The position numbers and the translations under genes are program-made. Positions 1-64,000 of a DNA stretch of 64,000 bases are shown here, piece after piece. The DNA comes from Clavaria fumosa (Eukaryota > Basidiomycota > Agaricomycetes > Agaricales > Clavariaceae): assembly GCA_951802425.1 (NCBI GenBank), contig OX637800.1, positions 2,728,001 through 2,792,000 of the forward strand. Reading direction: 5' to 3'. Every line of letters begins with the position of its first letter. The first letter of the stretch is position 1. Under the pieces are notes generated by a model. That model worked only from the letters and a program-made list of their open reading frames with translations. It was not told the origin of the DNA and did not search any database.

Positions 1-1718
1 TTGGTGCTTAGTAAAGCAAGGCTTGAGCGTCGCTCGCCCACGTGGAACATCAAGCCACGTGACTAATGGCTCGCACGGACCATAGAACACCCGTGCACCT
101 ATTGGACTTAACTTGTCCCTAATCGTGCCGAGGCCCGGCTAGGTATGGCACCTAGTCCGAGAAGCCCAAGTATTAGGCACACCCAAAAAGGCAACTACCA
201 TAAGCGCCGGACCAGCGCTTATGCCTACACGTGACTGGACCGACTTCCATGAAGTCCGGATCACAGGCAGTGACAATAATGAGGGAATTCCCACAGAGGA
301 CTTCTGTGACTGATGAAAGACCACACTAGGAAGGCACCCTGGTCTGTGCGCGCTGCGGACAGTCAGCAACCACGCTTCTTAGGCACATGTTCCCGTGCCT
401 TGTGATATAGAAGCAGTGTTGTACCGCATGGACCATGATAAGGAGATAAGGCCCATTAGTATAAGTAGTCAGTCGTTCACTCGTCTTAGTTCCCTCGTCT
501 TCGACCTGGTCTATACCCGACCAGCTCCTGTCTGTAGAATAGACTCATTGTAGTTGCCTATAGATTTCGTTACCCCCGACTTCGACTCCGGGCTTCTGAG
601 ACTGAGTCACACCGCAACCCCAGTTGAGCTGGTGGCCGGTCGCTGACATGCGGCTCAGACATGTGTGAGGATTGGTGACTGCTGTGAATATTGCCAAGGG
701 TATTTTGCAACAGTTGGGATAGAGCATAACTGGCTCCAGACAAATATTGGGGGTTCAATTGCTTGTAGAATTGCTCATAGTTATACAAGGGAGGTGAAGG
801 TTGATATGGATGTCCTGGGCAAATAAATACATTATTTGCCTTAACATGCTGTTCTGAATATGCTGAGTACTCTGTTCCTCCAGAATATTGCCAATGCAGT
901 AACATAGTTGGAACCATTATTAAAATAGTTCAGAAATGATGCAGTTGAGCTAGTACAGGATTCAGGACACAATGGAAAAGCTCCAAATCCGGAGTAGTTG
1001 CACAGCCACAATTGCCTAATTACTAAATTAGTCCACTCACATCCCCATTACCCCATACTCCCCACACCTGGTGTTTTGGCTTCCACAGCATGATTCAAGC
1101 TTTGTTTTGGTGAGACAAAATGTTCCTATAACATATTTGAGACAATCCTTCAAGATAGATTTTCTTTATTTGGCCTCATTGCTGAGATATGGCATATACA
1201 TGGGGCATATCTCAAGAATGAAGCAAAATTTAAAAGTCCAAGCTGGAAGGATTTACTTTAATAATTATTTGGAACACTTTTTACACTCAAAACTTTTGTA
1301 TCTGGTCTGTGGAAGGCAGAACACTGTGGATCAGTAATTTGTAATTTGGCATGTGACTTTGTTCGTGTCACGTGATTTTGGCTGAAGCTGCCGGACTTGC
1401 CACACAATATAACCGCCGGCCGCACAAGGTCATCAATCCCGCCTTTTTATATCCGGTACGTTCGGCTCACCACGAAATGCCGTCCGCGCTCTCTGGGTGT
1501 GCATCACAGTTGCGGAGAACGTGGACAACAGTTTGAAAGTCGAGCGGGAGAGAGGCTTTCGACGATACCCTACTCACCATCCCTGGGACTCTGCTGGGAT
1601 GGTGCAGAGGCAACCATGCCAAGGATGCAAAGCCCGGATCAGGGCTATGATATCCGCCATCACCGGTGATGACGGGGTGATAAGGTACAGCTTTGCGAGG
1701 TCTCTCCTGACAACGACA
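1..1718. other. Non-coding leader region, one weak reading frame
   Basis: No convincing gene was recognised. A 115-codon frame on the minus strand (570-917) has a Pro/Tyr/Gln-rich composition, with a stretch reading PLYNYEQFYKQLNPQYLSG, that looks more protein-like than the other frames here. It has no recognisable domain, no clear start and no neighbouring exon I could join to it. It could be an exon remnant of a decayed gene. The rest (1-540 and 920-1718) holds no repeat or RNA gene that I can see. The last 300 bases presumably contain the promoter of the membrane protein gene that follows. Confidence 0.3.
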
Positions 1719-2745
1719 ATGTGCTCGCAATGGGCAGCTCTGGCGATGTCTGCTATTGCGATTATAGCAACAATTGCGAAGCCATTGACACCATCGAAGA
1801 CGGGCTGGCTGCTCAGCTACAGCGGCGAATTCGGCTCATATATCTTTCCATTTACGGCCACGCAATGCGAACCGTTCTACATTTTCTACAACTCGACGGT
1901 GTTTGTAAATTTTTACTTTGTTGACAGAACGCTCGAGTACGAGTACCCTCTTTTCGACATCAGCATTCCCGATGGCGTTGGTTATGTGGAGTGGATTTGC
2001 AACATTCCCGCCGATTTCGCATTCCATATGGATCAATTTTTATTGGATTACGTTGTCCAATTTGGGTCGTCGTCGGCTTGCTTGGGGGATCTCAATACAA
2101 CCTATTCCCTTATGGGTTACCGAACGGTTAATTTTGCGTCCTTCACTCGAGACTCTCCCCTCCCAACCATTCCTTCCTCCTCCACATCTTAGTACGTCTC
2201 CTTTCCCGTCCGCTGCTTGTCCTTGACGCGACCATTATCAGCCCTACTGCCACCTTTCCTACAGGCGCATACTCGACCATTATTCTCAAGTGAGACCCGT
2301 TCTTTGAGCTTCGGGGCGACATACTAATCGACTCAACAGTTCAAACCTGGCTGTCACGCCAACGTCTTCACCATTGCCCTCACGCAATGTCGAGATTGCT
2401 GCGGGTGTCGTCATTGCTGCGGGTATCATCGGCGCAGTGGCCTTCGTCCTACTCATCCTCGCTCTTATGCTCTGGCGGAGACGTAGGAGCTCAGGGTTAC
2501 CATCTTCTCCTATCAATACTCAGCCTGCAGCCACGGGCCCTTCTGGTGCGTCCATCGTCTCTGCCCTAGCGCGCGAGTCATCTTATGTCAAATGCTTGTC
2601 AGGAGCGGAACTTCCTGGCACCACGCCCGCCCCTTGTAGTCACGAAAATGAGCTCAAGTCTGACAGTGGTGCCATGGTTGTTCCGGTGGTCGAGCCTGCC
2701 GTGGTCCCCGTAGGCAGGTGTCCTTTTCTTTTGCACATGCTATGA
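1719..2745 (+). CDS. Single-pass membrane protein of a basidiomycete secreted-ectodomain/TM type (3 exons, C-terminus uncertain)
   Basis: Exons are about 1719-2191, 2242-2289 and 2340 onward. Two 50-nt introns (2192-2241 starting GTACGT; 2290-2339 starting GTGAGA, with an ACTAATC branch site) join three different reading frames into one without a stop. I chose the ATG at 1719 because it gives a hydrophobic signal-like N-terminus (AALAMSAIAIIATIA). The ectodomain has TQCEPFYIFYN, then GVGYVEWICNIPA and VQFGSSSACLG, a layout I associate with basidiomycete membrane proteins of unknown function. It also has NST and NTT glycosylation sequons and a Ser/Thr/Pro-rich stalk. A transmembrane helix (VVIAAGIIGAVAFVLLILAL) is followed by WRRRR, which predicts an outside-N, cytosolic-C topology as in SKG6/Mid2-like proteins. 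The frame stops at 2745, but another intron near 2710-2796 could extend a cytosolic tail: the frame from 2799 looks coding. Function is unknown; a surface sensor is only a guess. Confidence 0.6.
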
Positions 2746-5700
2746 TATTTTAGCCTCCACCGGGAATGCAAGGCTGATCAGCACAATCCATTGTAGCATT
2801 ATCCCCCGCAAATCTTGAGAGCGCGACTGGCATGCCGCCAGCGACCTTGTCCATGCAACAAGCCTATGATCACTCGACAATAAGTGAGTCCAGGATGTTT
2901 GTCCTTCCTTGAAATCTGTTCAGCATCTGTTGTAGTTGGTAGAGATATCGGATCTCATATTTCTCACATCAACATTAATTCGCTTCACATACATCAAGGT
3001 AAGCCTGAGTGAATCGATATTTTCAGCCTCGGTCTGACCTGACGAATAGCACATCCTGATCCCTCCTCTTCCCCACCGCACCCGCCAGAAATCCTGTCCG
3101 CAACGGCTGCGCAAGCCTCTGGATAGTGGGCACCCCCCGCTTCGGCCTCGCGCTCTAAGAACTACTACTTTAGCTGCCATACTTCAAGTCCCCGGATATC
3201 CCAACTAATGCCGCACCAGAGACGTTGCTACCACATGCAATGCCGTTGTTCTATCAGCCCTCGAGGCGCTAGACTCAAGGGTCTCCCTGAGCTCACCGCG
3301 GTTTTGGGGGCCATCTCACATGTGCGCGCGCCATGGGCGTCATTTGTCAAGGGCGTTACAAAGGAATTTCTTGCATACGGTAGCCTAGGAGAATGACGGC
3401 GTTCCTGCAAGCCTCGTCCCTGCCGGCCTTTGCCTACGCGCTTGCGTGAGCCGCCCCCGTCGCTTTTCGCCGTAATCGCTGATGTCGCCGATGTCGTTGT
3501 CGCAAGGCGCTCACGTCTGAGGCACCTTCCCCACGCTTCCGGCTGGGGCGGTGACAGTGGGGGGGCTCTAGATGCCCAGTGTGGGCTTCAAGGTGGGAAT
3601 GCCGGAACAATCTAGCGATCATCGTCATCGCTCGGCGGGGGGGCATGGCCCTGCGAGAAAGGGAAGATTTGGGTTAGAGAGGCTGAATACTATGTAAACA
3701 ATTAATGCAGTACATCAAGTCAAGGAGGATGTTGGGCGGGGGCAAATTGCCTATGCCAGTCATGCGAGCATCAAAACCTTGGACTGGAGCTAGACCAGTG
3801 GGAGGTCTCAAGCGTGCATTGAGGCAGCGCTGCGTCAGGTTATCAAGGCTGCTGACATCAGGGCTTGATGCAACGCAGCCGCCATTGACGAGCGAGACTC
3901 AAGGCGGAGAGATCGAGGCCGGTACTCCGGATGGAGCGGGTTACGGCCCGAAAAAGAAAAGAAAGAAACCTGTGCAATGGGTTAAGAGAAAGTGAAAGAA
4001 TGTCCCGAGTTGCACAGCCTCTATTCAGCAAGAGAAATGAATGACTCGATCAGCTGTAAAAGAAACCGCGGAATACGACAGGAGACGTGCAACCCTGGAC
4101 AGAACCACAAGCCACAAACCACACGGCAACGGAGACGTTGGCGGTAGACGCGTTGTGACACAGGCACCAGACACGCGTGATGTCGGGAATTTGAAAGCCT
4201 GCAGAGTTGTAGTGCAGGCGCTGGAACTGAGTTGGCAAGATTCATCGCGTATTTAACAAATTCCGCTTGGCAGGTGGTGAAGTATCGCGGAGAGATCGAG
4301 GCCGGTAGTCCGGACGAAATGAGTTACGGCCCGAAAAAGAAACGAAAGAAACCTGCAATGGGTTAAGGGAAGATTGCGAAGGTGGCACGCGTACAATGCG
4401 TGCTGTCTTTGTTGCCTCGTGGTCTTTAATTATCGAGGGGGTCGACACTTGATCATAACGTGGGACCTTGGAAAGCCAGTACTGATGAAAAGATGAGGCA
4501 CATTTGGACCAACGCCGCGTCTAAAGGTCCGGACTAGGATCTAGGCGATCTCATCACAAGGCACTTTATCTCACTCCTTTTTCGATGTTGGTGTTATGGC
4601 CGAGGAGACCAATTAGAGCCCGCAAGAACGCTTCTGAAAACGCATCGTACTATGATCCCTCTAAGGCTCCCGCGGTTTGTTCTGCGTTCTCAGGGCTAGA
4701 GCCTGGAACCGAGTCATCGCACCAATGACGTAGAAAAAAGAATATGATCCGTATTGTGGTAGGGTTTCTATTTTTCGGCCAGTGAAACGTTCTGGGTTGA
4801 CGAGGAACCAAACGAACGAAGTGGGTGACAATGCGCGCGCCACATGCCGTATATCGTGTTTTAAAATGTTTACTCTAGTCGAATCGTCGGCATAAAGTGA
4901 CCCGCATAACAATGCACTAGTCCCCTTCCAATGCCATTTCTGCGAGATCTGGGCTAGCGTTGAAGGGGACTCCGGCCTACCGAGGCACAATCACCACGTT
5001 ACAGCTCAATGTACCTAGCGGGACGCGAAAAAAGTGTCTCCACCAACTCTCTTCGCGCCCTCGCAGTCTCGCTAGGTGAGCACCGTCAGAGCAGCCGTGC
5101 TCAAATACTTTCCTTCTCATTCACAAGTTGTAGTGGTCGCGCAGCATCTACCCTCCCGCCTCTCCCTTGTATTATTTACCTTCCGTTGACGGTTTTCTAC
5201 ATCAAATATAGGGCTCCTGCGCCTAACCGGCAGGAGTCGCTTACGACTTATCGCGCGCACCCCAGTTTGCAGAACTTGGGGCCATAAGACGATTTGAGTA
5301 ATCTATAAGCGCCACGCGGTACCGGCGGGGGCCCTACTGGCAAATATCACACGTCGTAGACAACGGATACTTATGCCCTTTAGGCTGTGATTGAGGAAAC
5401 GAGCAAGGAACGTGAATCTTTGGCTAAAAGGGGTTCTGCAGTACAAATCGTGCTAGCCCATCACTGCGTACCCGGCTCTTCGACACGCCCCTCGGCGCTC
5501 CCCCCGTTTGTCGTGGAAAAGTTCAAAGAGCAAGGGAAAAGAACAGGGCAGAGTCTCTCAGAGAAAAAAAAAGGAAAGGAAGAAGGGACACACACGAGCG
5601 AACCTGCTGCCAGGGGAGATGCCTCAGGGGCACGCAATTGGCGTTTGAGCCGTTTGTGGGGAAGGTGAACGACGTGCTCGTGCGGAGTCGGGGTAACTTG

Positions 5701-6151
5701 GCATTTGGGCATTTGGGCTGATGAGGAGTCAGCTGAGGGGTGGTGGCCGATTCGAGGGGAGGAACTGGAGGGGCTGCTGTGCACGCCTCCGTCGCCTCGG
5801 GCGCTGAGCACGTCAAGAGTACCGCCTGTCCTGTTTTTCCACGGTGCGTCGAGCTGTCAGGCCGCAGTGTTGCGTAAACGTATAAATGTGATCTCATCTG
5901 ATCTGATGAATGGAACAGCCACGCACACACCCAGAAAAGATTCGGATGTACAACCAGAAAAGATTTGGATGTGCACGCCCCAAAATCATTGCCACGTGAC
6001 TCCGTGTCGTCTAACGGGTAGAGCGCCCCTTTTAATAACATGGCAAGTCCGTCCCGGTGGGCCACCTTTTCACTTGCACAGCACAGACTCACATGCGGCA
6101 CTACTGTGTGCAACGCGGAACCAACAATTATAAACTTGGAAGGGGAAGGGG
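2746..6151. other. Intergenic, no gene recognised
   Basis: Short frames occur on both strands (for example 3208-3396 plus and 4661-4990 minus), but none shows a domain, signal peptide or consistent exon joins. The part from 2797 to about 3180 may hold further exons of the upstream membrane protein, since 2799-2878 reads as protein-like and is followed by GTGAGT. The only structure I can define is the duplicated basic-motif segment at 3904-4367. The last 300 bases before 6152 are the likely promoter region of the first kinase-fold gene. Confidence 0.35.
3904..4367 (+). repeat. Two-copy ~80-bp direct repeat encoding a PKKKRKKP motif
   Basis: Segments 3904-3986 and 4287-4367 are near-identical and lie about 383 bp apart. 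Both translate in one frame as GEIEAG, then a variable stretch, then YGPKKKRKKP, a classical monopartite nuclear-localisation-type sequence. Some differences are synonymous (AGA versus CGA for Arg), which hints at past coding. The first copy ends an open frame at 3995 and the second is closed by TAA soon after. No domain is visible upstream, so this may be a duplicated 3' exon of a lost or unrecognised nuclear protein. Confidence 0.45.
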
Positions 6152-6159
6152 TATAAATA
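6152..6159 (+). promoter_or_regulatory. TATA box of kinase-fold gene 1
   Basis: TATAAATA lies 104 bp before the ATG at 6256, preceded by the purine run GGAAGGGGAAGGGG. The paralogue starting at 59265 has GGAAGGGTATAAAA at the matching distance (about 59354-59359, minus strand), and the gene starting at 9889 has TTATAAG near 9975. The promoter was therefore duplicated along with the genes and conserved. Confidence 0.55.
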
Positions 6160-6255
6160 CACCTATGTCTGCAAACGGCGCGCAAGACCGGACTCTCAGG
6201 TCACTCCCAAGACTCCATCCTTCCAACCTTTCCCATTGCCAACTAGACGCCCGAA

Positions 6256-7525
6256 ATGTCCAACACACCACTTGTAAGCCTTCTTGCCTGTACCCATCGG
6301 AGAGCTCCTTGCTTACATGTACTCTTCAGGACATCTCGCACCGGGTACGAATCATGGGAACACACTACGTCGCTTTGGGCGACTACACAGATGTATGGGA
6401 GGCTCGCTTGGAAGGAGGAGAACCGAGCAAGGTACTTCTCACAGAGAGCAGCATGCGTGTTGTCCTTGCCATCTCTTACGAAAGTGGTGTGATGCACAGG
6501 TCGTGGTTCAAATGATACGGGGAGGCTTGTCTTCGGACCAAGGTTGGATCGACCATTTGAAGGAGGTCCGTCCCAGCCTCATCTGATGTTCTCTGGGGTA
6601 GCAGCCGTGACCTTTTATTTTATTTTACAGCAACTCATCGCTCTTGGAGAAGTCTGGATCCACTTGCATCATCGAAACGTTTCTAGGTTTTTTGGTTTTA
6701 CTTTTACACTACAGCCCATGCCAGGCCTTGTCTCACCTGTCTATCCCCACGGCAACATTATGCGATACCTTGCAAGGAGTCCTGATACGCCTGTGGAGAG
6801 GAAATTGGAACTGGTAATATATCATCGCATCTCACCGCGAGCGGTCACTCACGTACTGCCAGATTCTCGGGGTAGCTCGGGCAATCAAATACCTGCATTA
6901 TTTCAAGCCTGTCGTTGTGCACGGCAACATACGTGGTGTAAGATTCCCTTCTCTCCATCCCTTCAGTACCTCGCCCATGAAGGTTTCTCTCAGTCGAACA
7001 TCTTGATTGATGGAGAAGAACAGCCCATCCTATGCGATTGTGGGTTGGCGCTCACGTCTGCAAAGACTGCCATGTCGCATCGGTGGGCTGCACCAGAAAT
7101 CATGAACCCTCCTGAGGAGGATGCGGACCCGTTCTACACTACAGAAAGTGATGTCTATGCATTCGCCATGACCATGCTCGAGGTTCGCTCTCCGCCTTTT
7201 TGCTTTCGACTAAAGCATTCAGTCTCCATTAGATCATGACTGGACTACCACCTTTCGCAAGCAAGAAGTACGAAAATAGAGTCATACTCAGTGTCGTGAT
7301 GGGAAAACGCCCCCAACTGCCGCCCGCAATGGAGACCCATGAGAAATTTGGGGCACTAGTAAGGGACTGCTGGGCTCAAGACCCCTGGCTTCGTCCGGAT
7401 ATGTACAATGTCTGCCTGAAGCTTGAATCGGACATTCTGGGGCCCAAGGTACTCATCCTTTTCTTGTGCTTGGGAGAATCATACGCATAACAACTGCCAA
7501 GGTCGAGAACACCGAGGTGCCTTGA
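6256..7525 (+). CDS. TKL-like pseudokinase, copy 1 (8 exons, 290 aa)
   Basis: Exons 6256-6273, 6330-6431, 6500-6565, 6631-6813, 6863-6937, 6994-7182, 7233-7448 and 7502-7525 all have lengths divisible by three, so every intron is phase 0 and the frame is intact. The product is a bare kinase fold. It has a degenerate glycine loop (ALGDYTDVWEARL), a beta-3 strand VVVQMIR with Gln (6509-6511) where the ATP-anchoring Lys belongs, an alpha-C GEVW retaining Glu, a catalytic loop HGNIRGSNILID with Asn (6926-6928) for the catalytic Asp, DCG for DFG, an intact APE, then SDVYAFAMTMLE and RPDM of the C-lobe. Loss of both Lys and HRD-Asp is the accepted hallmark of a pseudokinase; a scaffold, decoy or regulator role is inferred. 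It lies tail-to-tail with copy 2. The short first exon (MSNTPL) supports this start because it is conserved in the paralogues. Confidence 0.8.
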
Positions 7526-8613
7526 ATGGAAGGGGGATGAGTTTTGTTTTCCATGTCAGGATCAATGTAACCACTGTCTCGTTGATTATATTCATGTCTT
7601 TGAAAGGTTTTCGTCAGATGCGCCGTTTCTTCCGCATTTAAGAGGCCTTGGAGTGTCCTTTCCCTGCGCTGCCAAGATGCCAGTCGATAATTATTGCTGA
7701 TCTGTTAATTATTAGAACTTGTTAGACCTAATAAGTAATAAGATAGGGACTGTCCCAGTAAGTTTGATAGTTTGGGAGGTTGTTCCTTCATAGTATACGC
7801 CATTCTAATGCCTCATGACTCATCTATCGCACTTCCGACCTCCGTAAATTTTGTTTTCTGCCCCTTCTCACAATTTGAACGTTCCGTCAGGCCCCACAAT
7901 CTCATACGAAGCTGCATTTACCGGCGCTGGTCACTTGTCTTGCGAATGCGTGACGGCCCGCGTGATGGCGGCTGTTTTTTTTTGGAAAGAATGTAAAACT
8001 TTGGAGTCGGAGTGAGGTTATCGCCACAGAAACATCATTACATGTATACAACCTCACAGTATTCCCTGTGTCAACTGTCAAGGTCATATGAGAGCCAATA
8101 GTATCCCAAAACCTAACATGACAACATCATGTCTGCTACTAAAGCCTGGAGAAAATCTAATTGCCAGGCAAAAAGTGAGGAAGCCTCAAGGAACAAAAGA
8201 ATGAAGAGGAGAATAGATCATTGAAATGTACAGGAGTGCTGCTTGCAAGCGGGTCAATTGAGAAGTACAAAGCAGGTGAAGAAGCAACAGAGAAGGAAGC
8301 GTCACCGGTTATCAACCATGATCGGTGATCGACGATGAGACAGATGTGAATCTGGCCGCTTCCTTAGTTATCTAACTGGAAGTAATCTAACTACATAGAG
8401 GTAATCGATCGGATCCAATGCATACACTTGGGCACATGGCACTCCCGGCGCAGCTCGATGAACGATTCAGGCGGTTCTCATCCTCGCATAAGGGAATGCG
8501 TATTGGCGCCGGAGTCCTCTTGATTGTACAAGGACCAGTCTCTTCTCTTATGGCGAAATATTTTCATGGGCTTGAGCAAAGTCACTGACACATCTGGGAA
8601 CTACACCATACTC
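7526..8613. other. Intergenic between convergent kinase-fold genes; duplicated 3' flank
   Basis: No gene is visible. The segment from about 7990 to 8613, downstream of copy 2, matches the 3' flanks of copies 3 and 4 (about 57490-57972 and 62040-62678). All three share the block around GCCAGGCAAAAA, GTACAGGAGTGCTGCT and TTAGTTATCT. The unit that was duplicated in this locus therefore includes some 500-600 bp of 3' sequence as well as the gene. Confidence 0.55.
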
Positions 8614-9889
8614 CTACCCTGAAGGTTCCTCCGTATTCTCGATCTTGGCAGTTGTGATGTGAGCGATTATGCCAAGCACAAGGAAAGGACGAGTACCTTG
8701 GGCCCCAGAATGTCCGATTCAAGCCTCAGGCAAACGTTGTACATATCCGGACGAGACCCCGGGTCTTGATCCCAACATTCCTTCACTAGCACTCCCAATT
8801 TCTCATGTGTCACCATGGCGGGTGGCAGTTGGGGGCGTTTTCCCATGGCGACACTGAGTATGACTCTGTTCTCGTACTTCTTGCTTGCGAAAGGCGGTTG
8901 TCCGGTCACAATCTGGCAGATATTGAGTAACTTAATCGAAAGCAATGCGGAATACGGACCTCGAGCATGGTCATAGCAAATGCATAGACTTCACTTTGTG
9001 TAGCCCAGACCAAGTCCGTGTCCTCCTTGGGGTTCAAGATTTCTGGTGCGGCCCAACGATACGAAACCACTGTATTGGCAGAGGCGAACGCCAATCCATA
9101 ACCGCAAAGGATGGGATGTCCTTCCACATCAATCATGATGTTCAACTGTGGGAACTTTCATGAGTGAGGTGCTGAAGGGGATGAAGAAATTTTGAATCTT
9201 ACGCCACGTATAGCACCGTGTACAACGACAGGATCGAAATAGTGCAGGTACCTGACCGCTCGAGCCACACCAGAAATCTGGCAGCAAGCAGTTCAGTGAT
9301 CGCTTGCGGTGAGATGTACATGAACGGTTACCAGCTCCACTTTCCTCTGGATAGACATGGAGGGATTTTTGGCAAGGTATCGCATGATGTGGCCATGAGG
9401 ATAGAAAGGCGAGACAAGGCCTGGCATGGGCTGTAGCGTGAAAGTAAAGCCTATAAATCTCGAAACATTCCAGTGGCGCAACTGGATCCAGACCTCTCCA
9501 AGAGGGATGAGTTGCTGTGGAAAAACAGGTTGAGAGCTAATTAGCACGCTATCCTAAAGAACGTTCGGTCGGGATAGGGGTGGACCTTCTTCAGGTCGTC
9601 GACCCAAACTGGGTCTGACGACGAACCTCCCCGCATCACTCGAACCGCGACCTGAACGTTGTACCATTACAGTAAGAGATGGTGGCCAGCGTGCATGATG
9701 TTCTCTGTAACGCGGACCTTGCCTGGCTCTCCTTCCAAACGGGCCTCCCATGTATCCGAGTAATCACCGAAATCTATGCAGTGAGTCCCAATGATTCGTA
9801 CGCATCGTGACACGTCCTGGGGAGCACATGCAAGTAAGGAGCCGTCCGATATGCAAGTAAGGAGGGCTCACAAGTAGCGTATCAGACAT
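8614..9889 (-). CDS. TKL-like pseudokinase, copy 2, lacking Lys, HRD-Asp and DFG-Asp (8 exons)
   Basis: The exon plan is the same as copy 1, read on the minus strand from ATG 9889 (MSDTLL, then a GTGAGC donor) to TAG 8614. All exons join in frame with no stop. Motifs: FGDYSDTWEARL instead of a glycine loop; beta-3 VAVRVMR with Arg (9640-9642) for Lys; alpha-C GEVW; catalytic loop HGAIRG with Ala (9212-9214) for Asp; ILCGYGLA, so the DFG Asp is Gly (9101-9103); then APEILNP, SEVYAFAMTMLE, TGQPPFASKKYENRV and RPDMYNV. It is the most divergent copy: all three residues needed for ATP-Mg binding and phosphotransfer are replaced, while the rest of the fold and the frame are kept. This argues for a non-catalytic selected role rather than decay. 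It ends in the short exon IENTEEPSG. Confidence 0.8.
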
Positions 9890-10088
9890 CTCCAGTCCCA
9901 ATTCCCCACTGGCAGGGTTGAAGGTAGATCCTCGGTGAGGGTACGGGTGTGGTTGCTGGAGGCATTTGCACGCTCTTATAACTTCAGTTCAAAGAGTGGA
10001 CGCTGGAGCCATAATCGCGGTGGCAATTGTCACCTGACTAACTGAAGAATGGCCAGATATGGCACCCATCATCAATAAATTTCGGCCC
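9890..10088. promoter_or_regulatory. Upstream region of pseudokinase copy 2
   Basis: Read on the minus strand, a TTATAAG element lies near 9975, about 90 bp before the ATG at 9889. This matches the TATA spacing of copies 1 and 3. Beyond it the tandem repeat at 10089 begins. Confidence 0.35.
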
Positions 10089-10715
10089 GACGTCCCCAAT
10101 GGTGACTGCGCCCCAATAGACATCACGCCTCATGTGCATCGCACCCCCTTCAAGAGATTCGAGTCGTATTCGCAAATCCGATTGATCGATATAGGCCGCG
10201 AAAGCTCGGTACTCCGAATGATCGTCCTCATTTCACCCAGCTTCACTGCGGCGACCGCAAACTTGCGTAGGCCGCACGCCTCATGTGCGTCGCACTCCCT
10301 TCGGGAGGCGGGAGTCGCATCCGCAAATCCTGTTGATCGGCGAAAGCTGAGTACTTCGAGTAATGGTCCTCGTTTCACTCGGCTACACTGCAGCGACCGC
10401 GAACTCGCGTAGGCCGCGTGAATCATGAGGACGTCCCCAACGGTGACAGCGCCCAAATAGACATCACGCCTCATGTGTGTCGCCCCCCCTTCGGGAGGCG
10501 GGAGTCGCATCCGCAGATCCTATTGATCGGTATGGGCCGCGAAAGCTGAATACTCCGAGTGATGGTCCTCATTTTCATTCGACTACACTGCAGCGTCCGC
10601 AAACTCGCGTAGGCCGCGTGAATCGTGAGGACGTCCCCAACGGTGACAGCGCCCCAATAGACATCACGCCTCATATGCGTCGCGCCCCCTTCGGGAGATT
10701 CGAGCTCTATTCTTA
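10089..10715 (+). repeat. Tandem repeat, ~200-bp unit, about 3.5 copies
   Basis: The block GACGTCCCCAAnGGTGAC followed by ATAGACATCACGCCTCAT recurs at about 10089, 10430 and 10629. A partial unit around 10279 begins at GCCTCATGTGCGTCGC. The last two full starts are about 199 bp apart. Units share CGCGTAGGCCGCGTGAAT and end-to-start order, so this is a minisatellite-like array. Reading frames across it are repeat artefacts. It sits upstream of pseudokinase copy 2, and no function is implied. Confidence 0.7.
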
Positions 10716-12322
10716 CAATCTGTAGCCGCTGATGCCGAGACGGTGCTCGTGCAGTCCGACATCAGCGCCGCCTTCTACTCCAGACGGCGCTGTTGGCTTT
10801 TTCTTGCGTCCACGACGTGTCGAGCGCCCCGAAGGCCATGGCCGCACGCGGAGCGCTGGACGGAGCCACGAGAAGATGCACGAGCGCCTCGGGCTTCTTT
10901 GGGGGAAGGTTCCTTGTGCGATTCTTCTGTACTGGGCTGTTTTGCTTTTTTTACTGTCTTTGGGCATTTCTCTTTGTGTGATATTGATGTACCCTATGAA
11001 TGGGCGGTCAAGCCCGGCTGTTACTGCTACCCACACCTGCTGGCACCGGTGCGGGACTTGATGAAGCGTACGCTTCGCCCCCGCTCTTACTCGCTCACAC
11101 ACTCACTACAGAACAGGCAGTGCATCGTTGCACCGCCCCTTCTCTAGTTCTTCCTATTCTTCTTACTATCTATGCACTGACTATTACCTGTAGATAGTAT
11201 TTATACCAGGCCTGGACACTTGTAGGAGTTCATGTGTTATTACTCTACTGCGTGAACTCCAGGTTTGTACTTACTCTCTGTCTATCTTATCCCAAGACTA
11301 ATGACATGCATTGTTACTCTACTGCATGAACTCCAGCATTGCTTTGGTGTGCCTGCACTGCTGTGAGGACTCACCACAGTGCAGTTGAAACTGGCATGGT
11401 GAACAGTGGTGGGGTAGACAGCCTGTTCATTGAAGATGTTGTGCTCACCACAGATGACAGGTGTGAGTGCTTGTAGACAATGCACAGTGAACAGGTGTAG
11501 ATGGAAGCAATGTATTGCAGGCAGCTGTGATGCAAGTGAGGAAATGTCCCTTGATTTTATCTTCTCTGGCCTAGTCTGGGTAGCAGTAAGTTAAATAAAT
11601 TCTTCAATGACTTTTGACTGCCCAGCCTGTAAATTTGTACTAACAATATACAGTTTATTCTGGACAAAATTCAAATTTTTGGTTACATATGCCACCAGAC
11701 ATGTGTGCATGTATGGACACACATATCCATGTATGGACACACATGTCCATGTATGTACATGACATGTCCATCTGCGTACATGTGTGCCCATTCATTTACA
11801 TGCATGGGCATGAATGTGCATATGTGTCCATGTATGGGCACATGTGTCAATATTGGACCTGTGTGAGCAAATGTGAGCTAATATATGTGCAAGTTTATGC
11901 CAATTTGCACAGAATTATGCAAATATATGCACAAGCAAGATAACAACACCCATACCCTTGAGTAAGCCCTCAACTACATTCAAGTACTCACACATGTGAC
12001 TGACCCAACACATAATTGTCACCAATGCTGTCAGTGTTACTCACATTACTGCCATCCATGTGATCCCAAACTCATGATGCTTGTACCCTTGCATACCACC
12101 CAGTGCCAGGAGCACTCAGCACATGTCTCAAGTTCTCAATCTCCATCTCAAACATTCTTACACATATTATTTATGTTTCCATCTAGTAAGCTCTCATTTT
12201 ACCATACAGTAACTCACAAAACTGTTCAAATGTTTTGCACCTTTGAAATGATTCACTTATAACACTCCAGATAAAATAGCTAAAATTCTGATGGTATTTG
12301 TGATGATAGCCATGCCTCTTGG
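10716..12322. other. Non-coding stretch
   Basis: Several overlapping frames occur between 10730 and 11200 in a GC-rich segment, but they lie in competing frames with no domain. From about 11200 the composition becomes AT-richer with direct repeats. I see no gene. The C-terminal end of the broken WD40 copy begins at 12323 on the minus strand. Confidence 0.35.
11690..11930. repeat. ACATG/CATGT-rich minisatellite
   Basis: Short imperfect units such as CATGTATGGACACACAT and ACATGTGTCCATGTAT repeat back to back, giving many CATG palindromes. The open frame across it (Met, His, Cys and Tyr at regular spacing) is explained by the repeat and is not a gene. Confidence 0.6.
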
Positions 12323-13830
12323 CTACACCTTTGCTCTATAATGTAAAGCATTGAGATAGGAAAACAGAGCAGTGCATTGAATTAAAACAAGGAAGTTGTT
12401 AGCCATGACTACTGCCACTTGATCAATAGTGGATGCATGTATTCCACAATAAGCCACAGGAATCCAGCAAAGCTTAAGTCCTGTGAAAGCATTGCATAAC
12501 CATCCATTATTGATGATGTATGGCCATGACCACCAATAGTTTAAATCTCTGTGAATGATGTGAAGCACCCCAGCTCCTGCATCCCACACTCTCACTGTCC
12601 CATCATTAGATCTTGAAACTATACTTGTGCCATCTGGAGAGAATAACACTGATGTGATGTGTTGAGAATAGCCCTCAAGTGTCTGCAGATGACCACCAGT
12701 TACTGCATCCCACACTCTCACTGTTTTGTCAACAGACCCTGAAACTATCCTTGTGCCATCAGGAGAGAATGACACTGATGTGATGTAATCAGAATGGCCC
12801 TCAAGTGTCTGCAGATGAGCACCAGTAACTGCATCCCACACTCTCACAGTGCAGTCTTCAGACCCAGAAACTATCTTGGTGCCATCTGGAGAGAATGACA
12901 CTGATGTGATGAGTTGAGAATGGCCCTCAAGTGTCTGCAGATGACCACCAGTGACTGCATCCCACACTCTCACTGTCCTGTCACCAGACTTTGAAACTAT
13001 TCTTGTGCCATCTGGAGAGAATGACACTAATCAGAATGGCCCCAAAGTGTCTGCAGATGACCACCAGTGACTGCATCCCATACTCTCACTGTTCTGTCAC
13101 CAGACCTTGAAACTATCCTTGTGCCATCTGGAGAGAATGACACTAATGTGATGAAAGAATGGTCCTCAAGTGTCTGCAAATGACCACCAGTGACTGCATC
13201 CCACACTCTCACTGTTTTGTCAATAGATCCTGAAACTATCCTTGTGCCATCTGGAGAGAATGATGCTGATGTGATGTAAGAAGAATGGCCTTTAAGTGTC
13301 TGCAGATGACCACCAGTGACTGCATCCCACACTCTCACAGTGCAGTCCTGAGACCCTGAAACCATCCTTGTGCCATCTGGAGAGAATGACACTGATGTGA
13401 TGTGTTGAGAATGGCCCTCAAGTGTCTGCAGATGACCATCAGTGGCTTCATCCCATGCTCTCAAGTCACAAGACCCTGAAACTGTTATTTTGCCATCTGG
13501 AGAGAATAACACTGATGTGGGGTAATCAGAATGGTCCTTGGGTGTCTGCAGATGAGCACCAGTGACTGCATCCCACACTATCACTGTCCCATCACAAGAT
13601 CCTGAAACCATCCATGAACCATCTGGAGAGAATGATACTGATATGACAAGTTGAGAATGGCCCTCAAGTGTCTGCAGATGAGCACCAGTGACTGCATCTC
13701 ACACTCTCACTGTGCAGTCTTCAGACCCTGAAACTATCCTTGTGCCATCTGGAGAGAATGACACTGATGTGATGTAATTAGAATGGCCCTTAAGTGTCTG
13801 CAGATGACCACCAGTGACTACATCCCACAC
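12323..13830 (-). pseudogene. Truncated NACHT-WD40 C-terminal copy (WD40 repeats plus tail)
   Basis: The minus-strand sequence encodes WD40 repeats of the form SFSPDGTRIVSGS..TVRVWDAVTGGHLQTLEGHS, followed by a tail (HRDLNYWWSWPYIINNGW) closely matching the end of the intact gene at 51203-55842. It is broken by a frameshift near 13027, where about 10 bases of a repeat are missing and the frame ends in HSD-stop. A second break near 13710 turns the conserved RVWDAV Trp codon (TGG) into TGA. The 5' end is cut off at 13830, where an LTR sequence begins, so the NACHT and N-terminal domains are absent. It is a partial duplicate that is no longer a gene. Its repeats could still serve as donors for gene conversion with the intact copy; that is inference. 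Confidence 0.85.
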
Positions 13831-14750
13831 TTAGAAAGAAGCAGGGTAGTCTTGGTGTTGTTGCGGTCACCAAGTGAGACAAGACCTATCAATCACGATG
13901 GTCTCAAGCTCAAAGGGCGTAATAGCCTCAGGCTTAAACCAAAGTGTGTCAATATCAAGTCTAGAGTACCGTAAGTACATGTGAGATTTTATATATGTGC
14001 ATACGGAAGGTATAACAGAAAAGGAAAAGTACAGAGGTTGCCAGGCAACAGAACTATAGTAGTGTGGGGTATGTTTAGTTGTAAAATGACTAGGTGCATG
14101 TTCTACTAAGGTCGCGAGGGGTTAAGAAAGCATAGGTAAGATTGTGAACATGACCTGTCATGGGTTGCAACCTAGTTAAATAAGCATATACATAACTATA
14201 ACTATGGGGGGATTCTCAGATCATAAGCAACATAGTTATAGAGTACTGGGGAGAAGAAGGGGAGCATAATTTGAAGGGTATATGCAGCTGACCGTTGGTG
14301 GCACATTTGAGCATTAAGGTCACAAGGTCATAAGAGTGGTCACATGGGTGATGCTAGTGACGCAGGTGATGCTAGTGGCACAGGTGACTTGGGCAGGAGG
14401 TCACATGGGTAATGCTGGTAACGCAGGTAATGGCCATAACACTGGTAATGTATTAGCACTGGTGGTGGTAGTGACAGGGGTGCTGTGCAGCAAGTCATGT
14501 GCTGGCTGAAGAGGATGTGCAATGGCGTGTCACGCATCAAGATGATGAGTTCAGATGAAGTATATGCATGGGTGAAGTGTAGAGAGGTGTCACAAGTATG
14601 GCATGGTGGTCACGAGTGTTGTGTGAGGGCAGAGGAGGTCGGGGAGGCTTCCAGAAGAGGACGGCGGGTTCCAGAAGTGTATAGAGGGGCTTGCAAGGTT
14701 GTAGAGGGCCATCAGGGGGTTCATAGGTGTTGGTAGAGTTGACTTGGGCA
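13831..14750 (-). mobile_element. Truncated A-family LTR (reverse), split by element A1; rest at 25340-25368
   Basis: The sequence matches the reverse complement of the long A-family LTR, including the inner segment GTGTCAATATCAAGTCT near 13950. Its 5' terminus (reverse complement of TGTCAGGACCCATTCATT) lies at 25345-25368, on the far side of element A1. The bases TTGACTTGGGCA at the left and GGGCAAGGGAAAAATG at the right rejoin into a normal LTR start once A1 is removed. Its other end is missing and abuts the WD40 pseudogene. Confidence 0.8.
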
Positions 14751-16057
14751 TGTCAGGACCCATCCATTTTTCCTCAACCTAACAACTCTATCACCACCCA
14801 TGGACCTCCCAACATTCCCCTACCACCTTGCGAACCCCCCTACACTCTTCCGAAACCCGCTACCAACTTCTGAACACCTCTCAGGCCTCCATCATCTCCT
14901 CACGACACTCGCGATCATACTGTCATACTCGTGTCACCTCCTGCCACCTCACCTTACGCGTACCCACCGCTGAACCCACTATTCGATGCTCAACACACTC
15001 TTACATGACTCCTACAGTGGCATGTGACTTGCCGCATGGCACACCGGTGCTACTCGCATTACTTGCGTTACCAGTGTTACTCACATGACATACCGCCCAA
15101 GGTCACCTGTCTCACCAGCGCTGTCCACGTGACTGCTCACCTGACCTCGCGACCTTAACAATGACACGCGCCACTGGTGGTCAAGCTGTGTATCCTTTTA
15201 AATTATGTTCTCCCTTCTTCTTCTCAGTTGTCTATAACTGCGTTAGCCTTGGACCAAGCACCTCTGCTCAGTTGTAGTTACACATATGCTTATTTAGTTA
15301 GGTTGCGACCCATGACCAGTCATGTCCGCGACCTTACCTATGCTTAGTTTACCCCTTGCGACCTTAGTAGAACACGCGCACAGTCACTCTATGACTAGTT
15401 ATACCCCATACTACTATAGTCTTGTCGCCTGGCGCTCTCTGTACTTTCCCTTTCTCATCATACTCTCTGTACATACATATATATAAGTCTCACATGTACT
15501 TACTGCACTCCGGACTTGATATTGACACATTATTGGTTTAAGCTTGAGGCCCGATGCCTTCTGAGCTTCGAACCAAGTGCGATTGATAGTGCTTGTCTCA
15601 CTTGGTGACCAGATCACACCAAGACCCACTATGCTTTTCTTCTACTTCGTTCTTGATGCTTGTGCGGCTCATGCCACCTAAGTATTCTCTCCTATTCATC
15701 TTGGTATTGATCCTTGGAACCCAACAGGTTCTCTTATCGATCAGCAAGGTCATTGCCTTTGGCCGACCCATTCTCAACATCGTTGCGACCTCACGTGACC
15801 CCTCTCTATCGTCTATTTCTCCCACCTCGTCTATTTCTCTCTCATGCTTTGTTGATTGATGTTGTGACCTCCTCACTTGCCTTTTCTCTTTTATGCTCTG
15901 TCTTCCGATGTTGTGACCTTCCTAGCATATCGACGACCTTCCAGGACCGAGTATTCTTGACTGTACTCAACAGTTGATTGGTTTTAGCGAGTTTGCAAGA
16001 CCGGTCACCAACGAGTTGATATTTGGTATTACTTGCAAGACGGGACAGGCCCTAACA
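14751..16057 (+). repeat. 5' LTR of element A1 (1307 bp)
   Basis: It starts TGTCAGG and ends CCTAACA. It contains a TATA box near 15477 and the predicted RNA start at 15513. Compared with the 3' LTR it differs mainly by C/T and G/A changes at CpG sites. Confidence 0.9.
15477..15523 (+). promoter_or_regulatory. LTR promoter: TATA box and predicted 5' end of element RNA
   Basis: TATATATAAG at about 15477-15486 is followed some 30 bases later by GACTTGATATT (15513-15523). That 11-mer is exactly complementary to the bases just inside the LTR (16059-16069). This is expected if transcription starts at or near 15513 and the RNA 5' end folds back as primer, as described for Tf1. The start site is inferred, not observed. 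Confidence 0.65.
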
Positions 16058-16070
16058 TAATATCAAGTCT
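16058..16070 (+). promoter_or_regulatory. Self-priming primer-binding site of A1
   Basis: AATATCAAGTC (16059-16069), one base inside the 5' LTR, is the reverse complement of GACTTGATATT at 15513-15523. I see no obvious tRNA 3'-end complement here. The same site and distance are kept in the reversed copy at 46564-46575. Confidence 0.7.
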
Positions 16071-16110
16071 CCCCCTCGCCCCACCACTCAACACCCGGAT
16101 AACACCCTAT

Positions 16111-18096
16111 TATGTCTTCCAGTCACACTCCCCAACCAACCACTCATCACTTTCAGACATGCACAGGTAGCTGTGCGATTACTCCAATGATTTTGGAGAC
16201 TACTCGCAAGCCACCTACCACTGTTCAAGAGTGACCCGCATCCGTTGTTCAATCACAGCCCAAAGAATCCACCCAAATCGCACCTAGCCACGCCTCGTCC
16301 CCGCATGAAGAAGCTGAGTCCCTCGTGGAGCAGCTCGGCTACCCGTGCTTTGACCGCCCTTGCCACCGCACCTATCAAATCCTTAACAATACTTGCTGCC
16401 AATATGAGATCAGAACTCTCGATGAAGAACTAGCGTATCTCATTGAGACGATGAATCTCTACAAGGCATTGGTACGATTGACGGATGGATTCTGTTCTAA
16501 CCCTCAGAACCGGTTATACAAGAGTCAGCATCAGTATCCAGGGACTACTGACTGTGGAGTTCCCACTCCCCCTGACCTGGATACCCCCTCGTGACCTCCG
16601 AGACAGGCTCAACCTACTAGAGGACCTCGAGATATGGGCCCGCTTTTCCAGGTCGTGGCACAATCCCTGCAGAACTTCGCAAACCTTGCCGCACCCAATG
16701 AGCGACCCACCATTGTCTCCAGGATCCCCAGATATACCGCCCCTCATAGCAGCTGGCCCACTTGGACGCAGCCAGCCACTACTCCGAGTAGGATGCTCCC
16801 TCGCGACCCTATAGGGACTGAAGCAATGCTTCAACCTGCCCCCCGCCTTGAGATTCCAGTCGAGCCCTTCTGTATTCCACAACCGGAAGCACGACCAGTA
16901 CCCCCGATGGAGACGCGACCAGCATCTCGTCCCCCGACTCAGGCTGAAGCTCCACAGGTCCCTCCGGTCCCCTATGCATCCACACCTTGCCGCTGCACTT
17001 CGAGATGAGGCGCCTGGAACCCACCATCACCATTACTATTACCAGGCCCCTCCCTCTGAAGGACCATCGGCCTGAGATGCCTTCGCTCGACACCAGGCAT
17101 CCTGAACCATTCAATGGTCATGACTGACACAAGTGGAAGCCTTTCGTCACGGAATGCCTAATGACTTTCTTCGCGAAGCCCGTAACCTTCCAAGGAGATC
17201 ACGAGAGGGTTACTTTTGCTGCCTCTTACCTCACAGACACCGCGCAGAGCCACTACACCTCCCTCCTTCAATTCAATGCCAAACACCCGGCTCTACATCC
17301 CTGGGAAGGATTCATCCATGAGTTTGGAGGGATGTTTGGAGTGGTCAACACACAGATTGAAGCCGACCAGAACCTCTGTATGTTTCAGATGGGCGAAAAC
17401 GAACATTTCTCAAACCACATTATCCGCTTCGAGTCTTTCGCCTTTGAATCCAACTGGAACTCAGCTGCCCTTCAATCGGAACTCTACCGTTCATTGTCCA
17501 CATGCATTAAAAAGGCCATGAAAGTCATTCCACCACCTACGACATACCAAGAACTTCGAGATTTGGCCATGCAGATTGATCAGAGGCATTGGGAATATGA
17601 GAGTGAGACCCGCCAAACTCAATTCCGTGCTAACCCTCCTGCTCCTCATCCCCCTGCTCAACAAGGCAGAAATTGCCCCTTGGCTCAACAAGGTGGAAAT
17701 CGCAGCTACCAAACGACGTTGCGACCTTATCCCACCACTGGCAATAACCCTACAACACCCCGACCAGCTGCAGGAAACCCTGCGACTTCACCGCGACCCG
17801 CCAATCTGCCTCGCCAGCCAAATCTCAATCCGAATCCGCCCTACGTCCCCCTTAGCGATGAGGAATGAGAACGTCATCGTCAGGGAAACCTCTGCATGAG
17901 ATGTGGGAAGCCCAGACACTACAGCACTGCTTGTCCCGACTGACGAGTAGCAGGATGAGCCGTGTTTACGCTCAAGGAAGGAGAGGAAGACTTCCAGGAA
18001 GTGTATGAAGTCGAAGAAGAAGTGGAAGAGGATGTCGATGATCCGCACAAAGAGTTAAACGAGGAAGTGACTCAGGAGCTTCCGGGGGAACTCTGA
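16111..18096 (+). pseudogene. A1 gag (capsid and zinc knuckle), several stops
   Basis: The frame starts at ATG 16111 (MSSSHTPQPTTHHF) and runs in one frame to TGA 18094-18096, interrupted by several stops. One is a TGA shortly before 16240; another is the TGA at 17866-17868. A long capsid-type region (17161-17865) contains FAKPVTFQGDHE, SYLTDTAQSHYTSLLQF, WEGFIHEFGGMFG and a Pro/Gln-rich linker. After the 17866 stop the same frame gives CMRCGKPRHYSTAC, a CX2CX4HX4C zinc knuckle, then an acidic tail (VEEEVEEDVDD). Gag would package the element RNA. The reversed relative at 46400 has CAA where this copy has its first TGA, which points to an ancestral CGA. Pol continues in the -1 frame after 18090. 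Confidence 0.85.
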
Positions 18097-21000
18097 GTCG
18101 CGATGAACCAACCCCCATACTCGCGCGGGCTGCGACTAGTTCCTCCTCTCCTCAGTTTCTTTGTGACTTTTCTAATACTCCTAATGCTTCCCAGTCCTCC
18201 CAATCCTTCCTCATAAAGACACAAATCCCAGATTTCAGTTCGACTCCCCTAAATACTCTTGTTGACTGCGGCGCATCCATGAATTTTATCGACTCTGTAC
18301 TCGCGAACACCTGTCCGAACCTCCTAATACCACTCCCGCAACCCCTACCTCTCCAATACTTCGACAGAAGTTCCTCCAGCTCCAACATAACCCACTACAT
18401 CCTCGCTAACATGAAGTTTCCCAACGATACTATCCAATCCATTAAGTTCCTCGTCACTAAGACTCATCCTCTCACCCCTGTGGTTCTAGGACTTGATTGG
18501 TTGCGAACCTGGAACCCCAAAATCGATTGGACCAACCTCACTTTTAGTTTTGGACAGACAGCCTGCTCCGCGACTATCCCTCTCACCCTTCTGGATGCGA
18601 AACTCCTGAATAAACCTCCTCCTGACCTCGCGAACTCAACACCAAAACCTTCTAAACCCCCGTGAGTTCAATTGGTCAAAGCCACCACGCTTCGTCGCTT
18701 GGAGCAACAAGGAGAATTTATAGGTCTCTTATACTTCCAACCTGCGAACAACCCCTATGACAACGAATCCATACTCGCGAGTTCCGCGACCATGCAACCC
18801 CCTCCAAAACCCGAAGAAACAGTCCTGCACGAGTACCATGACTTCCTAGACGTCTTTTCCAAAGATCTAGCCTGGGAACTACCTCCGCACCGCGACTATG
18901 ACCACTGAATCGAACTTGAGGAAGGTGAAACACCTCCTCACAGGAAGCTATACAACATGTCAGAAGTGGAGTTAAAGATGTTGAAAGATTATTTGGATGA
19001 CATGTTGGATAAAGGCTTCATTCGGCCATCGAAATCCCCCGCAGGTGCACCGGTACTCTTCGCGAAGAAGAAAGATGGAGGCCTTCGCCTCTGCGTCGAC
19101 TATCGAGGTCTCAACAAAATCACCCGCAAAAACCGCTACCCTATCCCCCGAATCGAGACCCTCGTCAACCAGTTATGTTCGGCCAAAATCTACTTGAAGA
19201 TCAACCTCCATGTTGGGTATAACAACATGAGGATAGCTGAAGGAGATGAGTGGAAAACTGCATTCCGCACCTGCTACGGCGCGTTTGAATATCTTGTTAT
19301 GCCATTTGGACTCACGAACGCACCCGTGACCTTTCAGCACCTCATGAATGATATCTTCCATGATTTGGTCAACGTGAACATGGTAGTTTACCTTGACGAC
19401 ATCCTAATCTACTTGGACAACCTCGAACAACATCGCGACCACGTCCGAGAGGTCCTACAACGTCTACACAAGGCAGACCTACATGCATGACCCGAGAAGT
19501 GTGATTTCCACACTGCGACGGTCGAATACCTCGGGGTTATAGTGTCCCCTGACGGAATCACAATGGACCCTTCGAAAATTCAAGCCATCCTCAGCTGGCC
19601 CGTACCTACGAAGATTCGCAACCTTCAGAGCTTCCTTGGCTTCGCCAACTTTTATCGGAGATTTATTGACAACTATTCAGGCATTGTCATTCCACTCACA
19701 TGACTCCTCCGCAAGGATACGCCATGGAAATGGAGCCCATAATGTCAACAGATTTTCGAGACCCTCAAGCAGGCCTTTACTGAAGCCCCCGTCCTCCAGC
19801 ACTACGACCCCGATGACCCCATCACCCTCAAATGCGACGCTTCTGACTACACCATAGCGGCCATTCTCTCTCAAACCAATCCCATGACCAACGAACTACG
19901 CCCCATTGCTTTGTACGCACGGACAATGATTGCCACGGAGCTCAACTACAATATATATGACAAAGAGCTCCTTGCGATCCACGAAGCTTTCAAGCAATGG
20001 CGAGCATATCTTGAAGGCACGAGATACCAAGTACAGGTCTTCTCCAACCACAATAATTTACGATATTTTACCACCATGAAGCAATTAAGCCACCGACAAG
20101 CCCACTGGGCTGAGTATCTTTCCAGCTTTGATTATGTTATTCATTATCGAGCAGGAAAGTTAGGCGCAAAGCCAGATGCCCTCACGCGACAACCCGACGT
20201 CTACCCGAAGAAGGCCGACCAACCCGCGACCAATGCCCTCAACAACAAGGTCACGATACCACCGGAACTCCTTCGAGCAGCCGTCATACTCAACGAAGAG
20301 GCCCTATTCCCGCAAATTCGACACACTCCTCACGACCCGTACTTCACCAAGAGGTCCCAGGGCATTTCACAAGGTCGCAAGAAGGCTTTTTCGCTCTCAC
20401 CCGACGGTTTACTACTACTTCACAATGGTAAAATAACATTCCTGACCACGACTCCCTCCGGTTCGATATCCTACACTCAAACCACGACCACAAACTATGT
20501 GGACATCCAGGTATAAGAAAAACAACTCAACTAATAAATAGGTTGTTTTTCTGGCCAGGACTTCGCAAAGACATAACTGCCTACGTCCGTGGTTGTCACA
20601 CCTGCGCAAGAGCAAAACCCGTCCGACACAAACCCTATGGACTCCTCAAACCCTTGCCCATAGGCGAGTGACCTTGGTCTTCGATCTCAATGGACCATAT
20701 CGAAGCCCTCCCTCTCTCCGCGACCTTTGACTCGATCCTTGTCGTCGTCTGCTGACTTACGAAACAAGCGATCTTCATCGCCACCAACACTACTGATACC
20801 ACGAAAGAACTAGCCCATCATTTCGTCACCCACGTCTTCTCGAAACATGGGCTACCTGCGGACATAGTGTCGGATAGAGGAAGATTATTTGTTTCTAAGT
20901 TTTGGTCTTCGTTATGTCAGGCTTTGGACATTACTTCAAATCTTTCCACAGCCTACCATCCTGAGACCAATGGACAAACTGAACAAGTCAATCAAATATT

Positions 21001-21754
21001 GGAGCAATACATTCGAATCTATATGAACTACCAGCAGGACGACTGGACTTACCAACTCCCACTCGCAGAGTTTGTATACAATAACACCCCCCATAGTGCG
21101 ACTGGCGTCTCCCCATTTTTCGCGAATAAGGGGTACAACCCCCGGCTCATGATTTCTCTCAAGGACATACCCACGCACGAGGCCCACATGGTCGCGACCG
21201 ATCTCAAGATGCTCCATCAGCACCTACAAGATCAACTCAAGGTTGCGAACGAGGCCTACTTGCACTTTGCAGATAGAAAGAAAGAGGTTACACTGGATTG
21301 GAAGGAAGGGATGAAAGTGTGGTTAGACTTGCGAAATGTGAAGACGAAGAGACCAATGAAGAAGCTGGATTCGAAACAAGCCAGACCTTTCCCTATACTT
21401 GCGAAAGTCTCGACTGATGCCTATCGCCTCCAGCTTCCAAAATCAATGCAAGGAATTCACGTTGTTTTCCATGTCTCATTACTTGAGAAGGTCTACGACG
21501 ACACCTTCCCCCAGCAACAACAGCAACCCCCGCCCCCTATTGAAGTCGACGGCGAACAACACTATGAAGTCGCTGACATATTAGATTCTCGAAGGAGGGG
21601 TAGGAAAGTGCTCTACCTTGTACGTTGGGAAGGTTATGGACCCGAGGATGACACCTGGGAACCCATAGAATCACTTTCCGGATCGAAGGAACTCCTCGAA
21701 GATTTCCACACAACCTACCCGGACAAGCCTCGCGCAACCCACGCAACTCAATAA
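18097..21754 (+). pseudogene. A1 pol: protease, RT, RNase H, integrase, chromodomain, broken
   Basis: Protease: LVDCGASMNFID near 18260-18290, with Cys in the usual DSG/DTG position, then VVLGLDWL. RT (about 18957-19640): [30 protein letters not shown] and the catalytic YLDD. A TGA follows LHA at 19488-19490. RNase H (to about 20170): CDASDYTIAA, DKELLAIHEAFKQWRAYL, and SNHNNL where TDH is usual. Integrase: the two His residues of the zinc-binding domain are missing where the frame changes near 20516, but GCHTC, MDHIEALP, VSDRG and the Glu helix (QTEQVNQILEQY) are present. A chromodomain (YEVADILDSRRRGRKVLYLV, WEGYGPEDDTWEP) ends the protein at 21754. The enzymes would copy and integrate element DNA; the chromodomain would guide insertion to marked chromatin. 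Several TGA/TAG stops block expression. Confidence 0.9.
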
Positions 21755-21854
21755 TTTTTCCTTGCCTTATTTTTGCCTTTTGTCTTCATTTTCTCACTTT
21801 GAACTTCACAGTAATATATATACACGATAAAAATACAACAAAGAAAAAATCTAT

Positions 21855-23895
21855 CTACTGGTCGCAAGCTTTTTCCTTCCCCTTTTGCGACCCTTCTACC
21901 CCATCCCCACCTTCCACACTCGCGACTTTTTCTTCCTCTCCCCCCTTATCCTCCTTTCCAACCACAGGACCCTTCAACTCCACACCCCACTGGTCCACCC
22001 TCAGGAGATCCAATAGTTCCCTCCACACGTGACACTGCTCCTGCTCTGCCCATTTCTCCACCCATGGTGGGAGCTCTTGAGGCGACTTCAGCAAGAGGTC
22101 TTCGTAGGCAAAGAAGACCGTTTCGAGGCCTCATCGTCCTCGAAATCGAGCCTTGCGGAGCTCACCGACCATCGTCACGCACCGACTGCGCAATTCTAGA
22201 AACAAACTGTCAGCCCATCATCAAGAATACGAAATCTGCGATGACTTACCTCATTCCTGCTCCCTCGATGCTGATAACTCCATCTCCATCTTCCCTACAG
22301 TCGCAAACAATCCTATAAAAAAGACATGAATTAGTTCGTTTTATACTCGTGACTGTAGAACTTACCGTGTTCCGACTCCTCCGCCTCCGCGAGCCTACGC
22401 TGAAGCTCCTCCAGTTCAATCCTTTGATCTAGATAAACAGGAGAATCAGTTAGAATGTCACAAGGCGAAATTACGACTTACCAGCCCATTCCTTTTTCAC
22501 CGTCGCGATTACCCCCTTTACTTCCTCAAATCCTTCACGAGTCTTTCCCGTCAACGCCAACCACTCTACGGGCAAATTAGCTTATTTCACACTTGCGAGA
22601 GTTGACTTACCTTCTTTCTCCTTCTTCAAATCCCTTACCTCGCAACGCGACCCTCTCAATTTGGTCTCCTGGTCTGAGAAAACAAGGAATTACTTTGTGA
22701 CATGGTAAAACAAATGAATACTTACCTTCCCAGTCACCCTCAAGCGCCTTGAAATCCCTCTCCACCTCCACTATCCGCGCCCTCAATTTCGCGATCTCTG
22801 CATCCACCACCTCCCTCCCGAGCCCCGCCAACATGCGAATTCAGTAAAAACACAAAAAGCTAGGGAGCATTGGATACTTACCTTTGTCACCCCTCCGCAA
22901 TGCTACCAACTCGTGCTTCGCTACTGCCAGCTCTGCATCCAACTCCATCTCCCGATGCGACTTGTATAGCCATGCGATCTTCTGCGTGGGTTCCGCGACT
23001 TGCTGACAGAGCGTCGCAAGCTCCCTCTCGAGATCGGCTCTTGGGACCAAGATCCCCGCGACCTTCCCTCCCTCCTCCACCAACTCCCTTGACAACACCG
23101 GTTTTGCGACTCACCTTTTTGTCGATGGACCGGGTGTCGGGGACCGTGACTGGGCCCTGGTTCATTTCCTGTGAGTTGGCTGGATAGGAGTCCCTGGAAC
23201 GGACAGGGTAGCGTACCCTGCCCCCACTTGACTTGCGACCTTCGGAGTCGCCACCCCCACCGTTTCCGATCCTTCGGCACACTTCAGCGCCTTGTCGACC
23301 CACGCATCATCCCAACTGTATTCATTCTTGACGCACCATCGCCGAAATTCTTGGACCCAGGAACATTTGCCATGGTCCTCTGCGCACTGGCGACACTTGC
23401 CGGCAGTGCTACACACACACTGCCGGCCCTTTGCGACACAATTGTCGCAGTCCTGTGTTTTAACAATTAGAAGGGACAAGTGGAACGAGAAATACTATTA
23501 CACACCTCACACTCCCTCTTGTTCCACTCCTTATTCTCCTTCACTGTCCCGATTTTCTTCCAAGCTTTCAGAAATTCCATGGGCGACGGGTCAGCCCCGC
23601 CCGCGACTTTGCCCCTTATTCTGCTAGGGCCCGCAACATTTTCTTCCGCCCGACTTGGGCCCGCAACGTCGCTCCTCATTTCATTAGAGCCTGCGACCTT
23701 GCCCTTCTTCTTTTCATGCCCCGCGGTTTCTTCGCGAAGACGTGCGCATCGCTCTTGCTCGGCCTTTTGGTGGGCCAACATCTCAGCCAGTGCCTCTTTG
23801 TCATGACTAGCCTCACCCCTTTCGAACTCCTCGTATTCGCGCATTTCGTGTTCGAGTTGGGTTCCAGTGCGTTTGAGGATGTTGGAGGAGACCAT
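21855..23895 (-). pseudogene. Antisense spliced gene inside A1: Zn2Cys6-like cluster plus coiled coil (about 10 exons)
   Basis: Exons read on the minus strand at about 23895-23506, 23452-23217, 23168-23116, 23087-22882, 22828-22726, 22673-22611, 22565-22482, 22428-22366, 22312-22251 and 22195-21855. Introns are about 50-60 nt, mostly with GTAAGT donors, and phases agree (0, 2, 2, 1, then 1 throughout). The acceptor before 22828 is unclear. The first exon is charged (EYEEFERGEASHDKEALAEM) with VAGPSR repeats. Exon 2 has six cysteines spaced CX2CX6CX7CX2CX6C, the Zn2Cys6 DNA-binding pattern, followed by WCVKNEYSWDD. Later exons are heptad-rich helices (DLERELATLCQQ, IELEELQRRLAEAEE). The last exon has PPWVEKWAEQEQCHVWRELL and an acidic/Lys tail. 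Three TGA codons (exons 3, 9 and 10) sit where CGA fits. About 530 codons. DNA binding or a regulator of the element is inferred. Confidence 0.7.
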
Positions 23896-23999
23896 GGTGG
23901 TTGGACCTAGAGAAAAATTTCGGGTGTCATGACCTGATCAACAAACATCGCGCTGACTAACAGTCACATGACCTCCACTCTCGCAGGGCTCAAGGCTTG

Positions 24000-24011
24000 A
24001 AGGGGGGGTAA
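24000..24011 (+). promoter_or_regulatory. Polypurine tract of A1
   Basis: The run GAAGGGGGGGTAA lies directly before the 3' LTR start (TGTCAGG at 24012). This is the expected place and composition for the plus-strand primer. Confidence 0.6.
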
Positions 24012-25339
24012 TGTCAGGACCCATCCATTTTTCCTCAACCTAACAACTCTATCACCACCCATGGACCTCCCAACATTCCCCTACCACCTCGCGAACCCCC
24101 CTACACTCTTCTGAAACCTGCTACCAACTTCCGAACACCTCTCGGGCCTCCATCATCTCCTCACAACACTCAAGATCATACTGTCATACTTGCGTCACCT
24201 CCCGCCACCTCACCTTACGTGTACCCACCGCCGAACCCACTATTTGATGCTCAACATGCTCTTACACGACTCCTACAGTGGCATGTGACTTGCCGCATGG
24301 CACACCAGTGCTACTTGCATTACTCGCGTTACTCGCGTTACCAGTGTTACTCACGTGACATACCGCCCAAGGTCACCTGTCTCACCAGCACTGTCCATGT
24401 GACCGCTCACCTGACCTTGCGACCTTAACAATGAAATGCGCCACCAGTGGTCAAGCTGTGTATCCTTTCAAATTATGTTCTCCCTTCTTCTTCTCAGTCA
24501 TCTATAACTGCGTTAGCCTTGGACCAAGCACCTCTGCTCAGTCGTAGTTACACATATGCTTATTTGGTTAGGTCGTGACCCATGACCAGTCATGTCTGCG
24601 ACCTTACCTATGCTTAGTTTACCCCTCACAACCTTAGTAGAACAAGCGCACGGTCACTCTACGACTAGTTATACCCCGTACTACTATAGTCTTGTCGCCT
24701 GGCGCTCTCTGTACTTTCCCTTTCTCGTCATACTCTCTGTACGTACATATATATAAGTCTCGCATGTACTTACTGCACTCCAGACTTGATATTGACGCAT
24801 TATTGGTTTAAGCTTGAGGCCCGATGCCTTCTGAGCTTTGAACCAAGCACGATTGATAGTGCTTGTCTCACTTGGTGACCAGATCACACCAAGACCCACT
24901 CTGCTTTTCTTCTACTTCGTTCTCGATGCTTGTGCGGCTCATGCCACCTAAGTATTCTCTCCTATTCATCTTGGTATTGATCCTTGGAACCCAACAGGTT
25001 CTCTTATCGATCGGCAAGGTCATTGCCTTCAGCCGACCCATTCTCAACATCGTCGCGACCTCACACGACCCCTCTCTATTGTCTATTTCTCCCACCTTGT
25101 CTATTTCTCTCTCACACTTCGTTGATTGACGTCGCGACCTCCTCAGCGACCTCCTCACTTGCCTTTTCTCTTTTACGCTCTGTCTTCCGACGTCGCGACC
25201 TTCCTAGCATATTGACAACCTTCCGGGACCGAGTATTCTCAACTGTACTTGACAGTTGATTGGTTTTAGCAAGTTTGCAAGACCGGTCACCAACAAGTCG
25301 ATATTTGGTATTACTTGCAAGATGGGACAGGCCCTAACA
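24012..25339 (+). repeat. 3' LTR of element A1 (1328 bp)
   Basis: It matches the 5' LTR end to end and carries a short extra copy of CTCAGCGACCTC near 25140 that accounts for most of the 21-bp length difference. In the first 260 bases I count about 17 differences from the 5' LTR. All but one are transitions, nearly all at CpG, TpG or CpA. Confidence 0.9.
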
Positions 25340-25368
25340 GGGCAAGGGAAAAATGAATGGGTCCTGAC

Positions 25369-25924
25369 AATACATAACTATAGCTATGGGGGGATCTTCG
25401 GATCATAAGTAGTGTAGTTATAGACTACTGGGGACGAGAAGGAGAGCATATTTGAAAGAGAAATGCAGCTGACCGTTGGTGGTGCATTTGAGTGCTAAGG
25501 TCACAGCATCATGAGGTAGGTCATGTGGATGACACTAGTAATGCAGGTGACCTTGGGCAGGGGTCACATGAGTAATGTCGGTAACACAAGTAATGTGGGT
25601 AGTGCCGGTAATGGTAGTAGCACCAGTGGTGTCATGTGGCGAGTCACATGCCAGATGAAGAGATTGCGGAACTGTGTGTCACATGTTGATATAGCAGGTT
25701 TGAGTGGTGGATATGTATATGGAGAGCTTGTGAGGAGTTCCACAAGTATGGTGTTGTGGTCGTGAGTATTGTATAAAAGCAGGGGAAGTTCAGGAGGGTT
25801 CTGGAAGAAGATAGCAGATTTCAGAAGTGTACAGGGTGGTCTGCGAGGTGGTGAGAGGGCGTCGGGAGGTCTGTGGGCAATGATAGGATCGAATTGGGTA
25901 GGGAAAAATGGGTGGATCCTGACA
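25369..25924 (-). repeat. Truncated 3' LTR of reversed A-family element A4
   Basis: This is the reverse complement of an A-family LTR start (TGTCAGGATCCACCC at the 25924 end), followed inward by the RNase H/linker region of pol. The other LTR end is lost where a second LTR (25340-25368) abuts it. Confidence 0.7.
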
Positions 25925-27576
25925 TCATGGTTGGAGCATGGGATGTCAAGTCGGAGGGAATTGTGGTTGGGGACATATATTTTGCCATTTCAAAGTAATA
26001 ATGAACCATCAGGCAAGAGCAAGAATACCTTCTCGCAACCTTGTGAAGTGTCCTGTGATTTCTTGGAGAAGTAGGAATCATGGGGAGTGTGTTGAATTTG
26101 CGAAATCAGGGCTTTTTCATTGAGGATGATGGCTGCTCAAAGGAGTTCCAGCAGTATTGTGACCTTGTTATTGAGTGTGTTGGTCGTGGGTTGGTCAGAC
26201 TTCTTCAGGTAGACATTGGGTTGTCACATGAGGGCATCTGGCTTCGCACCAAGCTTTCCTGCTCAATAATGAATGACATAGTTGAAACTGGAAAGATACT
26301 TGGCCCAACAGTCGATGGCTGAGCTGCTTCATGGTGGTAAAATATCGCAAGTTGTTATGGTTGGAAAACCCTTGAATTTGGTATCACACACCTTTGAGGT
26401 ACACTCTCCATTGCTTGAAAGTGTTGTGTATCATGAGGAGCTCTTTGTCATAGATGTTGTAGTTGAGCTCTGCAGTGATCATTGTACATGCGTGGAAAGC
26501 GATGGGTCATAACTTGTTAGTCACAGGATCAGTTTGGGAGAGAATGGCTGCTATGGCATAGTCAGAAGCATCACATTCTAGTGTGATGATCATAGTGCTG
26601 TGTAGTCGGAAGCGTCGCATTCTAGTGTGATGGGGTGGTTGGGGTTGTAGTGCTGGAGGACAGGAGCTTTGGTAAAGGCTTGTTTGAGTGTTTCGAAGAT
26701 TTGTTGACATCGCGGGCTCCACTTCCAAGGCATGTCCTTATGGAGGAGTTGTGTAAGAGGAATAATGATGCCAGAGTAATTATCTATGAATCTTTGATAA
26801 AAATTAGCAAAGCCTAGGAAGCTCTGAAGGTCATGGATCTTCATGGGTACAGGCCAACTTAGGATAGCCTGTATCTTCAAAGGATCCATAACAATTCTGT
26901 CAGGGGACACTATAACTCTGAGGTACTCAACCATCACAGTGTGGAAATTGCACTTCTTGGGTCGTGTGTGTAGGTTTGCCTTGCATAGTTGTTGTAGGAC
27001 CTCTCGGACATGGTTGCAATGTTGTTCAATGTTGTCCAAGTAGATAAGGATGTCATCAAGGTAAACAACTACATTCACATCAACCAAGTCATGGAAGATA
27101 TCATTCATAAGATGCTGAAAGGTTGTGGGTGTGTTCGTGAGTCCAAAGGGCATAACAAGATACTCGAACATGCTGTAGCAAGTGCAGAACGCAGTTTTCC
27201 ACTTGTCTCCTTCAGCTATCCTCATGTTATTATATCCAACACAGAGGTCAATTTTTGAGTAGATTTTGGCTGAGTGCAATTGGTCAATGAGGGTCTCGAT
27301 TTGGGGAATAGGGTAGCAGTTCTTGCAAGTAATCTTGTTGAGACCTCAGTTGTCAACACAGAGGCAAAGGCCTCCATCTTTCTTCTTTGTGAAGAGTACT
27401 GGTGCACCCATGGGGGATTTCAACAGCTGAATGAAACCTTTGTCCAACATGTCATCCAAATAATCTTTTAATGTCTTTAATTCCACTTCAGACATGTTGT
27501 ATAACTTTCCATGAAGAGGTGTCTCACCTTCTTCAAGTTCAATTTGGTGGTTGTAGTCACAGTGCAGAGGTAGTTC
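25925..27576 (-). pseudogene. Reversed A-family pol fragment (RT, RNase H), part of A4
   Basis: Read on the minus strand from 27576 down, this gives the RT N-terminal region ([38 protein letters not shown]), then MPFGLTNTP, the catalytic [29 protein letters not shown] and the RNase H start CDASDY. It ends near the linker before integrase (HKVARR). Integrase, chromodomain and the antisense gene found in A1 are deleted. There are many stops and a small duplication near 26590. Protein-level similarity to A1 is high. Element B is inserted inside it at 27577; the continuation upstream in pol is at 33151-33678. Confidence 0.85.
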
Positions 27577-27865
27577 TGTTAGGATCACTTATGTAAGCCA
27601 TCCCAAAGTGCAGTTGTGGAGAAACTGGGGAGGGTTGTTGGAAGGTCACATGACCTGTGGCTGTGGTCAGATTACATAATCGTAAGATCACATGACCTGG
27701 TCCTGGGCGCATCACGTGATCCGAGGGTCCGAGCGTGGGAAAGTCGGCAAGTCCCAAGGCTCTCGCTATATATACTGCGTCCTTTCCATTTTTGTACTCT
27801 TTTCCCCTTATCTTAGTATTGTCATCATGACCTTACGCTTAAGTTGTGTGAGACCCAGTCTGATA
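27577..27865 (+). repeat. 5' LTR of element B
   Basis: It starts TGTTAGGATCAC and ends CAGTCTGATA. It contains TATATATA at 27767-27774 and the 11-mer ATCTTAGTATT at 27810-27820, the predicted RNA start. Confidence 0.92.
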
Positions 27866-27877
27866 TAATACTAAGAT
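27810..27877 (+). promoter_or_regulatory. RNA start motif and self-priming site of element B
   Basis: ATCTTAGTATT (27810-27820, about 36-43 bases after the TATA box) is exactly complementary to AATACTAAGAT (27867-27877), one base inside the LTR. This 11-base pairing at this position is the Tf1-type self-primer arrangement. No tRNA-like primer site is seen. Confidence 0.7.
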
Positions 27878-28435
27878 CCGCCTGTCCGCCCTAGCCCCAT
27901 GTCCCAACCCGGCTAGCCTGGACCCTTAATTTCAAACTGTGACACGTTGTCACAGCTCAGCCCCTATCATCCTCTTCTCCTTTACCCTGCCTGTGGTGTG
28001 TAACAGAACTGCGCGAAATTTTTACTGTGTGTAGATACATGTGACCAGACCAGGAGGAAGTCAACTGTGACCCTCCCCAAGTGATACCAAGTGCCCAAGG
28101 CCCGGAACTTTGTTATACAGCTATGTACCAGTGAATTGTGTAGTGTACAGGGCAAGGAAAGGCCCTCTACATAGTCTTTCTGTAGTTTCCTGGTCCAGTG
28201 GACAGGGCCCTTGCTCTGTGACCATTGTCAGAAGGGTGCACAGGCAACTCATTAGGAGTTGTGGAGCAACCACCTGGGACACCATTTGGGCCCCACGCTA
28301 CCAATAGTTTCATAGAATAAGAGTTCTATAGGTACATAAGTACCTAGAAGAGCAGCCTGAGAGGACAGGACTGTTAAGAGATTGAAGAAATCCTGAGTGC
28401 CGAAGGCCTGGAATTTTATTTTACAGTGCTACAGA

Positions 28436-31400
28436 ATGCTGGACCTAGCTGTTGCCCCCTTTGATGGGCAGAAAAGGAACTTCCGTACGTTCCTCCGATC
28501 CCTTCACCTGCTGTTTATGGTGAACCCGACTGTCTATGCTGTGGACCTGGTGAAGGTCCTTTTTGCTCTGAGCAAAATTACTGGAGAAGGATTTGCTGCA
28601 GAGTGGGCGAATATGAAGGCGGAAGAGATCCTGGGTAGTGGCAAGGCCGGAACCTGGGCAGAGTTTGTGGAGGAGATGAAGTGCGCATTCGATGACCCGA
28701 ATGACCATGCGACTGCCCTTGCCGATATTGCAGGGCTGAAACAGGGTGCCATGACAGCACCGGAGTTCTTCGCGAAATTCGAGACACTGTTCCGACAGGC
28801 GAAGTTGAGTGCAGAGAAGGACTCAGGAATCCTAGTCCATTGGCTGGAGTTGAACCTGAGTAGGAGGTTGGTGGAGAGAATCTATGGTGTCTCCCTGATG
28901 TCAGAGACATATGGAGAATGGAAGGTGCTGGCTGAGAGGCTTGATGCCCAGCAAAGGCGACTGGATGGGATACTCATGGAACGGACACCATGACCCACCA
29001 TGACCCCCGCACGACCCACCGCGACTCTACTGCGACCTGCCATGACCGTTTCGCAACCTCTTGTGACCCCTCTGCTGTGTACTCCAGATGTGGCCATGGC
29101 CCGAGGATGGGCCCCTGCTGATGAGAGATGTTGTTTCCGATGCCACCAGACTGGCCATGCTGTCCGTTTCTGCCCCCTGCCTGATACACATCTGCAGGTC
29201 CCAAGGGCCCAAACCCGGGCAGCACCATGTGCCCCCCAAATGGTGGAGGGATATGAGAAAGAGATTGCACGGCTCCGAGCCTGCATAGAGCTGTGTGAGA
29301 GAGAGAGGAGGACTCCCGCTGGGGAGAAGAAGTGTGCCAGCCCCCTTTCCGTCCCTGTGCCTGCTGCAAGTATACCTCAATATACTATCTTGCAGCGGAG
29401 ACATACCCGAATTGGGGCTGAGGTGAAGGAGGAAGTGAGACTGGCAGAGCGCCTAACCAGAGTGCGGCCAGAAGTGCGGAAACATGTGCCACAAGAGCTA
29501 GCCATCCAGGTGCACTTGGAGGCTTTCAGCACTGGCAAAGGGACCACAATGAAGGCCCTTGTCGACTCAGGGTGCACCAACTGCTTCATGGATTTGGAGT
29601 GGGCGAAAGGAGTGGGACTGGAGCCATCTCTCCTGCTGAACCCAATCACCATGTATAATGTGGATGGGATGCAGAACAGGAATGGAAAGGTCCAGTATGG
29701 GATAGAGGTGCTGGTGAGAGTTGGTGACCACCAGGAGCGGATCCACTTTCTGCTGGGAAAGACCCAGTCCCACAAGGTCATCCTTGGGCATGACTGGCTC
29801 AAGCGGCATAACCCAGATATCAACTGGCAGAAGGCAGAGCTGAGCCTTACCTGCTGCCCCCCACAGTGTTCCCCATCCCCTCGAGCCTCTGCACCCCTGA
29901 AAACAAGTACCCTCACATCCACGAGTATTCTGGACACCTGTTTTCCCAACTCTGGCCCTACCCCCGATTGGCCCAGCCGCTACCCTTTGGTGTTTAGTGA
30001 AGCAAAGTGGGATGAACTTCCCCACTCCTGACCAGACTTCGATATTAAGATCGAGTTCAAAAAGGACCCTGAGCACCTCTCTTCCAAGCTGTATTCTTTG
30101 ACATGGCAGGAGATGGTGGAGATGAACCATTGGGTGGATGAGCAGCTTGCTTCTGGACGAATCTGGCCCTCGAAATCCCCGTATGCCAGCCCCTTCTTCT
30201 TCAAACATGAGAAGGACAAGCTGCAGCCGATCATCGACTACTCGAGGCTGAATGCACACCTGATCAAGGACAAGTACCCCCTCCCCCGCATCCGAGACAC
30301 AGTGGATGTGCTTAAAGGAGCGTCGATCTACTCTAAGATTGATGCAAAGGGAGGTTTCCCATCTATGCAGGTCTGGCCCAAGCACCAGCACCACTGCGCC
30401 TTCCTGACACCCTGTGGACTCTTCGAACCAGCTGTCATGTGGTTTGGACTGCAGAATGCCCCTGCTACCTTCCAACGCTTCATGAATCATGTGTTGAGGG
30501 AGGAGATTGCAGGAGGACATGTGAGGGCCTATGTGGATGATGTCATTGTGTTTGCAGAGGACTTGGCTACACACCGGTACTGGATGGATTGGGTCTTGAG
30601 GAAGTTTGGAGAGAATGGGTTGTGTCTCAAACTCAGTAAATGCGAGTTTGAGAAGAGTGAGATCATCTTCCTGGGGATGAAGATCTCCCACAACAGACTA
30701 GAGCATGATCCGGCCAAGGGTGCGGCAGTCCGAGATTGGCCATGTCCTAAGAATGTGAAGGATGTCCAGAGGTTCAATGGGATGCTGAACTACCTCCGCC
30801 GGCACATCCTGAATCTTTCTGCCTGGGCAAAGCCACTCTTCCGGCTGACTGGGAATGTTCCATGGAAATTGGAGGAGGAGGAGGAAGCAGCCTTCCGAGA
30901 TCTCTGCCAGGCACTCATATCGGCCCTGGTCTTGGCTCTGCCTCAGGACAAAGGGAGATGGAAGGTAGAGACAGATGCAAGCAACCTGGCAACTGGTGGA
31001 GTGCTCTCGCAGCAGCAGACGGATGGAACCTGGAGAGTTGTTGACTATATCTCCAAGGCCCTCACTGCAGCTGAGAAGAACTACGATGTGTATGACAAGG
31101 AGTTCTTGGCTGTGATTTGGGCACTTCACGAGTGGCGAGCATACCTCATTGGAGCAGAGGAGACAATCGAGATCTGGACGGACCATGCAAACCTCCAGTA
31201 CTTCCGGAAGCCCCAAAAGTTGAAGCCGAGGCAGGTTCATTGGGTTGGAGAGCTCCAGTGCTTTGACTTTGAGATAAAGTATCGCACTGGCAAGTCAAAT
31301 ACAAAGGCAGATGCACTCTCCTGGAGACCGAACTATGGAGAGATGGTGGAGGAGGATGCACCGGTGCAGGTTTTCCTGGAAACGGAAGTCCGTGTGTCAT

Positions 31401-32845
31401 TCACATTGGAAATGGAGATGCTACTCCAGAAAAATAGCGCGGTACACATACAGAAGCTGGAGGAGCTTGATGATGAGTGGACACGAGATCGTGCTGGACT
31501 CTGGTGAAAGGGGATAGTCACTTGGGTCCCCCTAGGAGCTCGTGAGGCCGTTCTTGAGTTTGAGCATGACCTCCCCGCTGCTGGACACCCTGGGCCCCGG
31601 AAGTTGAGAGCAGCACTAGTGAAGGGTTATTGGTGGCTGGACATGGTAAAAGATGCAGATCGGTATGCCCAGGGGTGTGAGACATGCCAGCGGATGAAGC
31701 CCGACCATACCAAGCATGCTGCCCCACTGCACCCCCATCTGGTGCCCGATGGTCCCTGGTCGGTGATCTCATGGGACATAGTCAGTCCCCTCCCCCTCTC
31801 CCATGGACATAACGCCATCCTTGTTATTGTCAACAAATTCACGAAACAGACACTGCTCGAAGCAATCGGGCTCGACCTCACAGGACTTGGAGTGGCGCGT
31901 CTCCTCTGGGATCGAGTGTTTCGTGACCATGGAGTCCCTCACAAGTTTGTGAGTGACTGGGGGTCCCAGTTTGTGTCCCACTTCATGAAGGAGTTCTACT
32001 CCATGATCCGGGTAAAGGCAAATCCAAGTACTGCCTTTCATCCGCAGACTGATGGACAGACAGAACGGGCGAACCAGGAGATGGAGATCTATCTCCGGGC
32101 TTACGTGGACCATCTCCAGGATGACTGGGCTGAATGGTTGTCCACTGCGGAGTTTGCTCTTAATAATCGTGAGCACTCAGCAACAGGACAGACACCTTTC
32201 TTCCTCGATTATGGATGACACCCATGGAATGGGGGGCTCCGGCCACCTTCTGAGGTGAACCCGGCGGCAGACGAGTGGATGGCTAAGCTCACGGAGTCCC
32301 GAAGAGCAGCCAAGGAGGCAATGGAGAAAGCGGTGGCAGTGATGAAGAAGAGCTACAATAAGGGGAAACACCCAAGTCAGGAGTACTCTGAGGGAGATCT
32401 GGTCTGGCTGGATACTAGAAACTTGAAGATGGACTGGCCCTGTAAAAAGCTTGACAACAAGAGAGCAGGCCCCTTTGCAGTTGAGGAGAAGGTGGGACCT
32501 GCTGGGTATCACCTCAAGCTCCCTCGGGCCTGGCACATCCATTGAGTCTTCAATGAGTTGCTGTTGACACCATACCACCCCCCTTCCTTCCCTTCTCAGA
32601 ACCTGCCTCCCCCTCCGCCCCCTACAATTGATGATGACCACCTGGAGTATGATGTGGAGGCGATCCTTGATGTTAAGAAGGTGGGATGTGGGGTGAAGTA
32701 CTTGGTGAAGTGGTTGGGATATCCAGTGGAGGAAAACACTTGGGAGCCCTGTAGGAACCTCACTAACATAACATTGCTTCTCCGGGACTTCTTCCTCTCC
32801 CACCCTGACAAGGCCAAGCTAGCTGGTCAGGACGCCCAGCCTTAA
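28436..32845 (+). pseudogene. Element B gag-pol polyprotein, one frame broken only by TGA codons
   Basis: A single frame of about 1470 codons runs from ATG 28436 (MLDLAVAPFDGQK) to TAA 32845. It is interrupted only by TGA at 28991, 30029, 31505, 32216 and 32543. Gag: LRSLHLLFMVNP, a capsid region, zinc knuckle CFRCHQTGHAVRFC. Protease: ALVDSGCTNCFMD. RT: SPYASPFFFKHEKDKLQPII, FGLQNAPATFQRFMN, catalytic YVDD. RNase H: ETDASN, DKEFLAV, TDHANL. Integrase: HDLPAAGHPG with GCETC (HHCC), WDIVSPLP, VSDWGSQF and the Glu helix NQEMEIYL. Chromodomain: YDVEAILDVKK, KYLVKWLGYP, NTWEP. All catalytic residues are present. At several stops the family normally has Arg (for example YG-x-HPW at 32216), so CGA-to-TGA is the likely origin. 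Gag and pol share one frame, unlike A1. Confidence 0.92.
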
Positions 32846-32856
32846 GAGGGGGGTGA
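32842..32856 (+). promoter_or_regulatory. Polypurine tract of element B
   Basis: TTAAGAGGGGGGTGA lies between the gag-pol stop and the 3' LTR (TGTTAGG at 32857), as expected for the plus-strand primer. Confidence 0.6.
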
Positions 32857-33145
32857 TGTTAGGATCACTTATGTAAGCCATCCCAAAGTGCAGTTGTGGA
32901 GAAACTGGGGAGGGTTGTTGGAAGGTCACATGACCTGTGGCTGTGGTCAGATTACATAATCGTAAGATCACATGACCTGGGCCTGGGCGCATCACGTGAT
33001 CCGAGGGTCCGAGCGTGGGAAAGTCGGCAAGTCCCAAGGCTCTCGCTATATATACTGCATCCTTTCCATTTTTGTACTCTTTTCCCCTTATCTTAGTATT
33101 GTCGTCATGACCTTACGCTTAAGTTGTGTGAGACCCAGTCTGATA
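32857..33145 (+). repeat. 3' LTR of element B
   Basis: It is the same length as the 5' LTR. The differences I see are a G/T in the CCTGGnCCTGGG stretch, a G/A in TGCnTCC and an A/G in GTCnTC. The last two are CpG transitions. Confidence 0.92.
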
Positions 33146-33150
33146 AGTTC

Positions 33151-33678
33151 CCAAGCTAGGGTTTCAGAAAATACATCCATGAAGTCATGGTACTCATGTG
33201 GTACTATGTCTTCAGGCTTTGGGGGAGAGGATTGGGTGGTCATGGAACTTGCAAGTATTGTTTCGTCTTCATAGGGGTTGCTCGCTGGTTGGATGTATAG
33301 GAGTCCTATAAATTCTCCTTGTTGTGAAGGGTGGTGGCCTTGACCAGTTGAACTTGCAGGGGTGTAGAGGGTTTTGGAATCGAGTTTGCAAGGTCAGGAG
33401 AGGGTTTACTCAGGAGTTGTGCATCCAGAATAGTGAGGGGATAGTTGTGGAGCAGGCAGTCTGTCTGAAACTAAAGGTGAGGTTAGTCCAGTCAATCTTG
33501 GGGTTCCAGGTTCATAGCCAATTGAGCCCTGGAATGATGGGAGTGAGAGGGTGAGTCTTGGTGATGAGGAATTTGATAGGTTGGATGGTATTGTCAGGGA
33601 ATTTTGTATTAGTGAGGACATAATGGGTTATGTTTGAGCTGGAGGAACTTCCGTCAAAGTATTGAAGTGGTAACGGTT
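33151..33678 (-). pseudogene. Reversed A-family pol N-terminal fragment (protease end), continuation of A4
   Basis: This segment continues the minus-strand pol frame interrupted by element B. Its right part corresponds to the protease C-terminal region and the linker to RT of A1 (about 18360-18890). It has stops and no gag. It ends at 33679, where a reversed LTR terminus (TGTTAGGGCC) begins, so gag and the first part of protease are missing. Confidence 0.7.
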
Positions 33679-36234
33679 TGTTAGGGCCTGTCCCATCTTG
33701 TAAATAACACAGTAAGTTGATTCATTGGTGACCATTCCTGAGAACTTGCTAAGACCAAACAACTGTCAAGTACAATCGAGAATACTCAGTCCTGGAAGGT
33801 CACAAAAACATTTGATGAAGTGTGAGAATGAGGAAAGACAGGTTAGGAAGTGGGAAACATTGCTAGAAAGGTTGCAAAGTTGGTAGACAAAGTGTAGGAG
33901 GAGAAATAGACAAGTTGGGAGAAATAGATATCACTGAGGGGGTTGTGAAGTTGACCGATGAAGTGTAAAGGAAATAGACAAGATGGGAGAAATAGATGTT
34001 GTTGAGAAGGTTGCGAGTGGTCACAATGCTGTCAAGAAGTGAGTCAGTGAAGGCAATGACTTTGCCAACCAACTGGAGAACCTGTGGGGTTCAAAGAATC
34101 AGTACCAAGACGAAGTAAAGGAAATACTTAGGTGCATGAGTTGTATGAGTGTGGAGGATGAGTTTTAGAGAGAAGCAGAGTAGTCTTAGTGTTGTCAAGG
34201 TTACCAAGTGAGACAAGACCTATCAATCACAGTGGTTCCAAGCTCAAAGGGCATAGTAGCCTCTGTTAGGGCCTGTCCCGTCTCGATAGTAGTGCCGGAG
34301 ATCGAATTGTTGGTGACCTATGCTGGAAACTTGCTAAGACCAATCAACTGTTGAGCACAGTCGAGAATGCTCGGTCCCGGAAGGTCACGAAGATGTCTGA
34401 GAAGATGTAAGAGTGAAGAAAGACAAGTATAGAGGAGGAAGACGTCGTTGGGAAGGTCGTGAAGTTGGTAGACGAAGCGTAAAGGAGGAAATTGACGAGG
34501 AGGGGGGAAATGGGTGATGCTGAGAGGGTCGCAAAGTCAACCGACGAAGCGTGAAGAAGAGAATAGACGAGGTGGGGGAAACTGGTAATGCTGAGAAGGT
34601 TGCGAGATCGACCGACAAAGCGTGAGAAAGGAAAAGGACGAAGTGAAAGAAATAGACGATGATAGAAGGGTCGCGGGTAGTCGTGATAGTGTTGAGAAGT
34701 GTGTCGGTGAAGGCGATGACTTTGCCAACCGACAGGAGAACCTATAGGGTTCGAAGATCAGTACCAAGACGAATAAGAGAGGATACTTAGATCGTGCGAG
34801 TTGTACAAGTGCAGAGAACGAGTTAGAATAGAGTAGAGTGTGTCTTGGCGATCTTGTGGTCACCAAGAGAGACAAGACCTATCAATCATGGTGGTTCCAA
34901 GCTCAAAGGGCGTACTAGCCTCAAGCTTAAACCAATGTGTGTCAATATCAAGTCTGTCCTACAGTAAGTACATGTGAGACTTATATATACGTACGTACAG
35001 GGAGTATGACGAGAAAGGGAAAGTACAGAGAGTGCCAGGCGACAAGACTATAGTAGTACGGGGTATAACTAGTCGTAGAGTGACCGTGCGCATGTTCTAC
35101 TAAGGTCGTGAGGGGTAAACTAAGCATAGATAAGGTCGCGGACATGACCGGTCATGGGTCGCAACCTAACTAAATAAGCATATGTGTAACTACGACTGAG
35201 CAGAGGGGCTTGGTCCAGGGCTAATGCAGTTATAGACGACTGAGAAGAAGAAGGGAGAACATAATTTGAAAGGATACACAGCTTGACCGCCAGTGGTGTG
35301 TTTCATCGTTAAGGTCGCGCTCTCAGGCGAGCGGTCATGTGGACGGCACTGGTGAGGCAGGTGACCTTGGGCGGTCTGTCACGTGAGTAATGCTGGTAAT
35401 GCGAGTAACGCGAGTAGCGCCGGTGTGCCGTGCGGCAAGTCACGTGCCGCTGCAGGAGTCGTGTAAGAGCATGTTGAGCATCGAATAGTGGGTTTGGCGG
35501 TGAGTACGCATAAGGTGAGGTGGCGGGAGGTGATGCGAGTATGGTGGTATGATCGTGAGTGTCGTGAGGAGATGATGGAGGCCTGAGAGGTGTTCGGAAG
35601 TTGATAGCGGGTTTCGGAAGAGTGTAGGGGGATTCGCAAGGTGGTAGGGGAATGTTGGGAGGTCCATGAGTGGTGATAGAGTTGTTAGGTTGAGGAAAAA
35701 TGGATGGGTCCTGACAGCCTCAAGCTTAAACCAAAGTGTGTCAATATCAAGTCTACCATACTGTAAGTACATGAGAGGCTTATATACGTACATACAGAGG
35801 AGATAACAAATAAGGATAAGTACAGAAGTTGCCAAGCAACAAGACTATAGTAGATCTAGTTGTGAAATGACCATGTGTGTGCTCTACTAAGGTTGCAAGG
35901 GGTAGGGAAGGCATAAGTAAGGTTGTGACCTAGCTAGATAAACATATGCATAACTATAACAACAGGGGTATCTTCGGATCATAAGTATCATAGTTATAGA
36001 TTACTGGGGGCAAGTAGGGGAGCATAATTTGAAGGTATATACAACTGACTGTCAGTGGCGTGTTTGGTCATTAAGGTTGCAAGGTCATGCAAGCGATCTC
36101 ATGGGTGATGCTAGTGATGCAGGGGACACTAGTGGCTTTGGGTGGGAGGTCACATGGGTAATGCTGGTAATGTGGGTAACTGTTGTAATGCTGGTAATGT
36201 ATTAGTGCTGGGGGTGCTGTGTGGCAAGTCATGT
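33679..36234 (-). mobile_element. Truncated reversed A-family LTR, split by a complete solo LTR
   Basis: The reversed LTR runs from 33679 (TGTTAGGGCC) and is interrupted at 34264-35716 by another LTR. It resumes at 35717 (GCCTCAAGCTTAAACC) and stops near 36234, before its own 5' terminus. It is AT-richer and CpG-poorer than the LTR inserted in it, fitting a greater age. Confidence 0.75.
34264..35716 (-). mobile_element. Complete solo LTR (A family, reverse, 1453 bp)
   Basis: The termini are complete (TGTTAGGGCC at the left, GGGTCCTGACA at the right). A perfect 5-bp duplication GCCTC (34259-34263 and 35717-35721) shows it was a full insertion later reduced by LTR-LTR recombination. It retains more CpG sites than the surrounding LTR. 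Confidence 0.92.
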
Positions 36235-37561
36235 TGTTATGGATCTGGTACTGGATGCAGTCAGAAATGAGTCACTGAGAGTCAGGATGACTCAGACAGG
36301 TCCTCAATTCTTTATGCAGTTGGTCTACAGGACTAGTAGATCCTCCAGTTCCATACCTTCCTGCTAACAGTATTGAAACCAATACTGCTAACAAGGCATT
36401 GCTTTGGGCAGATATTATTATTAGTTAGTAACCTGGTAGCCATGACCTAGTGGTGACCCACAGGTCAGCACCATGCCTCAATAGCTGACCAGTCTATAAG
36501 TATTAACTACTCAGGCCAATTCAATGTGACATTTAAGAATAAACATTGAATAATTAGTTAACCAAAGGCCAGAGAATTAGGGTGAAGGAACCATAAGATT
36601 CCCCTGGTTATTTAGAGCATTCAAGCTCTATAAACCATCCCTTGATTCTCACTGGTTCTTTAGTTATTCACTAAACATACCTTTGTATGAATAGACTGAT
36701 CTTATGTACAGTACAGGACATTGTACACTTAATTGGAATATTCATAACTCGATGAATAACCGACCGGTCGAGGGGAGCTTTCGCCTTCCGATAGACGCGA
36801 AGTCCGGCTATCCAATGATACCATAATCGCTCAGTCAGACTAAGTTCTCAACCAGCAATTACTTGATTTAGTATAATCAGATTTTCATCCTTAACTATAC
36901 TAAATTGGTTATAGCTGCTGAACTAGCTTAGCTATGGCTTAGGTCTCCTTTGGATAGTGTCACTCGACTTGTGGGTTATGAAATGCGATGTGGAACGCGA
37001 GATTCCACCGCATATTTATACTGCAAATCGACTACTTTCTATTTACAGTAAATAATGTATATCTCAATAACCACACAACGTAAAAGGTAGTTATTATATT
37101 CATAATTGAGGATAAATTAGAGGTTATATCCTCAAAAGGGCTCATAATTTTGACTTGTTTCCATAACAAGTTATTTCACTTCGAAGGTTTTGCATATTCT
37201 AAAAATATTCATATTGAGTCATACTGACTCGATATCGGCGATCTAGTGCCAGGAGAATGTGGGGAAACACCCCGCAGCCACTCCCGATCGCTTCCACAAC
37301 CTTCCGGACGCTTCTACGGCCCGATCGCGACCTTATCTTGTCTTTACTTCATTTACTCTCCTCTGTCTTATCCTGGGATAGTATGGGATTATTAATAGCA
37401 CTGGATTCACACTCCACTAGACCTCGTTCTAGTCCTAATTGAGCTTAGCCAACTTCCCAGACCAAGATAGGACAAGGGGAGGGCTGCGCATTCAACGGGC
37501 AAAGGTCGCGAAGCCCGTGACCTTCACTTGGGAGGAGTACACCTAATTAGGCAAAGTGGGT
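36235..37561. other. AT-rich stretch, no gene recognised
   Basis: No long open frame or TE protein is visible. It begins TGTTATGGATCTGG directly after the truncated LTR, which could be the start of another LTR-like repeat, but I found no second copy or matching end in this window. The last 130 bases before the hAT insertion (AAGCCCGTGACCTTCAC) have protein-like phrasing but are too short to call. Confidence 0.4.
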
Positions 37562-37569
37562 GCTATGGC
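37562..37569. repeat. hAT target-site duplication (left)
   Basis: GCTATGGC, repeated exactly at 42345-42352 on the other side. Eight bases is the hAT hallmark. Confidence 0.92.
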
Positions 37570-37656
37570 TAGTGTTGCCACGGTTCGGCGCGAAGCGCGC
37601 TAACCGATGAGCCGAACCGCATTTTAACCGAACCGCGCCGACTATCCGGTGCTCGG

Positions 37657-38415
37657 CTAGAGTTGGTTTACTAACCAAAAGAAGTCAATGGTGATCGGTT
37701 TCGAGTGACTTGAACCGCGGTTCATTTCCAAATTAGGATAGATGTCAACAAACAGACAGTCCACAATCTTCAGACGCGTCGACGACGCGTCTGTTGTCCC
37801 GTACTTCTCCTGTGAGCCCCTCAAGGCACTGTGCCTGCGCCGCTGCAAGCCTGGCAATGCCCAACGCCCATCGTCCGCACCACCATCACTAGCACCCCAG
37901 CGGCAACACAGAGCCACCGCCGCCATTACCACCACTATCACCACCACCATGCTGGCCTCCTCATCGACATCCATGTCGACTTCCCTGTTGGCCTCGTCCC
38001 CATCCCCATCCCTGTCACCATCCTCGCCAGTATCAGGGAACAGCCCCTCCACCCCATGCATGTCCGTGGGGCTGGGGCCATAGTGTGGGAAGGCGCCGTT
38101 TGTGGGGGTGGTGCTGCTGCCGCTGCCTGTTGTCGTCATCGGACCCGCCACATTGGGCACTGTCACCACGCCAGCTGTGCCTCGTGCCCTTTGTGCACTC
38201 ATGGTGTGGCAAGTCGTTGTCCCTGCTGACCATGTGCTGGGAAGAGTATATCGATACACATGGTGCGTTCCACACTTGATTACTTTCCATTCATTTAAAC
38301 TGATTACAACCCTGCAGGTAGCCTTATTAGCTTTACGTTGTGAAAGCAGAAAGAGGGAAGCCATCAAACACATGTAGTACAGGTGTGATTTATTTGATGC
38401 AGCCCGGCACCACAT
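37657..38415 (-). CDS. Divergent hypothetical protein inside the hAT element
   Basis: An uninterrupted minus-strand frame of about 250 codons lies between the left terminal repeat and the transposase. An internal ATG beginning MSAQRARGTAGVVTVPNVAG is a plausible start. The product would be Gly/Ser/Thr-rich, then strongly acidic (DTGEDGDRDGDGDE, EVDMDVDEE), then a hydrophobic run (MVVVIVVVMAAVALCC) and a basic tail (GLQRRRHSALRG). No family is recognised. A second gene pointing away from the transposase is unusual for hAT elements. The opposite strand is also open here, so a chance frame from biased composition cannot be excluded. Confidence 0.35.
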   Translation of the reverse strand: MWCRAASNKSHLYYMCLMASLFLLSQRKANKATCRVVISLNEWKVIKCGTHHVYRYTLPSTWSAGTTTCHTMSAQRARGTAGVVTVPNVAGPMTTTGSGSSTTPTNGAFPHYGPSPTDMHGVEGLFPDTGEDGDRDGDGDEANREVDMDVDEEASMVVVIVVVMAAVALCCRWGASDGGADDGRWALPGLQRRRHSALRGSQEKYGTTDASSTRLKIVDCLFVDIYPNLEMNRGSSHSKPITIDFFWLVNQL

Positions 38416-38536
38416 TGTCTAAGATGTCCCTGTCAGCGAAACATGTCTCATTCATTCTCTTGCTGTATTTTGCTTATATTTATGACCAATATATCTTGAC
38501 TTAATCAAAATACTCCCTCATCGCAACTCAATCAGA

Positions 38537-41500
38537 ATGCCCCCTCGTCGCAACCCACTCAATATGGCCCCTCGTCGCTCACCTCGAAAGAAAGCAAACA
38601 AAGAAGTGAAGGTGCACTCTAATGGCGCTATTGAAACTACTTTTCAGATCGAGCGTAAGTCTTTAGTGACAAATGACTTTCTTACTGATAGCATTGTAGC
38701 CCCAGCAAATCCAGCAGCACGTCGTACAAGGAGGGCTCGTCAGCCAGGCCCAGGGCCACAGCCAAATCTACCAGCTGAAGACTTAACCCCGCTGCTGGAT
38801 GCCGGTTCTGCTGTTCCCCCCCAAGAGAACCAGGGTAGGCTTGCCAGCCCCCCATTCCCTCTGGATCCTTTCAACCTCGGCCAGACTGGTCAGCCGTACT
38901 CATTGCTTCCTCATGAATCCCTTAATCTCAACCTAGCTTGTCCTCAGCCCATCGCAACCCTTATCGCCATAACCAGAGTGACCGACCTAATGCCCCAGTC
39001 CCTTCTGACCCTCCTAATCTTAACCAGCATGTCCGGCCTAACCCCCCCGCCTCTCCTGACCCCTTTGCGCTTCACCAAGCCAATTGGGATGCCAAGCCTG
39101 GACCCTCCTCACCTTTATTTTCGTTCCAATACTCAGTAACATCTGGAGTTGGACCAGCCCTTACCCAACAGATGCCGCCTCAACAACGTCAGGTGCAATC
39201 ACCTGAAAACTTTCGTGATGCGATCAACCTAGTCTCAGAGAGCGAGTCCAACCCAGATGAGCCAGATGTGCTTCCAAACCAACTACCTCGCATTCCACAG
39301 GCCATGCGCGGTCCTCATGCTGGCCCTCATGCTTTCCCTCGCAGCCCTCCTGTCAGCCCTCCTGCTGTCCTTCCTGTTGTCGCTCCTGCTGTCACTCCTG
39401 CTGTCGCTCCTGCTGTCCCTCTTGCTGTCCCTCACCGTCCCCAGCGGAGAAATTGGCCCGCTGGAAACATCAATAATCGCAACGCAGCTGATGTTTGGAC
39501 ATTCTATGATAAGATAGGTAACCCGCAGAAGCTTGCCTGCAAATTTTGCCAGTGCGCATTATCATTCTTTTCACGGAACTTCCTTCTTACTTCGCAATCC
39601 AGAAATTTGGCAAAAGTTCAGCCTCAGTATGTTGCCGCAGTATTCTCGTCATCGTCATCCACATCAACCCTCTGAAACCACCTCATACTCAAGCATGATG
39701 TCCTTTGGGTTCAAGGATGTGACCGGCTTAATATACCAATCAAAACAGATGTGGGTCTAGCAGCGGCAGAGAAGGTTTTGGGGACCCTTCCAGGTGATTG
39801 TCGCAGTAAAAGAGCCCCAGCTCGCCCCTTCTCAAATGTAGCATTTGTGGATGCCCTCATAGAATTCATTGTTGGGGATGACATGGTTTCGTTTGCCATA
39901 TTTCTGTATTGCTCGCTATCTGTTCATATGCCTGATGTCTCTAGCCGCTTAATGTCATCGAGTCACCATGGCTTATTGCGATCTTCAAGATGCTCAAGTC
40001 TGATCTAAAGGACTTAGATATCCCTGGCCGGACAACATTGCGCAAACGTATTGGAGAAATCTTGGAGGATTATTTAGACTCATTGGCCACTGAACTGCAG
40101 GTGCGTCATGTATGGATTTCTGCTTCTGTCTCTTAGCTTTACATGCAGGAGGCCCCGGGCAAGTTATCCTTTACGACTGATATGTGGTCGGACCCAAATC
40201 AAGAGCCTTTCATGGCTGTGACGGCTCATTGGATCCAGGCTAAAACTGGACAAACAATGGCGGGTCTTCAGTGTTCACTCACTCTTCGAGCAGCTCTCAT
40301 TGGGTTCATGCGTGTCCCTGGCCATCATACCGGAGAACACCTTGCTCATGCATTCATCAAGATTCTTGATCGTGTTGGAATCGCTGAAAAGGTCTGAAAT
40401 GTCTGTTAACAGCCTGAGCATTCTTGCTCATCAGTTTACTTACAGATCGGCTGGATCACTGTTGATAATGCTTCAAACAATGATACGCTCATGGAAACGC
40501 TGGAAGATGAATTTAGTAGGCGAAAAATCAGTTTTAACAGATATGCACAACGCATTCGGTGAGCCATATCTGCTTCTTTCAAAGATATGCGATGTTAATA
40601 ACCTTTCAGTTGCTTTCCACATGTTGTAAACTTAGCAGTTAAGGCTGTTTTGGGTGGTATGACGAAGCTAGAACAAGCGGAGGAAGACGCTGGCGATTAT
40701 GACCCCCCTTCTCGACCGGCAACATATTTACGACTAATCCTGGAGCGAGACCCTATTTCCATCATTCGAACGTTTGTCACTTCAGTGCGTAGTCTCTGTT
40801 CTGCAATTGAATTGCTTTGATGCCCCGATGTCCCACAGGTCCGACGATCCTCCATTCTCCTCAATGAATTTGCGCTCATCCAGCAGAGACTCGGCTCTGC
40901 AAAATATCAGCTTATTCGGGATGTCAAAACACGATGGTCATCAGTTTTACTGATGATAGATCGTGTTCTACAACTCAAGGATGTATGTATAACTCATTCG
41001 TGACATGATCTCAACTAACCGTGACACCAGCCAATTCGAAAACTTCTTGCAAGCCATGAGGGTGCTCTGCTGCAGAAGTATAAGTTGAGCAATGAAGAAT
41101 GGATGATATTAAAGGACTTTCACGACATACTTGCGGTATATCACATTCAGCATTCAGACATTTGGCTAAGTTCAAGATTCTTACAGATTCCTCATGCGTT
41201 CCAGCAAGTTCTATCTCATGAAAAGACGCCGACACTTCACAACGCACTCCCAGCTTATACTGGTATCATTAGACGATGGGAGGAATACCTTGTTTCACAT
41301 CCTGAATATTGCAATGTTATTAACCTTGGTCTCGACAAACTAGAGAGCTATGAAGAATGTACTATCCTTTGCCCTGCGTACGAGCTTGCAATGAGTACGT
41401 ATCCATGAGTAAAGAGCATTCTATTCTAACAACCCCTCCAGTTCTTGATCCATCCATCAAGCTTAGCTGGCTTGTCAAAAACCAGCCACAGCGGGTCGCA

Positions 41501-42172
41501 ATTGCAAAGAATGAGCTGATGCGCCATGTAGGTCAAATCACCATACACAGACATGCGCTAACAATCTAATAGCTACAGCCAATCTATGAGAAACTTACGC
41601 AACAGGCCACCACAGGTCAAGGTCATCCTATGCCTCGTGAAACTCCCCCTGCTCGATTCCAATCAAAAGCGCATCAGCTTCTTGGGCTGCACAATGATTG
41701 TCTGGTCGAATCTCAAGATTTAGTTGCTGAGGTTGAGAGCTACTTGAGTGACTGAAGTACGAGCACTAGTTCACTTCATTTCTGGCAGGTAAGCTTTTGA
41801 ATGTGATAGCTTTTGCAATTGTATGACACGCACCGGAAGGAGAATCAGATTCGCTATCCAACCCTCTTTGCCCTGAGTCTTGACATAATTCCCATCCAAG
41901 CCTCGGCCGTTCCATGTGAGCGAGTTTTTTCATCAGCTAAGGCCACAATGGGAGCACGGCGAAGTCGAATCAAACCAGAGTTGATGGAGGCACTGCAGTT
42001 GTTGAAGTTTTCAATTCGAGATGGGAGGCCACTTGACTTTACTCATGGTGACTCATTGGAGGACAAGATAAAAGAGCTTGAGGAGCTGATGGTGGAGAGT
42101 AGCCGTGTTCCACAAGACATAAATGCTTTCATTGCGAGGCTCACCGCAGACTTGGAGGAGTTGCGGCTGTGA
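38537..42172 (+). pseudogene. hAT transposase, multi-exon, with frameshifts and one stop
   Basis: The N-terminus (MPPRRNPLNMAPRRSPRKKA) is basic and followed by a Pro-rich linker. The frame shifts near 38926-38940, then a BED-type zinc finger (VWTFYDKIG, CKFC) appears, with a further shift near 39570 before HGTSFLLRN. The catalytic core follows in exons separated by short introns: FTTDMWSDPN (first Asp), ITVDNASNND (second Asp), FPHVVNLAVKAVL, RWSSVLLMIDR. The last exon carries the dimerisation domain (RYPTLFALSLDIIPIQASAV, CERVFSSAK, RRSRIKPELMEALQLLK). A TGA interrupts YLSD near 41754, possibly from CGA. The enzyme would cut and paste the element in the nucleus. With these breaks it is probably inactive unless some are unrecognised introns. 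Confidence 0.85.
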
Positions 42173-42352
42173 TTATATAATTACATCCATTTTTGGCAAG
42201 CTAGCCGTGACTTGAGTCACTCCGAACTGCTGAGAAGCGCTCGGCGTGCCCTTCTGATCGGCTCGGCTTGGCGCGGCTTTCCACATATGGAAAAGCTGTC
42301 ATTAACCGGACCACACCGGACTGCGCCGAACCGTGGCAACACTAGCTATGGC

Positions 42353-42967
42353 ATCAGTGCCAATCGCTTCCCACACCCCAATTTGGTCACCGTGGGAGTG
42401 ACACCATCTCCCTGGGTCTTGATCACCCGATTGAGGCCCTGATCATGATCACCTGGCCCCACAACACTGTACTCACAAAACCGACACCCTGTGAGGTACC
42501 CAAGCATATCTCCCTTCCTAGCTGTCCATTCGCCTTGAAATTTGGTACGTGGCTTCTTCTAGCACATCCCTACATGTATGTCCCTGTATAGCCATTTCAT
42601 CTCCCGGTAATGTTCTCCCTCCACTATTTGACTACACTAAGATTAGAAGTAGTAATGTAAGGATTTGAGCTCCAGGAGTGAATATTAATGTTCTCCTTTC
42701 GTTTTTCAGGATTTAAGGGCTTTAGAAGGTCGCGGATTCAATGCAATAAATTGCATACTCGCGCGACCTCTTGTTCCTGCGATACAGCCTTTTCTTTGCA
42801 TATTAGCGATATTTGCATAATTTGGGTAACATGACAGTAGGTTTCCATGGGTAAGTTATACAGAGGCAGTAGAGGTGTAGGAGAGTCCATAGAGAGATTT
42901 AAGAGACACATAGGCTTCTGAGTCATTCCTTGAGAGGCTGGGTACTGTAAACCATCAGTTACCCTAA
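42353..42967. other. Intergenic between hAT and element A3
   Basis: No gene is seen. The sequence directly after the hAT duplication would rejoin that before 37562. Near 42968 a reversed A-family LTR fragment begins. Confidence 0.4.
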
Positions 42968-43229
42968 CACACATGCTGGCTGAAGAGGACACGCAACGGC
43001 GTGTCATGCATCGAGATGACAGGTTCAGACAAAGTGTACACATGGGGTGAGGCATAGAGAGGCATCACGAGTATGGCATGGTGGTGGTGAGTGTCATGTG
43101 AGGGCAGAGGAGGTCGGGGAGGCTTCTGGAAGGGGACAGCAGGTTCCGGAAGTGTGTAGAGGGGCTTGGGAGGTTCGTAGGTGTTGGTAGAGTCAACTTG
43201 GGCAAGGGAAAAATGAATGGGTCCTGACA

Positions 43230-46200
43230 CAGCTGTGGGAGCAGGATTAGGAGGTTTGGATGGGTGTTCACAAGTACAAAATCAATAAAATTCATTGATG
43301 CACCACAATCAACAAGAGTATTTAAGGGAATGGAGCTGAAATCTGGGATTTGTGTCTTTATGAGGAAAGATTGGGAGGACTGGGAAGCAATAGGTGTATT
43401 AGAAAAGTTGTGAGGAAACTGAGAGGAGGAGGAACTAGTCGCGGCCTGCATGAGTATGGGGGCTGATTCGTTATTGCGACTCAGAGTTCCCCCAGAAGCT
43501 CCTGAGTTGCTTCCTCATTTAACTCTTCATGCGGGTCATCCACATCCTCTTCCACTTCTTCCTCAACTTTGTACACTTCCTGTAAGTCTTCCTCTCCTTC
43601 CTCCAGCATAAATATGGCTCAATCTGCATCACCAAATCTCGAAGTTCCTGGTATGTCATGGGTTGCAGAATGACTTTCATGGCCTCTTTAATGCATGTGG
43701 ACAGTGAATGGTACAACTCCGATTGTAAAGTGGCTGAGTTCCAGTTGGACTTGAAGGACTTGAAATGGATGATGTGATTCAAGAACCACTTGTTTTTGCC
43801 CATTTGCAACATTCGGAGGTTCTGGTCTGCCTCAATCTGTGTGTTAACTACTCCAAACATTCCTCCAAACTTGCAGATGAATCCTTCCCAAGAATGTAGG
43901 GCTGGATGGTTGGGATTAAATTGGAGGAGTGAAGTGTAGTGGCTCTGCGCAGTGTCCATGAGGTATGAGGCTGCAAAAGTGACCTTCTCGTGATCCCCTT
44001 GAAAGGTTATGGGTTTTGCAAAGAAAGTCATTAGGCATTCCATGACAAAGGGCTTCCATTTGCACCAGTTGTGACCATTAAATGGCTTGGGGCACCTAGT
44101 GTCAAGCTTGGATTCTCGAGCAAAAGCATCTCAAGCTGATGGTCCTTCAGAAGGAGGGGCCTGATAGTAGTAGTGGTGGTGATGGGTACCAGGCACCTCA
44201 TCTCAAAGGGCGGCAGTGAGGTGCAGAGACATAGGGGAGACCAGAGGGATCTGTGGGGCTTCAGCCTGAGACAGGGTGTGAGATGTTGGTCACATCTCCA
44301 TCAGCATCAGGGGTACTGGTCATGATTCTGGCTGTGGAATATGGAAGGGCTCGACCAGAATCTCCAGGTGGGGGGCAGGTTGAAGAGTTGCTTAGGTCCC
44401 TACAGGGTCATGAGGGAGCACCCTGCTTGGGGTAGCAGCTGGTTGTGTCCAAGTGAGCCAGCTGCTGTGAGGGGTGATGTACCTAGGGATCCTGGAAATA
44501 ATGGCGGGTCACTTGTCTGGCACAGCAGGATTGGCAAAATTCTGCAGAGATTGAGCTGCAACTTGGAAAAGTGGGGCCATGTCTTGGGGTCCTCTAGCAG
44601 GCTGAACCAGTCTCGAAGGTTGTGAGGGGTATCCAGGTCAGGAGGAGTCGGAACTCCATGGTCAGTTGTCCCTGGATACTGACACTGACTCTCATATAAC
44701 CAGTTCTGTGGGTTTGCTCGGAATCTGTCTGTCATTTATGCCAAGGCCTCATAGAGGTTTGTGGTCTCTATAAGGTATGCCAATTCTTCATCAAGGGTTC
44801 CTGCTTTGTACTGGCAACAAGTATTATTGAGAATCTGGTAAGTATGGTGGCAAGGATGGTCAAAGCGCAGGTAGCGGAGCTGCTCCATGTCAGGACCCAT
44901 TCATTTTTCCTTTGCTCAAGCCGACTTTACCAACACCTACGAGCCTCCCGACAGCCCTCTGCAACCTCGCGAGCTCCTCTACACACTTCTGGAACCCGCC
45001 ATCCTCTTCCGGAAGCCTCCCTGACCTCCCCCATGTTCACACAACACTCACGACCACCATACCATACTTGCAACACCTCTCTCCCTCTCACCCACATGTA
45101 TACTTTGCCCATACCCACCACCTCAATGCGCGACATGCCCTTGTGCATCTTCTTCAGCCGGCACATGACTTGCCATGCGGCACCCTGGTGCTACTACTAC
45201 CAGTGCCAATACATTATCAGTGTTACGACCATTACCCGTGTTACCAGTGTTACCCATGTGACTTCCCATCCAAGGTCACCTGCATCACTACCGTCACCCA
45301 TGTGACCACTCTTATGACCTTGCAACCTTAACACTCAAATGCGCCACCAACAGTCAGCTGTATATACCTTTCAAATATGCTCCCCTTCCTCTCCTCAGTC
45401 ATCTATAACTATGTTACATATGATCCAAGAGTCCCCCCGTAGTTATAGTTATGTATATACTTATTTAACCAGGTCACAACCCATGACTGGTCATGTTCGC
45501 AACCTTACCCATGTGTTCCTAACCCCTTGCAACCTTAGTAGAGCATGTGCATAGTTACTATATGACTAAACATACCCCGCACTACTATAGTTCTGTCGCC
45601 TGGCGACCTCTGTACTTTTCCTTCTTCATTATACTCTTCTGTACACACATATATAAGTCTTGCATGTACTTCTCGTACTGTAGACTTGATATTAACACAC
45701 TTTTGGTTTAAGCTTGAGGCCACAATGCCCTTTGAGCTTGGAACCATCATGATTGATAGGTCTTGTCTCTCTTGGTGACCTCAAGATCACCAAGACACCT
45801 CTACTCTATTCTAAACTCGTCCTCTGCACTCGTATAAACTCATGTGCCTAAGTATTCTCTCTTATTTGTCTTGGTACTGATTCCTTTGAACCCCATAGGT
45901 TCTCTTGTCAGTTGGCAAAGTCATTGCCTTCACTGACACATCTTTCGACACCATGGCGACTACCTGCGACTCACTCAGCATCGTCTCTTTCTCCCACTTC
46001 GTCTATTTCTCTTTCTATGCTTCGTCAGTCAACCTTGCGACCTTCTCAGCAGCATCTCTTCTCCCCCAACTTGTCTTTTTCCTCTTTCCACTTCATCTAC
46101 CAACTTCGCGACCTCCCCAGCGATGTCTCCCTCTCTACTTGTCTCTCCTCATTCTTACATCTTCTCAGATGTCTTCACAACCTTCTGGGACTGAGCATTC

Positions 46201-46563
46201 TCGACTGTGCTCAACAGTTGACTGGTCTTAGTGAGTTTCCAGGATCGGTCACCAACAAGTCGACTTCCAGCATTACTTACAAGACAGGACAGGCCCTAAC
46301 ACTCCACAAGGGACTCAGCTTCTTCACACAGGGACAAAGCATGGCTGGGGGTGACTTGAACAGGTTCCTCAGGCTGCAATTGAACAACAGATGCAGGTTG
46401 TTCCTGGGTGGTGGTGGGCAGCTCACATGTTGCCTCAAAAGCCATTGGAGTGATTTCCCGGCTGCTGGTACATGTCTGGAAATGATGGGTAATTGGTTGG
46501 GGAGGAGTGTGACTGGTAGACATAATGGTGTTATCCAGGTGTTGAGTGGTGGGGCAAGGGTGA
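43230..46563 (-). pseudogene. A3 gag and protease remnants
   Basis: The gag N-terminus is at about 46523-46307 (HHFQTCTSSREITPMAFEA, EEAESLVE), interrupted by the solo LTR. Gag continues at about 44882-43640 (SQCQYPGTTDHGVPTPPDLD; FAKPITFQGDHEKVTFAASY; FGGMFGVVNTQIEADQN). The protease start follows at 43400-43250 (TLVDCGASMNFIDFV), joined after a deletion that removed the zinc knuckle. The protease Cys (DCG) is the same as in A1. One codon is CAA (TTQEQPA) where A1 has TGA, so the ancestor was probably CGA. Non-functional. Confidence 0.85.
44888..46301 (+). mobile_element. Complete solo LTR (A family, plus, 1414 bp) inside A3 gag
   Basis: It begins TGTCAGGACCC and ends GGCCCTAACA, flanked by a perfect CTCCA duplication (44883-44887 and 46302-46306). 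Without it the flanks rejoin as the gag codons corresponding to CTCGTGGAGCAGCTC in A1. Confidence 0.93.
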
Positions 46564-46575
46564 GACTTGATATTA
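46564..46575 (-). promoter_or_regulatory. Primer-binding site of A3
   Basis: On the minus strand this is TAATATCAAGTC next to the LTR end at 46576. It is the same self-complementary site as in A1 and a useful marker of element orientation. Confidence 0.65.
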
Positions 46576-47726
46576 TGTTAGGGCCTGTCCCATCTTGTAA
46601 ATAGCACCAAAGCTCGATTCATTGGTGACCAGTCTGTGAACTCGCTAAGACCAGACAACTGTTGAGTATAATCAAGAATACTTGGTCCTGGGAGGTTGCA
46701 AAGATGTCTGACAAAGGGTAGAAACAAGAAAAGATAAGTGGAGAGAGGAGAAGGTTGCAAAGTTGGTAGATGAAGTGTAGAAGAGAAATAGACAAGTTGA
46801 AAGGAAAAGGGTGTTGTCGTGAGGGTCGCGAGTGGTCGTGACAGTGTCGAGAGGTAGGTCAGTGAAGGCGATGACTTTGCTGACCAATGGGAGAACCTGT
46901 GAGGTTCGAGAAATCAGTACCAAGACAAATAAAAGAAAATACTTAGGTGCACAAGTTTGTACAAGTGCAGAGGACGAGTTAGAATGTGTCTTGGTGTTGT
47001 TGAGGTCACCAAGTGAGACAAGACCTATCAATCATGGTGGTTCCAAGCTCAAAGGGCATACTAGCCTCAAGCTTAAACCAAAGTGTGTCAATATCAAGTC
47101 TGGAGTACTGTAAGTACATGTGAGACTTTATATATGTGCATACAGAAGGTGTAATAAAGAAGGAAAAGTACAGAGGTTACCAGGCAATGAGACTATAGTA
47201 GTATGGGGTATGTTTAGTTGTAAAGTGACTAGGCACATGCTCTACTAAGGTCATGAGGGGTTAAGAAAGCATAGGTAAGGTTGCAAACATGACCAGTCAT
47301 GGGTTGCAACCTGGTTAAATAATCATATGCATAGCTATAACTATGGGGGGATTCTCAGATCATAGATATCATAGTTACGAGCTACTGTAGACAAGGAGGA
47401 GAGCATATTTGAAAGAGAAATGCAGCTGACCATTGGTGGCATATTTGAGTGCTAAGGTCACAGTGTCATGAGGTAGGTCATGTGGGTGACACTAGTAACA
47501 CAGGTGACCTTGGGTGGGGGTCACATGAGTAACGCCAGTAACACGAGTAATGCTGGTAGTGTTGGTGGTGTTGTAGCACTGGTGACGTTGGTAGTGCTGG
47601 TGACACTGGTAGTACTGGTAGTAGCAGTAGTGCTGGTGATGCTGGTAGTGCCAGTGGTGGTGCATGGCGAGTCACATGCTGAATGAAGAGATTGTGCAAC
47701 TGCGTGTTACACATCAATGTGAGGGG
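46576..47726 (-). repeat. 5' LTR of A3, first part (rest at 49087-49312)
   Basis: This is a reversed LTR ending TGTTAGGGCC at 46576. It contains an expanded GGTAGTGCTGGTgAc-type short tandem array at about 47517-47660, longer than in the other LTR copies. Confidence 0.8.
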
Positions 47727-49081
47727 TGTCAGGACCCATTCATTTTTCCCTTGCCCAAGCCAACTCTACTGACACCTATGAACCTCCCGACAGCCCTCTA
47801 CAACCTTGCGAGCCCCTTTACACACTTCTGGAACCTGCTGTCCCCTTCTGAAAGCCTCTCCGACCTTCCCCACCCTTACATGACACTTGCAACCACCACG
47901 CTGTACTCGGGATGCCTTCCCTCATCACACCTTATGCATACCTACCACCTGAACCCACCAAATTGACGTGCGACATGCCATTATGCATCTTCTTTAGCCA
48001 GCATGTGACTTGCCATGTGGCACCCTTGGTGCTACCACTATCAGCACCAATACGTTATCAGTGTTACGACCATTACCTGTGTTACCAGCATTACCCATGT
48101 GACCTCCTGCCCAAGGTCACCTGCATCACTACCGTCACCCACATGACCACTCTTATGACCTTGTGACCTTAGCACTCAAATGCACCACCAATGGTCAGCT
48201 GTATATGCCTTTCAAATATGCCTTCCTTCTTGTCCCCAGTAGTCTATAACTATGCTAGTTATGATCCAAAGACTCCCCCATAGTTATAGTTACATATATG
48301 ATTATTTAACCAGGTCGCGACCCATGACTGGTCATGCTCGTGACCTTACCTATGCTTTCCTAACCCCTCGCAACCTTAGTAGAGCACGCGCATAGTTACT
48401 ATATGACTAAACATACCCCGAACTACTATAGTTCTGTCGCCTGGTGACCTCTGTACTTTTCCTCTTTCATTATACTCTTCTGTATGCATGTACATGTATA
48501 TAAGTCTCACATGTACTTCTCATACTGTAGACTTGATATTGATGCACTTTTGGTTTAAGCTTGAGGCCATGACACCCTTTGAGCTTGGAACCATCACAAT
48601 TGATAGGTCTTGTCTCTCTTGGTGACCTCAAGATTGCCAAGACACCTCTGCTCTATTCTAACTCATGCGCTTAAGTATTCTCCTTGGTACTGATTCTTCG
48701 AACCCCATAGGTTCTCTCATCAGTTGGCAAAGTCATTGCCTTCACTGACTTATCTCTCAACACTGTCGCAACTACTTTGTCTATTTCTCTTTCTATGCTT
48801 CATCAGTCAACCTTGCGACCTTCTCAGTAGTATCTCTTCTCCCCCAACTTGTCTTTTTCCTCTTTACACTTCGTCTACCAACTTCACGACCTTCCCAGTG
48901 ACATCTCCTTCTCCCTACTTGTCTATTTCTATTCTTACGCTCTTTCAGATGTCCTTGCGACCTTCTGGGACTGAGCATTCTCGACTGTGCTCAACAGTTG
49001 ATTGGTCTTAGCAAGTTTCCAGGATCAGTCACCAACAAGTCGACCTTCAGTACTATTTACAAGACGAGACAGGCCCTAACA
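47727..49081 (+). mobile_element. Complete solo LTR (A family, plus, 1355 bp) inside the A3 LTR
   Basis: It begins TGTCAGGACCC and ends GGCCCTAACA, with a perfect AGGGG duplication (47722-47726 and 49082-49086). The host LTR resumes at 49087 and ends with its own terminus near 49312. Confidence 0.93.
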
Positions 49082-49312
49082 AGGGGTTTGAGCAGGGGAT
49101 ATGCATAAGGTGGGCTTGCAAGGAGTTGCAGGAGTATGGTGTCATGGTCATGAGTATGGTGGGATAATGTGGGCAGTCGGGGAAGATTCTGGGAAGTGAC
49201 GGTGACTGTCAGAGGCATATGGGGCAGTCCGTGAGGTTACATAGGGGTGTTGGGAGGCTCATAGGTGCTGATATGGCTGAATTGGGATGGGAAAAATGGG
49301 TGGATCCTGACA

Positions 49313-49870
49313 TTAGCAAGACAGAGTATCTGGAGTTCAGAGTTCTGGAGTTTGGAGATCCAGATTTTGACAGTCCAGAGTTCAGAGGTCTGGGGTTTGG
49401 AACTTCGGAGCTTGGAGTTTGGCATTTCCTGTCTTGGAGTTTCACAACATGGTAATCCAAAAAGGAAACGAGCACAAGGAAAGCTCAAAAAGGAGCAATA
49501 TCAGAGTTCCAGAGTTTGGAGGTTCAGAGTTTTGGGGGTCTGGAGCTTGGAGTTTGGCATTTCCCATCTTGGAGTTTCACAACATGGTAATCCACAAAGG
49601 AAATGAGCACAAGATCGGAGTTCTGGAGTTCAGAGGTTCGGAGTTTTGGGGGTCTGGGGCTTGGAGTTGGGCGTTTCCCATCTTGGAGTTTCCCCACATG
49701 GTAATCCATGAAGGAAATGAGCACAGGGAAAGCACAAACAAGAGTTGGAGACAGGATATCCAGCATTCCTCATCTCAGTGGCCAGAGACACAGTTCAGAT
49801 ATCCGGAGTTTGGAGTTTCCCATCTCAGAGCCTTGCAACATGGGATATGAAGGAGGCAAGCCAGGGAGAA
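49313..49870. repeat. Minisatellite with GGAGTTT-rich units
   Basis: Units containing GGGGGTCTGGnGCTTGGAGTT, then CATCTTGGAGTTTC and CATGGTAATCC, then GGAAATGAGCACA occur at about 49389, 49534 and 49645. They are spaced 145 and 111 bp apart and separated by shorter GAGTTCAGAG-type repeats. Frames across it are repeat artefacts. Confidence 0.65.
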
Positions 49871-51202
49871 CCCAGGAACAGGGGGCCAGAGTTTGGAAGT
49901 CCAGCATTCGGTGTTTTTCTGCCTCAAATCTCCCAACATGATACATGAAGGAGATGAGCTAAGGAGCACTAGGAATTGATGGCTGGAGTTTGGAAAATGT
50001 CCTGATTTGTATTGCCATGGACAGACAGCTTGTGGCAAGTCCAGGCCCAGAGCAAATGCACACAAGGTGCACTCAAACAGACTGGAGTTTCAGAGCAGAG
50101 TTTTGGATTGGAGGTGCAGATTGGAGGTGTGGATCAGACCTTTGGCTTTTGCAGCAAGGAGGAGGACAGGCAGCAGCACAAAGGGGCAAGCAAAGGACCA
50201 GTTGTATACACAAGGTTGTTAGTTTGAATATACTGTTAAGATCTGATACTTTACTCCATGAGGGGTAGTGTAGAGGAGACAAAAAAGGGGCAAAGGCGAA
50301 GCCAGAGTGGAGCAGAGTCTGGTCGGAGTCCAGATCAGAGTTGTGCATGGACTTCTCCTCTACACAAAGGAAAGAGCTAGAAGGGTTGAAGGGTGGGACT
50401 GTGGCCTCAACTTATGGGTTGTGCCACCATGTGTATATGTGTCCCAATTTAACCTTGCTGGTACTTTGCTTTCCAGGACAAGGAAGGACAAAGTCTGAAG
50501 GGAAATTGCCTGGAGTCTGTCAGAGTCTGCTGAAGTTTTGCGGAACTTGTCGGGACTGTCGAGAACAGTGAGGATGAAGTCCCTTAATGCACAGACCAAG
50601 CGACAAGGAGAGGAGCAGGAAAGCACAGATGTGATACATGTAAGACAAAGAATATGCTCCCATGGGTAATGGGTATTGTCCCATAGGTTGCTAACCATGG
50701 ACTAGCACCAAGGAATATGCTAGAAGCAAGGTCCATATGGTCTGAAGGTCCATTATTGAAGCCCAATGAAAGTCTGGAGTGGAGTTTGGAGTTGGAGCCA
50801 GAGTGGAGATGGAGCAGAGTGGAGTTTGAGTGGAATTGCATTGGAGATGCTGGAGTTGCATCAGAGTTGTATTGGAGGTGTTTTGGAGGTGTTTTGGAGG
50901 TGATTAGGTGACTGGATAGGGCTGTGACAATCACTCAACTAACATTTCTATTGTACCTTGTCTGCAAAGGTTTTTGCTAGTACCTATTATACAAAGTAAG
51001 ACATCAGTTACAGCACAGTAAAATTACCTAAGCATGAAAATATTTGTAGCACATGCATTACATAAGCTTTTGGTGTGACTAGACACTCAGTCATTAGCCC
51101 TATAGCCTGGCTATGCTTACATAATAAAATCATCACACCAGCCTAAGGCATGCAGTCTGTACATCACTTTGTGGACCTTGTGGCAATGAGTTGGGGAATT
51201 TA
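49871..51202. other. Intergenic, purine-rich repeats, 3' flank of the NLR gene
   Basis: No gene is recognised. At 50755-50915 the plus strand is a degenerate GGAGTTGGA / GGAGGTGTTTT array. The 150 bases before 51203 are the probable 3' untranslated region of the NLR gene (minus strand). Confidence 0.45.
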
Positions 51203-54200
51203 TTAATGAAGAGGTAGATGTATTTGGGTATTGAGATAGGAAAACAGAGCAGTGCATTGGAGTAAAACAAGGAAGTTGTTAGGCATGACTACTGCCACTT
51301 GATCTATAGTGGATGCACGTATTCCACGATAAGCCACAGGAATCCAGCAAAGCTTGAGTCCTGTGAAATCATTGCATAACCATCCATTATTGATGATGTA
51401 TGGCCATGACCACCAATAGTTTAAATCTCTGTGAATGATGTGAAGCACCCCAGCTCCCGCATCCCAGACTCTCACTGTCCCATCATGAGACCTTGAAACT
51501 ATACTTGTGCCATCTGGAGAGAATAACACTGATGTGATGTAATCAGAATGGCCCTCAAGTGTCTGCAGATGACCACCAGTGACTGCATCCCACACTCTCA
51601 CAGTGCAGTCTTCAGACCCTGAAACTATTTTGGTGCCATCTGGAGAGAATGATACTGATGTGATGCCTTGAGAATGGCCCTCAAGTGTCTGCAGATGACC
51701 ACCAGTGACTGCATCCCACACTCTCACTGTCCTTTCATCATACTTTGAAACTATCCTTGTGCCATCTGGAGAGAATGACGTAACTGATATAAGGTAACCA
51801 GAACGGCCCTCAAAAGTCTGCAGATGACCACCAGTGGCTTCATCCCCTGCTCCCAAATTACAAGACTCTGAAACTATCCTTGTGCCATCTGGAGAGAATG
51901 ACACTAATGTGATGAAAGAATGCTCCTTAAGTGTCTGCAGATGACCACCAGTGACTGCATCCCACACTCTCACTGTTTTGTCAATAGATCCTGAAACTAT
52001 CCTTGTACCATCTGGAGAGAATGATGCTGATGTGATGTAAGAAGAATGGCCTTTAAGTGTCTGCAGATGACCACCAGTGACTGCATCCCACACTCTCACA
52101 GTGCCATCCCAAGACCCTGAAACTATCCTTGTGCCATCTGGAGAGAATGACACTGATGTGATGTATTCAGAATGACCCTCAAGTGTCTGCAGATGACCAC
52201 CAGTGACTGCATCCCATACTCTCACTGTGCAGTCTTCAGACCCAGAACCTATCTTGGTGCCATCTGGAGAGAATGACACTGATATGATGCGTTTAGAATG
52301 GCCCTCAAGTGTCTGCAGATGACCACCAGTGACTGCATTCCACACTCTCATTGTATTGTCACTAGAGCCTGAAACTATCCTTGTGCCATCCGGAGAGAAT
52401 GACACTGATGCAATGTATTCAGAATGACCCTCAAGCGTCTGCAGATGACCACCAGTGACTGCATCCCACACTCTCACAGTGCAGTCCCAAGACCCTGAAA
52501 CTATCCTTGTGCCATCTGGAGAGAATGACACTGATGTGATGTATTTGGAATGACCCTCAAGTATCTGCAGATGACCACCAGTGACTGCATCCCACACTCT
52601 CACTGTCCTGTCATGAGACCCTGAAACTATCCTTGTGCCATCTGGAGAGAATAACACTGATGCAATGCGTTCAGAATGACCCTCAAGTGTCTGCAGATGA
52701 CCACCAGTGACTGCATCCCACACTCTCACAGTGCAGTCCCAAGACCCTGAAACTATCCTTGTGCCATCTGGAGATAATGACACTGATGTGATGCCTTTAG
52801 AAGCCTCAAGTGTCTGCAGATGACCACCAGTAACTGCATCCCACACTCTCACTGTATTGTCAACAGACCCTGAAACTAACCTTGTGCCATCTGGAGAAAT
52901 TGACACTAATGTGATGGAATCAGAATGGCCCTCAAATGTCTGCAGATGACCACCAGTGACTGCATCCCACACTCTAACTGTCTTGTCACTAGACCCTGAA
53001 ACTATCCTTGTACCATCTTGAGAGAATGACACTGATGTGACAGAATTAGAATGGCCTTCCATGACTTGCACACATAAACTCCATTTTTTCCTTAATGCCC
53101 CTTTCAATGTCACTGCACCTTCCATCTGCTGGTGATAGGTTTTGTATATTTCAGTGCCAAATGGGGTGAAGGGTAAAGCTGTGAAATACACATGCAAGGC
53201 AGACACACTGATGGCTGGAAAGAACTCTTGAATCATTCTTTCACCATCATGTAATAGTGCCAAGACTGCTGTATCTGTATGATTCTGTGTCTACAAAAGA
53301 CCACATGTAAGTTTTGCCAACCTTATTTGACAAGTACACACTTACTGCAAGACAGGCATGCACAGATGCCAACATTTGTAATGCATTTTTCAGATACCCA
53401 AGAAGGCTGCAGACCTCTATCCAGTGTAGTAAATGATTTGAGCAAAAATATCCCAGAAGCTTCAACACATCACTTGATAGCTTGCCACTGCAAATATGCA
53501 CACCCCAATATCTACATGCATACTGCAAACTGCATGAGATGTGTCCTGATATCATCTCTGGGAGATCTGGCACCTCATGGTTGAATTTGGTGGGATCTCT
53601 TATGCCACAAATATCCTTCTTCAACCTTTGCATCACAATCAGGCATTTCTCAGCAAGAATGCTGTGCTGCTCATGAGGATCAACTCTAAAATGTTGGTCT
53701 TGACATCTGGTAGGATCCACAATGAAGTCAAAGAATGATGGGTGGATCAATCTAATAACTCCAACATTATCATTTGGAACTGTGATGATTGCCTGCAGCT
53801 GCAGAAGGTAACCATTGACACTAACATCACATCCAAGCAGATCCTCCAGTTGAGTTGCTGGGAGAGGATCCTGTAGGATAGCAATGGCACCAAGAATCAA
53901 TTGCAATTTGGCTCCAAGGTGATCAGAAATATTTGGGAATGCAGTGTTGAGCACTTGGGAGTACAACTGGTCCAGATGCTGCAGAGGAGAGAATCCAGTA
54001 ACAGACTTTGTGTTCAACAGTATCTTCAATTGCCCTATGGGATCAGCAACATCAATGAACCTTGCTGCAGTAGCAGCAAATATGAACAGCCCAGAGGACA
54101 TATGGGTCAAGGCCTCAATGTCTGTAGAGGATGGCCACGATTTGGGAAGATAATATTTCTTCTTGATGATATCAAGGTGCCATGTCAGATAGTGCTGGAT

Positions 54201-55842
54201 ATCATTCTCAATGACATCCAACTTGACTTGATGAAGAATCAATGGCATGGTTGCATAGTTGAGCTGTGGATGTTGGAAAGCTCCAGTGATCTGGAGAATT
54301 GGTCTGCTTGTGATGAGGAATTGTAATGGGAATAGCTTATCAATGTATTGAGATAAAGATGCCAGAATGGTGGATGTGGAATTATCATCCTTGCACTCAT
54401 CCAAAGCATCAATCACAATTACACTAGGAGGGAACCTATTCCTCATTGCAAGCAATGGTCCAACAATAATCTTTTCCAACTGATAAGAGACACTGGAGTA
54501 AACAACATCAGGGTCAGACCTGATAACTCCTGAAAGGCCAGCTTTGAACTCTGGACAAAACTGTCCCAATTGATAGGCAATGGTAGTGAAAACCAATTTG
54601 AGATTGCTGCAATCAGCATTATCTCTGGAGCAAAAGAAGCTTGCTGCCAGCATCCTTTTGTTATCACAGAACTTTGCGGCAGTGTAGGCAATCGTAGTCT
54701 TTCCACTCCCAGCCACTCCATTGATCCAAAATATCTGCCGAATTCCCATGACATGCAAATGGTCAGAGGATGTGAGAACATCCTCTTGGGGGAGGCATTC
54801 AACACCATGACTAATCCACTGATACAGCTCATCGAGAACCTCCTTCCGAGTACCACTAAGACATGGGACTAGTTTATCATTACACCTGAAATGAGCTGTA
54901 ATTGCACGAGGCAGGTTGAGACCAGCTGGATGGCCTGACATAAGTAGAGCACTACGACAAATAATGAATAGGCCATTACCATAGATATCCAGCCTTGTCT
55001 CAATTTTCTGATAAAGTAATCATATGAGGAACAGGACAAGGACACAGGCCAGAAGAGACAAACCTGGAAGTTGGCATCAGCTCGGGCAGCATGTTCCTCA
55101 GCTCGCGCGGCGTGTTCTTCAGCTCGCACAGCATGTTCCTAGCAATCAGTCAGCCCCCCCACCCCAATGCACCAAGTTATTGCACATGAACTTACTCCAA
55201 GTGTAGTCTCAATAGCAAGTGCACTTTGAACCTTAAGGTGGCCGCGCCTTAATCACAGTGTCCAAAATGAATAGGTCACCTACTTACCAGGAAATGTTGT
55301 ATTGAGTCATTGACAGTAGAGATTAGGCCCGTAATTTCAACAGCATCACGGTCACGAGTGAGGACACGCTTGAAGCGGTTGTGCATCATCATTTGCTGAG
55401 CTTTCTCGCCAACTGACTTCCATGACCTGCCGTCCGAGACCAAGATCAACACAAGCAATATGCTAGGGGATAATGACTCACTCGGACAAGCGGTTGATAC
55501 GGTCAGTCATTGCTGGATGCGGAGTGCCGCCATTGGATGCATCACGAAGTATTGTGTTCAACTCTCGAACACGACAGTCCAATGATTCCAAGTCATTGCT
55601 GTTCTGCGAGGTTTTCTGTGCAGAGGATTAGTGAGCAATACAACAGCATGGCAAATGATATGTGCTTCACGCACTTGAATAGCATCGAGGAGGATTACGA
55701 ATCCCTTGATACCTTCCTGCAGTCCTGGTACGCCTGACTTGCCGGCAACCTCCTTGAGAAGAGTGAGAGCATTCTGGAGACTGATGAAGGCAAGAGACTG
55801 AGGTCCCGAAGAGAGCTTGAGCTTCGACAGAGCTTTGCGCAT
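51203..55842 (-). CDS. NACHT-WD40 NLR-like (STAND) protein, 1433 aa, 7 exons, intact
   Basis: Exons 55842-55675, 55615-55482, 55426-55288, 55231-55196, 55138-55064, 55007-53346 and 53290-51203 join without a stop (phases 0, 2, 0, 0, 0, 0). The N-terminal ~210 residues are helical (LQNALTLLKEVAGKSGVPGL, RFKRVLTRDRDAVEITGLIS) and resemble the HeLo/MLKL-like bundles of Agaricomycete NLRs. They end in a repeated RAEEHAA helix. The NACHT ATPase has Walker A GVAGSGKTT and Walker B VIVIDALDEC, then LQFLITSRP. A ~150-residue helical linker precedes 13 nearly identical WD40 repeats (SFSPDGTRIVSGS..TVRVWDAVTGGHLQTLEGHS) and a unique tail (HRDLNYWWSWPY). Family members sense non-self and trigger cell death or incompatibility in the cytoplasm; that role is inferred. 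Start chosen as the first in-frame ATG giving the helical bundle. Confidence 0.88.
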
Positions 55843-57489
55843 GGTGATGCTAGCAGCGTCGACGAAAGATGCGAGCCTGCGACTGATGCTTATCGATGCG
55901 GTCGAGCGTGACCGTCACTGTTTGATGTGACATTGCCTTGCCTTCAATTGCCCAAGACTCTCTTCTTGCCCGACAGGTGTCTCAGTGCAACCGCATCTCT
56001 TTGTCTGACTCTTACCAAAAACCATGAGACAATTGCAAGACCCACCTCGTCTTGCTCAATGACGCTCACTAACCGCTCCGTCTCACAAATCTCAACCCCT
56101 GTCTGATCATCCTGCACCCTCGCGCATACCTTCCCGCGCCACGACACCGCGTCATTCCGAACAGTTCACATGCTTTGGGCCAGCAACGTCCACGTACGCG
56201 TACCTCCTCGCAGCGCAGCCAGCCTCGTGAGGTGATCGTCTTCATCCCCCGCGCGGGCACCATCAGCTCTTGCGCACACTTGTCGTCATCGTCGGTATGC
56301 TCCGCCTCTGTGTCAACGGCGGGGCTTATTCGCCGCAAGCTGCAAGCACGAAGAGCCAGTCCTTCCCAGCTCATAAATCGGCACCTTAACAAACACTTCA
56401 TTCCCCAGCGCCCTATGCCAAGCCTACTTCCTGACATCAAGCGCCGCCCGCGCACCCATATTGCATTAATGCCGCAATGACGGCGAGCTCGCGTACGAGA
56501 TGTTGGCGTTGGTCGGTGGAGCGATATGCACTCAGCAGACCTGCCGGCGATTTATGTCGGGATACTGCCTCTGATTGAGTGGACAAGTTGTGGGTCCCCC
56601 CGCAAGATGACACAGAAGGACCATCATCCGCTGAGATACCAGTGCGGAGATGATGTATCGGTACATGCCAACTAAAGCCGTAAGAGGATAATTCTGTTGG
56701 GCCGCCATCTCAATCATGTCTGTGTTCCCAGGTCTGCAACTGCTCTCCTGACTTGTTGTGCAGCACAACTGCGGAACCACCCATCTCTAACGTGATGGCT
56801 CTCAGGACTGTGCGCGCCTCAGACAGGAAGCCAAACACAAAACCTATGTCGTCCTTCTCTCTGTGAGCATTCGAAATGACACCGAGGCGTGCTGGGAGCT
56901 CTCCTTCCGCCAACAGTCCGGTTTTTTAGAGTCCAATGTCTTCTTTACATCACCGGCTGCGTTTTTTCTGGCTCGCTAACACGCCCTTTTCCACCCCGGT
57001 GGATCTGTGATCCACTTTATTCCCCAAAAGGTTCATATGGAGCCGGTCCTCACCACCGCAGTGTTGACCGATCTGGCATCAGGATGATGCAAGACAGGGA
57101 TGGTACCAGACGCAAAGAGTTCTATCTGCGCTTGCTGTGATTAATTCCTTTGCCTCGCTTGACGCGACGATGTTGCTGTGAATCTTTGGATCACCTCCTA
57201 CCATGTTCTCCATGAGCCAGATACGAGTAACAACTTGTGAATATGCTGCCCGGATTATAACGATTGCTTTTGATTCTTTACTGCACGGTAGTATGACTGC
57301 CCATTATTGCACAAGCACGCAGAAGCCCAAGGCCATCGATACGAGCGAGCGAGCGCAAGCTCTGGATGGCGAAACGTGTGGAAGCCAGTGTCAAGTCAAG
57401 CACAATTTTTGACCGTTTCCTTCACTCGTCGCTCAAAGTTCAAGATGGAATATGTCAAGTCGAAACAACACTTGGGTGTCACGCAGCTG
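55843..57489. other. Upstream region of the NLR gene; no gene recognised
   Basis: GC-rich frames at 56069-56480 lie on both strands without a domain and begin at non-ATG codons. Nothing between 56500 and 57490 resembles a known protein or TE. The NLR promoter should lie just above 55843; I see no clear TATA box. Confidence 0.35.
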
Positions 57490-57972
57490 CCAGCCGTTGT
57501 GCCACAACATGGGCCAGGCAAAAAGTGAGGAAGCTTCAAAGAACAAAGGAATAAAGGGAAGGAAAAGAAGAATATGACTTGTCAACTGTACAGGAGTGCT
57601 GCTGAGGAGGATGACAAGCGGGTCGTGCAAAGGAGGCGAAGAAGCAACAGAAGATACATCAAACAGACAGAGAAGGCACCTTCTGGTCACCGGTTATCAA
57701 CAATGATGATGGATGATCGGAGGTCAACGAAGAGACATTAGTTATCTAACTGGAAGTAAAGTAATCGACTGGATCTAACGCATACACTAGTTATCTAACT
57801 GGAGGTAAAGTAATCGACTGGATCTAACGCATACACTTGGATACAAGAAATCCGGGCACATGAAACTCCGAGCGCGGCTCGGTGGACAAGTCAGGCAATT
57901 CTCATCCCCTCGCATAGAAATGGTGCATCTGGCGAAATCTTTTCATGGGCATGAGCAAAGTCAATGCTGACA
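57490..57972. repeat. Duplicated 3' flank of pseudokinase copy 3, with a 52-bp tandem duplication
   Basis: The segment matches flanks of copies 2 and 4 (GCCAGGCAAAAAGTGAGGAA; GTACAGGAGTGCTGCT). Within it, TAGTTATCTAACTGGA followed by GTAATCGACTGGATCTAACG is present twice head-to-tail at about 57737-57840. The other copies have it once. Confidence 0.6.
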
Positions 57973-59265
57973 CTAACACAGCTGGGAAATATACCATACC
58001 TCCCACGCTGAAGGCTCCTCCGTATTCTCGACCTTGGCAGTCGCGATGTGAGTGACTATGCGGAGCACAAAGAAAGGAAAAATACCTTGAGCCCCAGAAT
58101 ATCCGATTCAAGCCTCAGGCAGACATCGAACATATCCGGACGAGAGCTGGGGTCTTGAGCCCAGCACTCCTTCACTAGCGCCCCAAATTTCTCATGTGTC
58201 TCTATTGCGGGTGGGAGTTGGGGACGCTTGCCCGTGACGACACCGAGTATGACTCTATTCTCGTACTTCTTCCTTGCAAAAGGCGGTTGTTCGGTCACAA
58301 TCTGGCAGATATTGAGTAATCTAATCGAAAGCAATGCGGTATACAGACCTCGAGCATGGTCATGGCGAACGCATAGACATCACTTTGTGTAGTGTAGAAT
58401 GGGTTCGCGTTCTCCTCAGGAGGGTTCAAGATTTCTGGTGCAGCCCACCGATATGACATGGAAGTCTTTGCAGACGTGAGCGCTAACCCATAATCGCATA
58501 GGATGGGTTGTTCTTCTGCGTCAATCATGATGTTCAACTGCGAAAGTTTGCATGGGCGAGGTATTGAAGGGATGAAGCAAAGAGAATCTCACACCACGTA
58601 TGTTGCCGTGCACAACGACAGACTCGAAATTGTGCAGGTATCTGATTGCATGAGCCACTCCCTGAATCTGGCAGCACGTGAGTGACCGCTCGCGATGAGA
58701 TGCGCGGACGTATTACCAGTTCCAATTTCCTCTCAATAGATGTATCAGGACTCCTTGCAAGGTATCGCATAATGTTGTCGTTGGGATAGAAAGGGAAGAC
58801 AAGGCCTGGCAGGGGCTGTGACGTGAAAGTAAAGCCTAGAAACCTGGAGACATTTCGATGGTGCAAGCGGAACCAGACTTCTCCAAGAGCGATGAGTTGC
58901 TGTAAAAAAAAAGGTCACGACTGCTACCCCACAGAACATCAGATGAAACTGGGACGGACCTCCTTCAAATGTTCGATCCGAACTCGGTCCGAAGACAAAC
59001 CTCCCCGTATCGTTCCAACCATGACCTGTGCATCACACCATTTTTTGTAAGGAATAATAATCAACGTGCATGTTGCTCCCTGTGACCAGTACCTTGCTCG
59101 GTTCTCCTTCTAAGCGAGCCTCCCATCCATCTGTATAGTCGCCGAACGCAATGTAGTGTGCTCCCATAATTCGTACCAGGTGCGACATGTCCTGAAGAGC
59201 AAATTTAAGCAAGGAGTTCTCCGATGTGTACAGGCAAGAACGCTTACAGGTGGTGTGCCGGACAT
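57973..59265 (-). CDS. TKL-like pseudokinase, copy 3 (8 exons)
   Basis: It has the same eight-exon, phase-0 plan, from ATG 59265 (MSGTPP, GTAAGC donor) to a stop at 57973. The frame is intact. Motifs: AFGDYTDGWEARL; beta-3 VMVGTIR, with Gly replacing Lys; GEVWFRLHHRNVSRFLGFTF; catalytic loop HGNIRG with Asn for Asp; ILCDYGLALTSAKTSMSYRW (DYG keeps Asp); APEILNP; SDVYAFAMTMLE; RPDMFDV. The last exon reads VENTEEPSA and then runs about ten codons further than in the other copies, because the family's usual stop is replaced by TGG. It lies about 2.1 kb upstream of the NLR gene on the same strand. A non-catalytic partner or decoy role is inference only. Confidence 0.8.
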
Positions 59266-59353
59266 TTCAGGCGTCAAGTTGGCAATGGGAAACGTATGAA
59301 GGATGGGGTCTTGCAAGTAACCTGATGGCGTGCCATTGCAGATATAGAAAGTT

Positions 59354-59359
59354 TTATAC
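59354..59359 (-). promoter_or_regulatory. TATA box of pseudokinase copy 3
   Basis: TATAAA, preceded by AACTTGGAAGGG, about 90 bp before ATG 59265. It matches the promoter of copy 1. Confidence 0.5.
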
Positions 59360-59399
59360 CCTTCCAAGTTTAGTGCTGTAAAAAGGAAGCCCACCGCCT

Positions 59400-60620
59400 T
59401 AAACCTTTCACGTTATGCATGGCAGAACGATGGTTACGCTGAGCGCTGATCTGATCGGCGGTCACGTCACCGCAAGGTCTCTCTTAATATGCGTTGCTCA
59501 TGTTTGTATCGACTGGTTACATAAGCAAGCACTGACGTCTTGTGAAATTTTTCAATCGATGGAGCAAGGTTCCCGGAGGCGCCGGAATCGGCGACGACTA
59601 CTAGTGGCAATAATTGCTTTCAAAAAAATAGTAGTGGGTTCTTGGACCGCGGGAAGGTGGGTTGCGCAATAATTGCGAGATATAACAACTTTACGACCTT
59701 GCGGATTATTTTCACCGTTTACAGTATCCAGATCAACTGCAAGGCCACAACAAACGAGGCGAGAGCGCGGTATATTGACTGCATTGAAGTTTCGGCGCGA
59801 CACGTAAATTCACATTCCAATGCTGTTGCTGTGCGCATGGCTTGATCCCCTCTACCCAACCACATGTATTGGGAGAGTCGGACAGACACATACCACTTCG
59901 CGGCATCACCCTCCACAAGCCCTAAGGAGATGCAATACAACGCCGGTGACTCGCGGCGCAGAACGTGCTGTTACTTCCTCGCAACCATGTGGAACAGACC
60001 CCATTTCGCAGACTCGTAATGGGGTCTGACTCGATGCCCGGCATGTCCGGCTGGTGACGCATATCCAAAGCCGAGGTGAGCCGCAGGCACGAGGGGTCAG
60101 CGGCTCCTAAAAAGTGATAATTAGCATCACCCAATTAGTACCACCTGTGCCGCAACGCGTCTATTTGCCAACATTTTTCCTGTGTTCCTTCGCTTCTTTC
60201 TTCTGCTAAATATGACGAGCCCTGATTGATATAACATCAATCATAGAGCGCGCAGGAGCGGGGATCACCATGGAAGTTTTTTTCAGGGTCAGGGCCAGGG
60301 TAGCGACCAGTCCTCTCTCCTATTTCTTCAGCGTTTCCAACCTCTCACTTTCCAGGTCTGTCTATCCTCCTTTCCGTATGGTACGAATCACTCAGTTTTG
60401 TTGCTTCATTCTGTGCAGCACCCGCAAATTTCTTCATACCCACAACAACATACCCAACCCTGTTCCTCTCCAAGTTTTTTCCAGGGTCAAGGCCAGGGTC
60501 GGCAATCAGTCCTCCCTCCTATTTCTGGCTCTGGTGGGCGGTGTCTGGAACCAGCTTATGCCAAATTAGGCTTATGTCGAATTCGGCATAAGCCGGATTT
60601 GGCATAAGCCTTTTTTTTTT
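59400..60620. other. Intergenic, no gene recognised
   Basis: Only short competing frames occur. A small inverted motif CTTATGCCaAATtaGGCaTAAG-like region sits at 60555-60610 (TTAGGCTTATGTCGAATTCG and TTTGGCATAAGCC). It could form a hairpin but is not followed by anything recognisable. Confidence 0.35.
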
Positions 60621-60639
60621 CTTCTCTTGCATCGTCCTC

Positions 60640-61730
60640 TCGGCCTCGCTGCCTCTCGACCTCACTGCCCTCCCCCTGCCACCTCCCCCTGCCACCTCGC
60701 TACCCCCCCCTCTTGTCACTCCTCATCGTGCCTCTGCTGCCTCGCCCCCTGCTGCTGCCTGTTGTCTTGTCACTGCCCGGTGCCCCGCACGAAGCAATTT
60801 TGTTTCTTCGGTTTGTTTCTTTTGCATGTTTCTTATTTTGTTGCTGAACCTGCTGCCCCGCCACTGCCCCACCCTGCCGCCCCGCCACCCTTCTGCCACA
60901 CCACCCCACCACCTTGTCGCCCCGTTACCCCGCCACCCCGCCACCCTGCTCGCCACCACCCTGCCGCCCTGCCGCCCTGCCGTTGTCCCGCTGCGTGACT
61001 GCCCTATCTCCACTGCCCCGCCGCCCCGCTGGCTCGCCGCCTCACCGCCCTGCTGCCCCGCCGCCCCGCCGCCCTGCCGCCCACTGCCTCGCTGCCCCAC
61101 TTCCCCACTGCACCCGCCACCCTGCTGCCCCGCCGCCCCGCCGCCACCCTGACGCCCCACCACCACCGTGCCGCCCTGCCGCCCTGCCGCCGTCTCCCTG
61201 CCCCACCACCCTGTCTCCACTGCCCCGCCGCCCCGCTGCCTCGCTGCCCCGCTCACCCGCCGCCCTGCTGGCCCGCTGGCCCGCTTCCCTGCCGCCCACT
61301 GCCTCGCTGCCCCACCCTGCTGCCCTGCTGCCCCGCCACCCCGCCGCCCTGCTGCCCCGCTGCCCCCCTCTGCCTGCTTCCTTTGCACCTCCCCCTCCCT
61401 TGCCTCTGCCTCCTGCCTCCTCTGCCTGCCCCCTGCCTGCCTTCTCTCCACCTCTGCACATCCCTCCCCCCTCTCTGCTTCTCACTTCCCCACTTCCTCT
61501 GCCTGTCTCCTCTGCCCACCTTTTCTGCCTGCCCCTTCTGCCTGCCTCCTCTGCACTCCCCTGTTGCCCACCTCTGCTTCCTCCTCACCTCATCCTGCCC
61601 TACCTCTGCTTGCCACTGCCTGCCTTCCCTGCCTGCACCCTCTCCCCATCTCCCTACTTCCCTGTCTCCCCACCCCTCTCCCCTCTCCCTCTGCCTCTCC
61701 ACTGTACCTCTTGCCTCTATTCCCTGTAGT
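60640..61730. repeat. CT-rich low-complexity block (G-rich on the minus strand)
   Basis: About 1.1 kb is built from CCGCCCTGCCG, CCCCGCTGCC and CACCCCGC units that change to CTCTGCCTGCC and CTCCCC units toward the right end. All six frames stay open for long stretches because of the composition. The minus strand is rich in GGGG runs and could form quadruplexes. It is not coding. Confidence 0.8.
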
Positions 61731-61739
61731 AATAATAGC

Positions 61740-62678
61740 AATACTCTTGTGTAGTCTACAGCTTAATGCACAATAATATTTTTTCTCCCCTTATGTGATG
61801 AAAAATCTGAGTGTAATTTAGATAATTATGATATAATTTTCTCATTGGTACTGCACCTGCAGGGCGCGTCGTAGGGATGTTTGCCATGTTCGAACGCTTG
61901 TTATAATAAGCAAGAACACACATTGTAAATTATGCTGCGTTTCAATGTGTGATAGAAATACAGTTATCCTTGTGCTCCTCTCAGTGGGGGAAAAGGCCTT
62001 CCACTACGAGATGCGCCACGTCCTACATGGTCCTTCATACATAACTCTACAGAAACATCATTGTACCTCTACAACGTCACGGCATTCCCTCTGTCAACTT
62101 GACAACAGTATGTCTGCCACCGAAGCCTGGTGAAAATCTAATTGCCAGGCAAAAATGAGGAAGCTTCAAGGAACAAAGGAATGGAGGAAAGGAAAAAGAG
62201 AATAAATCTTTGAAGTGTACAGGAGTGCTGCTGACAAGCGGGTCGATTGACGAGTGCAAAGCAGGGAAGATACGTCAAATGGACAGAGAAGGTATCATCA
62301 CCTTCTGGTCACCGGTTATCAATGGATGATCGGTGATCGAAGATGAGACAGATGTGAATCTGGCCGGGATATGAACTTCTTCATTAGTTATCTCACTGGA
62401 GGTAATCTAACTACATGGAGGTAATCGATCGGGTCCAATGCGTACACTTGGATACAAGAAATTCGGGCACATGGGAACTCCTGGTGCAGTTCGATGGACA
62501 ATTCAGGTAATTCTCATCCTCACAGAAGGGAACACATGTGGGCGTTGGTGTCTTGATTGTACAAGGACAAGTCCCTTCTGTCGTACAACAAAGAAATGGT
62601 GCATCTGGCGAACTCTTTTCATGGGCATGAGCAAAGTCAATGCTGACGCTGACACAACTGGGAAATATACCATACCTC
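61740..62678. other. Intergenic; duplicated 3' flank of pseudokinase copy 4
   Basis: From about 62040 the sequence matches the flanks of copies 2 and 3 (CATTCCCTCTGTCAACTTGA; AATCTAATTGCCAGGCAAAA; TTAGTTATCTCACTGGAGG). No gene is seen between 61740 and 62040. Confidence 0.5.
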
Positions 62679-63944
62679 CTACGCTGAAGGCTCCTCCGTA
62701 TCCTCAACCTTGGGAGCTGTGATTTCAGTGACCATGCCAAGCACAAGGGAAGGAAAGATACCTTGAGCCCCAGAATGTCCGATTCAAACCTCAGGCAGAC
62801 ATCGAACATATCCGGACGAGACCTAGGGTCTTGATCCCAGCACTCCTTCACTAGCGCCCCAAATTTCTCATGTGTCTCTAATGCGAGTGGGAGTTGGGGA
62901 CGCTTGCCCGTGACGACATGGAGTATGACTCTATTCTCGTACTTCTTCCTTGCGAAAGGCGGTTGTCCGGTCACAATCTGGTAGATATTGAGTAATCTAA
63001 CCGAAAGCAATGCGGTATGCGGACCTCGAGCATGGTCATAGCAAATGCATAGACATCACTTTGTGTAGTGTAAAGCTGGTCCGCATCCTCCTCAGGAGGG
63101 TTCAAGATTTCTGGTGCAGCCCACCGATATGACATGGCAGTCTTTGCAGACGTGAGCGCCAACCCATAATCGCATAGGATGGGCTGTTCTTCTCCATCAA
63201 TCAGGATGTTCAGCTGAGAGAAACCTTCATGAGCGAGGTATTGAAGGGATACAGAAAAAGGAATCTTACACCACGTATGTTGCCGTGCACAACGACAGGC
63301 TTGAAATTGTGCAGGTATCGGATTGCCCGAGCCACTCCCTGAATCTGACAGCACGTGAGTGACCGCTCGCGATGAGATGCGCGGACGTATTACCAGTTCC
63401 AATTTCCTCTCAACAGATGTATCAGGACTCCTTGCAAGGTATCGCATAATGTTGCCGTGAGGATAGAAAGGTGAGACAAGGCCTGGCATGGGCTGTAGTG
63501 TGAAAGTAAAACCTAGAAACCTAGAGACATTTCGATGGTCCAAGCGGATCCAGACTTCTCCAAGAGCGATGAGTTGCTGTAAACAAAAGAAAAAAATCAC
63601 GGCTGCTACCCCACAGAACATCAGATGGAACTTGGACGGACCTTCTTCAAATGGTCGATCCAAACTTGGTCCGAAGACAAACCTCCCCGTATCATTCGAA
63701 CCACGACCTATGCATCACACCATTATCGAGTTGACAAAAGCAACAGGCATGCTGCTCTCTGTAAAAAATACCTTGTTCTGTTCTCCTTCAAAGAAGCGAG
63801 CCTCCCATACATCTGTGTAGTCGCCCAAAGCGAAGTAGTGTGTTCCCATGATTCGTACCCGTTGCGATATGTCCTGAGGAGCGCATGTAAGCAAGGAGCT
63901 CTCCGATGCGTACAGGCAGGAACGCTTGCAAGTGTGTTGGACAT
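62679..63944 (-). CDS. TKL-like pseudokinase, copy 4 (8 exons, GC splice donor in intron 1)
   Basis: Starts at ATG 63944 (MSNTL) and ends at TAG 62679 after VEDTEEPSA. The first donor reads CTTGCAAGC where copies 1 and 3 have GTAAGC, so a GC-AG intron or a splicing defect is present. Motifs: ALGDYTDVWEARF; beta-3 VVVRMIR, with Arg for Lys; GEVWIRLDHRNVSRFLGFTF; HGNIRGLNILID with Asn for Asp; ILCDYGLALTSAKTAMSYRW; APEILNP; SDVYAFAMTMLE; TGQPPFARKKYENRV; RPDMFDV. The frame is open through all joins. It is closest to copies 1 and 3. The promoter is cut off by the window end, but the leader (GACTCCATCCTTCCAATC) matches that of copy 1. Confidence 0.78.
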
Positions 63945-64000
63945 TTCAGGCATCGAGTTTGCAATGGGAAAGATTGGAAGGATGGAGTCTTGGGAGTGGC

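What the first reader, a model, noticed from the sequence alone, without database searches (positions are those of the whole stretch)
21855..23895. A retrotransposon carrying a spliced antisense gene with a Zn2Cys6-like cluster
Between the chromodomain and the 3' LTR of A1, the minus strand shows about ten exons with strong donors and agreeing phases. They encode CX2CX6CX7CX2CX6C followed by long coiled coils. Antisense frames occur in some plant LTR elements, but a multi-exon antisense gene with a fungal-type DNA-binding cluster inside a chromovirus is unusual and may be undescribed. Introns on this strand survive retrotransposition because the element RNA is made from the other strand. It could control the element's LTR promoter or its silencing.
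Basis: partly seen in the sequence, partly recalled or inferred. Interest (0 to 1): 0.9.

Follow-up and report, generated by a model that had tools for sequence, protein, structure and literature searches.

The report
Spliced antisense gene in fungal retrotransposons
One clade of fungal retrotransposons carries, on the strand opposite its own gag-pol genes, a many-exon gene that is conserved across the clade; its protein is predicted to bind DNA and would likely steer the element's own activity, and its introns likely outlast copying through RNA because they lie on the opposite strand.

Summary
Element A1 (LTRs 14751-16057, 24012-25339) carries an antisense gene, ATG 23895 to TAG 21855, with 8 exons. 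This copy is broken (four in-frame TGA, one lost acceptor). In this genome the gene marks one chromovirus clade: its last exon lies convergent to the chromodomain at 83 of 91 clade loci and 0 of 59 other chromovirus loci. At least 6 of 31 copies read have an open spliced frame (two by prediction). dN/dS in the antisense frame is 0.17-0.37 in 51 of 51 pairs, lowest of six frames. Exon lengths of five lineages agree modulo three; intron lengths vary freely. The six cysteines are nearly invariant. Coil exons of 42, 63 and 84 nt (2, 3, 4 heptads) differ in number between lineages. Beyond the finding, TCGCGA and its overlapping words are enriched in LTRs, gag-pol and antisense genes alike; it is the leading palindromic 6-mer in each and sits in 6 of 7 introns of one copy. 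Two stretches from chromovirus families without the gene have none. I propose, as inference, a VANC-like factor that binds its own element. There are no RNA or binding data. It is a new variant of the antisense extra genes known in plants, Botrytis and HTLV.

The parts
14751..16057 (+). 5' LTR of element A1 (TGTCAGG...CTAACA)
   Evidence: LTR pair 92.2% identical over 1329 aligned bases; ends
24012..25339 (+). 3' LTR of element A1; a 5-bp repeat GGGCA flanks the element (14746-14750 and 25340-25344)
   Evidence: repeat read directly from the sequence
17128..21754 (+). gag-pol remains ending in integrase and chromodomain, broken into several frames
   Evidence: Pfam RVT_1, SH3_Tf2-1, Chromo above cut-off; Retrotrans_gag and rve below it
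23896..23980 (-). conserved leader, promoter-like by position, between 3' LTR and ATG
   Evidence: median difference 0.11 in 10 pairs of five lineages; intron median 0.42 in 36 pairs of nine copies
23506..23895 (-). antisense exon 1 (ATG at 23895)
22882..23452 (-). antisense exon 2: six-cysteine cluster and basic stretch; two in-frame TGA in this copy
23363..23449 (-). CX2CX6CX7CX2CX6C cluster
   Evidence: six Cys kept in 31/31, 31/31, 29/29, 30/31, 31/31, 31/31 copies and in P0001
22726..22824 (-). antisense exon 3 (99 nt here, 144 or 93 nt in other lineages)
22611..22673 (-). antisense exon 4, 63 nt, coil module
22482..22565 (-). antisense exon 5, 84 nt, coil module
22366..22428 (-). antisense exon 6, 63 nt, coil module, resembling exon 4 by eye
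22250..22312 (-). antisense exon 7, 63 nt, coil module; in-frame TGA in this copy
21855..22195 (-). antisense exon 8 with the conserved block RGLETVFFAYEDLL; in-frame TGA in this copy; stop at 21855-21857
   Evidence: three-helix model of an open copy, pLDDT 84-92 over residues 11-60
23453..23505 (-). intron 1, phase 0
22825..22881 (-). intron 2, phase 1; acceptor AG lost in this copy, kept in the 20 others of A1
22674..22725 (-). intron 3, phase 1
22566..22610 (-). intron 4, phase 1
22429..22481 (-). intron 5, phase 1
22313..22365 (-). intron 6, phase 1
22196..22249 (-). intron 7, phase 1
14909..25198 (.). 20 TCGCGA palindromes scattered through LTRs, gag-pol and antisense gene (first at 14909, last at 25193)
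   Evidence: 20 of the window's 31 sites lie in 14751-25339; 31 observed, 6.1 expected for the window

Best explanation
This is a protein-coding gene on the antisense strand between pol and the 3' LTR of one chromovirus clade, with 8 exons in this element and dN/dS of 0.17-0.37 between lineages; its product is predicted to bind DNA through a six-cysteine zinc cluster, likely as a coiled-coil dimer, would have the TCGCGA words that dot the same elements as its target, and would act in the nucleus as the element's own anti-silencing or transcription factor. Shown: the gene, its exon plan, its position, its conservation and the TCGCGA density. Inferred: that it is transcribed from the short conserved leader beside the 3' LTR, spliced, translated, zinc-binding and dimeric. 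Inferred and weakest: that TCGCGA is its target and that binding keeps these CpG-containing sites, and so the element, open (as VANC does for Arabidopsis VANDAL elements) rather than shutting it down. Introns would persist because the RNA that is reverse-transcribed comes from the other strand, where they are not spliced.
For: Gene: last exon convergent with the chromodomain at 83 of 91 loci (chromodomain identity 64% or more), none on the same strand, median gap 108 bp; 0 of 59 loci of other chromoviruses. dN/dS in the antisense frame 0.17-0.30 (15 of 15 pairs, A1) and 0.19-0.37 (36 of 36 pairs, A2), lowest of six frames in every pair; four other frames have medians 0.90-1.27, and the frame that shares its wobble position 0.35 and 0.42. 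Exon lengths agree modulo 3 in L013, L021, L025, L026, L028 although they differ by up to 54 nt; 20 of 23 intron gap patterns are not multiples of three. Open spliced frames in L013 (557 aa), L021-L023 (575 aa) and, by prediction, L033 and L035. Six Cys nearly invariant. Relatives elsewhere: P0001, which appears to read through the same intron 1 and to end in intron 2, P0002, P0003 and 13 last-exon proteins. Target idea: with each site counted once, TCGCGA ranks 2nd, 10th and 3rd of all 6-mers in antisense genes, LTRs and gag-pol and first among palindromes in each, and 292nd of 2063 in the rest of the window; words ahead of it include its overlaps CGCGAC, GCGACC and AGGTCG. 6 of 7 L021 introns hold it, 0.15 expected, and in exons it falls in three codon phases; 13 of 15 sites in L021 lie in the element fragment; 29 in L018, 2.8 expected; 0 and 0 in stretches of two families without the gene, 1 and 0 in two arbitrary host stretches. 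The zinc-cluster dimer Rsc3/Rsc30 binds CGCG (PMC6959994, passages); VANC21 binds a short motif enriched in its own TE family, also in VANC introns (PMC5735166, passages).
Against: No RNA, methylation or binding data. Zn_clus is below Pfam's cut-off (10.3 against 21; 3 of 15 members, best E 1.5); the cluster region of the model has pLDDT 45-59 and no meaningful PDB match. My first word count counted palindromes twice and overstated TCGCGA as the top word; recounted, it is 10th in the LTRs, where other words unrelated to it rank as high. The link between gene and TCGCGA rests on stretches of two families without the gene and could reflect shared ancestry of one clade. VANC motifs lie mainly in non-coding DNA, these lie in coding DNA too. 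Most copies read are decayed, and among 13 close copies dN/dS rises to 0.41. Blumeria shows that spliced antisense TE transcripts can be non-coding (PMC10648671, passages).
Confidence: 0.42

Rival explanations
1. The gene is real but works as a repressor of its own element, like HTLV HBZ: the product binds the LTR or a host factor and damps gag-pol transcription or copy number.
For: Same strand and a comparable place as HBZ, which is made from spliced and unspliced antisense RNA, is nuclear and lowers 5' LTR expression (PMC10186651, passages); six TCGCGA sites in the two LTRs, 0.9 expected.
Against: Sites run through gag-pol and introns, not only the LTR; no bZIP domain.
Confidence: 0.25
2. 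The product is an accessory structural or nucleic-acid chaperone protein (particle, nuclear import or integration site choice), not a regulator.
For: Coil-like exons, a basic stretch and a zinc-binding-type cluster also suit such roles; the plant antisense proteins have no settled function (PMC7264820, passages).
Against: A separate leader and the antisense strand would uncouple it from gag-pol output; the TCGCGA pattern is left unexplained.
Confidence: 0.17
3. Only the antisense RNA matters (dsRNA, RNAi or lncRNA); the reading frame is incidental.
For: Spliced antisense lncRNAs of TEs exist in Blumeria (PMC10648671, passages).
Against: dN/dS 0.17-0.37 in the antisense frame, frame-preserving exon length changes between lineages, nearly invariant cysteines.
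Confidence: 0.04
4. A host gene captured recently by one copy, or host genes that sit beside elements by chance.
For: Some copies stand without an LTR near contig ends (L021-L024) and a second six-Cys frame lies next to them.
Against: 83 of 91 clade loci carry it in the same place and orientation. An ancient capture at the root of the clade is not excluded.
Confidence: 0.03
5. The TCGCGA density is a by-product of composition, CpG mutation patterns or exon/intron duplication and has nothing to do with the protein.
For: Introns 6 and 7 of L021 share a 12-bp stretch around the site; decayed lineages L025-L028 have 1-6 sites in 7.5 kb; in the LTRs it is only 10th among 6-mers.
Against: Enriched over dinucleotide shuffles and order-2 expectation in three different parts of the element and absent from stretches of two other chromovirus families.
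Confidence: 0.33

Closest known systems
Antisense additional ORFs between pol and 3' LTR of plant elements (Grande gene23, RIRE2, Retand TRP28/SMC proteins, PvRetro13)
   Same: Position, orientation, presence in most copies, SMC-type or predicted DNA-binding products (PMC7264820, PMC11963269; passages)
   Different: Both papers hold no word beginning 'intron' or 'zinc'; here 7 introns, module exons and a six-Cys cluster in a fungal chromovirus. Sequence relation not tested.
brtn of Botrytis Boty-like elements (Zhao 2011)
   Same: Antisense extra gene in a fungal chromodomain element (named in PMC7264820, PMC8365987, PMC4227169; passages)
   Different: Zhao 2011 itself was not seen; brtn's sequence, exons and domains were not compared.
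HTLV-1 HBZ
   Same: Antisense gene with a spliced form and a nuclear product with a bZIP that regulates the provirus (PMC10186651, passages)
   Different: bZIP there; here a six-Cys cluster, 8 exons and a leader outside the LTR.
VANC anti-silencing proteins of Arabidopsis VANDAL transposons
   Same: Element-encoded factor paired with a short motif enriched in the same TE family, motifs also in introns of the factor gene, variable exon plan (PMC5735166, passages)
   Different: The motif there is YAGTATTAY, in tandem repeats of mainly non-coding DNA; VANDALs are DNA transposons (recalled). Here binding and anti-silencing are untested.
Fungal Zn2Cys6 factors such as Rsc3/Rsc30
   Same: Cysteine spacing (spacing rule recalled); zinc cluster plus dimerisation; Rsc3/Rsc30 bind CGCG (PMC6959994, passages)
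   Different: Below the Pfam cut-off; cluster lies after about 130 residues, not at the N-terminus.

Membership tests
Antisense extra ORF of LTR elements (aORF-3R) | lies between pol and 3' LTR, antisense to gag-pol | tested here: met
   window 21855-23895 between the chromodomain stop at 21754 and the LTR at 24012; convergent at 83 of 91 loci
Antisense extra ORF of LTR elements (aORF-3R) | present in most copies of the family | tested here: met
   83 of 91 scored loci with chromodomain identity 64% or more
Antisense extra ORF of LTR elements (aORF-3R) | transcribed from its own promoter | not testable with these tools
   no RNA data; leader conserved
Zn2Cys6 (PF00172) | CX2CX6CX5-12CX2CX6-8C spacing (rule recalled) | tested here: met
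   CX2CX6CX7CX2CX6C, Cys nearly invariant in 31 copies
Zn2Cys6 (PF00172) | Pfam gathering score | tested here: not met
   10.3 bits against 21; 3 of 15 members, best E 1.5
Zn2Cys6 (PF00172) | binuclear cluster fold | tested here: inconclusive
   two short helices in the cluster but pLDDT 45-59; no meaningful PDB match
VANC-like anti-silencing system | short motif enriched in the own TE family and rare in others | tested here: inconclusive
   TCGCGA enriched in the clade and absent from one 5.2-kb stretch of each of two other families; too few families for a firm answer
VANC-like anti-silencing system | protein binds the motif and lowers methylation | not testable with these tools
   needs an experiment
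VANC-like anti-silencing system | sequence homology to VANC | not tested
   no direct comparison; Pfam gave no family above cut-off for the protein
HBZ-like bZIP | bZIP domain | tested here: not met
   no bZIP among the Pfam hits
brtn (Botrytis Boty) | sequence similarity to BRTN | not tested
   sequence not held

The most novel reading that the evidence does not exclude
A fungal retrotransposon clade runs its own sequence-specific anti-silencing system: a spliced antisense gene makes a zinc-cluster dimer that binds TCGCGA palindromes which the element has accumulated through its LTRs, coding regions and introns, in the manner of VANC but invented independently in a retroelement and built from exchangeable coil exons.
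Probability: 0.27. Interest if true: 0.92.

Novelty: new variant of a known kind. Interest (0 to 1): 0.8.

Why it matters
Antisense extra genes of LTR elements have been described in plants and fungi without a settled function (PMC7264820, passages). Here the gene, its conservation and a candidate DNA target occur together in a clade that can be compared with other chromovirus families of the same genome, so the function becomes directly testable. It also shows a retroelement keeping a gene with seven introns and varying its exons as modules.

Tried and rejected
Rejected: one-copy host capture; chance ORFs; a sense-strand gene in the same place (the sense frame sharing the wobble position has dN/dS 0.30-0.53, above the antisense frame in all 51 pairs, and it would have to run through the introns, whose gap patterns are mostly not multiples of three).

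Corrected on checking: one search counted palindromes on both strands and so made TCGCGA look like the top 6-mer; one search counts each site once. It stays the leading palindrome in the three parts of the element but ranks 2nd, 10th and 3rd among all 6-mers. The splice-site count was also recounted (143 of 147).

Led nowhere: search of viral and of bacterial/archaeal contigs for relatives (nothing confirmed); PDB sequence searches with the cluster and with profile A3 (chance matches or designed coils); fold of exon 2; the last exon gave a three-helix model but no PDB match better than E 1.3. A splice-chain predictor worked for L013, L021, L033 and L035 but gave wrong or partial chains for copies such as L029, L030, L032, L036-L038, so the number of open copies is a lower bound. 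Paper searches were seen as listings (titles, starts of abstracts; one search listed none); I saw no title or abstract start that names such a gene in basidiomycete elements, but most subscription papers are not held.

Limits of the counts: one search listed 150 of 151 matches and I entered 120, dropping the last 30, mostly short matches to residues 1-53; one search scored 150 of 1625 candidates; the A2 pair L021-L013 repeats an A1 pair; pairs are not independent; L021-L024 are near-identical.

Full report
The element. A1 spans 14751-25339 with LTRs of about 1.3 kb, 92.2% identical over 1329 aligned bases, with mostly transition differences (84 of 97, which includes a few flanking columns) and a 5-bp repeat GGGCA on both sides (sequence). 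Reverse transcriptase and chromodomain score above Pfam's cut-offs, gag and integrase core below, and the frames are broken.

The gene. On the minus strand an ATG at 23895 in the context CCACCATGG opens a gene of 8 exons that ends at a TAG at 21855. Introns here are 45-57 nt, the first in phase 0 and the other six in phase 1 (phases from then on open copies of the same plan). This copy has four in-frame TGA codons and has lost the acceptor of intron 2, so it is a broken copy.

Not a single copy. A DNA search of the own genome returned 61 matches to the 2-kb region. Protein searches found 151 matches to the cluster exon, 41-99% identical among the 150 listed, and 109 to the last exon, 34-100% identical; the tool calls such counts lower bounds. 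I aligned 20 further copies with the window (A1) and then ten more divergent ones with two of these (A2), 31 copies in all.

Position. Of 150 scored chromodomain loci (of 1625 candidates), 91 have 64% identity or more to A1 and 59 have 43-53%. In the first group 83 of 91 have the last antisense exon within 600 bp, convergent, median gap 108 bp, and none on the same strand; 70 of 91 have the cluster exon within 3.5 kb on the opposite strand. In the second group it is 0 of 59 and 1 of 59 (the cluster-exon table held 120 of the 150 listed rows). Conversely 84 of 109 last exons have a convergent chromodomain next to them and 25 do not, among them the four copies L021-L024. Loci with long open pol frames (1237 aa beside L032 and L037, 993 aa beside L036) carry the gene too, although I found no intact frame of the antisense gene in L032, L036 or L037.

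Conservation. With my own Nei-Gojobori code, 15 pairs among six lineages in A1 gave dN/dS 0.17-0.30 (median 0.21) and 36 pairs among nine copies in A2 gave 0.19-0.37 (median 0.27) in the antisense frame. In each alignment four of the other five frames have medians between 0.90 and 1.27; the fifth, on the other strand, shares the wobble position and has medians 0.35 and 0.42. The antisense frame is lowest in each of the 51 pairs. Among the 13 close copies of A1's own family the median is 0.41 against 0.48-0.83 in the other frames (78 pairs), as expected if single copies decay after insertion. One pair occurs in both sets and pairs are not independent. Exon lengths in five lineages differ by up to 54 nt yet agree modulo 3 in all eight exons; the sixth, L027, is frameshifted. 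Of 23 intron gap patterns 20 are not multiples of three; of 18 exon patterns 11 are not, these being changes in one or two copies or a pair that adds to nine.

Open copies. Open spliced frames are L013 (557 aa), L021, L022 and L023 (575 aa; near-identical), and L033 and L035 by splice prediction: at least 6 of 31.

Product. The six cysteines are kept in 31/31, 31/31, 29/29, 30/31, 31/31 and 31/31 copies, against a mean of 0.74 for the exon, and in P0001, the only outside relative that covers them. A basic stretch of the type KRTRARSRSPTPGPSTSKRR follows, then coil exons and a C-terminal block with a three-helix model. Coil exons of 42, 63 and 84 nt are 2, 3 and 4 heptads; L033-L035 are predicted to have nine exons, L021 and L013 eight, and the alignment A2 shows coil exons missing in other lineages. 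L031 is a mosaic: in two windows of its second exon it is closer to L032 (0.95-0.97 against 0.71-0.78 for L037), in its last six windows closer to L037 (0.89-0.98 against 0.50-0.79 for L032), so parts are exchanged between lineages.

Relatives elsewhere. P0001 (385 aa, 48% identical over about half the query) appears to read through the same intron 1 and to stop in intron 2. P0002 and P0003 match the cluster exon behind the cluster, and 13 proteins on short ENA and JGI contigs match the last exon; several appear to begin in the intron before it, so they would come from genomic DNA. One scan each of viral contigs and of bacterial and archaeal genome contigs confirmed no relative.

Target candidate. 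With each site counted once, TCGCGA is found 46 times in the antisense genes of six lineages (11.9 expected from an order-2 model), 6 times in the two LTRs (0.9) and 10 times in gag-pol (2.5); among all 6-mers it ranks 2nd, 10th and 3rd, and first among palindromes in each; in the rest of the window it is 292nd of 2063. CGCGAC, GCGACC and AGGTCG, which overlap it in the context AGGTCGCGACC, stand near or at the top, but the LTR list also holds unrelated words of like rank. My earlier count took palindromes twice. The window has 31 sites, 6.1 expected; 20 lie in A1. L021 has 15 (3.7 expected), 13 of them inside the element fragment, and L018 has 29 (2.8 expected). In L021 six of seven introns hold it, 0.15 expected, and in exons it falls in three codon phases; the other five copies looked at have it in 1-3 of 7 introns. 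All ten stretches L029-L038 have 3-9 sites in about 2.45 kb; the decayed L025-L028 have 1-6 in 7.5 kb. Stretches of 5.2 kb from two chromovirus families without the gene have none (0.8 and 0.4 expected); two arbitrary host stretches of 5 kb have 1 and 0. Genome-wide GGTCGCGACC occurs 187 times, its reversal 58 times and the control palindrome GGTGCGCACC 30 times. A protein-coding cause is unlikely because introns and LTRs share the word; duplication is possible for introns 6 and 7.

Mechanism. I commit to a nuclear, element-encoded factor that would bind TCGCGA along its own element and hold it open, at 0.42 for the whole reading; the gene itself I hold at about 0.95. Precedents: VANC21 of Arabidopsis binds a short motif enriched in its own TE family, also in introns of the factor gene (PMC5735166, passages); the zinc-cluster dimer Rsc3/Rsc30 binds CGCG (PMC6959994, passages); HBZ of HTLV-1 is a nuclear antisense regulator with a spliced form (PMC10186651, passages). 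Whether it activates or represses is open.

Known kinds. Antisense extra genes between pol and the 3' LTR are known in plants (PMC7264820, PMC11963269; passages) and in Botrytis (brtn; named, original not seen). Spliced but non-coding antisense TE transcripts are known in Blumeria (PMC10648671, passages). A survey of fungal LTR elements holds no word beginning 'antisense' in its main text (PMC3248453). So this is a new variant of a known kind, not a new kind.

Noticed in passing
L021-L024 (C4, C2, C1, C11; about 4-152 kb from contig ends): Four near-identical fragments holding the whole antisense gene with its leader and part of the chromodomain, without LTR at the leader side; the frame is open in three of four. 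They may be a gene that outlived its element.
   Followed up: partly
L023:5296-6009 (-), also L022:5228-6022 (-): A second, different open frame with CX2CX6CX8CX2CX6C beside the orphan antisense gene; perhaps a host family from which the element gene came.
   Followed up: no
many of its last 30 rows, such as C2:33118 and C9:3352695: A repeated family matching only about residues 1-53 of exon 2 (the cluster), with the same kinds of stops, several near contig ends.
   Followed up: no
C2:4875211, C1:5270765, C4:23503, C11:2819688: A second set of last exons without adjacent chromodomain, about 15 kb from L021-L024 on the same contigs.
   Followed up: no
L039 (C1:307800-313000) and similar loci: Another chromovirus family with open pol frames of about 1216 aa in many copies of equal score, without the antisense gene next to it.
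   Followed up: partly
L031: Mosaic antisense gene, part of the second exon from one lineage and the 3' half from another.
   Followed up: yes
window 12323-13698 and 51230-53126: Arrays of WD40-type repeats, about 126 bp apart.
   Followed up: no
window 44888-46301 and 47727-49081: Two further LTR-like copies of related type in the same orientation.
   Followed up: no
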